In this document: positions 1 to 47,024 of the stretch, one piece after another
How the letters are laid out: every line of letters begins with the position of its first letter
Numbering within the stretch: the stretch's first letter is position 1
Assembly: GCF_004366815.1 (NCBI RefSeq)
Contig: NZ_SORI01000022.1
Location: 1 to 47,024 of the forward strand
DNA length: 47,024 nucleotides
From: Aminivibrio pyruvatiphilus
GTDB taxonomy: Bacteria; Synergistota; Synergistia; Synergistales; Aminobacteriaceae
Direction of reading: 5' to 3'
Position numbers and translations under genes: made by a program
The notes under the pieces: generated by a model
What the model saw: only the letters and a program-made list of their open reading frames with translations
The model's database searches: none
Told to the model about the DNA's origin: nothing

Positions 1-91
1 TTAAAATGACGCTTTCGTATCCTGGAAGTTATGAACTCCGGAGCAGATGGAGCTCATGAGACGGAGTTTTGAAGGCCAGTCCGACAGGCTC

Positions 92-1375
92 CTAGGGCAG
101 GACGAGATTGGGGATGAACAGGATGACCTGGGGGAAGAAGATGAGCAGTACCAGTACTGCCAGTTCCGCCACCACGAAGGGGGCGATGGACTTCACCAGC
201 TCCTCGAACTTCACCCCCGCTACGCCGGTGGCCACGTAGAGCACCGTGCCCACGGGCGGGGTGATGAGCCCGATACCCAGGTTGACCGACATGAGCACGC
301 CGAAGTAGACCGGGTCGACCCCTACCTGCTGCATCACCGGCAGAAGGATGGGGGCAAGGATCAGCATGGCCGGCGTGAGGTCCATGACGAATCCCACGAA
401 GAAGAGCAGGACGTTGGTCATGAGAAGCACCCCGAGCTGGGAATCGGTGATGGACTGGACCATGGCCGCCAGCTCGAAGGGAACCCTGGCCCTGGTGAGG
501 AGCCACGCCGTGCACATGGCCATGCCGCAAAGGTAGAGGACCGTGGCCGTGGTCTTGCCGGTGGCGAGGAAGATGCCCGGCAGGTCTTTGAAGGAAATCT
601 CCCTGTAGACGAAGAGGCCGAGGATCATGGCCACGAAGGCGGAGACGGCCCCGGCTTCAGTGGCAGTGAAGACGCCGCCCAGGATGCCGCCCACGATGAT
701 CACGGGAATGGTAAGGGCCCACCCGGCACTCAGGAGGGTCTGTCCCACCCGCCGGAGGGAGAATGTCCTGTCGGGTGCCGGACGGGCGATCCCCTGCTTT
801 TTCGTGATGAAATAAGTTGTCACCATCAGCGCGAGTCCCACGATGATCCCCGGGATGATCCCTCCGAGGAAGATCCTGGCGATGGAGGTGCTGGTGATGA
901 TGCCGAAGAGGATGAAGGGGATGCTTGGCGGGATGATGATGCCGATCACCGCCGCCGAGGCGCAGATGGCTGCCGCCAGGGGACCCGGAAAGCCCTGCTT
1001 CTTCATGGGGGGTATGAGGAGCCCCCCGATGGCGGCCGTTTCAGCCACCGCCGAGCCGCAGATGCCGCCGAAGAACATGCTGCTGAGGATGGAGACGTGT
1101 CCGAGACCTCCTGTGATGTGCCCCACCAGCGCGTCGGCGAAATCCACCAGTCTCCGGGCGATGCCTCCCCGGTTCATCACCTCGCCCACGAACATGAAGA
1201 AGGGAATGGCGAGGAGGGGGAAACTGTCCGCTCCCTGGATGACCTTCGCCGGGAGGGCCATAAGGGGGATGTCCATGACCCAGAGCATCACCAGGTTGGC
1301 TATGCCGAGGCAGAAGACGATGGGAACGCCGAAGACGGTGAAGAAGAACAGGATGCCGAGAAAGAGCCAGAGCAT
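92..1375 (-). CDS. dctM: TRAP transporter large permease (DctM family)
   Basis: 427 aa, a usual length for the 12-helix DctM/SiaM subunit that moves the substrate across the inner membrane using the sodium gradient. The protein is hydrophobic throughout. It has the family pattern of a first helix, then the 'PLLAIPFFMFVGEVMNRGG' type segment near residue 55, a 'GxxxGSAVAETAAIG' segment near 105, and 'IGIIIPPSIPFILFGI' near 145. Its start lies 4 bp after the small permease gene, so the two are translationally linked. The operon also holds a LarA-type racemase and an LDH2 dehydrogenase, which points to a 2-hydroxycarboxylate substrate; this is inference. No periplasmic binding protein is visible here; it may lie beyond the left edge. 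Confidence 0.93.
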   Translation of the reverse strand: MLWLFLGILFFFTVFGVPIVFCLGIANLVMLWVMDIPLMALPAKVIQGADSFPLLAIPFFMFVGEVMNRGGIARRLVDFADALVGHITGGLGHVSILSSMFFGGICGSAVAETAAIGGLLIPPMKKQGFPGPLAAAICASAAVIGIIIPPSIPFILFGIITSTSIARIFLGGIIPGIIVGLALMVTTYFITKKQGIARPAPDRTFSLRRVGQTLLSAGWALTIPVIIVGGILGGVFTATEAGAVSAFVAMILGLFVYREISFKDLPGIFLATGKTTATVLYLCGMAMCTAWLLTRARVPFELAAMVQSITDSQLGVLLMTNVLLFFVGFVMDLTPAMLILAPILLPVMQQVGVDPVYFGVLMSVNLGIGLITPPVGTVLYVATGVAGVKFEELVKSIAPFVVAELAVLVLLIFFPQVILFIPNLVLP

Positions 1376-1379
1376 GGGC

Positions 1380-1874
1380 CTACCTCCTTTCCTGAGCGGT
1401 GGGCATGGTCCGCAGGCGCCCGATCCACTGCAGGATCTTCAGGACGTTCTGGACGAGCATGAGCGCCCCGGTCAGGGGGACCACTCCGTAGACGAAGGTC
1501 ATGGGGATGTCCAGGGCGGGGGAGAGGTTCGTGGCTGATACGGCCACATCCCAGCCAAACCACGCGATGACGAAGATGACCGCGCCGATGCAGATCTCAC
1601 CCAAAAGGCGGATGACGGTCCTCGCCTTTTCGCTCCGGATCCTGTCCACCACGAAGTCCAGCCCGATGTGCTCGTTCAGTCCGTAGGCGTAGGCTGCCCC
1701 CAGGAAGGTCACCCAGATGAAGAGGAACCGGGAAAGTTCGTCTGACCATCCCAGGGAGCTGTTCAGGAAGTACCGGGTGAACACGCTTACCCCCACGATG
1801 ATGAAGAGGGCCACGGTCATCACGGTAAGAGTTGCCTTGTACAGTACGATGCCGAAGTGGAGGAGCCGCTTCAT
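1380..1874 (-). CDS. dctQ: TRAP transporter small permease (DctQ family)
   Basis: 164 aa with four predicted membrane helices, the normal size and topology of the DctQ subunit that partners DctM. The segment 'FTRYFLNSSLGWSDELSRF' near residue 35 is the family's typical motif, followed by 'WVTFLGAAYAYGLNEHIGLD'. A longer open frame extends upstream but runs inside the racemase gene; the ATG beginning MKRLLHFG is chosen because it overlaps the racemase stop in an ATGA arrangement, giving translational coupling. Context and DctM partner make the identification firm; the substrate is unknown. Confidence 0.9.
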   Translation of the reverse strand: MKRLLHFGIVLYKATLTVMTVALFIIVGVSVFTRYFLNSSLGWSDELSRFLFIWVTFLGAAYAYGLNEHIGLDFVVDRIRSEKARTVIRLLGEICIGAVIFVIAWFGWDVAVSATNLSPALDIPMTFVYGVVPLTGALMLVQNVLKILQWIGRLRTMPTAQERR

Positions 1875-3163
1875 GAAGAGGGACCCCCTTCGGGCTCGTG
1901 GATGGGAAGGAGGTCCCCCCCGTTCTGCAGGATGATGACCTTCGCTCCGGGGCCGGTCATGGAGAAGGCGAGGTCCACGGCCTCCTGGGGAGTTGCTGCA
2001 GGGGCGAAGCCCAGCTTCCGGGATGTTTCCGGACTGATGCACGGACAGACCATGATTCCCCTGCCCTTGTCCCGGATGATCCGTCCCACGTGGACGATGT
2101 GGGCGGCCAGGGTGAGGTCTTCGATTTCGCCCCGGTCCACCATGGCCTTTGCCTCGGCGAAGGGAAGGTAGCCGATGTCCGTCAGCTCGGGATGTCCCTG
2201 GGCCACCCCTTCGGGGCAGGGGGTCACCGTCACCAGGACGCCGCCCTTCTTCAGGGGAAGATCTCCTGCGTAGATGCCCTTGGCGGCCTGCCAGAGTTCG
2301 CTGTCCGCCGGGAAGGTGTCGGTGATCACGATGTCGGCATACTCCGGGAAGGGAACGCCGAAGATCTCCCGGGACGCCTCGCAGCCCGCCGCGTGGGCCT
2401 TTTCCGGGTCACCGCAGACGCATCGGTAGATCCGCTCCTCCCGGTCAAGCACCACGTTCACGATGAAGGAGAGCCCCGCTTTTTTCGCCACGGCGTTCAT
2501 CTCCCGGCGCACGGGGTTGTCGATGGTCCCCATGATCTCTTCTCCTTCGTAGAGGGCGCTCACCCAGTGGGTCTGGCCGGTGGTGACCACCCCGGAGACT
2601 CCGGGCTGCACCATCTTCGCTCCTCCGGAGAAGCCCGCCACCCTGTGGGGGGTTATGTGGCCCAGGGCCACCACGTGGTCGAATTCCAGGAGCAGTTTGT
2701 TGACCCACACTTCCGTGCCGTGCTCCGTTGTCCCCAGGTTCGCCAGCCCCTTTTCGTCATGGGCGTCGTGCTGGTAGACCCGGACCCTCTCAAGGAGATC
2801 CTTCCCGACCTTGGTCTCCACCTCGGCGTCCGACATGGCCCGATGGGTCCCAAGGGCGATGAGGACCGCGGTGTCCTGCAGGGCCACCCCGCCCGCCGCA
2901 AGTTCCTCGAGAACCAGGGGGAGCAGCCGGGCCGTGGGGGTGTTCCGGGTGTTGTCATCGATCAGGATAAGCGCCGAGTTCCCTTTTTTCACCATGTCCC
3001 GCAGCCTCGGGGAGCCGATGGGCTCTCCGAGGGCCCGCTTCACTTCTTCCAGGTCGCTCCCGGAGGAAAGGGCCGCCGTCCGGGGGGCGAGCACCGCAAG
3101 AAGATTGCCGTCTGGAATGACCGCGTCTCCGAATCCCTCGTAGGGGAAGGATATCCGTGCCAT
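1871..3163 (-). CDS. larA: LarA-family nickel-pincer hydroxyacid racemase
   Basis: 430 aa, matching the lactate racemase LarA family (DUF2088 N-terminal domain plus C-terminal domain), cytoplasmic enzymes that interconvert D- and L-2-hydroxyacids with a nickel pincer nucleotide cofactor. Key residues appear at positions one less than those of the Lactobacillus plantarum enzyme: His107 (in IALGTHRAMSD), His173 and Lys183 (in TPHRVAGFSGGAKM) and His199 (in TTGQTHW). Lys183 would bind the cofactor. The start is set by a strong GGAGG site 8 bp upstream; an open frame of 673 codons reaching further is mostly antisense-like sequence inside the dehydrogenase gene. The cofactor genes larB, larC and larE are not in the window. 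The family includes racemases for malate, phenyllactate and other acids, so the substrate is open. Confidence 0.88.
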   Translation of the reverse strand: MARISFPYEGFGDAVIPDGNLLAVLAPRTAALSSGSDLEEVKRALGEPIGSPRLRDMVKKGNSALILIDDNTRNTPTARLLPLVLEELAAGGVALQDTAVLIALGTHRAMSDAEVETKVGKDLLERVRVYQHDAHDEKGLANLGTTEHGTEVWVNKLLLEFDHVVALGHITPHRVAGFSGGAKMVQPGVSGVVTTGQTHWVSALYEGEEIMGTIDNPVRREMNAVAKKAGLSFIVNVVLDREERIYRCVCGDPEKAHAAGCEASREIFGVPFPEYADIVITDTFPADSELWQAAKGIYAGDLPLKKGGVLVTVTPCPEGVAQGHPELTDIGYLPFAEAKAMVDRGEIEDLTLAAHIVHVGRIIRDKGRGIMVCPCISPETSRKLGFAPAATPQEAVDLAFSMTGPGAKVIILQNGGDLLPIHEPEGGPSS

Positions 3164-3177
3164 GACGCACCTCCTCG

Positions 3178-4266
3178 TCAGATTTTTTCGGGGGGAGTGA
3201 GGCCGAATTCGGCGGCGAAGTCCTTCAGCATTCCGAAGGTGGCATCGTCCAGGGGCACTCCCGTCTCCAGGGCCTCCTTCCTGCGGAGGGTCTCCTTTTC
3301 GCCGTGGACGTATACCCGCTCGTTCCCCTCGGAAGGAGCGGAGGAGCGGAGGGCGTCCAGCATTTCCCCGACCCGCCTGCGGATGTCCTTCTCGTCGCCG
3401 AAGAGGTCGAGCCTTGTGGCGGAGAAGAAGTGCCCCACGTTGGCATCCATGGTCTGGAAGACGTCCCGGGTCCAGGGACCTCCCGCCAGGGGGCCGCAGA
3501 GCATGTCCACCAGGACGGCGAGGCCGTATCCCTTGTGCCCGCCCATGAGCTCGCCGGCTCCTCCGAGGAAGAGCAGGCCTCCCCACTGTCCCGTGGGGTC
3601 CGCCAGAATGGACGTGGCCTCCGACGGATCGGTCACCGTTTCTCCCGACTCGCCCACGAACCAGCCCTCGGGCATCTCGAGATTCCGGCGCTTGTAGACG
3701 CCGAGCTTTCCCCGGGGGGCCGTGGTGGTGGCCATGTCGAGCAGCCAGGGAAGTTCGCCGTCGGAGGGGATGCCCACGGCGATGGGGTTGGTGCCGAGCA
3801 GGCGCTCCTTTCCCAGGGTGGGAACGGCGCACCGGATGGTGTTGGTGAAGGCGCTGCCCATGAGCCCTTCCTTCACCGCCATTTCGGCCCACAGGCCCGC
3901 CATGCCGAAGTGGTTGGAGTTCCGCACCGAGGCGAAGCAGGTCCCGTGGGCCTTCGCCTTTTCAATGGCTTTTTCCATGGTGAACTCCGAAATGTGGGCC
4001 CCCACGCCGTAATGGCCGTCCACCACGAGGGAGATGGGGGTTTCGTGGACAATTTCCGGGTCCTCTCCCGGCTTGACATGGCCTCCTTCAAGCTCGTTCC
4101 GGTAGACCTTGAGCCGGGTGACGCCGTGGGAGGACACTCCCCGGGCGTCGGCCTCGGCGAGGACCACTGCGGTGATCCTGGCCTTGTGCTCCGGATAGCC
4201 GATGTTCACCAGGATGGAAGCTGAAAGATCCACCAGCGCGCTGTACTTCATGCGATCATATGCCAC
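3178..4266 (-). CDS. LDH2-family (malate/L-lactate type) NAD(P)-dependent dehydrogenase
   Basis: 362 aa, full length for the LDH2/MDH2 family (COG2055), soluble NAD(P)H-dependent oxidoreductases that reversibly oxidise 2-hydroxyacids such as malate, lactate, sulfolactate or ureidoglycolate. Family hallmarks seen are 'AEADARGVSSHGV' near residue 37, the catalytic-histidine segment 'RNSNHFGMAG' near 115, 'LGTNPIAVGIP' near 160, 'LDMATTTAPRGKL' near 175 and 'GGHKGYGLAVLVDML' near 245. It starts with GTG; an in-frame ATG five codons later is an alternative. It is the first gene of the unit with larA and TRAP genes 14 bp downstream, which suggests the racemase feeds the enantiomer this enzyme uses. 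A homologous second copy lies at 9664-10749. Confidence 0.9.
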   Translation of the reverse strand: MAYDRMKYSALVDLSASILVNIGYPEHKARITAVVLAEADARGVSSHGVTRLKVYRNELEGGHVKPGEDPEIVHETPISLVVDGHYGVGAHISEFTMEKAIEKAKAHGTCFASVRNSNHFGMAGLWAEMAVKEGLMGSAFTNTIRCAVPTLGKERLLGTNPIAVGIPSDGELPWLLDMATTTAPRGKLGVYKRRNLEMPEGWFVGESGETVTDPSEATSILADPTGQWGGLLFLGGAGELMGGHKGYGLAVLVDMLCGPLAGGPWTRDVFQTMDANVGHFFSATRLDLFGDEKDIRRRVGEMLDALRSSAPSEGNERVYVHGEKETLRRKEALETGVPLDDATFGMLKDFAAEFGLTPPEKI

Positions 4267-4455
4267 GCAGAATCCCTGCCTTTCGGATTATTTCATCGTC
4301 CTCCAAAGGAGCCGGAAAAAGGCCCCCTGTTCCGCTCAGTGAAAAAGCCTTATGGTAACCGGCTTTTCAATTATACTGCCTCCCGCACCTTCTTTGGGAG
4401 AAAGGAATGGGAAGGCGGCAAGTGAAATGAATCCTTTTTTTCTTCGTTCCTTTGG

Positions 4456-4740
4456 CCCAAATCCGCAGGTTCTCCTGGCAGAGGGAGTGTCGCCGGGCAT
4501 AAGGTGAATTCGACCCGCTAGGGTCGAAGAGATCTCGCTCCGCGCACTTTGCGGAGATATCCCCTGGGGGACAGCGCCCGGGCCGAGAAACCGACATGGA
4601 TGTCGGTTTCACAAGCAGACAACCGGCGAACGAAGGGAGCCGAGTTGATCGCTTGGGCAGTTGTCAAGGACGACAATCTGCACCGGCGGCCCAAGCGAGC
4701 ACCGGTGACGCTCCCCGCTGCCTGCGGATTTAGGTTTGGG
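4456..4740 (+). ncRNA. Multi-hairpin structured element, probable structured RNA (HEARO/omega-RNA-like?)
   Basis: This gene-free stretch is rich in base-pairing. An 11-nt arm, AAATCCGCAGG (4459-4469), is exactly complementary to CCTGCGGATTT (4721-4731). Inside it further nested arms can pair: GGCAG 4477-4481 with CTGCC 4718-4722, GGGAG 4483-4487 with CTCCC 4711-4715, and GTC 4489-4491 with GAC 4707-4709. Enclosed hairpins are TTCGACCC/GGGTCGAA (4509-4528), CTCCGC/GCGGAG (4538-4556), GAAACCGACAT/ATGTCGGTTTC (4587-4610) and CGCTTGGG/CCCAAGCG (4650-4697) with TTGTC/GACAA nested inside. The plus strand is assumed because the closing stem and general layout recall HEARO or IscB/IsrB omega RNAs, but that likeness is from memory and no IscB, IsrB or TnpB reading frame is nearby. 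Alternatives are a mobile palindromic repeat or a leader of nadE. Confidence 0.5.
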
Positions 4741-4829
4741 GAAAGGAAAAGGGTAATGATAAAACCGCTGAATTGGTGTATTGTAGGGTCAAATGAGCTT
4801 TCGGAGGATCAGGGAGGTACGTTCCCGCC

Positions 4830-6881
4830 ATGAAGAAAGAATTCGCAAACCTGTACAGCCATGACTTCATCCGCGTGGCGGCCTGCGTTCCCGCCGTCAG
4901 GACCGCGGACCCTTCCCGCAACGCCGGGAAGACCATCGGGCTGCTCCGGGAAGCCTCGGACCGCAGGGCGGTGCTCGCGGTCTTCCCGGAGCTGGGGATC
5001 TCCGCCTACTCCTGCGGGGATCTCTTCTTCCAGGACGCCCTGCTGCGGTCAGCCCTCAAGGGGCTTGAAGCTGTCCTCGGTGCCTCGGCTTCCCTGGACA
5101 TGGTCATTGCCGCGGGAGTCCCGCTGAAGATCGGGGACGGTCTTTTCAACTGCGCGGCCGTCCTGTTCCGGGGCCGCATCCTCGGCGTGGCCGTCAAGAG
5201 CTTTCTCCCCAACTATCGTGAGTTCTATGAACTGAGGCATTTCAAGCCCGCCTCCGCCCTTCCCTCCGACACCCTGGACCTCCTGGGGCAGAAGGACATC
5301 CCGGTGGGAGCGGACCTCATCTTTGAAGCGGAAGGGATTCCCGGCTTCAGGCTTTTCTGCGAAATCTGCGAGGACCTCTGGACTCCCGTTCCGCCCTCCT
5401 GCTACGCCGCCCTCTCCGGGGCCACGGTGGCGGTGAACCTGTCCGCCTCGAACGTCACCACCGGAAAGGCGGACTATCGCCGGGCCCTCGTCGCCAATCA
5501 GTCGGCCCGGTGCATCGCCGCCTACGTCTACGCCGGGGCGGGACCGGGGGAGTCCACCACCGACCTTGCCTGGGACGGTCATGCCCTGGTGGCGGAGAAC
5601 GGGGAGATCCTGGCGGAGTCGGAGCGGTTCTCCCGCGAACCGGCCGTGACCCTGGCCGACGTGGATCTTGGCCGCCTTTCCAGCGACCGGGCGACCATCA
5701 CCACCTTCTCCGATGCCGGGGGAAGGACGGAGCGTCCCTCCTTCCGCAGGATCACCTTTCCCCTCGGCGCACCCTCGGGCATAATTCCCCTGGCCCGTAC
5801 CGTCCCCCGGTTTCCCTACGTTCCATCCGATCCATCCCTCCGGGAGCGCCGGTGCCGGGAGATTTACAGCATCCAGGTCCAGGGGCTCGCAACCCGGATG
5901 GAATCGTCGGGGATACGGAACCTCGTCCTCGGGGTGTCTGGAGGGCTCGACTCCACCCAGGCCCTCATCGTCTGCGCCAGGACCATGGACCTTCTGGGGC
6001 TGCCGAGGACGAACATCAAGGCCTATTCCCTTCCCGGCTTCGCCACCTCCGAAAAGACCGCCGCCAGCGCGCGGAAACTCATGGAATCCCTGGGGGTGGA
6101 GGCGGGGGAGATCGACATCCGGCCCGGATGCATGCAGATGCTGAAGGACATGGGGCACCCCTTCGCAGAAGGGAAGCCGGTCTATGACGTGGCTTTCGAG
6201 AACGTGCAGGCGGGGCAGAGGACGTCGCTCCTCTTCCGGATCGCCAACGCCAGGAGCGCCATGGTGGTGGGCACCGGCGACCTCAGCGAGCTCGCCCTCG
6301 GGTGGTGCACCTACGGCGTGGGGGATCACATGTCCCACTACAACGTGAACGCCAGCCTTCCCAAGACCCTCATCCAGTATCTCGTCCGGTGGGCCGCCTC
6401 AAGCGGAGTTCTCGGCAAAGAGGTGTCCCCGGTGCTGGAAGCCGTCCTCGGAACGGAGATCAGCCCGGAACTCGTCCCGGGATCGGCGAAGGACGGCCCC
6501 TCCCAGAGCACCCAGGCCGTCATCGGGCCTTACGAGCTGCAGGACTTCAACCTCTTCTACATCCTGAGGTACGGCTATCTCCCGTCCAAGGTCGCCTTCC
6601 TTGCGGAAGCCGCCTGGCGGGACGCGTCAAAGGGCGTGTGGCCGGACATTCTCCCCGGGCGGCGGACGGAGTACACCCCTGCCGAAATAAAGCACTGGCT
6701 TTCCGTCTTTCTCCGCCGGTTTTTCACCATGAGCCAGTACAAGAGGTCCTGCGTTCCCGACGGACCCAAAGTCGGTTCGGGAGGATCCCTTTCTCCCCGG
6801 GGCGATTACCGGGCCCCGAGCGACGGGAGTTCCGCCCCGTGGGAGGAGGACCTGGAGAACATCCCCGGCGGAGAGCGCTGA
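4830..6881 (+). CDS. nadE: Glutamine-dependent NAD+ synthetase
   Basis: 683 aa, the size of the two-domain enzyme that makes NAD+ from deamido-NAD+, ATP and glutamine. The N-terminal nitrilase-type glutaminase shows the Glu-Lys-Cys triad: Glu54 in FPELGIS, Lys123 in VKSFLPNY and Cys180 in EICEDLW. The C-terminal synthetase has the PP-loop SGGLDST near residue 374 and 'VGTGDLSELALGW' near 477, a motif of this family. Translation starts at an ATG preceded by GGGAGG at a normal distance. It lies just after the hairpin-rich element, and chrA follows 26 bp downstream, so the two may be co-transcribed although their functions are unrelated. Confidence 0.95.
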   Translation: MKKEFANLYSHDFIRVAACVPAVRTADPSRNAGKTIGLLREASDRRAVLAVFPELGISAYSCGDLFFQDALLRSALKGLEAVLGASASLDMVIAAGVPLKIGDGLFNCAAVLFRGRILGVAVKSFLPNYREFYELRHFKPASALPSDTLDLLGQKDIPVGADLIFEAEGIPGFRLFCEICEDLWTPVPPSCYAALSGATVAVNLSASNVTTGKADYRRALVANQSARCIAAYVYAGAGPGESTTDLAWDGHALVAENGEILAESERFSREPAVTLADVDLGRLSSDRATITTFSDAGGRTERPSFRRITFPLGAPSGIIPLARTVPRFPYVPSDPSLRERRCREIYSIQVQGLATRMESSGIRNLVLGVSGGLDSTQALIVCARTMDLLGLPRTNIKAYSLPGFATSEKTAASARKLMESLGVEAGEIDIRPGCMQMLKDMGHPFAEGKPVYDVAFENVQAGQRTSLLFRIANARSAMVVGTGDLSELALGWCTYGVGDHMSHYNVNASLPKTLIQYLVRWAASSGVLGKEVSPVLEAVLGTEISPELVPGSAKDGPSQSTQAVIGPYELQDFNLFYILRYGYLPSKVAFLAEAAWRDASKGVWPDILPGRRTEYTPAEIKHWLSVFLRRFFTMSQYKRSCVPDGPKVGSGGSLSPRGDYRAPSDGSSAPWEEDLENIPGGER

Positions 6882-6907
6882 AAGCCGGTGGACGGAGGTA
6901 AACGGCC

Positions 6908-8122
6908 GTGACAGGGACAGAAGGTTCAGCGGCAGGAAGCGGCTGCAGGGAAGGAGGTACCGTGTCCCGGGCTTCCTTTCTGAAGGATGTCTTTCTCTGT
7001 TCTCTGGGAGCCTACGGGGGGCCGGAGGCCCACATGGGGGTCTTTCTCGACCAGATGGTGGTGAAGCGCCGCTACCTGGACGAAGAGGAACTGATCGAGC
7101 TTATCGCTCTCTGCAGTCTTCTTCCGGGGCCCACCAGCACCCAGACCATTGTCGCCATCGGGCACAAAACGGGTGGGCCGCTGCTGGGCCTGCTCACCAT
7201 GATAGTCTGGGCATGCCCCGTTCTCCTGGTCATGACCGCCCTCTCCTTCCTCTACCAGTTCCTGGACATGCTGGACATCTCCCGGTCGGTCCTCCGGTAC
7301 GTAGGTCCCATGGCCGCCGGCTTCATCGCCGTGGCGGCCTTCCGCATCGGGCGGAAAGTGGTCACGGACAGGGTCACGGCCCTCCTGCTTCTTTTCGGCG
7401 CCGGAGTGACTTTCTTTTTCCGGAATCCCTGGGTTTTCCCGGCGGTGCTTCTTTCGGGGGGAGCGGTCATGCTTCTCCTCCGCGGGGAGCAGGGAATGTG
7501 GCACCGGGCGGAGGCTTCTCCTCCCTGGCGCTATCTCGTCCTCTTTCTTCTTTTTGCCGCCGGGGGAGCGGTGATGCGGGAAGGAGGCTTTCTTCCCGCG
7601 GAGCTCTTCGAGCGGTTCTATCGCTACGGGTACCTTGTGTTCGGAGGGGGGCAGGTGGTGGTGCCCCTTATGTTCAGCGAGCTGGTGGAGGCCCGCTCGT
7701 TTCTGACGGGGCAGGAATTTCTCACCGGGTACGGCCTTGTTCAGGGTCTCCCCGGTCCCATGTTCAGCTTTGCGGCCTATGCGGCGGGGATGGCCGCCCG
7801 GGAAGGGAGCATTCCCTTCCAGGCCCTGACCGCCATCGCGGGGGGCGTCGGAATATTTCTCCCCGGCCTGCTGCTCATCTACTTCGTCTACCCTGTATGG
7901 AACTCCGTCCGGGAAATCCGGGCGATCCGAATCTCACTCCGGGGGATCAACGCCGCCGCCGGAGGAATGATTGCCGCATCCGCAGCGCTTATGATGGGAG
8001 CCGCCGGCTTCAGTGGCGAAAACCTCGCCGTCTTCGGGGCCACGGCGGCTCTCCTGGTTTCGGGAAAAATTCCGGCTCCCCTGATCGTGGCCGCCTCCCT
8101 GGCCGCCGGGGCTCTCATCTGA
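6908..8122 (+). CDS. chrA: Chromate transporter family protein (ChrA, two CHR domains)
   Basis: 404 aa polytopic membrane protein with two homologous halves, as in long-chain ChrA proteins. The first half begins 'FLCSLGAYGGPEAHMGVFL' and holds 'LCSLLPGPTSTQTIVAIG'; the second half begins 'YRYGYLVFGGGQVVVPLM' and holds 'GLVQGLPGPMFSFAAYAAG'. The paired PGP motifs and the first GGPEAHMG segment identify the CHR family. Characterised members export chromate by proton antiport; in an anaerobe the natural substrate may differ. Two GTG starts are possible: the one used here has GGAGGT 8 bp upstream, while GTG at 6962 sits only 3-4 bp after GGAGGT but begins nearer the conserved domain. Confidence 0.88.
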   Translation: MTGTEGSAAGSGCREGGTVSRASFLKDVFLCSLGAYGGPEAHMGVFLDQMVVKRRYLDEEELIELIALCSLLPGPTSTQTIVAIGHKTGGPLLGLLTMIVWACPVLLVMTALSFLYQFLDMLDISRSVLRYVGPMAAGFIAVAAFRIGRKVVTDRVTALLLLFGAGVTFFFRNPWVFPAVLLSGGAVMLLLRGEQGMWHRAEASPPWRYLVLFLLFAAGGAVMREGGFLPAELFERFYRYGYLVFGGGQVVVPLMFSELVEARSFLTGQEFLTGYGLVQGLPGPMFSFAAYAAGMAAREGSIPFQALTAIAGGVGIFLPGLLLIYFVYPVWNSVREIRAIRISLRGINAAAGGMIAASAALMMGAAGFSGENLAVFGATAALLVSGKIPAPLIVAASLAAGALI

Positions 8123-8140
8123 ACAAGCGGAAGGCGTGCC

Positions 8141-8177
8141 AAATAAGACCGGGGGGCAGAGCCCCCCGGTCTTATTT
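8141..8177. terminator. Bidirectional intrinsic terminator, 17-bp perfect stem
   Basis: A perfect 17-bp inverted repeat (arms 8141-8157 and 8161-8177) with a 3-nt AGA loop lies between the convergent chrA and xylB-like genes. The GC core is flanked by AAATAAG on one side and CTTATTT on the other, giving short A/T ends in both directions. Confidence 0.9.
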
Positions 8178-9647
8178 CTATCCGTTTCCCGCCGTGGCGT
8201 CGAACCGCTCCCTGAGGTCCCGGTAGAGGGCCTGGAACTGAACGTATCCCCGGTCGTAGGCTTCCTTTTCCGCAAAGTCCGGTTCCACCGTTTCCAGGAT
8301 CCGGGTCCATTCCCTCACATCGTCCAGGGAAAGGCCGCCGCCGAGGGCGGCAAGCATGGCCGCCCCGTAGGCTCCTCCTTCCTCCGTTTCAGCCACGGAG
8401 ACGGGAAAGCCCATCATTGAGGCGGTCATTCTGCGCCAGACGGCGCTTTTCGCCCCACCTCCCGCCATGACGACCCGCTTCACCGGGGTGGCGGCCCGGA
8501 CCAGCTCGAAGGAATCCCGCAGGCCGTAGGTGATTCCCTCCATGACCGCCCGGAAGACATGGCGCCTGTCGCTCATGGAGGACAGGCCGTAGAGCACTCC
8601 CCGGGCGTTGGGGTTTCTGTGGGGAGTGCGCTCCCCGTTAAGGTAGGGAAGCCAGAGCATGCCCCCGGCACCGGGGGGTGTCTCTTCGACCGCCTTCCCG
8701 ATGCCGTCCCAGGTGAGGTCCCTTCCCATGGCGTCCCGGAACCAGTTCAGGGACGCTGCGGCGGCGAGCATGCACCCCATGTAGTAGGACTGGCCGGGAA
8801 GGACGGAATTGAAGAAATGGAGCCGCCCGGTGGGGTCGGGGGCGGTGGACTCGGTGACGGCGAGGACCGTCCCGGAGGTGCCGATGGAGATCATGCAGTC
8901 TCCCGGAGAGGCAACCCCGAGGCCAAAGGCGGATACGGCGTTGTCCGCCCCGCCGCAGACCACCTTCGTCTCTCCCCAGCCGAGACGCCGCGCCAGCTCG
9001 GGCCTGAGGGTTCCCCGGATTTCCGCCGATCCCTTCACGGGGGGGAGCCATCCTTCGTCCACGCCCAGGGCGGAGAGGAGATCACTCCGCCATTTCCGGG
9101 CGGAAACGTCCCAGCAGGAGCTTCCCGAGGCGTCGGACCACTCCGTGGCCCGTTCGCCCGTGAGGCGCCAGCCGATGTAGTCCTTGGCGATGTAGCAGGT
9201 GGCGATGTTACGGTAGACCTCCGGCTCGTGCTTCCTTATCCAGAGGATTTTCGGCAGGGTAAAGCCGGGATAGATGAGGTTTCCGGTCATTTCCACCACC
9301 CGGGATTCCCCGCCGAGAAGGGTCTCTGCCCCGGCGCACTCCGAGGCGGTGCGCTGGTCGCACCAGAGAATCGCCTTCCGCAGCACCTTTCCTTCCCGGT
9401 CCACCGGCACGAGGGTGTGCATCTGCCCGGAAAGGCCGATCCCCCTCACCCGGACATTCCCTGGCACGGAAGAGAGCAGCTCCGTCACTCCCGTCCACCA
9501 GTCCTCCGGGTCCTGCTCGGCCCAGCCGTGTCCGGGGGTGGAAATTCCGAGGGGGCGGGAGCGGCTTTCCACCACTTTCCCCTCCCCGTCGGTCAGGATC
9601 ATCTTGATGCTGGTGGTGCCGATGTCCAGACCGAGATAGACGTCCAT
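8178..9647 (-). CDS. xylB: Xylulokinase-like FGGY carbohydrate kinase
   Basis: 489 aa, full length for the FGGY kinase family, which phosphorylates sugars with ATP. The N-terminal phosphate-binding strand 'LGLDIGTTSIKM', the substrate loop 'GLSGQMHTLV' near residue 71, 'GGADNAVSAFG' with the catalytic Asp near 237, and 'YLNGERTPHRNPNARG' near 342 match the XylB subgroup best. It ends at the strong bidirectional terminator and follows a second LDH2 dehydrogenase by 16 bp. An LDH2 enzyme (YiaK) and an FGGY kinase (LyxK/YiaP) also occur together in the E. coli yia pathway for diketogulonate, so the true substrate could be a sugar-acid derived ketose rather than D-xylulose. Confidence 0.88.
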   Translation of the reverse strand: MDVYLGLDIGTTSIKMILTDGEGKVVESRSRPLGISTPGHGWAEQDPEDWWTGVTELLSSVPGNVRVRGIGLSGQMHTLVPVDREGKVLRKAILWCDQRTASECAGAETLLGGESRVVEMTGNLIYPGFTLPKILWIRKHEPEVYRNIATCYIAKDYIGWRLTGERATEWSDASGSSCWDVSARKWRSDLLSALGVDEGWLPPVKGSAEIRGTLRPELARRLGWGETKVVCGGADNAVSAFGLGVASPGDCMISIGTSGTVLAVTESTAPDPTGRLHFFNSVLPGQSYYMGCMLAAAASLNWFRDAMGRDLTWDGIGKAVEETPPGAGGMLWLPYLNGERTPHRNPNARGVLYGLSSMSDRRHVFRAVMEGITYGLRDSFELVRAATPVKRVVMAGGGAKSAVWRRMTASMMGFPVSVAETEEGGAYGAAMLAALGGGLSLDDVREWTRILETVEPDFAEKEAYDRGYVQFQALYRDLRERFDATAGNG

Positions 9648-9663
9648 AAATCCCGCCCTCCCT

Positions 9664-10749
9664 TCAGGGTTCCAGCCGGGGCATCCCGAAGAGGGCCGCG
9701 TATTCGTCCAGCTTCTTCCACGTGGCGGGATCGAGGTATACCCCTTCTTCCAGAGACTTCATCCGCCGTTCGTATTCCTTTTCCCCGTGGATGTAGATCC
9801 TCTCGTGCCCTTCGGCCTTCGGGCTGCTGCGGAGCTTTTCGAGGATGTACTCCACGTGTTCCTGGATGGCCCCGCTGTCGCCGAAGAGGTCCAGGCGGGT
9901 GGCCTGGAAATAGTGGCAGATGCCGCACCGTTCGGAGTAGGCGTCGAAGGTGGGGGCGCCGAGAGAGATGCCTGCGGTGAGGAGTTCCACGAGAAGGCCG
10001 AGGCCATACCCCTTGTGTCCTCCCAATGTCTCCCCGCTCCCTCCGAGGAAGACGATTCCCCCGTAGGGGCTCGCTCCGAGGCGCGCGATCTCCAGGGCCC
10101 TCCCGGCGTCGCACAGATCCTTTCCGTTTTCGTCCACGAACCACCCCTCGGGCATGGTTCCTCCGCGGCGGGCCGCCACTTCCACCTTGCCCATGGCCAC
10201 GGTGGTGGTGGCCATGTCGAGCATGAAGTGGGGCTTTTTTCCCCGGGGAATGGCCACACATATGGGGTTGGTTCCCAGCAGGCGCTCCCGGCCGAAGAGC
10301 GGAATGGCCGCCCGGATGGTATTGGTGAGGGCGATCCCCATCATTCCCGCGTCGGCGGCCATCTCCGCCCAGACCCCGGCCATGCCGAAGTGGCCGGAAT
10401 CCCTGACGGCGGTCATGCAGGTGCCGCTCTGCCGGGCCTTTTCGATGGTCCTTTCCATGGCCATTTTCGCCGCGGCGAACCCGGAGCCGTTGTTTCCGCT
10501 TATCACCATGGAAACGGGGGTTTCAGACACAATTTCCGGCTGCCCGTGAGGGTCGGCCTTCCCCTTGGCGATAAGATTATGATACAGCTCGACCCGGGCC
10601 GCACCGTGGGACGCATGTCCCCGGGCGTCGGCCTCAACGAGAACCCAGGCCCCGGTCTCCGCCGCTTCCCTGGAATAGCCGAGCCCCTTCTCCAGCATGT
10701 CCGCCACGTAGTTTCTGAGTTTTTCGTATCCGACCGTCGTTCTCTCCAT
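9664..10749 (-). CDS. LDH2-family NAD(P)-dependent dehydrogenase, second copy
   Basis: 361 aa, a paralogue of the dehydrogenase at 3178-4266 with the same block order: 'EADARGHASHGAARVELY' near residue 40, 'VRDSGHFGMAGVWAEMA' with the catalytic His near 117, 'RLLGTNPICVAIPRG' near 155, 'LDMATTTVAMGKVEV' near 177 and 'LGGHKGYGLGLLVELL' near 245. The C-terminal segment 'RIYIHGEKEYERR' parallels the first copy. It is preceded by an ACGGAGGTG ribosome site and is sandwiched between a kinase gene and a nucleotidase gene with 15-16 bp gaps, so it is almost certainly co-transcribed. The family covers malate, lactate, sulfolactate, ureidoglycolate and 2,3-diketogulonate; the specific substrate cannot be read from sequence. 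Confidence 0.9.
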   Translation of the reverse strand: MERTTVGYEKLRNYVADMLEKGLGYSREAAETGAWVLVEADARGHASHGAARVELYHNLIAKGKADPHGQPEIVSETPVSMVISGNNGSGFAAAKMAMERTIEKARQSGTCMTAVRDSGHFGMAGVWAEMAADAGMMGIALTNTIRAAIPLFGRERLLGTNPICVAIPRGKKPHFMLDMATTTVAMGKVEVAARRGGTMPEGWFVDENGKDLCDAGRALEIARLGASPYGGIVFLGGSGETLGGHKGYGLGLLVELLTAGISLGAPTFDAYSERCGICHYFQATRLDLFGDSGAIQEHVEYILEKLRSSPKAEGHERIYIHGEKEYERRMKSLEEGVYLDPATWKKLDEYAALFGMPRLEP

Positions 10750-10763
10750 CTAAAACACCTCCG

Positions 10764-12365
10764 TCATCGAAGAATGGTGATCCTGCCTTCCGCTTCCCCG
10801 CGCATTTCTTTGAGGAAACGGACATAGTCCGCCGCCGCCTCGAGATACATCTGCTCCATGGAGGAGAAGGCGGAGCCGTTTTTCTTCAGGATGTAGTGTT
10901 TGTCTCCTCCACCCGCCGTCCAATCCGTGGTGGCCACGGTGTAGATTCGTTTCGGGTCCACGGGAGCCCACGACCCGTCGGGCTGCCGCACCTCGGCCTT
11001 CACGAGCCTGGCCCCCTGGGTCCGGACGACTCCGTTGTTGTCGATGAGCAGGGGCTGCCTCTTCGGGTCGATGGAGAACCTCAGCCCGGAGACCTGGAGA
11101 AAGCCCCCGGTGGGAACCCTCATGGCCGCGTCGTAGCTCTCTTCGCCCAGGGCGTAGCCCGAAGCGGACGTTTCAAGCACCATCAGCAGGTCGCTGCCGG
11201 AGAGGGATCCCTTCCACAGAGAACCGCCGAAGGGCATCATGTTCGTGAGGGTGGCGTAGGTGGCCGATCCTGCCGGGTAGATCCTGTCTCCCCGGATGCT
11301 GCCGCCGGCAAGAAAGGCCACGTCGGCGCCGGCCTTCCACCGGAAGGCGTCGGCGAGGAAGTTCCCCAGGGGGGCCTCCCCCGTCCGCAGGGTCTCCCTC
11401 CGGGCGTCGAAGTCTTCCGGCTGGGGGGCGAGGGGGATGTCCAGCTTCTCCTTCAGCCGTTCCCGGAAGGGCTCGATGAGCAGGGCGACCCGGGGATCCT
11501 CGGGGATGTCCTTCCCCAGGGGAATCGCCCGCCAGGATGTTCCCTCCCTGTTCGCCATGCCTTCCGAAAGGACAAGGTCCATCCTTCCCAGGTGCCTGGC
11601 GTAGGATCCCGCCTGGCCTATGACGGTGACCCAGCCGCCGGGGCCCTCCACGAATTCTTCCCGCTCCATGAGCGTGTGGCTGTGTCCTCCGAGAATGGCG
11701 GAAATCCCCGCCACGGACCGGGCGATCATCCGGTCCACGTCGAGGCCGCAGTGGCTCAGGAGCACTATGGCGTCGCATCCTTCCCGGCGGAGGAGATTCA
11801 CCATCCGTTCCGCCTCGGATGGAAGGTCCTGTCCGGCGCGGAAATCGCCCCTTCCCGAGGTCATGGCGCCCAGCTCGGGGGTGATGAGGCCGAAAAAGCC
11901 CAGGGTGAGGCCGTCGGTGGTCTTTTTGATCCCGTGGGTGGGGAAGGGGGCAGGACGGCCGTCCCTGTACCTCAGATTGGAGACCACCACGGGGAACGGG
12001 GCCCGGGATACCGTTTCAAACAGCACGTCCTCACCGAGGTCGAACTCATGGTTGCCCAGGGTGCCCCCGTCGGTGCCGAGCAGGGAGAGGCCCCTCATCT
12101 CGGCGTGGCCGTGAAAGTAGAAGAACAGGGGACCTTCGTTCACGTCACCGATTTCGAAAAGGAAGGTGTTCCCCGGGTTTTCTTCCCGGATTTCCTGGAT
12201 CACCGTGGCGGCCTTGGCGAGGCCGCCAACTCCGTCCTCGGAATAAATGTGGCCGTGGATGTCGTTCAGAGACAGCAGGGTGACCCTTCCGCCGGAGGCG
12301 AAGGCCGCGGTCGCTAGAACCAGGAACGCCAGGAATGTCAGAAAACTTTTCCGCAGGATTTTCAT
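10764..12365 (-). CDS. Secreted 5'-nucleotidase / 2',3'-cyclic phosphodiesterase family metallophosphatase
   Basis: 533 aa with an N-terminal signal peptide (KILRKSF, a hydrophobic run, then AFASG), so it acts in the periplasm or outside. The N-terminal metallophosphatase domain shows 'LLSLNDIHGHI' (Asp35, His37), 'FEIGDVNEG', 'GNHEFDLG' near residue 102, and 'LLSHCGLD' and 'GGHSH' near 200-225. The C-terminal 5'-nucleotidase domain includes 'GNFLADAFRWKAGADVAFL' and 'VATTDWTAGGGD'. UshA-type enzymes of this layout release nucleosides and phosphate from nucleotides. The usual GDxxxG(T/S) motif is slightly altered here to GDVNEGP. It heads a unit with the dehydrogenase and kinase, an unexplained grouping. 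Confidence 0.9.
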   Translation of the reverse strand: MKILRKSFLTFLAFLVLATAAFASGGRVTLLSLNDIHGHIYSEDGVGGLAKAATVIQEIREENPGNTFLFEIGDVNEGPLFFYFHGHAEMRGLSLLGTDGGTLGNHEFDLGEDVLFETVSRAPFPVVVSNLRYRDGRPAPFPTHGIKKTTDGLTLGFFGLITPELGAMTSGRGDFRAGQDLPSEAERMVNLLRREGCDAIVLLSHCGLDVDRMIARSVAGISAILGGHSHTLMEREEFVEGPGGWVTVIGQAGSYARHLGRMDLVLSEGMANREGTSWRAIPLGKDIPEDPRVALLIEPFRERLKEKLDIPLAPQPEDFDARRETLRTGEAPLGNFLADAFRWKAGADVAFLAGGSIRGDRIYPAGSATYATLTNMMPFGGSLWKGSLSGSDLLMVLETSASGYALGEESYDAAMRVPTGGFLQVSGLRFSIDPKRQPLLIDNNGVVRTQGARLVKAEVRQPDGSWAPVDPKRIYTVATTDWTAGGGDKHYILKKNGSAFSSMEQMYLEAAADYVRFLKEMRGEAEGRITILR

Positions 12366-12592
12366 GGCTGTACCCCTTTCTTTGAGTTCCGTCCGGTTGT
12401 TTGCTGCCTTCTGCCGGGGACGTCCTCCGGGACGTCCATACCGTTTTTCACCGGCTCCATGCCGGCCTGAGATTCCAGGGCCCCGCCGCTCCGGAAGGTC
12501 ATCGCATGGTGTGTCTTCAGGAGCTGCCGCAACAGGCCTTCGGCCTCTTCACAGAGGAGGAAGAACTCCTCCTCGAGGGCGGGGTCCGCCAA
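12362..12592 (-). CDS. Possible small hypothetical protein, 76 codons
   Basis: An open frame on the minus strand ends in an ATGA overlap with the nucleotidase start. Its codons mostly end in G or C, like the neighbouring genes, and the first 25 residues (LEEEFFLLCEEAEGLLRQLL) would form an acidic amphipathic helix. Against it, the only upstream start is a TTG lying in the T-tract of the amidase terminator with no ribosome site, and an in-frame stop sits just before. An internal ATG at codon 31 is another choice. No family was recognised. It could instead be untranslated leader of the nucleotidase unit. Confidence 0.35.
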   Translation of the reverse strand: MADPALEEEFFLLCEEAEGLLRQLLKTHHAMTFRSGGALESQAGMEPVKNGMDVPEDVPGRRQQTTGRNSKKGVQP

Positions 12593-12628
12593 AAAAAGAG
12601 AAGGGGGGAGACCTTAAGGTCTCCCCCC
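12591..12628 (-). terminator. Intrinsic terminator of the amidase unit
   Basis: A 26-bp perfect palindrome (arms GGGGGGAGACC at 12603-12613 and its complement at 12618-12628 around TTAA) is followed on the minus strand by TTCTC and seven T residues (12591-12597). It lies 21 bp past the amidase stop codon. Confidence 0.88.
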
Positions 12629-12648
12629 GGTCCTTCCCCTATTGTACC

Positions 12649-14142
12649 TCAGGAAAGCGGTGGCGTGCTGAAGGGCGGTTTTCTGAAACGGGTGAGCTGT
12701 TCGAAAGCATAGGCCATGGAGATAAGGAGTCCCTCGCTCCAGGGCCGGCCCAGGATTTCCAGTCCGATGGGCACTCCGCCGGGTGCCGACTCCGTGGACC
12801 TGGAGAATCCCGCCGGCAGGGCGATTGACGGGAAGCCCGTGGCAGAGCCCAGGACTCCGTTGCGCTCCACCTGGGATTCGCCCACGGGTACGGCGAGCCG
12901 CTTCTGGTGGGGGTACACGAGGGCATCCAGCTTCAGGTCCGCCATGAGCTTCATCACCTGGGTCTTCAGGGCGAGGCGCTTCAGTGTGCGGGACCGGTAT
13001 TCGTCACTGTCCTTGCTCAGTCCGGCGGCGGTCTTCATGTTTTCCACGATGCCGGGGTGGATCTTGCCGGAAGCGATGAGTGCATCCACCGTATGGTACG
13101 CGCACTTGCCGCCGAGGCTCTTCAGGTATCCCTCGAGGTCGTCCTTGAGGGTATGGAGATGGACGCTCACCTTCGACGCCAGGTAGTTGGTGTCGATAGG
13201 CTCCGACACCTCCACGAGTTCGGCCCCGCCCTCCTTCATGGCGTCCAGGCTCCGCTTCATGGCTGCGTTTACGTCCTCGTGCTCCGGCTTGTCGCCGAAG
13301 AGGCTCCGGAGAACGCCGATGCGCTTTCCCTTCAGGCCGTCCGGGCAAAGGCAGTCCATGTAGCTTCCGGGAGTGTTTCCAACGGACCATGCCGTCTCCG
13401 GGTCCGCCGGGTCGTACCCGGCGATGGCGTCAAGAACGATGACGGCATCCTCCACGGTGCGGCAGATGGGCCCCGCGGTGTCCTGGTCAAGGGAGTAGGG
13501 GGAGATGCCGTCCCGGCTCACGAGGCCGATGGTGGGCCGGATGCCCACGCAGCCGCAGGCCGAGGACGGGGACCGTATGGAGTTGATGGTGTCGGTGCCG
13601 ATGCCCACGGCGGCGAAATTGGCCGCCATGCCGGCGCCAGTGCCGCCGCTGGACCCTCCCGGTGTTCTGGTGAGGTCATAGGGGTTGATCACCTGCCCGA
13701 GGATGGAGCTTACGCTCTCTCCCCACACGGCGAACTCGTGCATGTTCGCCTTGGCAATGATCAGGGCTCCCGCTTCCCGGAGCTTCTTCGTGATGAAGGC
13801 GTCGTCGTCGGGAAGGTAGTGCTCAAGGGAGAGGGACCCGCTTGTGGTCACCATGTCCCCTGTCTCCACGTTGTCCTTCAGCAGCACGGGAATGCCGTGA
13901 AGGGGACCCGATGGCCCTTTTTCCCGGAAGATACGGTCGAGCTCGTCAGCTTCTTCCAGCGCCCTGGGATTGACCAGGATGACGGCGTGGAGGGAAGGCC
14001 CTTTCCTGTCATAGGCTTCAATGCGGCGGATATACTCTTCCGTGATGGCTCTGCAGGATGTCTCACCGCGCTTCATGGCCTCATGGATCTGCCTCACGGT
14101 GGCTTCTTCCACGCGAAAACCCTTTTCGGACAATCGTTCCAC
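12649..14142 (-). CDS. Amidase-signature family hydrolase (GatA-like)
   Basis: 497 aa amidase-signature enzyme. The Ser-cisSer-Lys triad is visible: Lys89 in GIPVLLKDNVETGD, the cis-Ser in TPGGSSGGTGAG (around residue 164) and the nucleophile Ser188 in GTDTINSIRSPSS. The flanking 'VGIRPTIGLVSRDGI' is also typical. The family hydrolyses or transfers amide groups; the nucleophile motif reads INSIR rather than the common GGSIR, and no gatB or gatC neighbour is present, so a catabolic amidase is more likely than a tRNA amidotransferase. The gene starts with GTG after an AAAGGA site and follows an AtoE-type transporter by 53 bp, suggesting that uptake and amide hydrolysis are linked. Confidence 0.87.
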   Translation of the reverse strand: MERLSEKGFRVEEATVRQIHEAMKRGETSCRAITEEYIRRIEAYDRKGPSLHAVILVNPRALEEADELDRIFREKGPSGPLHGIPVLLKDNVETGDMVTTSGSLSLEHYLPDDDAFITKKLREAGALIIAKANMHEFAVWGESVSSILGQVINPYDLTRTPGGSSGGTGAGMAANFAAVGIGTDTINSIRSPSSACGCVGIRPTIGLVSRDGISPYSLDQDTAGPICRTVEDAVIVLDAIAGYDPADPETAWSVGNTPGSYMDCLCPDGLKGKRIGVLRSLFGDKPEHEDVNAAMKRSLDAMKEGGAELVEVSEPIDTNYLASKVSVHLHTLKDDLEGYLKSLGGKCAYHTVDALIASGKIHPGIVENMKTAAGLSKDSDEYRSRTLKRLALKTQVMKLMADLKLDALVYPHQKRLAVPVGESQVERNGVLGSATGFPSIALPAGFSRSTESAPGGVPIGLEILGRPWSEGLLISMAYAFEQLTRFRKPPFSTPPLS

Positions 14143-14195
14143 TTCCTTTCGTTCAGTGTATTCCGGCGTGTCTGCCTGCTCTTTCTTCTATCCTC

Positions 14196-15545
14196 CTACA
14201 CCGGAAGGAACAGGAGAGGAATGGCGAAGACGAGGAAGCTCAGGATCATCACGGCTGTGGCGTAACCGATGACGTCCCGGGCTTTCAGGCCGGTGATGCC
14301 GAGGAGCGCAATGGCCCAGAAGGGCTGCAGCATGTTGGTCCAGGTGTTGCCGTAAGCCACGGCCAGGGCCGACTTGATGTAGCTGGCGCCCATCATTTCC
14401 GCCGATTTCATGGCGACGGGGCCCTGGACCGCCCACTGGCCGCCGCCGCTCGGGACGAAGAGGTTGACCACGCTGGAGCTGATGAAGGTCCAGAGGTAGA
14501 AGGTGTTCAGCGTGCTGATGGACACGATGGCCGCGGAGAACACGTCCACCAGGCCCGAGTAGCGGACCATGCCCATGATGCCCGCGTACAGGGGGAACTG
14601 GAAGATGACGCCGCTCACGCCCGGCGTGGCGTCCTTCACCGCCTGGACGTAATCGGCCATGGTGCCGTGAAGGGCAATGCCGGCGAAGAAGAAGATGGCG
14701 TTCACGATGTTCAGGTCGAGGTTGAATCCCTTGGTGGAGAAGTGGTAGTAGATGTAGGTGAAGCCGAGGGCGGCGAGGAGCAGGGCGATGATTTTGCTGT
14801 TGTTCATCTTGTCGCCCACTGTGACCACCTGGCGTGCCCTATGGGCGCCTTCGTCGGTCCTGTCGAGGAGTGCCGCCACGTCAGGCTCGAGGAGCTTGAT
14901 CTCGTCGTCCTTCGGGTGGATCATCCACGCGAAGAGGGGCGGGAAGACCAGGACGCCGATGGTGACGGCGATGTTCATGGGGTTGATCATGTAGTCCGCG
15001 ATGGGGATGATGCCGATCTGCTTCTCGAGGAAATGTCCCGGGGTGGCGATGAGGAGTCCCACGGAGGCCGACAGGCCGCCGTGCCAGGTCATCTGCCCCA
15101 GGTAGGCCGCGGCGCCGATGAGGCCGTATTCAAAGGTCAGGTTCCGCTTTTTCAGAGACCGTCCCACTTCCCGGGCCAGAAGGGCGCCGAGGACGAGGCT
15201 GAGGCCCCAGTGGACGATGGAGACCGCTACGGAGACCAGGGCGACGAAATACACCGCCTGTTTGCTGTTCTTGGGGATGGACGCGAGGGCGGAAATGCCC
15301 TTCTTGATCGCCGGAGCGTTTGCCACCGTGGATGCTGTGATGACCATGAGGGCCATCTGCATGCTGAAGGTGAGGAGCTCCCAGAAGCCCTTGTACCAGT
15401 GGAGAACCATATCCATGGGGCCGCTTGGGGTAAGGGCCATGCCGAGGCCGAACGCGATGAACGTCAGCAGAACCGCGAAGATGCTGGGGTCGGGGATATA
15501 CTTGAAGGACCATGCCGCCATTGACTGACCGAGTTTCCTGAACAT
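14196..15545 (-). CDS. atoE: Short-chain fatty acid transporter (AtoE family)
   Basis: 449 aa polytopic membrane protein of the AtoE/TIGR00366 family, thought to import short-chain fatty acids such as butyrate or acetoacetate. Diagnostic segments are 'YIPDPSIFAVLLTFIAF' near the N-terminus, 'SIVHWGLSLVLGALLAREV' near 110, 'GQMTWHGGLSASVGLLIATPGH' near 155 (quoted in part by family pattern) and 'NLFVPSGGGQWAVQGP' near 365. Two ATG codons begin the frame; the second (MFRKLG) is used because AAGGAGG lies 7 bp before it but only 1 bp before the first. The gene has its own promoter candidate upstream and leads a two-gene unit with the amidase. Confidence 0.9.
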   Translation of the reverse strand: MFRKLGQSMAAWSFKYIPDPSIFAVLLTFIAFGLGMALTPSGPMDMVLHWYKGFWELLTFSMQMALMVITASTVANAPAIKKGISALASIPKNSKQAVYFVALVSVAVSIVHWGLSLVLGALLAREVGRSLKKRNLTFEYGLIGAAAYLGQMTWHGGLSASVGLLIATPGHFLEKQIGIIPIADYMINPMNIAVTIGVLVFPPLFAWMIHPKDDEIKLLEPDVAALLDRTDEGAHRARQVVTVGDKMNNSKIIALLLAALGFTYIYYHFSTKGFNLDLNIVNAIFFFAGIALHGTMADYVQAVKDATPGVSGVIFQFPLYAGIMGMVRYSGLVDVFSAAIVSISTLNTFYLWTFISSSVVNLFVPSGGGQWAVQGPVAMKSAEMMGASYIKSALAVAYGNTWTNMLQPFWAIALLGITGLKARDVIGYATAVMILSFLVFAIPLLFLPV

Positions 15546-15674
15546 GCTCATCCCTCCTTGATCAGATGAAATTCCTGGGTTGTGCAGACTCTCGTCGGAA
15601 ATGCTTCAATGCAGGTGCAGGAGCGGAATAATCCCCCCCTTCATCGGATGATTGAATTGCAGCAGACTCTACAC

Positions 15675-15703
15675 ATTGTCTATGACATTATCAGAAAAGT
15701 CAA
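15675..15703 (-). promoter_or_regulatory. Candidate promoter for atoE-amidase unit
   Basis: On the minus strand TTGACT (15698-15703) and GACAAT (15675-15680) are separated by 17 bp, in an AT-rich stretch 130 bp upstream of atoE. The rest of the 187-bp gap (15546-15732) shows no gene or other clear site. Confidence 0.5.
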
Positions 15704-15732
15704 TTGTATACCTGAGAGGGGCGTTTTCGATT

Positions 15733-16488
15733 TTATATTGAATTGGCCGTAAGGCGCTGGTTTTTCCGGATTATTTCGTTCACTTTTTCCAGGACGTTGC
15801 CTATGGAATCCCTGATGGTGCCGTCAGCGACAAGATCGAGGTGGGTTGGGGTATTGTTGACGATGAAGAGCCCTGCCCCGTGTCTTTTTGCCCTCTCGGG
15901 AAGCAGGTTGGCGGGCGAGACGGCGAGGGATGAACCGAGGACGAGAAAGAGGGAGCATGACAGGGCAAGGTCCATGGCTGCCGAGAGGGCGTTTTCCGGG
16001 AGCATCTCGCCGAAAAGGACCACCGCCGGACGGAGCTTCCCGCCGCAGTGTCCGCAGGCGGCCTCCGATGAAAACCGTTCCGCCGGGTACTCGCTGCCGC
16101 AGGACTGGCAGCGGACTCTCGTGAGGGTGCCGTGGAGTTCCCGGACCGTTTTCGACCCCGCCGCCTGGTGGAGTCCGTCCACATTCTGGGTGACCACGGC
16201 CGAAACCAGCCCCCGGCGCTCCCATTCTGCCAGGATTCGGTGTCCCCTGTTGGGCTGAACTTCACCAAGGATCTCGATGCGCTGCCGGTAAAAGGCGGCG
16301 AACTGCTCGAAATTCCTGTTCAGGGCGTCCGTGGAGGCGAGCTCTTCAGGTCGGTACTGCTTCCACAGGCCCTGCTGCGAGCGGAAGTCGGGCAGGCCGG
16401 ATTCGGTGCTCATCCCCGCTCCCGTGAACACCACCGTGGAAGGGGATTCCTGAAGGGCTTTCGCGAGAAGTGCAATCGGGTCGTTCAT
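15733..16488 (-). CDS. cobB: Sir2-family NAD-dependent protein deacylase
   Basis: 251 aa sirtuin that removes acyl groups from lysines with NAD+. The order of motifs is complete: 'FTGAGMSTESGLPDFRS' at residues 21-37, 'TQNVDGLHQAAG' at 100-111, catalytic His119 in ELHGTL, a zinc ribbon of Cys127, Cys130, Cys145 and Cys148, and 'LVLGSSLAVSPA' near 190. The start MNDPIALL has AAGGAGG 7 bp upstream; a longer frame of 12 extra codons runs into the terminator hairpin and is discarded. No separate promoter is obvious in the short gap after the dctM terminator, so some expression may come from read-through. Confidence 0.93.
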   Translation of the reverse strand: MNDPIALLAKALQESPSTVVFTGAGMSTESGLPDFRSQQGLWKQYRPEELASTDALNRNFEQFAAFYRQRIEILGEVQPNRGHRILAEWERRGLVSAVVTQNVDGLHQAAGSKTVRELHGTLTRVRCQSCGSEYPAERFSSEAACGHCGGKLRPAVVLFGEMLPENALSAAMDLALSCSLFLVLGSSLAVSPANLLPERAKRHGAGLFIVNNTPTHLDLVADGTIRDSIGNVLEKVNEIIRKNQRLTANSI

Positions 16489-16501
16489 TTCGGGCCTCCT
16501 T

Positions 16502-16534
16502 ATAAAAAAAACCCGCCCGGCCATGCCGGGCGGG
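16502..16534 (-). terminator. Intrinsic terminator of the malate TRAP unit
   Basis: A 10-bp perfect stem (CCCGCCCGGC at 16512-16521, complement at 16525-16534, loop of three bases) is followed on the minus strand by a run of eight or more T residues. It lies 10 bp after the dctM stop codon. Confidence 0.92.
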
Positions 16535-16543
16535 ACCGGTATG

Positions 16544-17836
16544 CTACGCTCCCCTGAGCAGCCGGGGAAGGAAGAGGATGATGTCCGGGAACCAGGTGAG
16601 GATAAACAGTACCGCGATCAATGCAAGCAGGTAGGGCACCACGTCCCTCATGATCTTGTCGATGGAGATCTTGGTGATGCTGGACACCACGAAGAGGTCC
16701 AGTCCCACCGGGGGCGTGATGCACCCGATGGCGAGGTTCACCACCATGAGTACGCCGAAAAAGACGGGGTCGATCCCGAGGGAGAGGGCTACCGGCAGAA
16801 GGATAGGTGTCAGGATGACCACCGCCGCCGAGGCGTTGAGCAGAGTTCCTATGAAGAGGAGCAGCACGTTCACCAGCATGAGGAAGACCAGGGGGCTGTC
16901 CGTCATGGCGGTGAAACCGGCCGCTATCTTGTGGGGAACCTGGGCGTTGGTGAGGATCCAGCCGAAGAGGTTGGCAGCCCCCACCACGTACATGATCATG
17001 GTGGTGCTGGTGGCTGCGCTCAGGAGCACCTTGGGAACGTCCTTCCACTTCAGCTCCCTGTAGACGAACTTGCCGATGACCGCTCCGTAGACCGCGGCCA
17101 CCGCAGAGGCTTCCGTGGGGGTGAAGATGCCCCCGTAGATGCCGCCGAGGATGATCACCGGCATGAGAAGGGCCCAGATGCATTCCTTGAAGGTGGAGGC
17201 TATCCGTGCGAAGGTGGCCTTTCCCTCGCCGAGATATCCTTTCTTTCTGGCGATGAACCAGCTCACAATGCAGGTGGCTCCTCCCATGAGGATGCCGGGG
17301 GCGAAGCCGCCCATGAAGAGGTCTCCGATGGAGGTTCCGGCGATGACCCCGTAGACCACCATGGTGACGCTCGGGGGGATGACGATGCCCACGGTGCCCC
17401 CCGTGGCTACCACTGCCGCCGCGAATGACTTGGGATAGCCCCGCTTTTCCATCTCGTCGATCATGGCAACGCCGATGGCTGCGGTGGTTGCCGCCGAGGA
17501 ACCGGAAAGGGCGGCGAAGAACATGCCGGCCACCGCCACCACGAGGGCAAGTCCCCCGGCGAGGGCCCCCACCAGGGCGTTGGCGAAATTGACAATCCTT
17601 CTGGTCACGCCTCCCGAGGACATGAAGGAACCCGCGAGCATAAAGAAGGGCACCGCCATGAAGGAGAAGGAGTCGATGGAAGTGAACATCCGCTGGGCCA
17701 CCACGATGAGGGGAACGTTCATGGTGGCGTAGACCACGATGGCGGACGAGAGGCCGAGGGCGGCCGCGATGGGCGCTCCCGTCAGGAGAACGGTGATGAA
17801 GAAGAAGAGCAGAAGCCAGAGAGTGAGATCCGTCAT
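16544..17836 (-). CDS. dctM: TRAP transporter large permease (DctM family), second set
   Basis: 430 aa integral membrane protein of the DctM family. It has 'FMAVPFFMLAGSFMSSGG' near residue 58, 'ALSGSSAATTAAIG' near 103, 'VGIVIPPSVTMVVYGVIAG' near 143 and 'IGCITPPVGLDLFVVSSI' near 380, all family positions. The ATG (MTDLTLW) overlaps the dctQ stop by 4 bp; the longer frame upstream lies within dctQ. Together with dctP, dctQ and the malic enzyme gene it forms one leftward unit, so C4-dicarboxylate import is the likely role, though the substrate is inferred from context only. Confidence 0.93.
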   Translation of the reverse strand: MTDLTLWLLLFFFITVLLTGAPIAAALGLSSAIVVYATMNVPLIVVAQRMFTSIDSFSFMAVPFFMLAGSFMSSGGVTRRIVNFANALVGALAGGLALVVAVAGMFFAALSGSSAATTAAIGVAMIDEMEKRGYPKSFAAAVVATGGTVGIVIPPSVTMVVYGVIAGTSIGDLFMGGFAPGILMGGATCIVSWFIARKKGYLGEGKATFARIASTFKECIWALLMPVIILGGIYGGIFTPTEASAVAAVYGAVIGKFVYRELKWKDVPKVLLSAATSTTMIMYVVGAANLFGWILTNAQVPHKIAAGFTAMTDSPLVFLMLVNVLLLFIGTLLNASAAVVILTPILLPVALSLGIDPVFFGVLMVVNLAIGCITPPVGLDLFVVSSITKISIDKIMRDVVPYLLALIAVLFILTWFPDIILFLPRLLRGA

Positions 17837-18306
17837 GCCGTTTCCCTCCTCCGGACGAGATCGAAAAGTTCTTCGAGGGCGAGGAGGAGCATGCCCCCGC
17901 AGCCCAGGGGGATGGAGATGTACATGTAGGACATGGGGATTTCCATGGCCGGCGACGTTTGCCAGACTGCAAGCTGTACCATGCGGATTCCCTGCCAGAC
18001 CATGACGGCCAGAAAAGCTATGCTGCAGAGGCATCCCGCGATTTTGAGCCTGCGGAGTCTTTCGCCCGTGAACCGCTCCGTGAGCAGCCCCACCACCATG
18101 TGCCCTCCCTGCCGGGATACCACGGGCAGGGAGAGGAAGGTCACCCAGACGAAAAGGTACCGTGAGAGCTCTTCGGAGTAGCTTGCCGTGTAGTGGAAGA
18201 AGTACCTCGAAACCACCTGGAGAAAGATGATGATCAGCATAAGGCCGATGCCCGCCATGGAGAGGAAGGCAAAGGTTTTTTCCATAAGCGCGAGGAATTT
18301 TTTCAT
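17833..18306 (-). CDS. dctQ: TRAP transporter small permease (DctQ family), second set
   Basis: 157 aa with four predicted helices and the DctQ signature 'VVSRYFFHYTASYSEELSRY' near residue 31, followed by 'FVWVTFLSLPVVSRQGGHM'. It overlaps dctM by an ATGA and lies 76 bp after dctP, a gap occupied by a terminator-like hairpin. It should form the membrane complex with the DctM at 16544-17836. Confidence 0.9.
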   Translation of the reverse strand: MKKFLALMEKTFAFLSMAGIGLMLIIIFLQVVSRYFFHYTASYSEELSRYLFVWVTFLSLPVVSRQGGHMVVGLLTERFTGERLRRLKIAGCLCSIAFLAVMVWQGIRMVQLAVWQTSPAMEIPMSYMYISIPLGCGGMLLLALEELFDLVRRRETA

Positions 18307-18335
18307 TCAGCCGCCTCCGTTCGGATGGTGAGTTG

Positions 18336-18373
18336 AAAAAAGACGGGAGCGGCGCAAAGGGGCCGCTCCCGTC
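18336..18373 (-). terminator. Terminator-like hairpin between dctP and dctQ
   Basis: A 12-bp perfect stem (18342-18353 with 18362-18373) is followed on the minus strand by six T residues (18336-18341). It lies 9 bp past the dctP stop, inside an otherwise continuous dctP-dctQ-dctM unit, so it probably acts as a partial terminator or an mRNA 3'-end stabiliser that raises binding-protein output over the permeases. Confidence 0.8.
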
Positions 18374-18382
18374 CGGAGAAAA

Positions 18383-19357
18383 TCAGTTCACGTTGACGAT
18401 GGCTTCGATGTTGTGCTTGCCGAGTTTTTCCTCGAACATGGCCCACACGGGCTTCGTGGCTTCCATGAAGGCGGCCTTGTCTACGTCGTCGTTGATCTCG
18501 CTCTTTCCGCTCTCGCGGATTTTATCCCAATACTGGTTCTCGAGCTGCCGGCACAGGTCGCGCTGCCAGTCACGGGCTTCGTCGGCAGCTTCCTGGATGG
18601 CCTTCCGGTGGTTCTCGGGGAGCTTGCTCCACACGCCCATGGCAACGAGAAGAGGCTCCGCGGAGTAGGTGTGGGCGGTGAGGGAGATGTATTTCTGCAC
18701 CTCGAAGAAACGGGATGTGAAGATGTGGGCCGCCGGGTTCTCCTGGCCGTCCACCACGCCCTGCTGCATGGCGGTGAACAGTTCGCCGAAGGCCATGGGG
18801 GTGGGGCTTGCGCCGAGGATCTTCATCATTTCGATGTAGATGGGCTGCTCCATGACCCGGATCTTCAGGCCTTTCACATCCTCGGGCTTCCGGATGGGGT
18901 TCCTGTTGTTGGTCATGTGGCGGACGCCGTTCTCCCACATGGAGAGAACCTTGATACCCCGCTTCTCGAGGGGCTGGCAGATCTCCATGCCCACGGAATC
19001 GAGAGCCTTGTAGGCGTGGGGAATGTCGCGGAAGATGAAGGGAAGGTCGAACACGGCCGCCTCGGTAAGGAAGTTGCCGAGGACGGCGGTGCTGGTGAGG
19101 GTCATGTCCACCGTTCCGAAGGTGAGACCCTCGATGAGGTCGCGCTGGTTTCCGAGCTGGCTGCTGGGAAATACCTGGACTTCAACCGCGCCGCCCGTCT
19201 TGTCCTTCACCAGCTCGGCGAATTTCACCGCGCCCTGGGCGTATGGGTTCTGGGGGTCGGCGATGTGCCCCAGCTTGAGGGTGTGCTCCGCCGCGAAGGC
19301 GGCCGATGCCGCCGCTACGAGCAGTACTGCAAGAAACACGACCGAAAAACGTTTCAT
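18383..19357 (-). CDS. dctP: TRAP transporter substrate-binding protein (DctP family)
   Basis: 324 aa periplasmic protein with a clear signal peptide (MKRFSVVFLAVLL... cut after AAFAA near residue 23). The mature part has the DctP pattern: 'LKLGHIADPQNPYAQGA', 'FPSSQLGNQRDLIEGLTFG', 'KGLKIRVMEQPIY' with the conserved carboxylate-binding Arg167, and 'GVVDGQENP' near 210. Its position 48 bp after a malic enzyme gene suggests it captures malate or a related C4-dicarboxylate; ligand identity is inference. Its unusually strong downstream hairpin agrees with high demand for the binding protein. Confidence 0.93.
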   Translation of the reverse strand: MKRFSVVFLAVLLVAAASAAFAAEHTLKLGHIADPQNPYAQGAVKFAELVKDKTGGAVEVQVFPSSQLGNQRDLIEGLTFGTVDMTLTSTAVLGNFLTEAAVFDLPFIFRDIPHAYKALDSVGMEICQPLEKRGIKVLSMWENGVRHMTNNRNPIRKPEDVKGLKIRVMEQPIYIEMMKILGASPTPMAFGELFTAMQQGVVDGQENPAAHIFTSRFFEVQKYISLTAHTYSAEPLLVAMGVWSKLPENHRKAIQEAADEARDWQRDLCRQLENQYWDKIRESGKSEINDDVDKAAFMEATKPVWAMFEEKLGKHNIEAIVNVN

Positions 19358-19405
19358 CCCTTTTCTGCCTCCTCTATGAAATGAAGTATGCCATTAAGGC
19401 CCGAA

Positions 19406-20590
19406 TCAGATTCTTGCCACCCCCGTCTTCCTGGCGGCTTCCGCGACCGCCGCGGCGATGGCGGGGACGACCCTTTCGTCCATGACCTCGGTGATGATTC
19501 TGTCCGGCCGCAGTTCGTCCTCCGGCACCAGCCCGGCGAGGGCGTAGGCGGCGGCGAGCTTCATCTCCTCGTTGATGACCGAGGCCCGCACGTCCAGGGC
19601 TCCCCTGAAGATTCCGGGGAAACCGAGGCAGTTGTTGATCTGGTTGGGGAAGTCGCTTCTTCCCGTGGCCACCACGGCGGCTCCAGCGGCGAGGGCCTCG
19701 TCGGGGTAGATCTCCGGGGTGGGGTTTGCCATGGCGAAAATGATGGCCTTCGGGGCCATGGTCTTCACCATATCCTGGTCGATGATTCCGGGGCCGGAGA
19801 GACCGAGGAACACGTCTGCGCCCTTCATCACGTCGGCCACGGAGCCCTTCTCCCTGTTGGGATTGGAAGTCCCGGCGAGCTCTTCCTTGGCCCAGTTCAT
19901 GTGTTCCGTGCGCCCCTTGTAGATGGCGCCGCCCCGGTCGCAGAGAATGACGTTCTTCGCCCCGGCGGACATGAGGAACTTGCAGATGGCCGTACCGGCG
20001 GCGCCGGCTCCCGTCATGACGATTTTAACGTTGCCGATGTCCTTTCCCACCACTTTCAGGGCGTTCAGCAGCCCGGAGAGAACGATGACGGCCGTTCCGT
20101 GCTGGTCGTCGTGGAATATGGGAATGTCCGCTATCTCCTGGAGCTTCCGTTCGACTTCGAAGCACCGTGGGGCCGCGATATCCTCGAGGTTCACCCCGCC
20201 GAAGGAGGAGAGGATGAGGGCGGCGGTCCTGACGATCTCGTCGGTATCCTTGGAATTGATGCAGATGGGGAAGGCGTCAATGTCGGCGAAGCGCTTGAAG
20301 AGGATGGACTTGCCCTCCATGACGGGAAGGGCCGCGTCGGGACCGATGTCGCCCAGGCCGAGAACCGCCGTCCCGTCGGTGATGACGGCCACCATGTTGG
20401 CCTTGGAGGTCACTTCGAAGATGGAATCCCTGTTCCGCCCGATCTCCCTGCAGGGTTCGGCCACTCCGGGAGTGTAGGCCAGGGCCAGGTCGGCCATGGA
20501 GTTGACGGGCATCTTGCTTTCGATGGCCACCTTGCCCTTTTTCGCCCTGTGCAGATCCAGGGACTTTGCGTAGACTTCCTCGCTTCTCAT
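19406..20590 (-). CDS. NAD(P)-dependent malic enzyme (short form)
   Basis: 394 aa, the size of short bacterial malic enzymes that convert malate to pyruvate and CO2 with reduction of NAD(P)+. Visible motifs are 'ALAYTPGVAEPCREI' with catalytic Tyr39, 'VITDGTAVLGLGDIGP' near 70, the metal-binding 'FHDDQHGTAVIVLSGLLNA' near 155, the dinucleotide fold 'IVMTGAGAAGTAICKFL' near 185, and 'ANPTPEIYPDEA' near 280. The ATG chosen (MRSEEVY) follows AAGGAGG by 7 bp. With the dctPQM genes downstream it makes a compact malate uptake and decarboxylation unit giving pyruvate and reducing power. Confidence 0.93.
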   Translation of the reverse strand: MRSEEVYAKSLDLHRAKKGKVAIESKMPVNSMADLALAYTPGVAEPCREIGRNRDSIFEVTSKANMVAVITDGTAVLGLGDIGPDAALPVMEGKSILFKRFADIDAFPICINSKDTDEIVRTAALILSSFGGVNLEDIAAPRCFEVERKLQEIADIPIFHDDQHGTAVIVLSGLLNALKVVGKDIGNVKIVMTGAGAAGTAICKFLMSAGAKNVILCDRGGAIYKGRTEHMNWAKEELAGTSNPNREKGSVADVMKGADVFLGLSGPGIIDQDMVKTMAPKAIIFAMANPTPEIYPDEALAAGAAVVATGRSDFPNQINNCLGFPGIFRGALDVRASVINEEMKLAAAYALAGLVPEDELRPDRIITEVMDERVVPAIAAAVAEAARKTGVARI

Positions 20591-20754
20591 GAAAGAACCT
20601 CCTTCGCGGAAATGAAAAATATATAAGGTCGCACTGCAGATTTCAGGAACCCACAACAGGTATTCTAACACTATCAGGGAAAATCGCCGTACATTTAGGA
20701 CTGATTCATGGTGCGGCGAGGCAAGGGAAGCCGGTTTTCGACATAAGGAAGAGC

Positions 20755-20825
20755 ATCTGACTGGTATACCATGGAAGCCAAATGTTTTCAGTCAGATTAT
20801 ATTCACAAATCATCAAATTTGTCAA
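20755..20825 (-). promoter_or_regulatory. Strong promoter with overlapping inverted repeat, upstream of malic enzyme
   Basis: On the minus strand TTGACA (20820-20825) and TATAAT (20796-20801), both consensus, are 18 bp apart, placing transcription start near 20789. A perfect 9-bp inverted repeat, ATCTGACTG (20755-20763) and CAGTCAGAT (20789-20797), begins in the -10 box and would span the first transcribed bases; GGTATACC, itself a palindrome, lies at 20763-20770. It may be an operator or a 5' hairpin of the mRNA. About 200 bp of leader separate it from the malic enzyme start; nothing else was recognised in that leader. Confidence 0.7.
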
Positions 20826-20884
20826 ACTTTTCCCTGCCGCCTGTCTAAATCAGCAGTGTTTCCAGGCAGAGGGAGTGCTCTGCG

Positions 20885-22162
20885 CTACAGGAGATCCCTG
20901 GAGAGGAAGGGAGACGCCGCCAGCTCCTCCCGGGTCATGTACAGCGGGTGGTCCAGGCAAAGACGGAGAACACTCTCCCTGTACGATGGACCTTCTGCGG
21001 GCTTCTTTTCCAGCAGGTCGGCGGCGATGCGGGCCGTTTCCTCCGCATCGCCGCCGGTGAAGCCCCGGCTTGTGACGCCCGCGAGACCGATGCGGATGCC
21101 GCTGGTGACGGTGGGCTTTTCCGGGTCGAAGGGGATGAGGTTCATGTTCACCGTGATCCCGGCGGCATGGAGGAGATCTTCGGCTTCCCTGCCCGTGAGG
21201 CCCTTGCTGCGGAGGTCCACCAGCATCAGGTGGTTGTCCGTGCCGCCCGAAACGAGGCTGAACCCCCGGGACGTCAGGACCGAGGCGAACCTGGCGGCGT
21301 TCTCCACCGTCCGCCGGCCGTAGTTCCGGAAGTCCTCCGTCATGGCGAGCCTGAAGGTCAGGGCTTTTCCCGCCATGATCTGGGGGATGGGACCTCCCTG
21401 GATGCCGGGGAAGATGGCCTTGTCGATCCTGGAGGCGAATTCCTTCCGGCAGAGGATGTTGCCTCCCCGGGCGCCCCGCATGGTCTTCGTGGTGGTGAAG
21501 GTGACGAAATGGGCGTGGGGGACGGGGCTGGGATGGACTCCCGCCGCCACGAGGCCGGCGATGTGGGCCATGTCCACCAGGAAATAGGCCCCCACTTTAT
21601 CGGCGATCCCGGCGAACCGGGCGAAGTCGATGACCCTGGGGTAGGCGCTCCCTCCGGCGATGATCATCTTCGGGCGGTGTTCCAGGGCGAGCCTTTCGGC
21701 CTCGTCATAGTCGATCCGGCCCGTCTCCCTGTCCACGCCGTAGCTGAAGGCCCGGAAGAACTTTCCGGAGATGTTCACAGCCGTTCCGTGGGACAGGTGT
21801 CCCCCGTGCCGGAGGTCCATGCCGAGGATGACGTCACCGGGTTCGAGCATGGCCATGAACACGGCGAGGTTCGCGTTCACCCCGGAATGGGGCTGGACGT
21901 TGGCGTGCTCCGCTCCGAAGAGGGTCTTGGCCCGCTCGATGGCGAGGCTTTCCACCACGTCGATGAACCGGCATCCTCCATGGTACCGCTTTCCGGGGTA
22001 GCCTTCGGCGTACTTGTTGGTGAGCACCGATCCCTGGGCTTCGAGGATCACCTCCGGGACGAAGTTTTCCGACGCGATGAGCTCGATGGTGAGGTTCTGC
22101 CGTGCCTTTTCCCCCTCAATCGCCTCGGCGAGTTCGGGGTCGATGAACGATACGAGATTCAT
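20885..22162 (-). CDS. glyA: Serine hydroxymethyltransferase
   Basis: 425 aa PLP enzyme that interconverts serine and glycine with tetrahydrofolate. Fold-defining motifs are present: '[20 protein letters not shown]' near residue 27, '[10 protein letters not shown]' near 55, '[14 protein letters not shown]' near 88, 'GGHLSHG' near 120 and '[13 protein letters not shown]' near 197. The PLP-binding lysine is Lys226 in [14 protein letters not shown]. In most family members the residue before it is His (THK); here it is Thr225, read directly from the codon. The ribosome site GGAGG is about 13 bp from the ATG, longer than usual. The thioesterase gene lies 50 bp upstream on the same strand. Confidence 0.93.
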
Positions 22163-22212
22163 GGGTCTTCGTCAGCCTCCTTGGGCAATATTCGGCTCCC
22201 GGTTTCGGCGGG

Positions 22213-22635
22213 TCAGCTTCCGCCGCCGGGCATCCTGATGAACAGGGCGGTCGCTTCGGCCACCGTTTTCCCCCTGTCATCGGCCATCCGTGCCGCTGTG
22301 GTGATTTTCCGCCCCGACTGCCTGTCCACCTTTCCTTCCACCACGTATTCCTTTCCTTCCTGCACGGGGCGGAGGTACCGGACGGACATCTCTCCCGTCA
22401 CCGCCCATGTGCCGATGGTTTTCCTCACGGCCCACGCCATGGCGTCGTCGAACACCGAGGCGATGATGCCCCCGTGGACCATGCCCTCGTAGCCGCACCA
22501 CGTGGTATCCGGCCGTATGCGGATTTCCGTCCTGTGTTCCTCTTCGTTCCAGTAAATCTCCACGCCGAGGCTCCGGCTGTTTTCCTCCGGGGAACCGCAG
22601 ACGAAGCATCCCCTGGACCGGGGCATTTTTTCCAT
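22213..22635 (-). CDS. PaaI-type hotdog-fold acyl-CoA thioesterase
   Basis: 140 aa single hotdog domain. The sequence 'GYEGMVHGGIIASVFDDAMAW' near residue 48 is the family's core helix with the GGI/Asp pattern used for thioester hydrolysis. The N-terminus carries 'CFVCGSPEENSRSLG', a short Cys-x-x-Cys segment common in this subgroup. It should hydrolyse a small acyl- or aryl-CoA; the substrate is unknown. An AGGAG site lies 9 bp before the ATG. It is divergent from the small protein gene at 22734 and is followed by glyA on the same strand. Confidence 0.82.
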   Translation of the reverse strand: MEKMPRSRGCFVCGSPEENSRSLGVEIYWNEEEHRTEIRIRPDTTWCGYEGMVHGGIIASVFDDAMAWAVRKTIGTWAVTGEMSVRYLRPVQEGKEYVVEGKVDRQSGRKITTAARMADDRGKTVAEATALFIRMPGGGS

Positions 22636-22669
22636 GGAATCCTGCTCCTTTCGGGAAGTAGCTCATTCA

Positions 22670-22701
22670 ATTATATCCGAAGGGGCCTCGGACGGTATAA
22701 T
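22670..22701. promoter_or_regulatory. Divergent -10 elements between thioesterase and amidohydrolase units
   Basis: A TATAAT on the plus strand (22696-22701) precedes the small protein gene by 32 bp. A TATAAT on the minus strand (22670-22675) precedes the thioesterase gene. Matching -35 boxes are poor on both strands, so only the -10 elements are supported. Confidence 0.4.
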
Positions 22702-22733
22702 GGATTCCACCACACTGCCCGGGAGGGATAGAC

Positions 22734-23009
22734 ATGCGCATCGCAGGCATGAGGGAAGATGACGACGGAAGCTGCCTGTACCTTGTCGAGGGGGAAGCAC
22801 CCTCGGGGGAGAGGCTGCTTTTTCTTTACGACGAGAACGGCAGGGAGGCCCGTCCGGCGGAACGGGCCGAGGCGGAAACCCTTTTCCGGGAGGGGCTCCT
22901 GGAGCGGTGCTCCCTTCCGGCGGAGGAGGTTTTCTTCCCCGACGAACTGGAGGACCTGGAAAGGATGCTTCTTTCCGCGGCAAAGAAAGAGGAGGAGGAA
23001 GAGAAATGA
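22734..23009 (+). CDS. Small acidic hypothetical protein
   Basis: 91 aa, rich in Glu and ending in a Lys/Glu tail (KKEEEEEK). No family was recognised. It begins at an ATG 8 bp after GGGAGGG and its TGA overlaps the ATG of the amidohydrolase gene, so the pair is translationally coupled. The first half (VEGEAPSGERLLFLYDENG) suggests beta strands and the second half a charged helix. Codon use matches neighbouring genes, which supports a real gene; the function is unknown. Confidence 0.75.
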   Translation: MRIAGMREDDDGSCLYLVEGEAPSGERLLFLYDENGREARPAERAEAETLFREGLLERCSLPAEEVFFPDELEDLERMLLSAAKKEEEEEK

Positions 23010-24613
23010 GCAAAACCGTTTTTTTCAACGGAAAAATATACACGCCCCGAGGCACGGCCGAAGCGCTCCTTGCGGAAGGGCAGACCATCGCTGCAGTGGG
23101 ACGGAACAGGGAAGTGCTCGAAAGGGCGGAGGGGGCCGAGAGGATAGACCTGGGCGGGAGGCTCATGCTCCCAGGATTTATCGACGGACACATGCATTTT
23201 CTTGCCTATGCCCTTTCACTGGAGCAGGCGGACCTCACGGGGTGCCGCTCCGTCCCCGAGGTCCGGGACAGGCTGAAGTCTTTCCTGGACAGGGAAAAGC
23301 CCGTCTCCGGAGAGTGGGTTTCCGGCCGGGGGTGGAACCACGAACATTTCGGAGAGCCCCGGATCTTCACCCGGGACGACCTGGACGACCTGGTTCCCTC
23401 AAACCCCGTGATCCTGTCCCGGGTGTGCGGCCACGTGGCGGTGCTCAATTCGAAAGCCCTTGAGATCCTGGGGATCACCGGCGACAGCCGCTTTCCCGGG
23501 GGGGTGGTGGACCTGGACGGCGCGGGGCATCCCACGGGCGTCATCCGGGAGACCGCGGTGGAATGGGTCCATTCCCGGAAACCCCTGCCGGACAGGGAGA
23601 AGCTCCGGAGGCTCGTGGCCAGGGCAGGTACGGCGGCGGCGGCGGCAGGGCTGACCTCCATCCATTCCGACGACCTGGGCTCCGTGGGGGGAGACTTCGA
23701 AACCATTCTCGGCCTCTATCTGGGCCTGGACGCGGAAGGGAAGATGCCCGTCAGGATAACGGAACAGCTCCTCCTCAGAAACAGGAAGGCCCTTGACCGG
23801 TTCCTGGCTTCGGGGTGGAGGACCGGCGACGGAAGCCCCGCCTTCCACATCGGCCCCCTCAAGATCCTGACCGACGGGTCCATGGGGGGGAGAACGGCCT
23901 TCCTGCGGGAGGAATACTCCGACATGCCGGGAGTCTACGGCGTGCCCATCTACGGGGCGGAGGAGCTGAACGACCTCGTCTGGACCGCCCACAGCGCGGG
24001 GATGCAGGTAGCCCTCCACGCCATCGGCGACGGCGCCCTGGACATGTGTCTCGACGCCCTGGAAAAGGCCAGGGAACGGAACCTGAGGAAGGCCCGCCAT
24101 TATATCGTCCACTGCCAGATGGGGGATATGGATCAGTACCACAGGATGGCCCGCCTCGGCGTGGGGGCCGCCATCCAGCCTCCCTTCGTTCCCTCGGACC
24201 GTCCCATGGCCCTGCGGAGGATCGGGGAGGACCGGGCCCGCAGGGGATACGCCTGGAAGACCCTCCTTGACCTGGGGATTTTTCTCTCGGGGGGCTCGGA
24301 CTGCCCGGTGGAGACCTTCGACCCCCTCTGGGGCATCTATACTGCCGTCACGCGGAAAGACCGGGACGGTGTTCCCGAAGGGGGATGGAACCCGGCCCAG
24401 AAGCTCACCGTGGAGGAGGCGGTGGACCTGTACACCAGGGGAGGGGCCTACGCCTCCTTCGAGGAGCACAAAAAGGGAACCCTCCAGGCGGGCAGGCTCG
24501 CCGACCTGGCCGTGCTCGACAGGGACATCTTTTCGGTTCCCCTGGAGGAGATTCCCGCCGGGAAAGCCGTGCTGACCATGATGGGAGGAAAGATCACCTT
24601 CCGGGATTTCTAG
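23006..24613 (+). CDS. YtcJ-like amidohydrolase (Amidohydro_3)
   Basis: 535 aa metal-dependent hydrolase of the amidohydrolase superfamily. It has the N-terminal 'VFFNGKIYTPRGTAEALLAE' beta sandwich, then 'LPGFIDGHMHFL' metal-binding His pair near residue 60, 'LKILTDGSMGGRTAFL' near 290, 'ALHAIGDGALDMCLDALE' near 335, 'HCQMGDMDQYHRM' near 372 and 'LSGGSDCPVETFDPLWGI' near 428, all typical of YtcJ and of N-substituted formamide deformylase. The exact substrate is unknown. Translation is coupled to the small acidic protein. Its end overlaps the convergent MoaD-like gene by 4 bp. Confidence 0.9.
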   Translation: MSKTVFFNGKIYTPRGTAEALLAEGQTIAAVGRNREVLERAEGAERIDLGGRLMLPGFIDGHMHFLAYALSLEQADLTGCRSVPEVRDRLKSFLDREKPVSGEWVSGRGWNHEHFGEPRIFTRDDLDDLVPSNPVILSRVCGHVAVLNSKALEILGITGDSRFPGGVVDLDGAGHPTGVIRETAVEWVHSRKPLPDREKLRRLVARAGTAAAAAGLTSIHSDDLGSVGGDFETILGLYLGLDAEGKMPVRITEQLLLRNRKALDRFLASGWRTGDGSPAFHIGPLKILTDGSMGGRTAFLREEYSDMPGVYGVPIYGAEELNDLVWTAHSAGMQVALHAIGDGALDMCLDALEKARERNLRKARHYIVHCQMGDMDQYHRMARLGVGAAIQPPFVPSDRPMALRRIGEDRARRGYAWKTLLDLGIFLSGGSDCPVETFDPLWGIYTAVTRKDRDGVPEGGWNPAQKLTVEEAVDLYTRGGAYASFEEHKKGTLQAGRLADLAVLDRDIFSVPLEEIPAGKAVLTMMGGKITFRDF

Positions 24614-24903
24614 CCTCCCGACAGGGGAAGATGAAATCGGACCTCCCCTCCCCCGGGGAGAGGGAGGTCCCTGTTCCGGGCCAGGAACTTCCCGTCGGCG
24701 CCGAAGGCCAGGATGCCCCGGTGGAGGCACCCCGCCTCTTCGTCCCACATGGACGGGGGGATATGGCCGGCGAACCGCTCCCGGATTCCGTCGAGGACAT
24801 CGCCGTAGACAGGGTTTTCCGGAAGCTCGAGGACGACGGCTTCACCGGAGGTCACCCCGAGGTTCATGGCGAGGACGCCGAAAAATCTGACTGTATATTG
24901 CAT
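24610..24903 (-). CDS. MoaD/ThiS-like ubiquitin-fold sulfur carrier
   Basis: 97 aa that starts 'YTVRFFGVLAMNLG' and ends in 'LPLSGG'. The beta-grasp start and a C-terminal Gly-Gly are what MoaD and ThiS need to be adenylated and carry sulfur as a thiocarboxylate. A GGAGG site precedes the ATG. No moa, moe or thi gene is nearby, so it is an orphan copy; a role in molybdopterin or tungstopterin synthesis, or in another sulfur-transfer pathway, is possible but not shown. The length is slightly above the usual 80-90 residues because of an insertion near the middle. Confidence 0.72.
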   Translation of the reverse strand: MQYTVRFFGVLAMNLGVTSGEAVVLELPENPVYGDVLDGIRERFAGHIPPSMWDEEAGCLHRGILAFGADGKFLARNRDLPLPGGGEVRFHLPLSGG

Positions 24904-24937
24904 GGATATTCCTCCTTTCCCGCTCTCTCCGGCTTCT

Positions 24938-24990
24938 ATTGTACATGGCCGGTCTCCGGGATTGAACGGCTCTCCGGATTATGCAATAAT
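24938..24990. promoter_or_regulatory. Back-to-back promoters with shared -35 region
   Basis: On the plus strand TTGAAC (24962-24967), 17 bp, AATAAT (24985-24990) points to the FAD oxidoreductase unit. On the minus strand TTCAAT (24961-24966), 17 bp, TACAAT (24938-24943) points to the MoaD-like gene. The two -35 boxes overlap, so the promoters would compete for polymerase or share a regulator. Confidence 0.5.
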
Positions 24991-25031
24991 CTGGCTGAAC
25001 TATAACAAATCTGCAAGAAGGAGCGTTCGCC

Positions 25032-27299
25032 ATGAATAAGACTTCCCCGCGCCTGTTCCGGACCCTTGTTTTTTCTCCTTCAACGGTCAGAAGAATGGTT
25101 CTTCTCCTCCTTCTCCTCCCGGCGGTGCTTTTTCCCCTGTCCCAGGCACGGGCCTCGGAGGCGGGACGGCTCTCCTGCGACGTGGTGGTCGCCGGCGGAG
25201 GTGCCGGGGGGATCAGCGCCGCCATAGCCGCGGCGAGGCTGGGTGTGAGGGTGATCCTTCTCGAGGAGACGGAATGGCTCGGCGGTCAGATGACTGCAGC
25301 GGGTGTCTCCACCATGGACGATCTCAGCGGAAACAGGACCGGCCTGTACGGCGAATTTTACGAGAATGTCCTGTTCCATTATTTCATGAAGGGAAAGTCC
25401 GTCTCCACATGTTACTGGGACGGGAGCACCATGGCCTTCGAACCTTCCGTGGGCAGGGACATCCTTGTCCGGATGGCGAAGGATGCGGCAAAGGAAGCTT
25501 CCTCAGGAGGAAAAAAAGGAAGCCTGGACATTTTCTACCGGTCCAGGGTTACCGCTGTCCGCAGGGAGGGACCGGCAGTCCGCGGAGTCACGGCGGACAT
25601 GGACGGGCGAAGGATGATTATAGACTGTTCCGTCCTCATCGATGCCACCGAGTGGGGCGACGTGATCCCCCTGGCGGGGGCCCTCTACCGGGCGGGGAAC
25701 TCCCTGAGTCCCATGATCTCGCCGAAGAGCCGAATCCAGGACATCACGTGGCTTGCCGTCATGAAAAAATACCCCGGAGGGATCCCTTCCTCCCTGAAGC
25801 TCCGGAATCCCCCCCCGGGATATGAGCGGTACCTCCCCGGATTCAGGAAGATCGTGACGAAGAACGGCAACTCCTTCAGGAGCTATCCCCTCCGTCTTCC
25901 CGTGGATTTTGCCACACACAACGGCTACCGGGGACTTCCCGATTCCTCCAATCCCGGAAACTACGATGCCTCGACCCCCGAGGGATGGTCCGCCATCACG
26001 AAGACCGGCATCAACTGGGCCAACGACTACCCTGGAAGCGAGAAGTGGGAGGGACGGGGGGGCCTTCCCGCGGCCTACCTGGAGGATCCGGAATTCCGCA
26101 GGAAGGCCGGCGCCGCTGCCCTGATGAAAACCCTCTCTTTTCTTTATTATGTCCAGAACGAACTCGGGGAGCCCTGGTCCGTGGCGGACGACGAGTACTC
26201 TTCGTCCGCACCGCTGGACACCGCCAGAGGAATCGTTCCCGATGAGTACGCCGAAATCCTCCGCCGTTTTCCCCCCATTCCCTACGTAAGGGAAAGCCGC
26301 AGGATCGTCGGCCTCGAGACCCCCGCGTCACGGGACGTGCGCCTGAACTCCGAGAGCTACCGGGACGGACGGGACGGACGGGAAGTTGCCGGGGCCATTG
26401 CCATCGGAGGCTACATTCTCGATCTTCATGCCGGGGACGAAGATGTGGATTTGGAAGCCGAATTCGGTGAAACCGCTTCCTCCATCAAAACTGACATGCC
26501 TCGGGGGCCCTTCCAGGTTCCCTTCGGCAGTCTTGTGTCCAGGAACGTGGACGGTCTTCTCGCGGCGGAAAAGAACATCTCCATGTCGCGGCTCGTCGCC
26601 GGCGCCTTCAGGCTTCAGCCCATCTCCATGCTCACGGGCCAGGCGGCCGGCACCACTGCCGCTCTCTCCGTGCTGACGGGCATCCCTCCCCGGGCGCTGG
26701 ATCCCCGGAAGGTTCAAAAATCCCTCCTCGAGGCAGGCAGTGCCCTCTCCCTGTGCGATTATTCCGACGTTCCGAGGGACCACCCCTTCTGGCCGGGAGT
26801 CCAGATGTCGAACCTCTACGGGTGGATCGCCCCCGAGGAGCTTCCCTCGGCCCCCTCCGCGAAGATCGACGATATTTACAACCACAAGGTAGTGAGGGCC
26901 CGGCTCTACGGTCTTGACAAGGGGACCTTCGGGGTAAACTCACCCCTGACCGGAACGGAGGCCGAAGAACTTTTCCGGAAAGCCTTTTCCGGCCCGCAGG
27001 CGGCGGGCCCCCTGCTGTACCCCGGGAGCGGCCCGGCGTCCTTCGTTACGCGGGGGGAATTCTGCTCCGCCCTGGCCAGGGCCCTGGGCTACCGGAACCT
27101 TCCCCGGGATACCCGGCCCCGCTATGCTGACATTCAGGAGGAGTCCCGGCTCTTCGGTCCGGTACACTTCCTCGCCGAACGGGGCGTTCTCGACCGGGCG
27201 GCCAGGGGGGGCGTGTTCATGCCAGATTCCTTCGTCACCAGGGGGGCGGCGGCCGATATGATCATGAGGGCGGTTACGGCCCCAAAAGGAGGAAATTGA
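25032..27299 (+). CDS. Secreted FAD-dependent oxidoreductase with C-terminal SLH repeats
   Basis: 755 aa. An N-terminal signal peptide (basic start, long Leu run, ARAS near residue 42) leads into an FAD-binding Rossmann motif 'DVVVAGGGAGGISAAIAAAR' at about residues 50-69 and 'LLEETEWLGGQMTAAGVST'. The body resembles the FAD-dependent oxidoreductase group PF12831, including 'LIDATEWGDVIPLAGA' near 203 and a C-terminal FAD contact 'AAEKNISMSRLVAGAFRLQP'. From about residue 669 two S-layer-homology-like units appear ('FVTRGEFCSALARALGY' and 'FMPDSFVTRGAAADMIMRAV'), suggesting cell-surface attachment. The natural substrate is unknown. The next gene starts 1 bp after its stop. Confidence 0.85.
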   Translation: MNKTSPRLFRTLVFSPSTVRRMVLLLLLLPAVLFPLSQARASEAGRLSCDVVVAGGGAGGISAAIAAARLGVRVILLEETEWLGGQMTAAGVSTMDDLSGNRTGLYGEFYENVLFHYFMKGKSVSTCYWDGSTMAFEPSVGRDILVRMAKDAAKEASSGGKKGSLDIFYRSRVTAVRREGPAVRGVTADMDGRRMIIDCSVLIDATEWGDVIPLAGALYRAGNSLSPMISPKSRIQDITWLAVMKKYPGGIPSSLKLRNPPPGYERYLPGFRKIVTKNGNSFRSYPLRLPVDFATHNGYRGLPDSSNPGNYDASTPEGWSAITKTGINWANDYPGSEKWEGRGGLPAAYLEDPEFRRKAGAAALMKTLSFLYYVQNELGEPWSVADDEYSSSAPLDTARGIVPDEYAEILRRFPPIPYVRESRRIVGLETPASRDVRLNSESYRDGRDGREVAGAIAIGGYILDLHAGDEDVDLEAEFGETASSIKTDMPRGPFQVPFGSLVSRNVDGLLAAEKNISMSRLVAGAFRLQPISMLTGQAAGTTAALSVLTGIPPRALDPRKVQKSLLEAGSALSLCDYSDVPRDHPFWPGVQMSNLYGWIAPEELPSAPSAKIDDIYNHKVVRARLYGLDKGTFGVNSPLTGTEAEELFRKAFSGPQAAGPLLYPGSGPASFVTRGEFCSALARALGYRNLPRDTRPRYADIQEESRLFGPVHFLAERGVLDRAARGGVFMPDSFVTRGAAADMIMRAVTAPKGGN

Positions 27300-27300
27300 C

Positions 27301-27882
27301 ATGAAGTGCCACCTGTGCGAGGCGAAGGGGTGCTCCAGGGGAGAGCCCTGCAGCCCGGGGAAAGGAACGGAACTGTATGACGGGGAGGACCTCCGTCTCC
27401 TGAAAACCGCTTCCGACGTGGAGGCGCTCTACTATTGCACCCTGAACCGTCTTGAGGAGATCATGGAATTCGCCCGGAGGATGGAGTACAAAACCCTGGG
27501 GATCGCCTTCTGCGTCGGTTTTTCCGACGAGGCGGCCCTTCTGGGGGACATGCTTTCGCAGGAGTTCGAGGTTCATTCCGCCTGCTGCAAGGTCTGCTCC
27601 ATGACGAAAGACGAGATAGGCGCCGTCAGGCGTCCCTGGATCGGCGCCGTCTCCTGCAACCCGGCGGAGCAGGCCCGGCTTCTCGACGAGGCGGGGTCTC
27701 AATTCAGCATCGTCCTCGGTCTCTGTGTCGGTCACGACAGCATCTTTTACCGCCATTCAAAGGCCCCGGTCACGACCTTCGTGGTCAAGGACAGGGTCCT
27801 TGGGCACAACCCCGCGGCGGTGCTCTACAGCCGGTACCTCAGGAAAAACCTGAAGCGTTCTCCTGCGGAGAGGACCGTGTAA
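27301..27882 (+). CDS. DUF1847 cysteine-rich putative metal-binding protein
   Basis: 193 aa with ten or so cysteines, including '[17 protein letters not shown]' at the start, '[16 protein letters not shown]' near residue 95 and '[15 protein letters not shown]' near 137. This arrangement matches the DUF1847 family of Cys-rich proteins common in anaerobes, whose function is not established; a metal or Fe-S site is likely from the cysteines. It begins 1 bp after the FAD oxidoreductase stop and is followed by a sensor kinase 17 bp downstream, so it sits within the same transcription unit. Confidence 0.85.
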
Positions 27883-27899
27883 TCTTCGGGGGCCGGGAC

Positions 27900-30467
27900 A
27901 TGACGAAGGACAGCCGGAATTCGGGATCACCTCCGCCGGCCGGCCGGAAAGGGGAGCGAAGGACTCCCTCTCTATCCCTGAAGGCGGTCCTTGTCCTCTC
28001 CTTTCTGGCGGTCACCATCCTCGGGACCGGCCTGGCAGGATTTCTCTCCTACCGGAACACCAGGGAATCCCTGTCGGGAATGGCCTCCATGCTGTGCCGG
28101 GACATGGCTGTCCGTGTAAGGGAACATGTCCTCTCCTTCCTTGCCGCACCCGAGATCATCAACAGGATGAATTCCCGGGCCCTGGCTGAAGGGATTTTTG
28201 ATCCCCGGGACATGAAAAGTCTCCAGTCCTTTTTCAGGCAGCAGCTGGACGCTTTTCCAACGGTGTCCAGCATCTATTTCGGGAACCCCCGGGGAGGAGT
28301 CGTGAACAGCGGCAGGGAGGGACCCGGGGAACCGCCGTATGTCATCGAGACGGAGGATTTCGCCGCAGGAACCTTCAGGAAATATGCCGTGGACCGGGAC
28401 GGTAATAAAACGAGACTTCTCTCCGAACTGCCGGGATTCGACGGCAGGACAAGGGCCTGGTACACGGCGGCGGAAAAAAAGGGAAAACCTTCATGGAGCA
28501 GCCCCTATGTTCTGTTCACGGGCCATGACGTGGCGGTGACAGCTTCCCGCCCCGTCTACGACCCGGCGGGCACTCTCCTGGGGGTGGCCGCCGTGGACGT
28601 TTTCCTCTCCCGAATCACCGCTTTCCTCTCTTCCCTAGAGACCGGAATTCCGGGGAAGGCCTTCATTCTCGACGGCGAAGGATTCCTCGTGGCCTCCTCT
28701 TCGGGAGAAAGACCCTTTACAGCCGACAGCAAGGAAGGGGTTCGCAGGATCAGGGGCACGGAGAGCTCCAGCGAGTACGTCCGGCTTTCTTCCCGTGAGG
28801 TGGAGGCCTGGCGCAGGGGGGAGAAACTCTTCCCCTCGGGTGTTCCTCTCGAAACGGAAATTCAGTCGGAAGAGGATCCCTTCTATATCCACGCCTCCCG
28901 GCTCTCAGAGGGTGAAGCATTCGACTGGATAGTAGTCGTGGCTATTCCGGAAAGCGCCTTTCTCGGCGGAATCAGGAGGAACTTCAGGGATTCAGGTGTT
29001 CTTGCGGCGGGGGCATTCCTCTTTGCCGTGCTCCTCGGCGTTCTGATCTCCAGGAAAATTGCCTCCCCGATCGGTGGGCTGAACGAGGCGGCCCGGGCAC
29101 TTGCCCTTGGTGAGACTCCCGTTGATGTTTCCGGGGACTGCGGGATCAGGGAAGTGCGGGAACTGGCCTTTTCCTTCCGGAAGATGGCGGACCGGCTCCG
29201 GGAAACAATCCGGGGGTTGGAGGAGGAAGTCGAACGAAGGGAAAAAAGCGAGGAGGAACTCAGAAAGGCGAAAAATGCAGCCGAGGAGGGAAGCCGGGCG
29301 AAGAGCACCTTTATTGCCAATATGAGCCACGAGATCCGGACCCCTATGAACGGGGTGATCGGTTTTACCGACCTTCTCGGTGACACTCCCCTCAACGAGG
29401 AACAGAAGGGGTACCTCGAAAATGTGAAGGTGTCCGCAGCGGGGCTGATGGACGTAATTTCCGGCATCCTCGACATCTCCAGGATCGAGGCGGGGACCTT
29501 CAGTCTGGAAGAGGAGGAGACGGATCTTCGCCTCCTTCTCCGGGAAACGTTGGTCATGGTGCGGCACGAAGCTGAGATGAAGGGGCTGGATGTCACCCTC
29601 TCCCTCCCCGACAACCTTCCGGCCGCGGTAATGATTGATCCCGTAAGGATACGGCAGGTTCTCCTGAATCTCCTGGGAAACGGAGTCAAGTTCACCGAAA
29701 AGGGAGAGGTGAAGCTGTCGGTCAGCTTCCGTCCGGGACAGAGCGGAAAATGTCTCTTCACCTTCTCGGTCTCGGACACGGGACCCGGTATTCCTTCCTA
29801 TGACCTGAAGAGAATCTTCGAGCCCTTTTACCAGTCTGACGGGGCGAATACAAGAAAGTTCGGCGGACTGGGCCTCGGCCTCGCCATTTCCGACGGCATC
29901 CTGAAGCAAATGGACAGCTTTCTCTCCGTGGAGAGCAGCCCCGGCCGGGGAAGCCGATTCTTCTTCACCATTGCGGCATCCTGCAGAAATATGAGTGAAG
30001 AGCAGACGGACAGCGGAATGACAGGGACCCATCCCCTGCAGGAGAGCAGGGAAAGCCGTCCCGGAACGGAGGCCGCCGGTTTCGCAGGGAAAGTCATCCT
30101 GCTGGCGGAGGATGTGAAGATGAACAGGAAGCTCCTCCGGATCCTTCTCTCCCGCCTGGCTCCCGAAGCGGAAATCCTGGAGGCCTCCGACGGCCGGGAA
30201 GCGGTGCGGCTGTTCCGTGAAAGACATCCCGGACTTGTATTTATGGACATCCACATGCCCGGGATGAGCGGCTGCGAGGCGGCGGCGGCGATCCGCGGAA
30301 TGGAGGGTGCATCGGGTACTGGACCGTTCATCGTGGCCCTGACAGCGGATATCTCCAGGGAGGCGGAGGAGGAGTGCCTGCGGTCGGGAATGAACGCCTT
30401 CCTGACCAAGCCCGTGGAAAGGGAGGATGTTCGGTCAATACTCGAACGTTTTCTTTCCGGGGAATGA
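27900..30467 (+). CDS. Hybrid sensor histidine kinase/response regulator with Cache sensor domain
   Basis: 855 aa. A first membrane helix lies near residues 28-50 and a second near 365-384; between them is a periplasmic Cache-type domain ('[20 protein letters not shown]', '[23 protein letters not shown]'). Then come a HAMP-like linker, a coiled coil (436-465), a HisKA domain with phospho-acceptor His477 in [12 protein letters not shown], an HATPase domain (N box '[11 protein letters not shown]' near 588, G boxes 'DTGPGIP' and 'GLGLGLAIS') and a receiver domain with Asp783 in [11 protein letters not shown] and the conserved Thr and Lys ('ALTAD', 'LTKPV'). It lacks an output domain, so another regulator must receive the phosphate. 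Cache domains of this type often bind amino acids or carboxylates. Confidence 0.93.
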
Positions 30468-30508
30468 TCCCTGCATTCCCGGCAGATTTTCATACGGCAG
30501 ATTGGCTA

Positions 30509-30537
30509 TTGACAAAGAAGCGGTCTTTGCATAAAAT
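30509..30537 (+). promoter_or_regulatory. Promoter of the lysine operon
   Basis: TTGACA (30509-30514) and TAAAAT (30532-30537) with a 17-bp spacer, placing the transcript start near 30544, just ahead of the T-box leader. Confidence 0.8.
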
Positions 30538-30556
30538 CTCCAAATATATCTGAAAA

Positions 30557-30823
30557 GGCGATGAACCGGTATGTTCTTTTCCGGTCGTCCGGCGACAGAG
30601 AGGGGCGTTCAGCGGCTGAGAGGCGTCCCCGCCGGGAGGAAATGGACGAAAAGGCCGGTGAGCCGGAATGGAAAGGGCAGCCGTTAAAGAGCGGTTCCCG
30701 GAGTACATTCCCGGTCCGGGCTCCCGTCATCGGGCCCGAGCGGGACATGGGTTTTATTTCATGTCCAATTAGGGTGGTACCGCGAGTTTCGGCTCGTCCC
30801 TTCGGGGACGGGCCGTTTTTTAT
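30557..30823 (+). promoter_or_regulatory. T-box leader, lysine-specific
   Basis: The canonical T-box sequence AGGGTGGTACCGCG is at 30771-30784, directly followed by a terminator. Stem I can be drawn: GGC 30557-30559 pairs with GCC 30662-30664, a K-turn of GATGA 30560-30564 faces GA 30660-30661, and ACCGG 30565-30569 pairs with CCGGT 30655-30659; TTC 30574-30576 pairs with GAA 30648-30650. That leaves AAG (30651-30653, or AAA one base earlier) as the specifier, a lysine codon. Uncharged tRNA-Lys should favour the antiterminator and switch on the dap genes. The strong promoter precedes it and dapA follows it. Confidence 0.9.
30791..30823 (+). terminator. T-box regulated intrinsic terminator
   Basis: GGCTCGTCCC (30791-30800) and GGGACGGGCC (30805-30814) form a near-perfect stem with a TTCG loop, followed by a T run. 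It competes with the antiterminator formed around the T-box sequence. Confidence 0.9.
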
Positions 30824-30850
30824 ATCCCGACAACAACAGGAGGTGCGGAG

Positions 30851-31735
30851 ATGTTTGGAGGAACAGGTACTGCAGTGGTAACCCCGTTTAAAGAGGGCGG
30901 CGTGGATTTCGAGAGTTTCGGGCGTTTCCTGAACTGGCAGATCGAAAACGGTGTTGAGTTCCTTGTGGTCCTTGGCACCACCGGGGAAAGTCCCACCGTC
31001 ACCGCAGCGGAGAGGGCGGAGATCATCACCTTTGCCGTGAAGGCGGCGGCGGGGAGAGTGCCGGTGGTCATCGGCACGGGCACCAATTCCACGGCCAGCA
31101 CCATAGCCCTGTCCCAGCAGGCCGAGGGACTGGGGGCCGACGGTGTGCTCGTGGTGACCCCGTATTACAACAAGCCCACCCAGGAAGGGCTGTACCAGCA
31201 TTTCAAGGCAGTCGCGGCGGCGATAAAGATCCCCCTCATCGTCTATAACGTGCCGGGCCGCACAGGGACGAACATCCTCCCCGAGACGGTCCACAGGCTG
31301 AGCAGGCTGCTCAACGTGGCAGGAATAAAGGAAGCTGCCGGAGACGTGGCCCAGATCGACACCCTGGTCCGGCTCATCAAAAAGGACCGTCCCGATTTCG
31401 CCGTTCTTTCCGGGAACGACGACCAGGCGTTCCATCTCGTGAACTCCGGCGGCGACGGAGTCATCTCCGTGCTGTCCAACGTCATGCCCCGGGAGACGTC
31501 GGACATGATCCGGCTGGCCCTCGCCGGGGAGGTGGAGAAGGCCCGGGAGCTCCATCACAGGATGTTCCCCCTCATGAAGAACCTCTTCGTGGAGGCGAAC
31601 CCCATTCCCGTGAAGTATGCGGTGAACCGCCTCGGGCTCTGCCGGAACGAACTCCGGCTTCCCCTGGTTCCCGCCACGGAGAAGTGCATGGCTGTCATCG
31701 ACGAGTCCCTGAAGGAGTGCGGGGTGAGCCTATGA
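30851..31735 (+). CDS. dapA: 4-hydroxy-tetrahydrodipicolinate synthase
   Basis: 294 aa, normal length for DapA, which condenses pyruvate with aspartate semialdehyde at the entry to the lysine branch. The Schiff-base Lys160 (GIKEAAGD), Tyr132 and Arg137 (YNVPGRTG) and the Thr43-Thr44 pair (LGTTGESPT) are present, with 'TPYYNKP' near 103. It is first behind the T-box, with AGGAGG before its ATG. Its TGA overlaps the dapB start (ATGA). Confidence 0.97.
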   Translation: MFGGTGTAVVTPFKEGGVDFESFGRFLNWQIENGVEFLVVLGTTGESPTVTAAERAEIITFAVKAAAGRVPVVIGTGTNSTASTIALSQQAEGLGADGVLVVTPYYNKPTQEGLYQHFKAVAAAIKIPLIVYNVPGRTGTNILPETVHRLSRLLNVAGIKEAAGDVAQIDTLVRLIKKDRPDFAVLSGNDDQAFHLVNSGGDGVISVLSNVMPRETSDMIRLALAGEVEKARELHHRMFPLMKNLFVEANPIPVKYAVNRLGLCRNELRLPLVPATEKCMAVIDESLKECGVSL

Positions 31736-32385
31736 GATACGGCCTCGTGGGGGCGTCGGGGCGCATGGGGGCGGAGATCCGGAAGGCCTTCGCCTCCCAT
31801 GAGCTCTGCTATACCCTCGATATCGGCGGAGAGACATGCGAAGGCACGCCCGAGGTCATGGTGGACTTTTCCCTGCCCTCTGCCCTCGGCGCCACCCTGG
31901 ACGCGGTGCGGCGCTTTTCCTGCGCCCTCGTGCTGGGCACCACCGGGATCACCCCGGAACAGATGGACGAGGTGCGGTACGTTGCCCGGTCCGCGGCGGT
32001 GGTCCAGAGTTTCAACTTCGCGGCCGGGGTGACCCTGTTCAAGATGATCCTCCGGGAATTCGGGCCCCTTTTCGCAGACTGGGACGCGGAGATGAGCGAG
32101 ACCCACCACAACAGGAAAAAGGACGCCCCTTCCGGGACGGCCATCCTCCTTCGGGAGGCCCTCGGGCGGGACTGCCCCACCCATTCACTCAGGATGGGCG
32201 GCGTTCCCGGGGACCACACGGTGTCCTTCGCCAACGAGGGAGAGGTGTTCACCCTGACCCACAGGGCCATCTCCCGGAGCGTGTTCGCCCTGGGAGCCCT
32301 TCGGGCGGCGGAATTCGCCGCCGGGGCGAAGCCCGGATTCTATTCTTTCGAGGAGGTCCTCACATGCGGACGGAAGATATCATAA
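31732..32385 (+). CDS. dapB: 4-hydroxy-tetrahydrodipicolinate reductase, short form
   Basis: 217 aa. It has the dinucleotide-binding '[13 protein letters not shown]' at the N-terminus and the DapB signature '[18 protein letters not shown]' near residue 122, which holds the catalytic His and Lys. It is shorter than the roughly 270-residue E. coli protein; short forms are known in other anaerobes such as Thermotoga. The ATG used overlaps the dapA stop; the open frame extends 16 codons upstream into dapA but lacks a better start. Its end overlaps the dapH start by 22 bp. Confidence 0.94.
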
Positions 32386-33065
32386 GGCTCATCAAGGAAT
32401 CGAAGAAGAAAACGCCCTGCATCGCCTACGTCTCCGGGGACCTCGATGAAATGGACGCCGGCGGCGTTGCCTTTGTCGGCGGGAAGGATTTCGGCATTCT
32501 GGCGGGAGACCGGGCGGAGGTCGAGAAAATCCTGTCGGAGAACGCCCCGAAAATCAGGTCGGTCCACGTGGAGACCAGGGCGCGGAATTCCGCTGTTCCC
32601 CTGGCGGACCTGACGAAATACGAAGCCCGGATCGAGCCCGGCGCGGTGATCCGGGACATGGTGGAGATCGGCAAGGCCGCCGTGGTGATGATGGGTGCCG
32701 TGATCAACATCGGCGCCGTCATCGGAGAGCGGACCATGATCGACATGAACGCAGTGGTGGGCGGAAGAGCCCAGATCGGGGCGGACTGCCACATCGGCGC
32801 CGGGGCGGTGGTGGCGGGAGTCATCGAACCGCCGAGCGCCACCCCCGTGGTGATCGAGGACAAGGTCCTCGTGGGGGCGAACGCCGTCATCCTCGAGGGC
32901 GTCAGGGTCGGCACCGGGGCAGTGGTGGCGGCGGGGGCCATGGTGACGAAGGATGTTCCCCCAAGGACCGTGGTGGCGGGTTCCCCCGCCAGGGTGGTCA
33001 AGGACGTGGACGAAAAGACGGAATCCAAGACGGAGATCGTGCAGGATCTCCGCAACCTGAAGTAG
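32364..33065 (+). CDS. dapH: Tetrahydrodipicolinate N-acetyltransferase
   Basis: 233 aa with an N-terminal DapH domain ('[20 protein letters not shown]') and a left-handed beta helix of hexapeptide repeats ('[20 protein letters not shown]', '[20 protein letters not shown]', '[20 protein letters not shown]'). The sequence follows the Bacillus DapH pattern closely, including the final '[13 protein letters not shown]', rather than succinyl-type DapD. It therefore places lysine synthesis on the N-acetyl branch. GAGGAGG lies 7 bp before its ATG, inside dapB. Confidence 0.95.
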
Positions 33066-33095
33066 CCGGACACGCGGCGGAGGAGAGGACCGGAA

Positions 33096-34301
33096 GTGAT
33101 CGTACAGAAGTATGGCGGGTCGTCGGTGGCCACGGCGGAGAAGATCCGGGGCGTGGCCGAGAGAATCAAGCAGAGGGTGGACCGGGGAGAAAAGCTTGTG
33201 GTGGTGGTCTCCGCCATGGGGAAGACCACGAACTCCCTTATCGCCCTGGCGGAGCAGGTTTCGCAGGAGCCGTCCCCCAGGGAGCTGGATATGCTCCTGG
33301 CCACGGGGGAGCAGGTGACTTCCGCCCTCCTCGCCATGGCACTGTGCGACATGGGTATACCGGCCCTCTCCTACAACGCCTTCCAGCTCGGGCTGACCAC
33401 CACGGGCAGCTTCAACAACGCCCGGATCATGGACCTGAACCTGTCCAGGCTGAGGATGCAGCTCGAGCGGAGGAGCGTCCTCGTGGTGACCGGGTTCCAG
33501 GGTGTCACACCCGAAGGCGATGTCACCACCCTGGGCAGGGGCGGCTCGGACACGTCGGCGGTGGCCATCGCCGCCAAGTGCGGCTGCCCCTGCGAGATCT
33601 ACAGCGACGTGCCGGGGGTGTTCACCTGCGACCCGAACAGGGTCCCCGGAGCCCGGAAGCTCGATTACATCACCTACGACGAAATGCTGGAACTGTCGTC
33701 CCTGGGGGCGAAGGTACTCCATTCCAGGGCCGTGGAAATCGCAAAAAAATACTCGGTGGACCTGTACTGCGGCTCCACCTTCTCCGATGAAAGGGGGACC
33801 TGCGTAGTGAATTCCCTTCCCGAGTGGCTCGAGCAGCCCGTCGTTTCGGGCGTGACCACCGACAGCAACCAGACGAGGCTCACCATATCCCGCCTTCCCC
33901 GGTCCATGGAGGCCCTGAGCGCGCTCTTCACCGGGCTGGCTGAGCAGGGAGTGAACGTGGACATGATCTCCACGGTGAACGAGAACGGCCATTCCCATCT
34001 CACCTTCACCGTGGTGGACGCCACGGAAAAGGCGGTGCTCAGGACGGTGAGGGACGTTCTTGCTCCCTGGGAAGGATGGTCCGTGTCCGAAGACCGCAAC
34101 GTGGTAAAGGTCTCCGCCGTGGGAGTGGGGATGAAGTCAGCCCCCGGAGTGGCCGCGCGGTTCATCTCCGCCCTGAGCCGGAAGGGGATCGCCATGCTGG
34201 GGACCACCACGTCGGAAATCAAAATTTCCGCCCTCGTGGCCACGGAGGACGGCAACGCAGCCCTCCGCGCCCTGGTGGAAGAGTTCGGTCTGGGGGAATG
34301 A
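33096..34301 (+). CDS. lysC: Aspartate kinase (monofunctional)
   Basis: 401 aa aspartokinase with a catalytic domain ('VQKYGGSSVATAEKI', 'VVVVSAMGKTTNSLI', 'TLGRGGSDTSAVAIAA') and two C-terminal ACT domains ('ALFTGLAEQGVNVDMIS', 'ISALSRKGIAMLGTTTSEI'). These ACT units usually bind lysine or threonine for feedback control. It starts with GTG after AGGAGAGG. The stop overlaps the aminotransferase ATG. It is under the same lysine T-box as the dap genes, so its transcription follows lysine tRNA charging although its product also feeds threonine and methionine. Confidence 0.95.
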   Translation: MIVQKYGGSSVATAEKIRGVAERIKQRVDRGEKLVVVVSAMGKTTNSLIALAEQVSQEPSPRELDMLLATGEQVTSALLAMALCDMGIPALSYNAFQLGLTTTGSFNNARIMDLNLSRLRMQLERRSVLVVTGFQGVTPEGDVTTLGRGGSDTSAVAIAAKCGCPCEIYSDVPGVFTCDPNRVPGARKLDYITYDEMLELSSLGAKVLHSRAVEIAKKYSVDLYCGSTFSDERGTCVVNSLPEWLEQPVVSGVTTDSNQTRLTISRLPRSMEALSALFTGLAEQGVNVDMISTVNENGHSHLTFTVVDATEKAVLRTVRDVLAPWEGWSVSEDRNVVKVSAVGVGMKSAPGVAARFISALSRKGIAMLGTTTSEIKISALVATEDGNAALRALVEEFGLGE

Positions 34302-35398
34302 TGCCGATGCTGTCTCCCGTCTATTCTCCCTGGAACCTTTCAGTGGAGCGGGCCGAGGGAATGAAGGTCTATACGGACAGGGGCGTCTTCCTGGACGCTT
34401 TTTCCGGCATCGGCGTCCTCCCCCTGGGGCACAGCCATCCCGACGTGGTCCGGGCGGTGGCTGAAAAGGCTGCCCGGTTTACCCATCTCTCCAACTACTT
34501 TCTCGATCCCGACGCAGTCACCGTGGCGGAACAGCTCGTCGCCATGACGGGGCGCCCCGGGGAGGTCTACTTCTCCAACTCCGGCGCCGAAGCGAACGAG
34601 GCCGCCCTCAAGGCGGTGAAGAAGCACAGGAAGGGGGTCATAGTCTCCTTCGAGGGGAACTTCCACGGAAGAACCCTCGGCGCCCTCTCCGTCACCTGGG
34701 GCCCCTCCATGAGAAAACCCTTCGAACCCCTCGTTCCCGGGTGCGTTTTCCTTCCCCTGCGGGGAGGCATGCTCCTCGACTTCGCCGAAGAATACGATGT
34801 GGCGGCCGTTTTCCTGGAGTGCGTCCAGGGAAACAGCGGCGTGATCCCTGTCCCCGGCGAGCTGGCCGAGGCGGTGAAGATATTGCAGCGGGACAAGGGG
34901 GTCCTTGTCGCCGCCGACGAGATTCAGGCCGGGCTCGGCCGGACGGGAAAAAACTTCTCCTATGAACACTGGGGACTGGCCCCGGACATCGTCACCATCG
35001 GCAAGGGCATCGGCGGAGGGCTGCCCCTCGGCGCGGCGGTCTTCTGCGGATGGTCTCCCTTCAGCCCCGGAGACCACGGGTCCACCTTCGCCCCCAATCC
35101 CGTTTCCCTGGCGGCGGGGAAGGCGGTGCTCTCCCATCTCACCCCGGCCTTTCTCGGGGAGGTTGCCCGCAAGGGGGAAAGGTTCGGCAAGCGCCTTTCG
35201 GAACTTCCCTGGGCCGGGGAGGTGCGGGGAAAAGGCCTCATGATCGGCGTCGTCACGGATGATGCCGCCGGAGTGAAGCAGCGGGCCTTCGAAAAAGGAG
35301 TGCTCCTCAACGCGGCGGGAGGGGCACTCCGGTTCCTGCCCTCCCTCGCCGCCACAGACGAGGAACTGGACGAACTGGTTGACAGGCTGAACTTCTAG
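34298..35398 (+). CDS. Class III aminotransferase (ArgD-like), probable N-acetyl-diaminopimelate aminotransferase
   Basis: 366 aa PLP enzyme of the acetylornithine aminotransferase family. PLP-site residues are Asp207 (AADEIQAGLGRTG) and Lys236 (TIGKGIGGGLPLGA); other blocks are 'VYFSNSGAEANEAALKA' and 'FEGNFHGRTLGALS'. By name it looks like ArgD, but its place after dapH and lysC, coupled through an ATGA, suggests it makes N-acetyl-L,L-diaminopimelate in this pathway; it may also serve arginine synthesis. The deacetylase that would complete the branch is not in the window. A second ATG one codon later is equally possible. Confidence 0.9.
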   Translation: MMPMLSPVYSPWNLSVERAEGMKVYTDRGVFLDAFSGIGVLPLGHSHPDVVRAVAEKAARFTHLSNYFLDPDAVTVAEQLVAMTGRPGEVYFSNSGAEANEAALKAVKKHRKGVIVSFEGNFHGRTLGALSVTWGPSMRKPFEPLVPGCVFLPLRGGMLLDFAEEYDVAAVFLECVQGNSGVIPVPGELAEAVKILQRDKGVLVAADEIQAGLGRTGKNFSYEHWGLAPDIVTIGKGIGGGLPLGAAVFCGWSPFSPGDHGSTFAPNPVSLAAGKAVLSHLTPAFLGEVARKGERFGKRLSELPWAGEVRGKGLMIGVVTDDAAGVKQRAFEKGVLLNAAGGALRFLPSLAATDEELDELVDRLNF

Positions 35399-36201
35399 CA
35401 GGCGTCAGGGTGAGGCGAGTGGACCAGGAACCGCCCGCACTCCCGGAAACCGTATTTTCTGTAGAGAGGGAACCCCATGGGGGAGGCCTGGAGGGCCACG
35501 GCGGAACAGCCGGCCTCCCGGGCCTCCTTCAGTGTTCTGTCAAGAAGCCGGTTTCCCAGGCCCAGGCGGCGGAATTCCGGCAGCACGGAAAAATAGAAGA
35601 GTCCCGCGGTCTTCCCCGGCAGGGTCAGCAGGGCCGTCGCAGCCGGCCTGCCCCGGAAGGAAAGGGTCAGCAGCCGGAATCTGTCCCGGACGGGCTCTTC
35701 CGTCATGGACGCCGCAAAGGCGGCGAAGGCTTCCAGGTGATGCGGTTCCGATCCGAACCCTTCAAGGGAGGAAGCGGCCCACTCCGCGGCCTCTCCTGAG
35801 GTGCGGCAGACCGAAATGTCCCCGCCGGAAAACGGAGGCGCGGCGTTCCGCCCTTCCCTGAGTCGAAGAAGCATGGCCGGGGGCGAACACCGGAGGGGAA
35901 GCCCTGCCCGGGCAACTTCGCCGCTTTCGGAGAGAGCTTCCGTTCCGGGGGATATCCACCAGGTGAAGGGCATGTTTTCCGAGGCGAAGAAGGACAATGC
36001 CTCGGCGGCCATGGCTGCCCCGTTTCCCTTTTTTGTTCTCAGGGCGTAGTTCTGGTCCGGGATGGCCGTTCCTGTGGAGAGGAGGAACACGCCTTGGCTC
36101 TCCTTGGCCCGGCACGAAGAAAGGGTTCTCCAGAGCCTCAGCGATGCCTCAAATGTCTGGGCGGCTTCGGCGGCGGCCTGCTTTTCATTGAAATGCTCCA
36201 T
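35395..36201 (-). CDS. GNAT-family N-acetyltransferase
   Basis: 268 aa. The C-terminal half has the GNAT fold core, 'FYFSVLPEFRRLGLGNRLL' near residue 203, which contains the acetyl-CoA-binding R-R-x-G-x-G variant, then 'AVALQASPMGFPLYRKYGF'. The N-terminal half ('ALRTKKGNGAAMAAEALSFF') is more divergent and may be a second, degenerate GNAT unit. The true start is MEHFNEKQ; the frame continues upstream through the neighbouring gene on the other strand and is ignored. Its stop overlaps the aminotransferase stop by 3 bp in a convergent arrangement. The substrate is unknown. Confidence 0.82.
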   Translation of the reverse strand: MEHFNEKQAAAEAAQTFEASLRLWRTLSSCRAKESQGVFLLSTGTAIPDQNYALRTKKGNGAAMAAEALSFFASENMPFTWWISPGTEALSESGEVARAGLPLRCSPPAMLLRLREGRNAAPPFSGGDISVCRTSGEAAEWAASSLEGFGSEPHHLEAFAAFAASMTEEPVRDRFRLLTLSFRGRPAATALLTLPGKTAGLFYFSVLPEFRRLGLGNRLLDRTLKEAREAGCSAVALQASPMGFPLYRKYGFRECGRFLVHSPHPDAC

Positions 36202-36218
36202 GCGGTTCCTCCGGAAGT

Positions 36219-36246
36219 TTGAAAATCTGTGGGATAATTGTACAAT
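36219..36246 (+). promoter_or_regulatory. Candidate promoter for the aldo/keto reductase
   Basis: TTGAAA (36219-36224) and TACAAT (36241-36246) with a 16-bp spacer, in the divergent gap between the GNAT gene and the reductase gene. Confidence 0.5.
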
Positions 36247-36315
36247 ACGGAGTGTATCCCCGGAAATCTTTGCCTGCGAAAAATAATTGAACCTTTGTGA
36301 AGGAGGTCTTCCTAT

Positions 36316-37452
36316 ATGCTGTACCGTTCCATGCCCCGCACAGGGGATGAACTGTCCATTCTGGGTTTCGGCTGCATGCGCCTTCCCCTCGACGGAGAGG
36401 GGAAAATCGACGAGAATCGGGCAACAGCCCTGGTTCGTACCGCCATCGACCGGGGAGTGAACTATATCGACACCGCCTACCCCTACCACGGTGGCGAGAG
36501 CGAACCCTTCGTGGGCAGGGCCCTCGGGGACGGCTACCGGGAGAAAGTATTCCTCGCCACCAAGCTGCCTTCGTGGATGGTGGAGACCCCCTCCGACATG
36601 GACCGCTTTCTGGACGAGCAGCTCGCCCGCCTGCAGACGGACGTGATCGACTATTTCCTGCTCCATTCCCTGAACGCCGAACGGTGGGAGATCATGAGGA
36701 AGAACGGCTTCGGCGCCTTCCTCGACAGGGCCCTGGCGGACGGGAGGATCCGGCGGGCCGGGTTTTCCTTCCACGACCAGCTTCCCCTCTTCCGGGAGAT
36801 CGTGGACGCCTACCCGTGGCATTTCTGCCAGATCCAGTACAACTACCTGGACACGAACTACCAGGCGGGCACAGCAGGGCTGAAGTACGCCGCGGAGCGG
36901 AATATGGGCGTGGTGATCATGGAGCCCCTCCGGGGAGGAAATCTGGCCAGGAACATTCCGGACGTGATGAAGAAGATCTGGAGCGGGTCGCCGAAGCCCT
37001 TTTCCCCCGCGGGATGGGCGCTCCGCTGGCTCTGGGACCAGCCGGAAGTCTCCGTGGTCCTGAGCGGCATGACCACGGAGGAGGATCTGGAAGACAACCT
37101 CGCCTCCGCCGATGACGCCTGCACAGGCTGCCTGACCGCAAGGGAGCGGGACATGATCGCCCGGGTGAAGGAGGAGTACCGGACGAGGATGAAAGTCCTC
37201 TGCACGAGCTGCCAGTACTGCATGCCCTGTCCGGCGGGGGTGAACATTCCAGAGTGCTTCAACCGGTACAACATGGCCTTCATGTTCGATAACCTCGAAC
37301 AGGCCCGGATGACTTACCCCGTCTTCCTGAAGCCGGGGGCAAGGGCGAGCGCCTGCGTGAAGTGCGGAGCCTGCGAGGAGAAGTGTCCCCAGAACCTCCG
37401 GATCCGCACCCTTCTGGATTCCGTGGCGGAGCTTCTGGAGCCGAAGGAATAG
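36316..37452 (+). CDS. Aldo/keto reductase with C-terminal ferredoxin-type 4Fe-4S domain
   Basis: 378 aa. The N-terminal TIM barrel shows 'LGFGCMRLPL', 'GVNYIDTAYPYHGGESE' with the catalytic Asp and Tyr, 'LATKLPSW' with the Lys, and 'LLHSLNAERW' with the His. The C-terminal part has two cysteine clusters, 'CTSCQYCMPCPAGVNIP' near residue 296 and 'CVKCGACEEKCPQ' near 353, for 4Fe-4S binding. This fused layout is common in anaerobes; substrates are not established and electrons may come from ferredoxin as well as NAD(P)H. AGGAGG lies before the ATG. Confidence 0.92.
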   Translation: MLYRSMPRTGDELSILGFGCMRLPLDGEGKIDENRATALVRTAIDRGVNYIDTAYPYHGGESEPFVGRALGDGYREKVFLATKLPSWMVETPSDMDRFLDEQLARLQTDVIDYFLLHSLNAERWEIMRKNGFGAFLDRALADGRIRRAGFSFHDQLPLFREIVDAYPWHFCQIQYNYLDTNYQAGTAGLKYAAERNMGVVIMEPLRGGNLARNIPDVMKKIWSGSPKPFSPAGWALRWLWDQPEVSVVLSGMTTEEDLEDNLASADDACTGCLTARERDMIARVKEEYRTRMKVLCTSCQYCMPCPAGVNIPECFNRYNMAFMFDNLEQARMTYPVFLKPGARASACVKCGACEEKCPQNLRIRTLLDSVAELLEPKE

Positions 37453-37601
37453 CTTTTTCACTGCAAACGGCGGCGGAGTGAGCGCCCGGGGCGTTCTCCC
37501 GGGAAACCTCCCTCCGCCGTTCCGTGCTGCATCACCCCCTATTTCCGGATCTTCCGCGAAGAGCGGGCTCGGGAGAAATTCCCGCAGAAGAGGTGTTGGT
37601 C

Positions 37602-39161
37602 ATGGTTCGCTACAAACTGCTCACCGGAGAGAGCCGGTTCCGGATCCACCTGATCGCCCAGGGGCTTGCCGTGGGTGCCGTCGCCGGGTTTGCCGCCGTC
37701 TGCTACCGCCTTCTTCTCGGCATGGCGGAGGACTTCTCCCTCGCAGCTCTCACCGGCGGGCTGCCCCTTCCCTTTCCCGTCACGGTGCTTCTCTGGTGCG
37801 GGGTCGCAGTGGCCATCGGCCGTCTTATGGAGTGGGAGCCCATGGCGAGGGGAAGCGGCATTCCCCAGGTGGAGGGGGAGCTTCTCGGTCAGGTGTCCAT
37901 GTCCTGGTGGAAGGTGCTGGCGGCGAAATTTCTCGGAGGGGGACTTGCCATCGCCCTCGGCCTTTCCCTCGGCAGGGAGGGGCCTTCGGTCCAGATCGGC
38001 GCGGCCGCCGGCAAGGGGATGGCGGTACTGCAGAAGCGGGGAAAGGTGGAGGAGCGGCTTTTCCTTTCAAGCGGGGCCTCGGCGGGGCTTTCCGCCGCCT
38101 TCAACGCCCCTCTCGCCGGGGTGATCTTCGCCCTGGAGGAAGTCCACAAGAGTTTTTCTCCCCTGGTGCTTCTTTCGGCCATGATGGCCTCCCTGGCGGC
38201 GGATTTCGTGTCGAAGCACTTTTTCGGCCTCGGGCCGGTTTTTTCTTTCGGCGTTCCCTCGGTCCTTCCCCTGAACCTCTACGGCCACCTGCTCCTCCTA
38301 GGGCTGCTCTGCGGCGCCGGCGGCGCCCTCTTCTCCAGGGTGATCCTCGACGTCCAGACCCTCTACGGCAGGCTCCCCTTCCCCGCACGGTACAGGGTGG
38401 TCATTCCCGCCCTGGCGGCCCTCTGCATCGGGCCCTTTCTTCCCGACATCCTGGGAGGCGGCCATGCCCTGGTGGAGCATCTCGGCATGGGAGGGAAGAC
38501 CCTGTCCCTCATCTTTCTCCTCTTCGCGGGCAAGCTGCTCTTCACGGCCCTCTGCTTCGGTTCCGGGGCGGCCGGGGGGATCTTCCTGCCCATGCTCGCC
38601 GTGGGGGCCTCCCTGGGAGCCCTGTACGGAACGGCTGCGGCCCTGTTCACGGGAATGGACCAGGCCTTCGTGGTGAACTTCCTCATCGTGGGGATGGCGG
38701 GGTTCTTCGCGGCGGTGGTCAGGGCTCCCATCACGGGGATCATTCTCATCACCGAGATGACCGGGTCCTTCACCCACCTGCTGTCCGTCTCCGCCGTGGT
38801 CATCCTTGCCCATGTGACGGCGGACCTGCTACGGGCACGGCCCATATACGACTCTCTCCTCCTCAGGATGCTCCGGAAAAGCGACGGGGCAGTCAGTGCC
38901 GGGAAGATACTTCTCGAGGGAACGGTCTGCCCGGGGTCGCCTCTCGACGGCAGAATGGTGAGGGAGGCGTCCCTGCCCGAGGGTTGCCTGCTTGTGAGCA
39001 TCCACCGGTCCGGGGAGGAGATTCTCCCCAACGGGGACACGCTGCTCTCCGCAGGGGACAGGATAATAGCCCTGGCCGACGGGAGCCGGGCCAGGCGCAT
39101 CAGGGAAAAACTGCTGGACCTCTCGGGAGTGTGCGTTCCGGAAAAGCACCTCTGGGAGTGA
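37602..39161 (+). CDS. ClC-type chloride/proton antiporter with C-terminal RCK_C (TrkA_C) domain
   Basis: 519 aa. ClC selectivity motifs are all seen: GSGIPQVEG with Ser85, GREGPSVQIG with the gating Glu126, FNAPLAGVIFALEE with the proton Glu180, and 'GSGAAGGIFLPMLAVGASLG' near 325. Having both glutamates predicts a Cl-/H+ exchanger rather than a channel. Residues from about 430 on form a TrkA_C-like domain ('GTVCPGSPLDGRMVREASLP', 'AGDRIIALADG'). The ATG used follows GAAGAGG by 8 bp; a 26-codon longer frame lacks a ribosome site. The 149-bp gap before it holds GC-rich inverted repeats but no riboswitch I could recognise. Confidence 0.92.
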   Translation: MVRYKLLTGESRFRIHLIAQGLAVGAVAGFAAVCYRLLLGMAEDFSLAALTGGLPLPFPVTVLLWCGVAVAIGRLMEWEPMARGSGIPQVEGELLGQVSMSWWKVLAAKFLGGGLAIALGLSLGREGPSVQIGAAAGKGMAVLQKRGKVEERLFLSSGASAGLSAAFNAPLAGVIFALEEVHKSFSPLVLLSAMMASLAADFVSKHFFGLGPVFSFGVPSVLPLNLYGHLLLLGLLCGAGGALFSRVILDVQTLYGRLPFPARYRVVIPALAALCIGPFLPDILGGGHALVEHLGMGGKTLSLIFLLFAGKLLFTALCFGSGAAGGIFLPMLAVGASLGALYGTAAALFTGMDQAFVVNFLIVGMAGFFAAVVRAPITGIILITEMTGSFTHLLSVSAVVILAHVTADLLRARPIYDSLLLRMLRKSDGAVSAGKILLEGTVCPGSPLDGRMVREASLPEGCLLVSIHRSGEEILPNGDTLLSAGDRIIALADGSRARRIREKLLDLSGVCVPEKHLWE

Positions 39162-39169
39162 CGGGCGGA

Positions 39170-39451
39170 CTATTTCCCCGGGTCTTTCTCCGAGGCGCCC
39201 CTGGTGCTTTCCTTCTTCCGGTAGCCATACTGGAGTATGAGGAAGGCGAGAAAGCCTGTGGACGTATAGGCGACTCCTCCCCGGAATGTTTCGTAGGGAA
39301 GGAAGTGGTAGTGATACTGGATTCCGGCGATGATGATGAGAGAAGCATACACGGCCGACTTCAGGGGTGACAGTCCCCGCTTCAGTATTTTGAACCTGAG
39401 AAGCCAGATCATGAGGGTTCCGAGGGCGATGATGGCGATCCTGTCAAACAT
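39170..39451 (-). CDS. Small membrane protein of unknown function
   Basis: 93 aa with about three hydrophobic segments ('IAIIALGTLMIWLL', 'SAVYASLIIIAGIQYHYHF', 'YTSTGFLAFLILQYGY') and a charged C-terminal tail. No family was recognised. GGAGAG lies 8 bp before its ATG. It follows the unknown protein at 39479-40894 by 27 bp on the same strand and is convergent with the ClC gene, 8 bp apart. Confidence 0.75.
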   Translation of the reverse strand: MFDRIAIIALGTLMIWLLRFKILKRGLSPLKSAVYASLIIIAGIQYHYHFLPYETFRGGVAYTSTGFLAFLILQYGYRKKESTRGASEKDPGK

Positions 39452-39478
39452 GGCGAATCTCTCCGTTCCTGGTGAAAG

Positions 39479-40894
39479 TTATTCCTGGCTTCTGGCCGAG
39501 AACATCTGGACGAAAACCTTGTGGGAATTTCTCGGCAGAATGCGGTAGCCCTTTTTCTCCTTGGTGAGCCAGAGAAAATAATCCCTGTAGAAGGACGAGC
39601 TCAGGTCGAGGATGGATTTTCCCCGGTTTTCCTTGATGAGTTCGTAACTGTTCTTTATGACCCTGTCCTCGTCGCTGTCCCACCGGAAGGTGCCCAGGGC
39701 ATAGGCCGCGGCCTTCTCGGGAAGGTTGTTCAGCGGGAAGGCCGGCAGGAGCAGGGTATGGTCGCTCCAGTCGTAGGTGCCGTATCCCTGTCCGGGCACC
39801 ACGATCACCCGGGGGATGCCGTACATCCGTATTCTGGCCACCACCAGCATTTCCGGGTCCAGGGCAGCCAGCTCCTCCACGATGGCCGCCGCCCGGTCGA
39901 GAGAGAGGGGAGGTTTTTGGCTCTGGCAGAGCTGGGACGGATCCCTCCGGGCGGACTTGGCCGTGAGGGAGATGTATTCCTTCTTGGAGAAGATGAGGTC
40001 CTTCAGTTTTCTCCGGCGCACGGCGGGCGGGATGCCCTCCAGCTCGGCGGCGGTTTTTTTCACCCTCCGCTCCCATTTCGAAATTTCCTGGGTCGCGAAA
40101 ACGATGTTCCGTGCGAGGTTCTTGGCGGATTCCAGCAGGCCGGTGACTTTCTGGATCTCGTTTTCATCCAGCCCGCCGCCCTCCTCCCCGTTCCCCTTGA
40201 GGAAGGAGGCGATGCGCTTCTCCGCCTCGACGAAAGCGTGGTGGTCCACCGCCATCTGCTGCTTTTCCTTTTCCTGGGCCTCCCGGTAGCCCCTGGTCCG
40301 CATGGAGACCTCAGTGTAGGATTCGAGGCACTGCTGGAGGTCCGAGAGAAGATGGTCCGTCTCGGAAGGCAGGGCTCCCTGCTTTGCCAGCACCACGGGG
40401 AGGATGATTTTGATCCTGGACTTCAGCCCGTCGAGCTGCCGCCGCATCTGGACGGCCTTCCCCTCCGGGGAGAAGCCGTTCCGGGGGGGGGTGACGGGCT
40501 TGCCCATGATCATGGAATAGGCCTCGGCAATGAAGTCGGAGAATGTGTAGTACTGGAAGAGCCCAGGCGCCGCCTTGGGGGAGAGGGCTTCCCGGAGGGC
40601 GGGAGAGGCGGGGGTGAGTTCGTCGCTCACGTAGCCGAAATCGATGAAGAGCCGCTCCCGGTCGTCGAAGAGCAGCTCGTCGGGGAGGTCTTCCGTGTGA
40701 GCGTCCACGAGGGAGACCAGCACGTCCCAGTACTGTGTCGAGAGTATTTGCCACAGCTTCCTGGCGGCGATGCGGTCGTCTGTCTCTGTGGAATCCCTGA
40801 CGGCCAGGTAGTTTTTCGCCGCGGCGGCAAACTTTTCGGTGGCCTCCAGCAGGGGCTGGTTATCACTCCATCGTGCAAAACCGATCGTGTCCAT
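39479..40894 (-). CDS. Unrecognised soluble protein, about 470 aa
   Basis: 471 aa from the ATG (MDTIGFARW) preceded by GGAGA; a TTG 14 codons earlier opens the frame but lacks a ribosome site. No signal peptide or membrane segment is visible. The middle third is highly charged and probably helical or coiled coil ('EAQEKEKQQMAVDHHAFVEA', 'ISKWERRVKKTAAELEG'). The C-terminal third is more globular ('RVIVVPGQGYGTYDWSDHTL', 'FYRDYFLWLTKEKKGYRI'). I do not recognise a family or catalytic motif. It may form a two-gene unit with the small membrane protein downstream. Composition and codon use match neighbouring genes, so it is a genuine gene. Confidence 0.8.
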   Translation of the reverse strand: MDTIGFARWSDNQPLLEATEKFAAAAKNYLAVRDSTETDDRIAARKLWQILSTQYWDVLVSLVDAHTEDLPDELLFDDRERLFIDFGYVSDELTPASPALREALSPKAAPGLFQYYTFSDFIAEAYSMIMGKPVTPPRNGFSPEGKAVQMRRQLDGLKSRIKIILPVVLAKQGALPSETDHLLSDLQQCLESYTEVSMRTRGYREAQEKEKQQMAVDHHAFVEAEKRIASFLKGNGEEGGGLDENEIQKVTGLLESAKNLARNIVFATQEISKWERRVKKTAAELEGIPPAVRRRKLKDLIFSKKEYISLTAKSARRDPSQLCQSQKPPLSLDRAAAIVEELAALDPEMLVVARIRMYGIPRVIVVPGQGYGTYDWSDHTLLLPAFPLNNLPEKAAAYALGTFRWDSDEDRVIKNSYELIKENRGKSILDLSSSFYRDYFLWLTKEKKGYRILPRNSHKVFVQMFSARSQE

Positions 40895-40969
40895 GGCGTC
40901 ATCTCCGTCCGTCGCGAAAACCTTCCGCCCGCTCAAAAGCGGAATCCCCTGTATGATACCATACGGCCC

Positions 40970-41782
40970 TTACGGTTCGGGGGATCTCCCCTCGATGACA
41001 AGGGGCCATTCCCCGAGCTTCACGAAGCGGAACCCCTTCTTCCGGAGAAGAGGCACGGCTTCCTTCAGCCCCTCCGCAGTCCGGCCTTCAGGCCGGTTCA
41101 TGTGGAAGAGCACGATCTCCCCTCCCCGAAGGGAAAGCAGGCCGTCAACGATCTTTTTTTTCGAATAGGACGCCCCGCCGTCGCCGTTATGGGAATGGCT
41201 CACCGAAACGTGACCAAGCTCCGCCGCCACCTTTACGGCCACCTCGTCGTAATGGTTCGTGCCGGAGCGGAAATACCGGGGACGTTTTCCTGTGATCTCC
41301 TCCAGGAGCCGGGCGTTCGCCTCTATTTCCCGGGCCGCCCCGGACACGGATTCGGTCCCGGGGATACCGTAGGCGGACCGTCCCGTGACGGAGAGGGGAC
41401 GGTGCTCCGCGCCGTGGTTGCCGATTTCGAAGAGGGGGTCCGCCGCCAGCTCCCGGGCGGTCTCCCTGTTCTTTGCAAGCCACCGCCCGCTCAGGAACAG
41501 GGTGGCCGGAATGCGCTCCCGCTTCAGAAAATCCAGGAGCTCCCGGTCCACCGCCGAGCCTTTTTTCCCCCCGCAGGCATCGAAGGTAAGGGCCACCTCT
41601 TTCCCTTCGGAGGCGATTCTCGCGGCCGTGCCGGAAACATGCTCACCCCACTGGACCGGGGCGGTGTTCCGGTACTTTTCAGTTAATTCCTCCGGCGGAA
41701 GGGTTGTTCCCTCGCCTGCAAAGCTAAAAAAGTGTAGAATTGACAGAAACACAAGGGCAGAGGCGGTCGGCAATCGGATCAT
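40970..41782 (-). CDS. Polysaccharide deacetylase (NodB-homology) family, secreted
   Basis: 270 aa with an N-terminal signal peptide (MIRLPTASALVFLSIL...). The NodB domain shows motif 1 'ALTFDACGG' with Asp68, motif 2 'GNHGAEHR' with metal ligands His123 and His127, motif 3 'RYFRSGTNHYD' near 175, and later 'EIVLFHMNRPEG' with the final catalytic His. It likely deacetylates peptidoglycan or another envelope polysaccharide. It is divergent from the PPOX gene across 61 bp. Motif 1 reads TFDACGG, where the second Asp of the usual TFDD is Ala, a variant seen in some family members. Confidence 0.87.
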   Translation of the reverse strand: MIRLPTASALVFLSILHFFSFAGEGTTLPPEELTEKYRNTAPVQWGEHVSGTAARIASEGKEVALTFDACGGKKGSAVDRELLDFLKRERIPATLFLSGRWLAKNRETARELAADPLFEIGNHGAEHRPLSVTGRSAYGIPGTESVSGAAREIEANARLLEEITGKRPRYFRSGTNHYDEVAVKVAAELGHVSVSHSHNGDGGASYSKKKIVDGLLSLRGGEIVLFHMNRPEGRTAEGLKEAVPLLRKKGFRFVKLGEWPLVIEGRSPEP

Positions 41783-41843
41783 CTCTCAAATACCTCCATT
41801 GTGTTCAGTATATCATTTCGCTATAACTGAGGAGGATTCGGCA

Positions 41844-42326
41844 ATGGGCCATCCGGTACGCAGAAAAGACAGGGAAATCACCGACAGGGCAGAAATATAC
41901 GAAATTCTGGACAGGTCCTTCACAGGACATCTCGCCCTCTGCAGCGGCGGTGAACCCTACGTGGTGCCCCTCTGTTTCGGTGTGATGAACGGCGCCGTCT
42001 ATTTCCACTGCGCCCGGGAGGGACGGAAGCTCGACATCATCGCGCAGAACCCGAGGGGGTGCTTCCAGGCCCAGTGCGGCGAGGATCTCGTTCCGTCTGC
42101 GGAGCGGCCCTGCGGGTGGGGGATGTTCTACAAAAGCGTCATGATGTCGGGACCGGTAACGGTAGTGGAGGACGAGCCGGAGAAGGGCGCCGCCCTTCTG
42201 GCGATCATGAAAAAATACGCGGGGGAGGACTTTTCCCATGAATTCTCGCCCGTGGAATGCGCTTCCGTGACGGTGCTCCGCCTCGACCCGGAGGAGCTTT
42301 CGGGCAAGGCCAGGCGCCCCGCTTAG
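41844..42326 (+). CDS. Pyridoxamine 5'-phosphate oxidase-like flavin-binding protein (NimA type)
   Basis: 160 aa split-barrel FMN-binding protein. The family features are 'MGHPVRRKDREITDRAEIY' near the start, 'GHLALCSGGEPYVVPLCFG' and 'AVYFHCAREGRKLDIIAQNP', close to the NimA group of pyridoxamine-phosphate-oxidase-related proteins. The ATG has GAGGAGG 7 bp upstream. It ends 12 bp before the GTG of the GNAT-deacetylase fusion, so the two are likely co-expressed. The reaction catalysed is unknown; NimA relatives reduce nitro groups or bind heme. Confidence 0.85.
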   Translation: MGHPVRRKDREITDRAEIYEILDRSFTGHLALCSGGEPYVVPLCFGVMNGAVYFHCAREGRKLDIIAQNPRGCFQAQCGEDLVPSAERPCGWGMFYKSVMMSGPVTVVEDEPEKGAALLAIMKKYAGEDFSHEFSPVECASVTVLRLDPEELSGKARRPA

Positions 42327-42338
42327 GAGCTGCGTAGG

Positions 42339-44135
42339 GTGTTCCGGATCCGGAGAATCTTCGACGATCTTTCCCCGGCCAACGGGAAGGCTCTTGCCCG
42401 CATCGGGGAGATCCTGAAAGAGCAGTTTCCGGGGGCCCGCCCCGGCGAGGCTGAATCTATCCCTGAAAAGCTGCGGAACCAGCTCAAGTACGGCTTCCAG
42501 ACCATCCTTTTCGCCGCGGAGAAGGGGGCGGGGAAGGTCCACGGCTTTGCCCTCGCTCTCTACGATCCCCTGCTGAAATTCACCTTTCTGGATTATATCG
42601 CCGTTCCGGGGGCAGAAGCGGGCGGAGGCCTGGGAGGAATACTCTACGAAAGGGTGCGGAAGGAAGCCCTGGACCTCGGGTGCGTGGGGCTGTTCTTCGA
42701 GTGCCTTCCCGACGACCCGGAACTCTGCCGGGACGGGGAGACCAGGAAGCAGAATGCCGCCCGGCTGCGTTTCTACGAGCGGTACGGCGCTGTTCCCGTG
42801 GCGGGGACGAAGTACGAGACGCCCCTGGAGCCGGGAGGGGACAACCCTCCCTATCTGGTCTTCGACGGCCTGGGAAGGCAGGACCCCCTGAGGAGGGAAA
42901 AGGCCCGGCTCATCGTCGCCGCCATCCTCGGGAAGAAATACGGAGATCTCTGCCCGCCCGAGTATATCAGGATGGTCATGGACTCCTTCCGGGACGACCC
43001 GGTGAAGCTCCGTCCCCTGAAGTACGTGACCGCCCCGGAACGGACCGCCGTGGCCGCGGCCCTTCCCGAGAGCGAGCGGGTGGCCCTTTTCGTCAACCGG
43101 GACCATGCCATCCACCACGTCAGGGAAAGAGGGTACGTGGAGTCTCCCGTCCGGGTGGAGGCTATCCTCCGGGAGATCCTCCCCTCGGGGCTCTTCACCG
43201 AAAAGAAGGCCCGCCATTTCGGCGAGCGGCATATCCTGAAGGTCCACAGCGCCGTCTTTTTCTCCTACCTCAGGAAGGTCTGCATGGCCATGCCGGAGAA
43301 GGAGTCCGTCTACCCCTATGTTTTTCCCGTGCGGAACGCGGCCCGGCCCCCCCAGGACCTCTCCGTCCGGGCAGGGTACTTCTGCATGGACACCTTTACC
43401 CCTTTGAACAAAAACGCCTTCCTCGCCGCCCTGGGAGCGCTGGACTGCGCCCTGTCGGGCGCCCAGGCCCTTGCGGAAGGACGGCACCTGGCCTACGCCC
43501 TGGTGCGGCCCCCCGGGCACCACGCCGAGCGGCGCCTCTTCGGGGGCTTCTGCTACCTGAACAGCGCGGCGGCGGCGGCCGAGTACCTCTCGGCCTTCGG
43601 CAGGGTGGCCATGCTCGACATCGACTACCACCACGGCAACGGGCAGCAGGATATCTTCTACGGGAGGAGCGACGTCCTCACCGTCTCCCTCCACGGGCAC
43701 CCCCGGTTCGCCTACCCCTATTTCTCGGGGTTCGAGGACGAAAAAGGAGAAGGGGAAGGCCGGGGATTCAACCTCAACCTTCCCCTTCCCGAACATCTTT
43801 CGGGGCAGGAATACCTTGACGCCCTTCGAAGGGCGTCAAGGAGAATAGCAAACCACGGAGCCCGCTTTCTCGTCGTTCCCTTCGGAGGGGACACCTGCAA
43901 AAAAGATCCAACGGGAACCTGGAGCCTCGCCGCCAGGGATTTCGAAAACAACGGAAAACTGATCGGCGGCCTGGGGCTTCCCGTCCTCGTGGTCCAGGAA
44001 GGGGGCTACAACACCCGCCTCCTGGGAGAGAACGTCCGGTCCTTCTTCAAGGGGCTCTTTGAAGCGTCCCGATCCGCCGGGGCTAGGCTATGGTCACCTG
44101 CTTCTCGAGATAGACGTCCTGCACCGCGTGGATGA
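42339..44135 (+). CDS. GNAT acetyltransferase / histone-deacetylase-family fusion protein
   Basis: 598 aa, GTG start with TAGGAG upstream. Residues 1-175 resemble a GNAT acetyltransferase ('[21 protein letters not shown]', '[21 protein letters not shown]', '[14 protein letters not shown]'). Residues about 250-575 are a class II-like zinc deacetylase of the HDAC/acetylpolyamine amidohydrolase family: '[19 protein letters not shown]' with His394 and His395, '[15 protein letters not shown]' with zinc ligands Asp429 and His431, '[12 protein letters not shown]' with Asp518 and Asp523, and 'VVQEGGYN'. So one chain seems able to add and remove acetyl groups, with a linker at 176-250 of unknown role. 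The last 53 bp overlap the convergent aldolase gene; residues after 585 look like tail. Confidence 0.85.
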
Positions 44136-45141
44136 CCTCCACGCCCTCCTTCATGGGGCGCTGGAAGGCCTTCCGGCCGAGGATAAGTCCCATGCCTCCG
44201 GCTCTCTTGTTGATCACCGCGGTCTTCACGGCTTCGGCGAGGTCGTTGGCTCCCGATGCGCCGCCGGAGTTGATCAGTCCCGCCCTGCCCATGTAGCAGT
44301 TCGCCACCTGGTACCGGGTCAGGTCGATGGGATGGTCGCTCGAAAGTTTTTCGTAGACCGCCTTGGCCGTCTTGCCGAACTTCAGGGCGGAGAATCCGCC
44401 GTTGTTCTCGGGGAGCTTCTGCTTGATGATATCGGCGCCGATGGTTACCCCGAGGTGGTTTGCCTGCCCCGTGAGGTCGGCGGCCACGTGGTAGTCCTTT
44501 TCCGCCGTCTTGAAGGCGCTGTTCCGCAGGTAACACCACAGGATCGTGGCCATGCCCAGGCTGTGGGCGATCTCGAAGGCCGTGCTGATCTCCTGGATCT
44601 GCCGGGTGGATTCGTCGCTGCCGAAATAGATGGTGGCTCCCACGGCAGCCGCTCCCATGTCCCGGGCCTGTTCCACCGAGGCGAAGAGGATCTGGTCGTA
44701 CTTGTTGGGGTAGGAGAGCAGCTCGTTGTGGTTGATCTTCATCACGAAGGGGATTTTGTGGGCGTATTTCCTGGCCACCGACGAGAGAACTCCCAGGGTG
44801 CTGGCTACGGCGTTGCATCCGGCCTCAAGGGCGAGCTTCACGATATTCTCGGGGTCAAAATAGATGGGGTTGGGAGCGAAGCTGGCCCCGGCGGAGTGCT
44901 CGATTCCCTGGTCCACGGGGAGGATGGAAAGATACCCCGTTCCGGCCAGCCTTCCCGCGCCGAAGAGAGCCTGCATGGACCGCATTACCGGAATGGAGCG
45001 GTCGGAGAGCGCCGTCACCCTGTCCACAAAATCAGGTCCCGGTATGGTGAGCATCTCCCGGCCTATGGTTCCGCATGTGTGCCCGAGCAGATATTCCGCC
45101 TCGTTTCCAAGCAGCTGCTCGATCTGTTCCAGAGTGTTCAT
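44083..45141 (-). CDS. fbaB: Class I fructose-bisphosphate aldolase (DhnA/FbaB type)
   Basis: 352 aa of the archaeal-type/FbaB class I aldolase group, which cleaves fructose 1,6-bisphosphate through a lysine Schiff base, without metal. Motifs seen include '[21 protein letters not shown]' near residue 72, '[19 protein letters not shown]' near 136, '[13 protein letters not shown]' near 232 (a likely catalytic Lys region), '[14 protein letters not shown]' near 293 and '[16 protein letters not shown]' near 315. A GGAGG site lies 6 bp before its ATG. It is divergent from the hydroxyacid dehydrogenase gene and its end overlaps the deacetylase fusion gene by 53 bp. Confidence 0.93.
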
Positions 45142-45173
45142 GGATCTGCCTCCTTCTCAATCGGTAATGATAA

Positions 45174-45218
45174 GGGTACAATCAAAACTGACCCTTCTTT
45201 CCTTCATGCATTGTACCC
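45174..45218. promoter_or_regulatory. Inverted repeat and divergent -10 boxes between fbaB and dehydrogenase gene
   Basis: GGGTACAAT (45174-45182) and ATTGTACCC (45210-45218) form a perfect 9-bp inverted repeat with a 27-bp centre. Each arm carries TACAAT as a possible -10, one on each strand, with weak TTCTCA (45154-45159, plus) and TTCCCA (45233-45238, minus) -35 boxes at 17 bp. The two promoters would fire across each other, and the repeat may also be a regulator site. Confidence 0.5.
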
Positions 45219-45291
45219 GAGAATGGAGTATCTGGGAACAATAGGACGGGAAAGGAGCGATAAAGGCAGAATACAACCGGAGGTGCACTGC

Positions 45292-46173
45292 ATGAAACCC
45301 GAAAAGGGAAAAACGGTCGTCGGATTCGCAGGTCTCGGAGTCATGGGACACAGCATGGCGGGACACATCATGAGGGGCGGCTACGACCTGCTCGTCTACA
45401 ACAGGTCGAAGGCGAAGGCCCTGGACATGCTGACCCAGGGGGCAGTGTGGAAAGACGACATTCATTCCCTGGCGGAAAAAAGCGACGTGGTCATCACCAT
45501 GGTGGGTTTCCCCGCCGACGTGGAGGAGGTCTATCTCGGTGAAAGAGGTCTCCTTGCCGGGGCCCGGCCCGGAACGGTGCTCATCGACATGACCACCTCG
45601 AGCCCGGACCTGGCGGCCCGCATCGCCGCGGCGGGAGCCGAAAAAGGGGTACCTGTCCTCGACGCCCCCGTGTCGGGGGGCGACAGAGGAGCCAGGGAGG
45701 GGACCCTGTCCATCATGGTGGGCGGCGATGAAACTGTTTTCAATGACATGATGCCCCTTTTCTCCCTTCTGGGAAAGAACGTCGTCTTTCAGGGGGGGCC
45801 GGGCAGCGGCCAGCATACCAAGATGGCCAACCAGATCGCCATTGCCTCCAACATGATGGGGGTCTGCGAGGCCCTCGCCTACTCGAAGAAGGCGGGGCTC
45901 GATCCGGAAAAAGTGCTGTCGAGCATCTCCGGCGGCGCTGCGGGAAGCTGGTCCCTCTCCAATCTCGCCCCCAGGATTCTGGCGGGCGATTTCGCCCCCG
46001 GCTTTTTCGTGAAGCATTTCATAAAAGACATGAAGATAGCTCTCGACGAGGCGGAGCGCATGGGAATGGACGCCGCCGGACTGAAGAAAGCTTTCGAGCA
46101 GTACGGGAAAGTCGCCGCCCTTGGCCTTGAAAACGAGGGCACCCAGGCGCTCTACAAGCTTTACGGCGATTAG
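45292..46173 (+). CDS. 3-hydroxyisobutyrate dehydrogenase-family beta-hydroxyacid dehydrogenase
   Basis: 293 aa NAD(P)-dependent oxidoreductase of the beta-hydroxyacid dehydrogenase family (3-hydroxyisobutyrate, tartronate semialdehyde and related). The N-terminal Rossmann motif 'GFAGLGVMGHSMAGHIM' is at residues 11-27, the substrate-binding 'DAPVSGGDRGAREGTLSIMV' near 124 and catalytic Lys177 in GSGQHTKMANQ. The ATG (MKPEKGK) follows a GGAGGTG site. Its substrate is unknown; a longer frame upstream is antisense to the aldolase gene and is not used. Confidence 0.92.
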   Translation: MKPEKGKTVVGFAGLGVMGHSMAGHIMRGGYDLLVYNRSKAKALDMLTQGAVWKDDIHSLAEKSDVVITMVGFPADVEEVYLGERGLLAGARPGTVLIDMTTSSPDLAARIAAAGAEKGVPVLDAPVSGGDRGAREGTLSIMVGGDETVFNDMMPLFSLLGKNVVFQGGPGSGQHTKMANQIAIASNMMGVCEALAYSKKAGLDPEKVLSSISGGAAGSWSLSNLAPRILAGDFAPGFFVKHFIKDMKIALDEAERMGMDAAGLKKAFEQYGKVAALGLENEGTQALYKLYGD

Positions 46174-46220
46174 GACCAGCCCCTCTGCCTTCCTTCTGCG
46201 GATGGAGGGCAGAACTGCTG

Positions 46221-46256
46221 TTGACGGAAAAGTTTTTTTATTTATAATGGTTACAA
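46221..46256 (+). promoter_or_regulatory. perR promoter with Per-box-like operator over the -10
   Basis: TTGACG (46221-46226), 16 bp, TATAAT (46243-46248). TTATAATGGTTACAA (46242-46256) agrees with the PerR consensus TTATAATnATTATAA at 12 of 14 fixed positions and covers the -10, so autoregulation by the downstream PerR is likely. Confidence 0.75.
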
Positions 46257-46287
46257 CGTAGTTTCTTGAAACTAGGAGGGATGCTTC

Positions 46288-46761
46288 ATGCGATCCGTGG
46301 ACAAAATAGCTGCCAGCCTGCGGGAGAAGGGGCTCAAACTCACTCCCCAGCGTCGCCTGATCATTGAAATTCTCTCCAGGGACAGGACCCATCCCACGGT
46401 GGATGAAGTGTACCGCCAGGTGGTGTCCACCATGCCCGAAGTCTCTCGAACGACGGTCTACAACACCATACGGGAGATGGCCTCCCTTGGAGAGGTAGTG
46501 GAAGTGCAGGATCTCAGCGACGGAGGAATCAGGTACGATACCTGCGCGGATTCCCACAATCATTTCTTCTGCCTTTCCTGCCGGTCCCTGATTGACGTCC
46601 ATGTGGATTTTCCCCGGCCGGAGTCCTATTCCGGTGCGCTGGAGGGCTTCCAGGTGCTGAAGCAGCAGCTCACTCTCTATGGCATCTGCCCCGACTGCAG
46701 GGACAAGGGGCTTCCGCCGCCGGGAAAGGGAGCGGGAAAGAGGGCCCTGAAGAAATTCTGA
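46288..46761 (+). CDS. perR: PerR-type Fur-family peroxide-responsive regulator
   Basis: 157 aa winged-helix metalloregulator. The regulatory metal site of PerR is complete: His35 (RTHPTVDEVY), Asp84 (RYDT), His90 and His92 (SHNHFF) and Asp103 (LIDVHVDF); the last is Asp as in PerR, where Fur usually has Glu. The structural zinc site is Cys95, Cys98, Cys134 and Cys137. It should sense H2O2 by metal-catalysed oxidation of a histidine and repress oxidative defence genes; its targets here are unknown apart from its own promoter. AGGAGG lies 9 bp before the ATG. Confidence 0.92.
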   Translation: MRSVDKIAASLREKGLKLTPQRRLIIEILSRDRTHPTVDEVYRQVVSTMPEVSRTTVYNTIREMASLGEVVEVQDLSDGGIRYDTCADSHNHFFCLSCRSLIDVHVDFPRPESYSGALEGFQVLKQQLTLYGICPDCRDKGLPPPGKGAGKRALKKF

Positions 46762-46766
46762 GCAGA

Positions 46767-46801
46767 AAAAGGGGAGGCTCCGGACGGAGACTCCCCTTTT
46801 G
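46767..46801. terminator. Bidirectional terminator between perR and chemoreceptor gene
   Basis: AAAAGGGGAG (46767-46776) and its complement CTCCCCTTTT (46791-46800) form a stem flanked by A and T runs, suiting the convergent genes either side. Confidence 0.85.
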
Positions 46802-46823
46802 TAATGACCGCAAACCGAACAAA

Positions 46824-47024
46824 TCAGGCTTTTTCCGTTTCCTCTTCGGAGGGAACGAGACCGGATTCGGCCTCTTCTTCGACCCTGAACCGGGACGCGG
46901 ACTTCTGCATCTCCTCCGACAGGCTCACGAGCTCTTCCGCCGCCTTCGCGATGGACTCCGTCACACGCCCCTGCTCTTCCATGGACCGGTTGATGTTCTC
47001 CACCTGCTCGCTGATGTCCGCCCC
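46824..47024 (-). CDS. Methyl-accepting chemotaxis protein, C-terminal fragment
   Basis: The last 66 codons of a gene whose start lies beyond the right edge. The residues 'NINRSMEEQGRVTESIAKAA' and 'EELVSLSEEMQKSASRF' are the usual end of the signalling coiled coil of a chemoreceptor, with an acidic tail of about 20 residues after it. The frame begins at the window edge and ends in TGA, 23 bp from the terminator. Confidence 0.85.
   Translation of the reverse strand, partial: GADISEQVENINRSMEEQGRVTESIAKAAEELVSLSEEMQKSASRFRVEEEAESGLVPSEEETEKA

Follow-up and report, generated by a model that had tools for sequence, protein, structure and literature searches.

Several described systems resemble the element analysed here in one respect or another. 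The pneumococcal BOX elements combine fixed end modules with internal hairpin modules that vary in number, fold strongly, carry terminal inverted repeats and target duplications, and have a resident IS proposed as their mover (PMC3049150). Our element shares this layout, but it lies in an unrelated host, is GC-rich and of unrelated sequence, has IS1380-type ends and 5-bp duplications, and contains a hairpin module that occurs phylum-wide. TIMEs, which derive from Tn3, are likewise small and non-autonomous, with the ends of an autonomous transposon, a foldable core and 5-bp duplications (PMC4133298), whereas the ends of our element come from an IS1380-type IS and many copies are present per genome. 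The IS1380 family (ISPsp9, ISPa33, ISEcp1), whose published members make 4- and 5-bp duplications (PMC4133298), resembles our system in transposase profile, where the NCBIfam score of the partner IS falls just short of the curated cut-off, and in the 4-5-bp duplications; unlike these IS, the element has no transposase, and its interior beyond the ends is unrelated to the IS parts read. The REP palindromes with their GTAG and CGTC tags are short, intergenic and present in many copies, with tandem and inverted clusters (PMC3733652), and in these features they resemble a single internal hairpin of the element, called R1 below. With HEARO, the omega RNA of IscB, there is only a general resemblance in the several nested hairpins.

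The window (the whole stretch of 47,024 nt that was analysed, from a Synergistaceae genome) carries the element at 4456-4734 on the plus strand (279 bp), in the gap between a divergent dehydrogenase gene on the left (3178-4266, minus strand) and an NAD synthetase gene on the right (4830-6881, plus strand). As the first-pass annotation had stated, no plausible gene fits this stretch, and there is no transposase-sized ORF inside. That annotation had set the limits at 4456-4740, which differs slightly from the true unit. The 5-bp sequence TTTGG stands at both 4451-4455 and 4735-4739 as a target-site duplication, so that the unit is 4456-4734. It is a non-autonomous element (MITE) whose copies at unrelated loci end identically. 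The left terminal inverted repeat is CCCAAATCCGCAG (4456-4468, plus strand; consensus CCTAAATCCGCAG) and the right one CTGCGGATTTAGG (4722-4734, minus strand). The exact 11-nt inverted repeat reported to close a 273-nt span, AAATCCGCAGG (4459-4469) and CCTGCGGATTT (4721-4731), agrees with the sequence, and the hairpins claimed within it are present. From left to right they are the module B hairpin TTCGACCCGCTAGGGTCGAA (4509-4528); CTCCGCGCACTTTGCGGAG (4538-4556), within an insertion missing from the aligned copies L002, L008, L009 and L021; the module A hairpin GAAACCGACATGGATGTCGGTTTC (4587-4610); a 46-nt hairpin of a dispersed, Synergistota-wide family (4611-4656, plus strand; 73.5 bits and E 2.2e-18 with model R1); CAGTTGTCAAGGACGACAATCTG (4658-4680); and the 3' core hairpin CACCGGCGGCCCAAGCGAGCACCGGTG (4681-4707). 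The last contains GCCCAAGC (4689-4696), the complement of a stretch at the R1 hairpin's end, GCTTGGGC (4651-4658). When folded, 4440-4750 reached -164.9 kcal/mol, compared with a mean of -119.0 for dinucleotide shuffles (z -7.9), and 0/100 shuffles folded as well. The reverse strand of the same segment folds equally well (z -7.7). Hence, the fold is uninformative on which strand, if any, is RNA, and it fits palindromic DNA as well as RNA.

A DNA search of the same genome (G000) found about 27 dispersed copies and at least six fragments of the element at unrelated loci, and it is carried by three of the five genus members (G000 and 2/4 congeners). A check set beforehand was whether copies at unrelated loci end alike, and the outcome was positive: the terminal inverted repeats CCYAAATCCGCAG/CTGCGGATTTAGG are common to the copies, with the exception of six (L025-L030) that lack them and are probably older. 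Perfect 5-bp direct repeats stand immediately outside 28 of the 33 end-bearing copies from three species, with a chance probability of about 1e-79. Searching the genus with joined flanks, we found a clean, uninterrupted empty site for copy L005 in three relatives (G001, G002 and G003), and for several other copies the joined flanks likewise gave contiguous matches. For the window copy no empty site is demonstrable, because relatives have extra sequence between the two neighbours. The distance between the dehydrogenase and NAD synthetase genes in relatives is about 2.5 kb (L105 in G001, L106 in G003), compared with 4266-4830 in the window; the gene between them in G001 encodes an FtsH-like AAA metalloprotease, and the window genome lacks this gene and has the MITE in its place. 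The first-pass annotation had also offered a mobile repeat as an alternative, and this reading is borne out by recurring copies with the same ends at unrelated loci, by compensatory stem changes and by the empty sites of sister copies. The genome assemblies are fragmented, and several are MAGs. A scan with 18-mers gave matches in Synergistaceae MAGs; a few isolated ones also came from one viral contig and from other phyla. These have at most 30 bp in common with the element and seem fortuitous.

Near many contig ends of the genome, at a distance of 106-118 or 164-176 bases, the end sequence of the element occurs again. Such a pattern is typical of an IS that the assembly could not resolve. The IS ends CCTAAATCCGCAC/G occur at about 16 contig ends of G000, all from one IS. 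Its transposase (P0001), read from the congener G002, matches Pfam DDE_Tnp_1_4 above the cut-off (E 1e-17) and NCBIfam IS1380 with E 3e-51 and 174.2 bits, just under the curated cut-off of 180. No complete copy of the IS was recovered in G000, where the small contigs C44-C62 were searched for its body, because the contigs break inside the IS. MITE and IS copies adjoin at contigs C16 and C13 with only a shared 5-bp repeat between them, and the 5-bp duplication of the MITE copies agrees with the IS1380 family value. Since the MITE ends are those of an IS1380-type IS, the MITE is most likely IS1380-mobilised, and our best inference from the sequences is that the IS1380-type partner transposase moves it in trans. 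An internally deleted IS1380-type element was seen in G003 (L078, C366), with about 810 bp between two ends and transposase fragments only.

The copies vary from 89 to 446 bp, with lengths of 89 bp (L021), 154-165, 211-213, 254-279 and 446 bp. The 446-bp copy (L017, C1:179372) contains about seven tandem units of ~48 bp, each holding a module B hairpin like that at 4509-4528. As in BOX elements, the copy number of internal modules varies between fixed ends. Among 20 MITE cores, 8/50 pairs show two-sided compensatory changes in the stems, which could also reflect selection on structure. One-sided changes gave G-U in 10 cells and A-C in 14, about equal numbers, and therefore no sign of one strand kept as RNA.

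These results bear on whether the element is an RNA. The first-pass annotation had likened the element to HEARO (omega RNA), which would make it a stand-alone guide RNA acting in trans. Many hairpins, dispersed copies and a protein-free interior agree with this or another guide RNA that works with a nuclease in trans, but a scan of the whole window gave no Rfam match above a family's gathering score, nothing HEARO-like appears at E<=10 in 4300-4840, and TnpB (PF07282) was not detected in G000, G001 or G002. Against it also stand the terminal inverted repeats of IS1380 type and the 5-bp duplications, which are marks of DDE transposition, and the stem changes without strand preference. The guide placed at 4435-4455 is ordinary left flank that ends in the target duplication. 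Judged by Rfam, the TnpB search and the marks of transposition, the guide RNA reading is largely refuted, and we regard it as almost certainly wrong. A nadE leader, also suggested, was dropped because the same element occurs at many unrelated loci. It is very unlikely that the interior is a functional small or regulatory RNA spread by IS1380 ends, with the end-less copies L025-L030 domesticated. The strength of the fold (z -7.9), the eight core pairs with two-sided changes, and the end-degenerate and end-less copies whose flanks correspond between G000 and G001 (one of each; L047/L042 and L019/L057) speak for this reading; the equal folding of both strands, the balance of G-U and A-C changes, the free gain and loss of modules, the lack of an Rfam family and the presence of the element in only 3/5 genus members speak against it.

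The R1 hairpin has a wider distribution. In a comparison of the window copy with 183 genomes of the class, only element bases 155-203 match in several other genera. A covariance model built from the 46-nt hairpin (R1) detected it in 35/183 of these genomes, belonging to 19/59 genera; the copies are often numerous (per-genome counts are minima) and include tandem and inverted groups. The alignment of 54 distinct sequences has 98.4% paired cells, and two-sided changes occur in 10/15 pairs, compared with at most 4 in slid-alignment controls, the alignments (A3, A4) having been fitted to the same model that found the sequences. G-U stands in 23 cells and A-C in one; this excess is suggestive only, since one variable pair accounts for 14 cells and model selection may contribute. 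In an irregular part of the stem, two purines co-vary (A3 columns 9/61: A-G 20 times, G-A 13 times, A-A four times, G-G never). A TTTCTTCATCA-like tail comes after the hairpin in 37/58 aligned sites, and, in contrast to REP palindromes, no conserved GTAG or CGTC end tag is found in these 58 sites. R1 has no Rfam family and was found neither in phage and plasmid collections by blastn nor in viral contigs by exact pattern. Judged by Rfam and the open-access literature, it is a repeat not described before that occurs across the phylum Synergistota. In one 3.6-kb contig (L175, G056:C177), R1 hairpins lie in repeated blocks, two of the hairpins in copies that are near-identical.

R1-bearing and R1-less copies coexist in the MITE family of the window and in two unrelated MITEs from other genera (G107, G006). 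In G107, empty copies are continuous across the site, and where the hairpin and its tail are present no multi-base duplication accompanies them. The MITE family of G107 and G108 (L145, L146, L278-L284) has ends near ATGACTNTTAAGTTGCCTCAGG and about ten copies in G107, with R1 absent from most and present in some. The MITE-like repeat of G006 (L164, L291-L297) has ends near GTAAACGTTCAAGCTCAGGGGGG, and its longer copies carry R1 and a second hairpin, CCGCGCGGCAGTTTGCGCGG. A Y1 (RAYT-type) transposase, the enzyme of the REP system, was found in 3/14 hairpin genomes tested and was absent from 11/14; no R1 lies near the Y1 genes at eight loci scanned or near the TnpB genes at 14 loci of relatives. 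RAYT/Y1 was rejected as the mover of R1 on the grounds of its absence from these 11 genomes and of the eight Y1 loci, none of which adjoins the hairpin.

R1 may be a mobile unit in its own right, or a module that repeats exchange through recombination. That R1 and its TTTCTTCATCA tail together form an independent unit, entering unrelated MITE interiors without multi-base duplication as single-stranded DNA or RNA read on one strand, and moved not by the known Y1/RAYT transposases but by another enzyme, is a tentative possibility. We think it unlikely that R1, as a REP-like single-strand transposon unit, is what matters at this locus and that the MITE is merely one of its carriers. Its occurrence in 35/183 genomes, the compensation of 10/15 pairs, the G-U to A-C ratio of 23 to 1 and its presence in some copies and absence from others in each of three unrelated MITE backgrounds would favour this view, but all three R1 matches of the window genome lie inside MITEs, most MITE copies are R1-less, no R1 stands beside the sampled Y1 and TnpB genes, and 11/14 hairpin genomes lack a Y1 transposase.

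Overall, the window element has multiple copies with common ends, 5-bp target duplications, precise empty sites and an IS1380-type partner, and these identify it, with a probability of about 0.9, as an IS1380-mobilised MITE that is a mosaic of palindromic modules, one of them from a phylum-wide hairpin family. In the open-access literature, this IS1380-linked MITE is probably undescribed. According to this model, an IS1380-type transposase would act in trans on the MITE ends and produce the 5-bp target duplication. The palindromic modules of the interior come and go and multiply in tandem, much like those of pneumococcal BOX elements. The module at 4611-4656 belongs to a separate phylum-wide hairpin family that is also found inside unrelated MITEs. 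On this view the element folds as palindromic mobile DNA does, and nadE or dehydrogenase transcripts would be influenced, if at all, only incidentally.

The analysis removes the false lead of an orphan omega RNA and puts in its place an IS1380-linked MITE that, outside streptococci, grows in modules as BOX elements do. For the most part the element is an ordinary MITE of known kind. The more interesting part, and the one for specialists to follow, is the R1 hairpin, which is 46 nt long, strongly covarying and dispersed, and which at least three unrelated MITEs contain in some copies and lack in others. As the known palindrome-moving enzyme is absent from most genomes tested, REP-like spread without a dedicated transposase is now a testable question.
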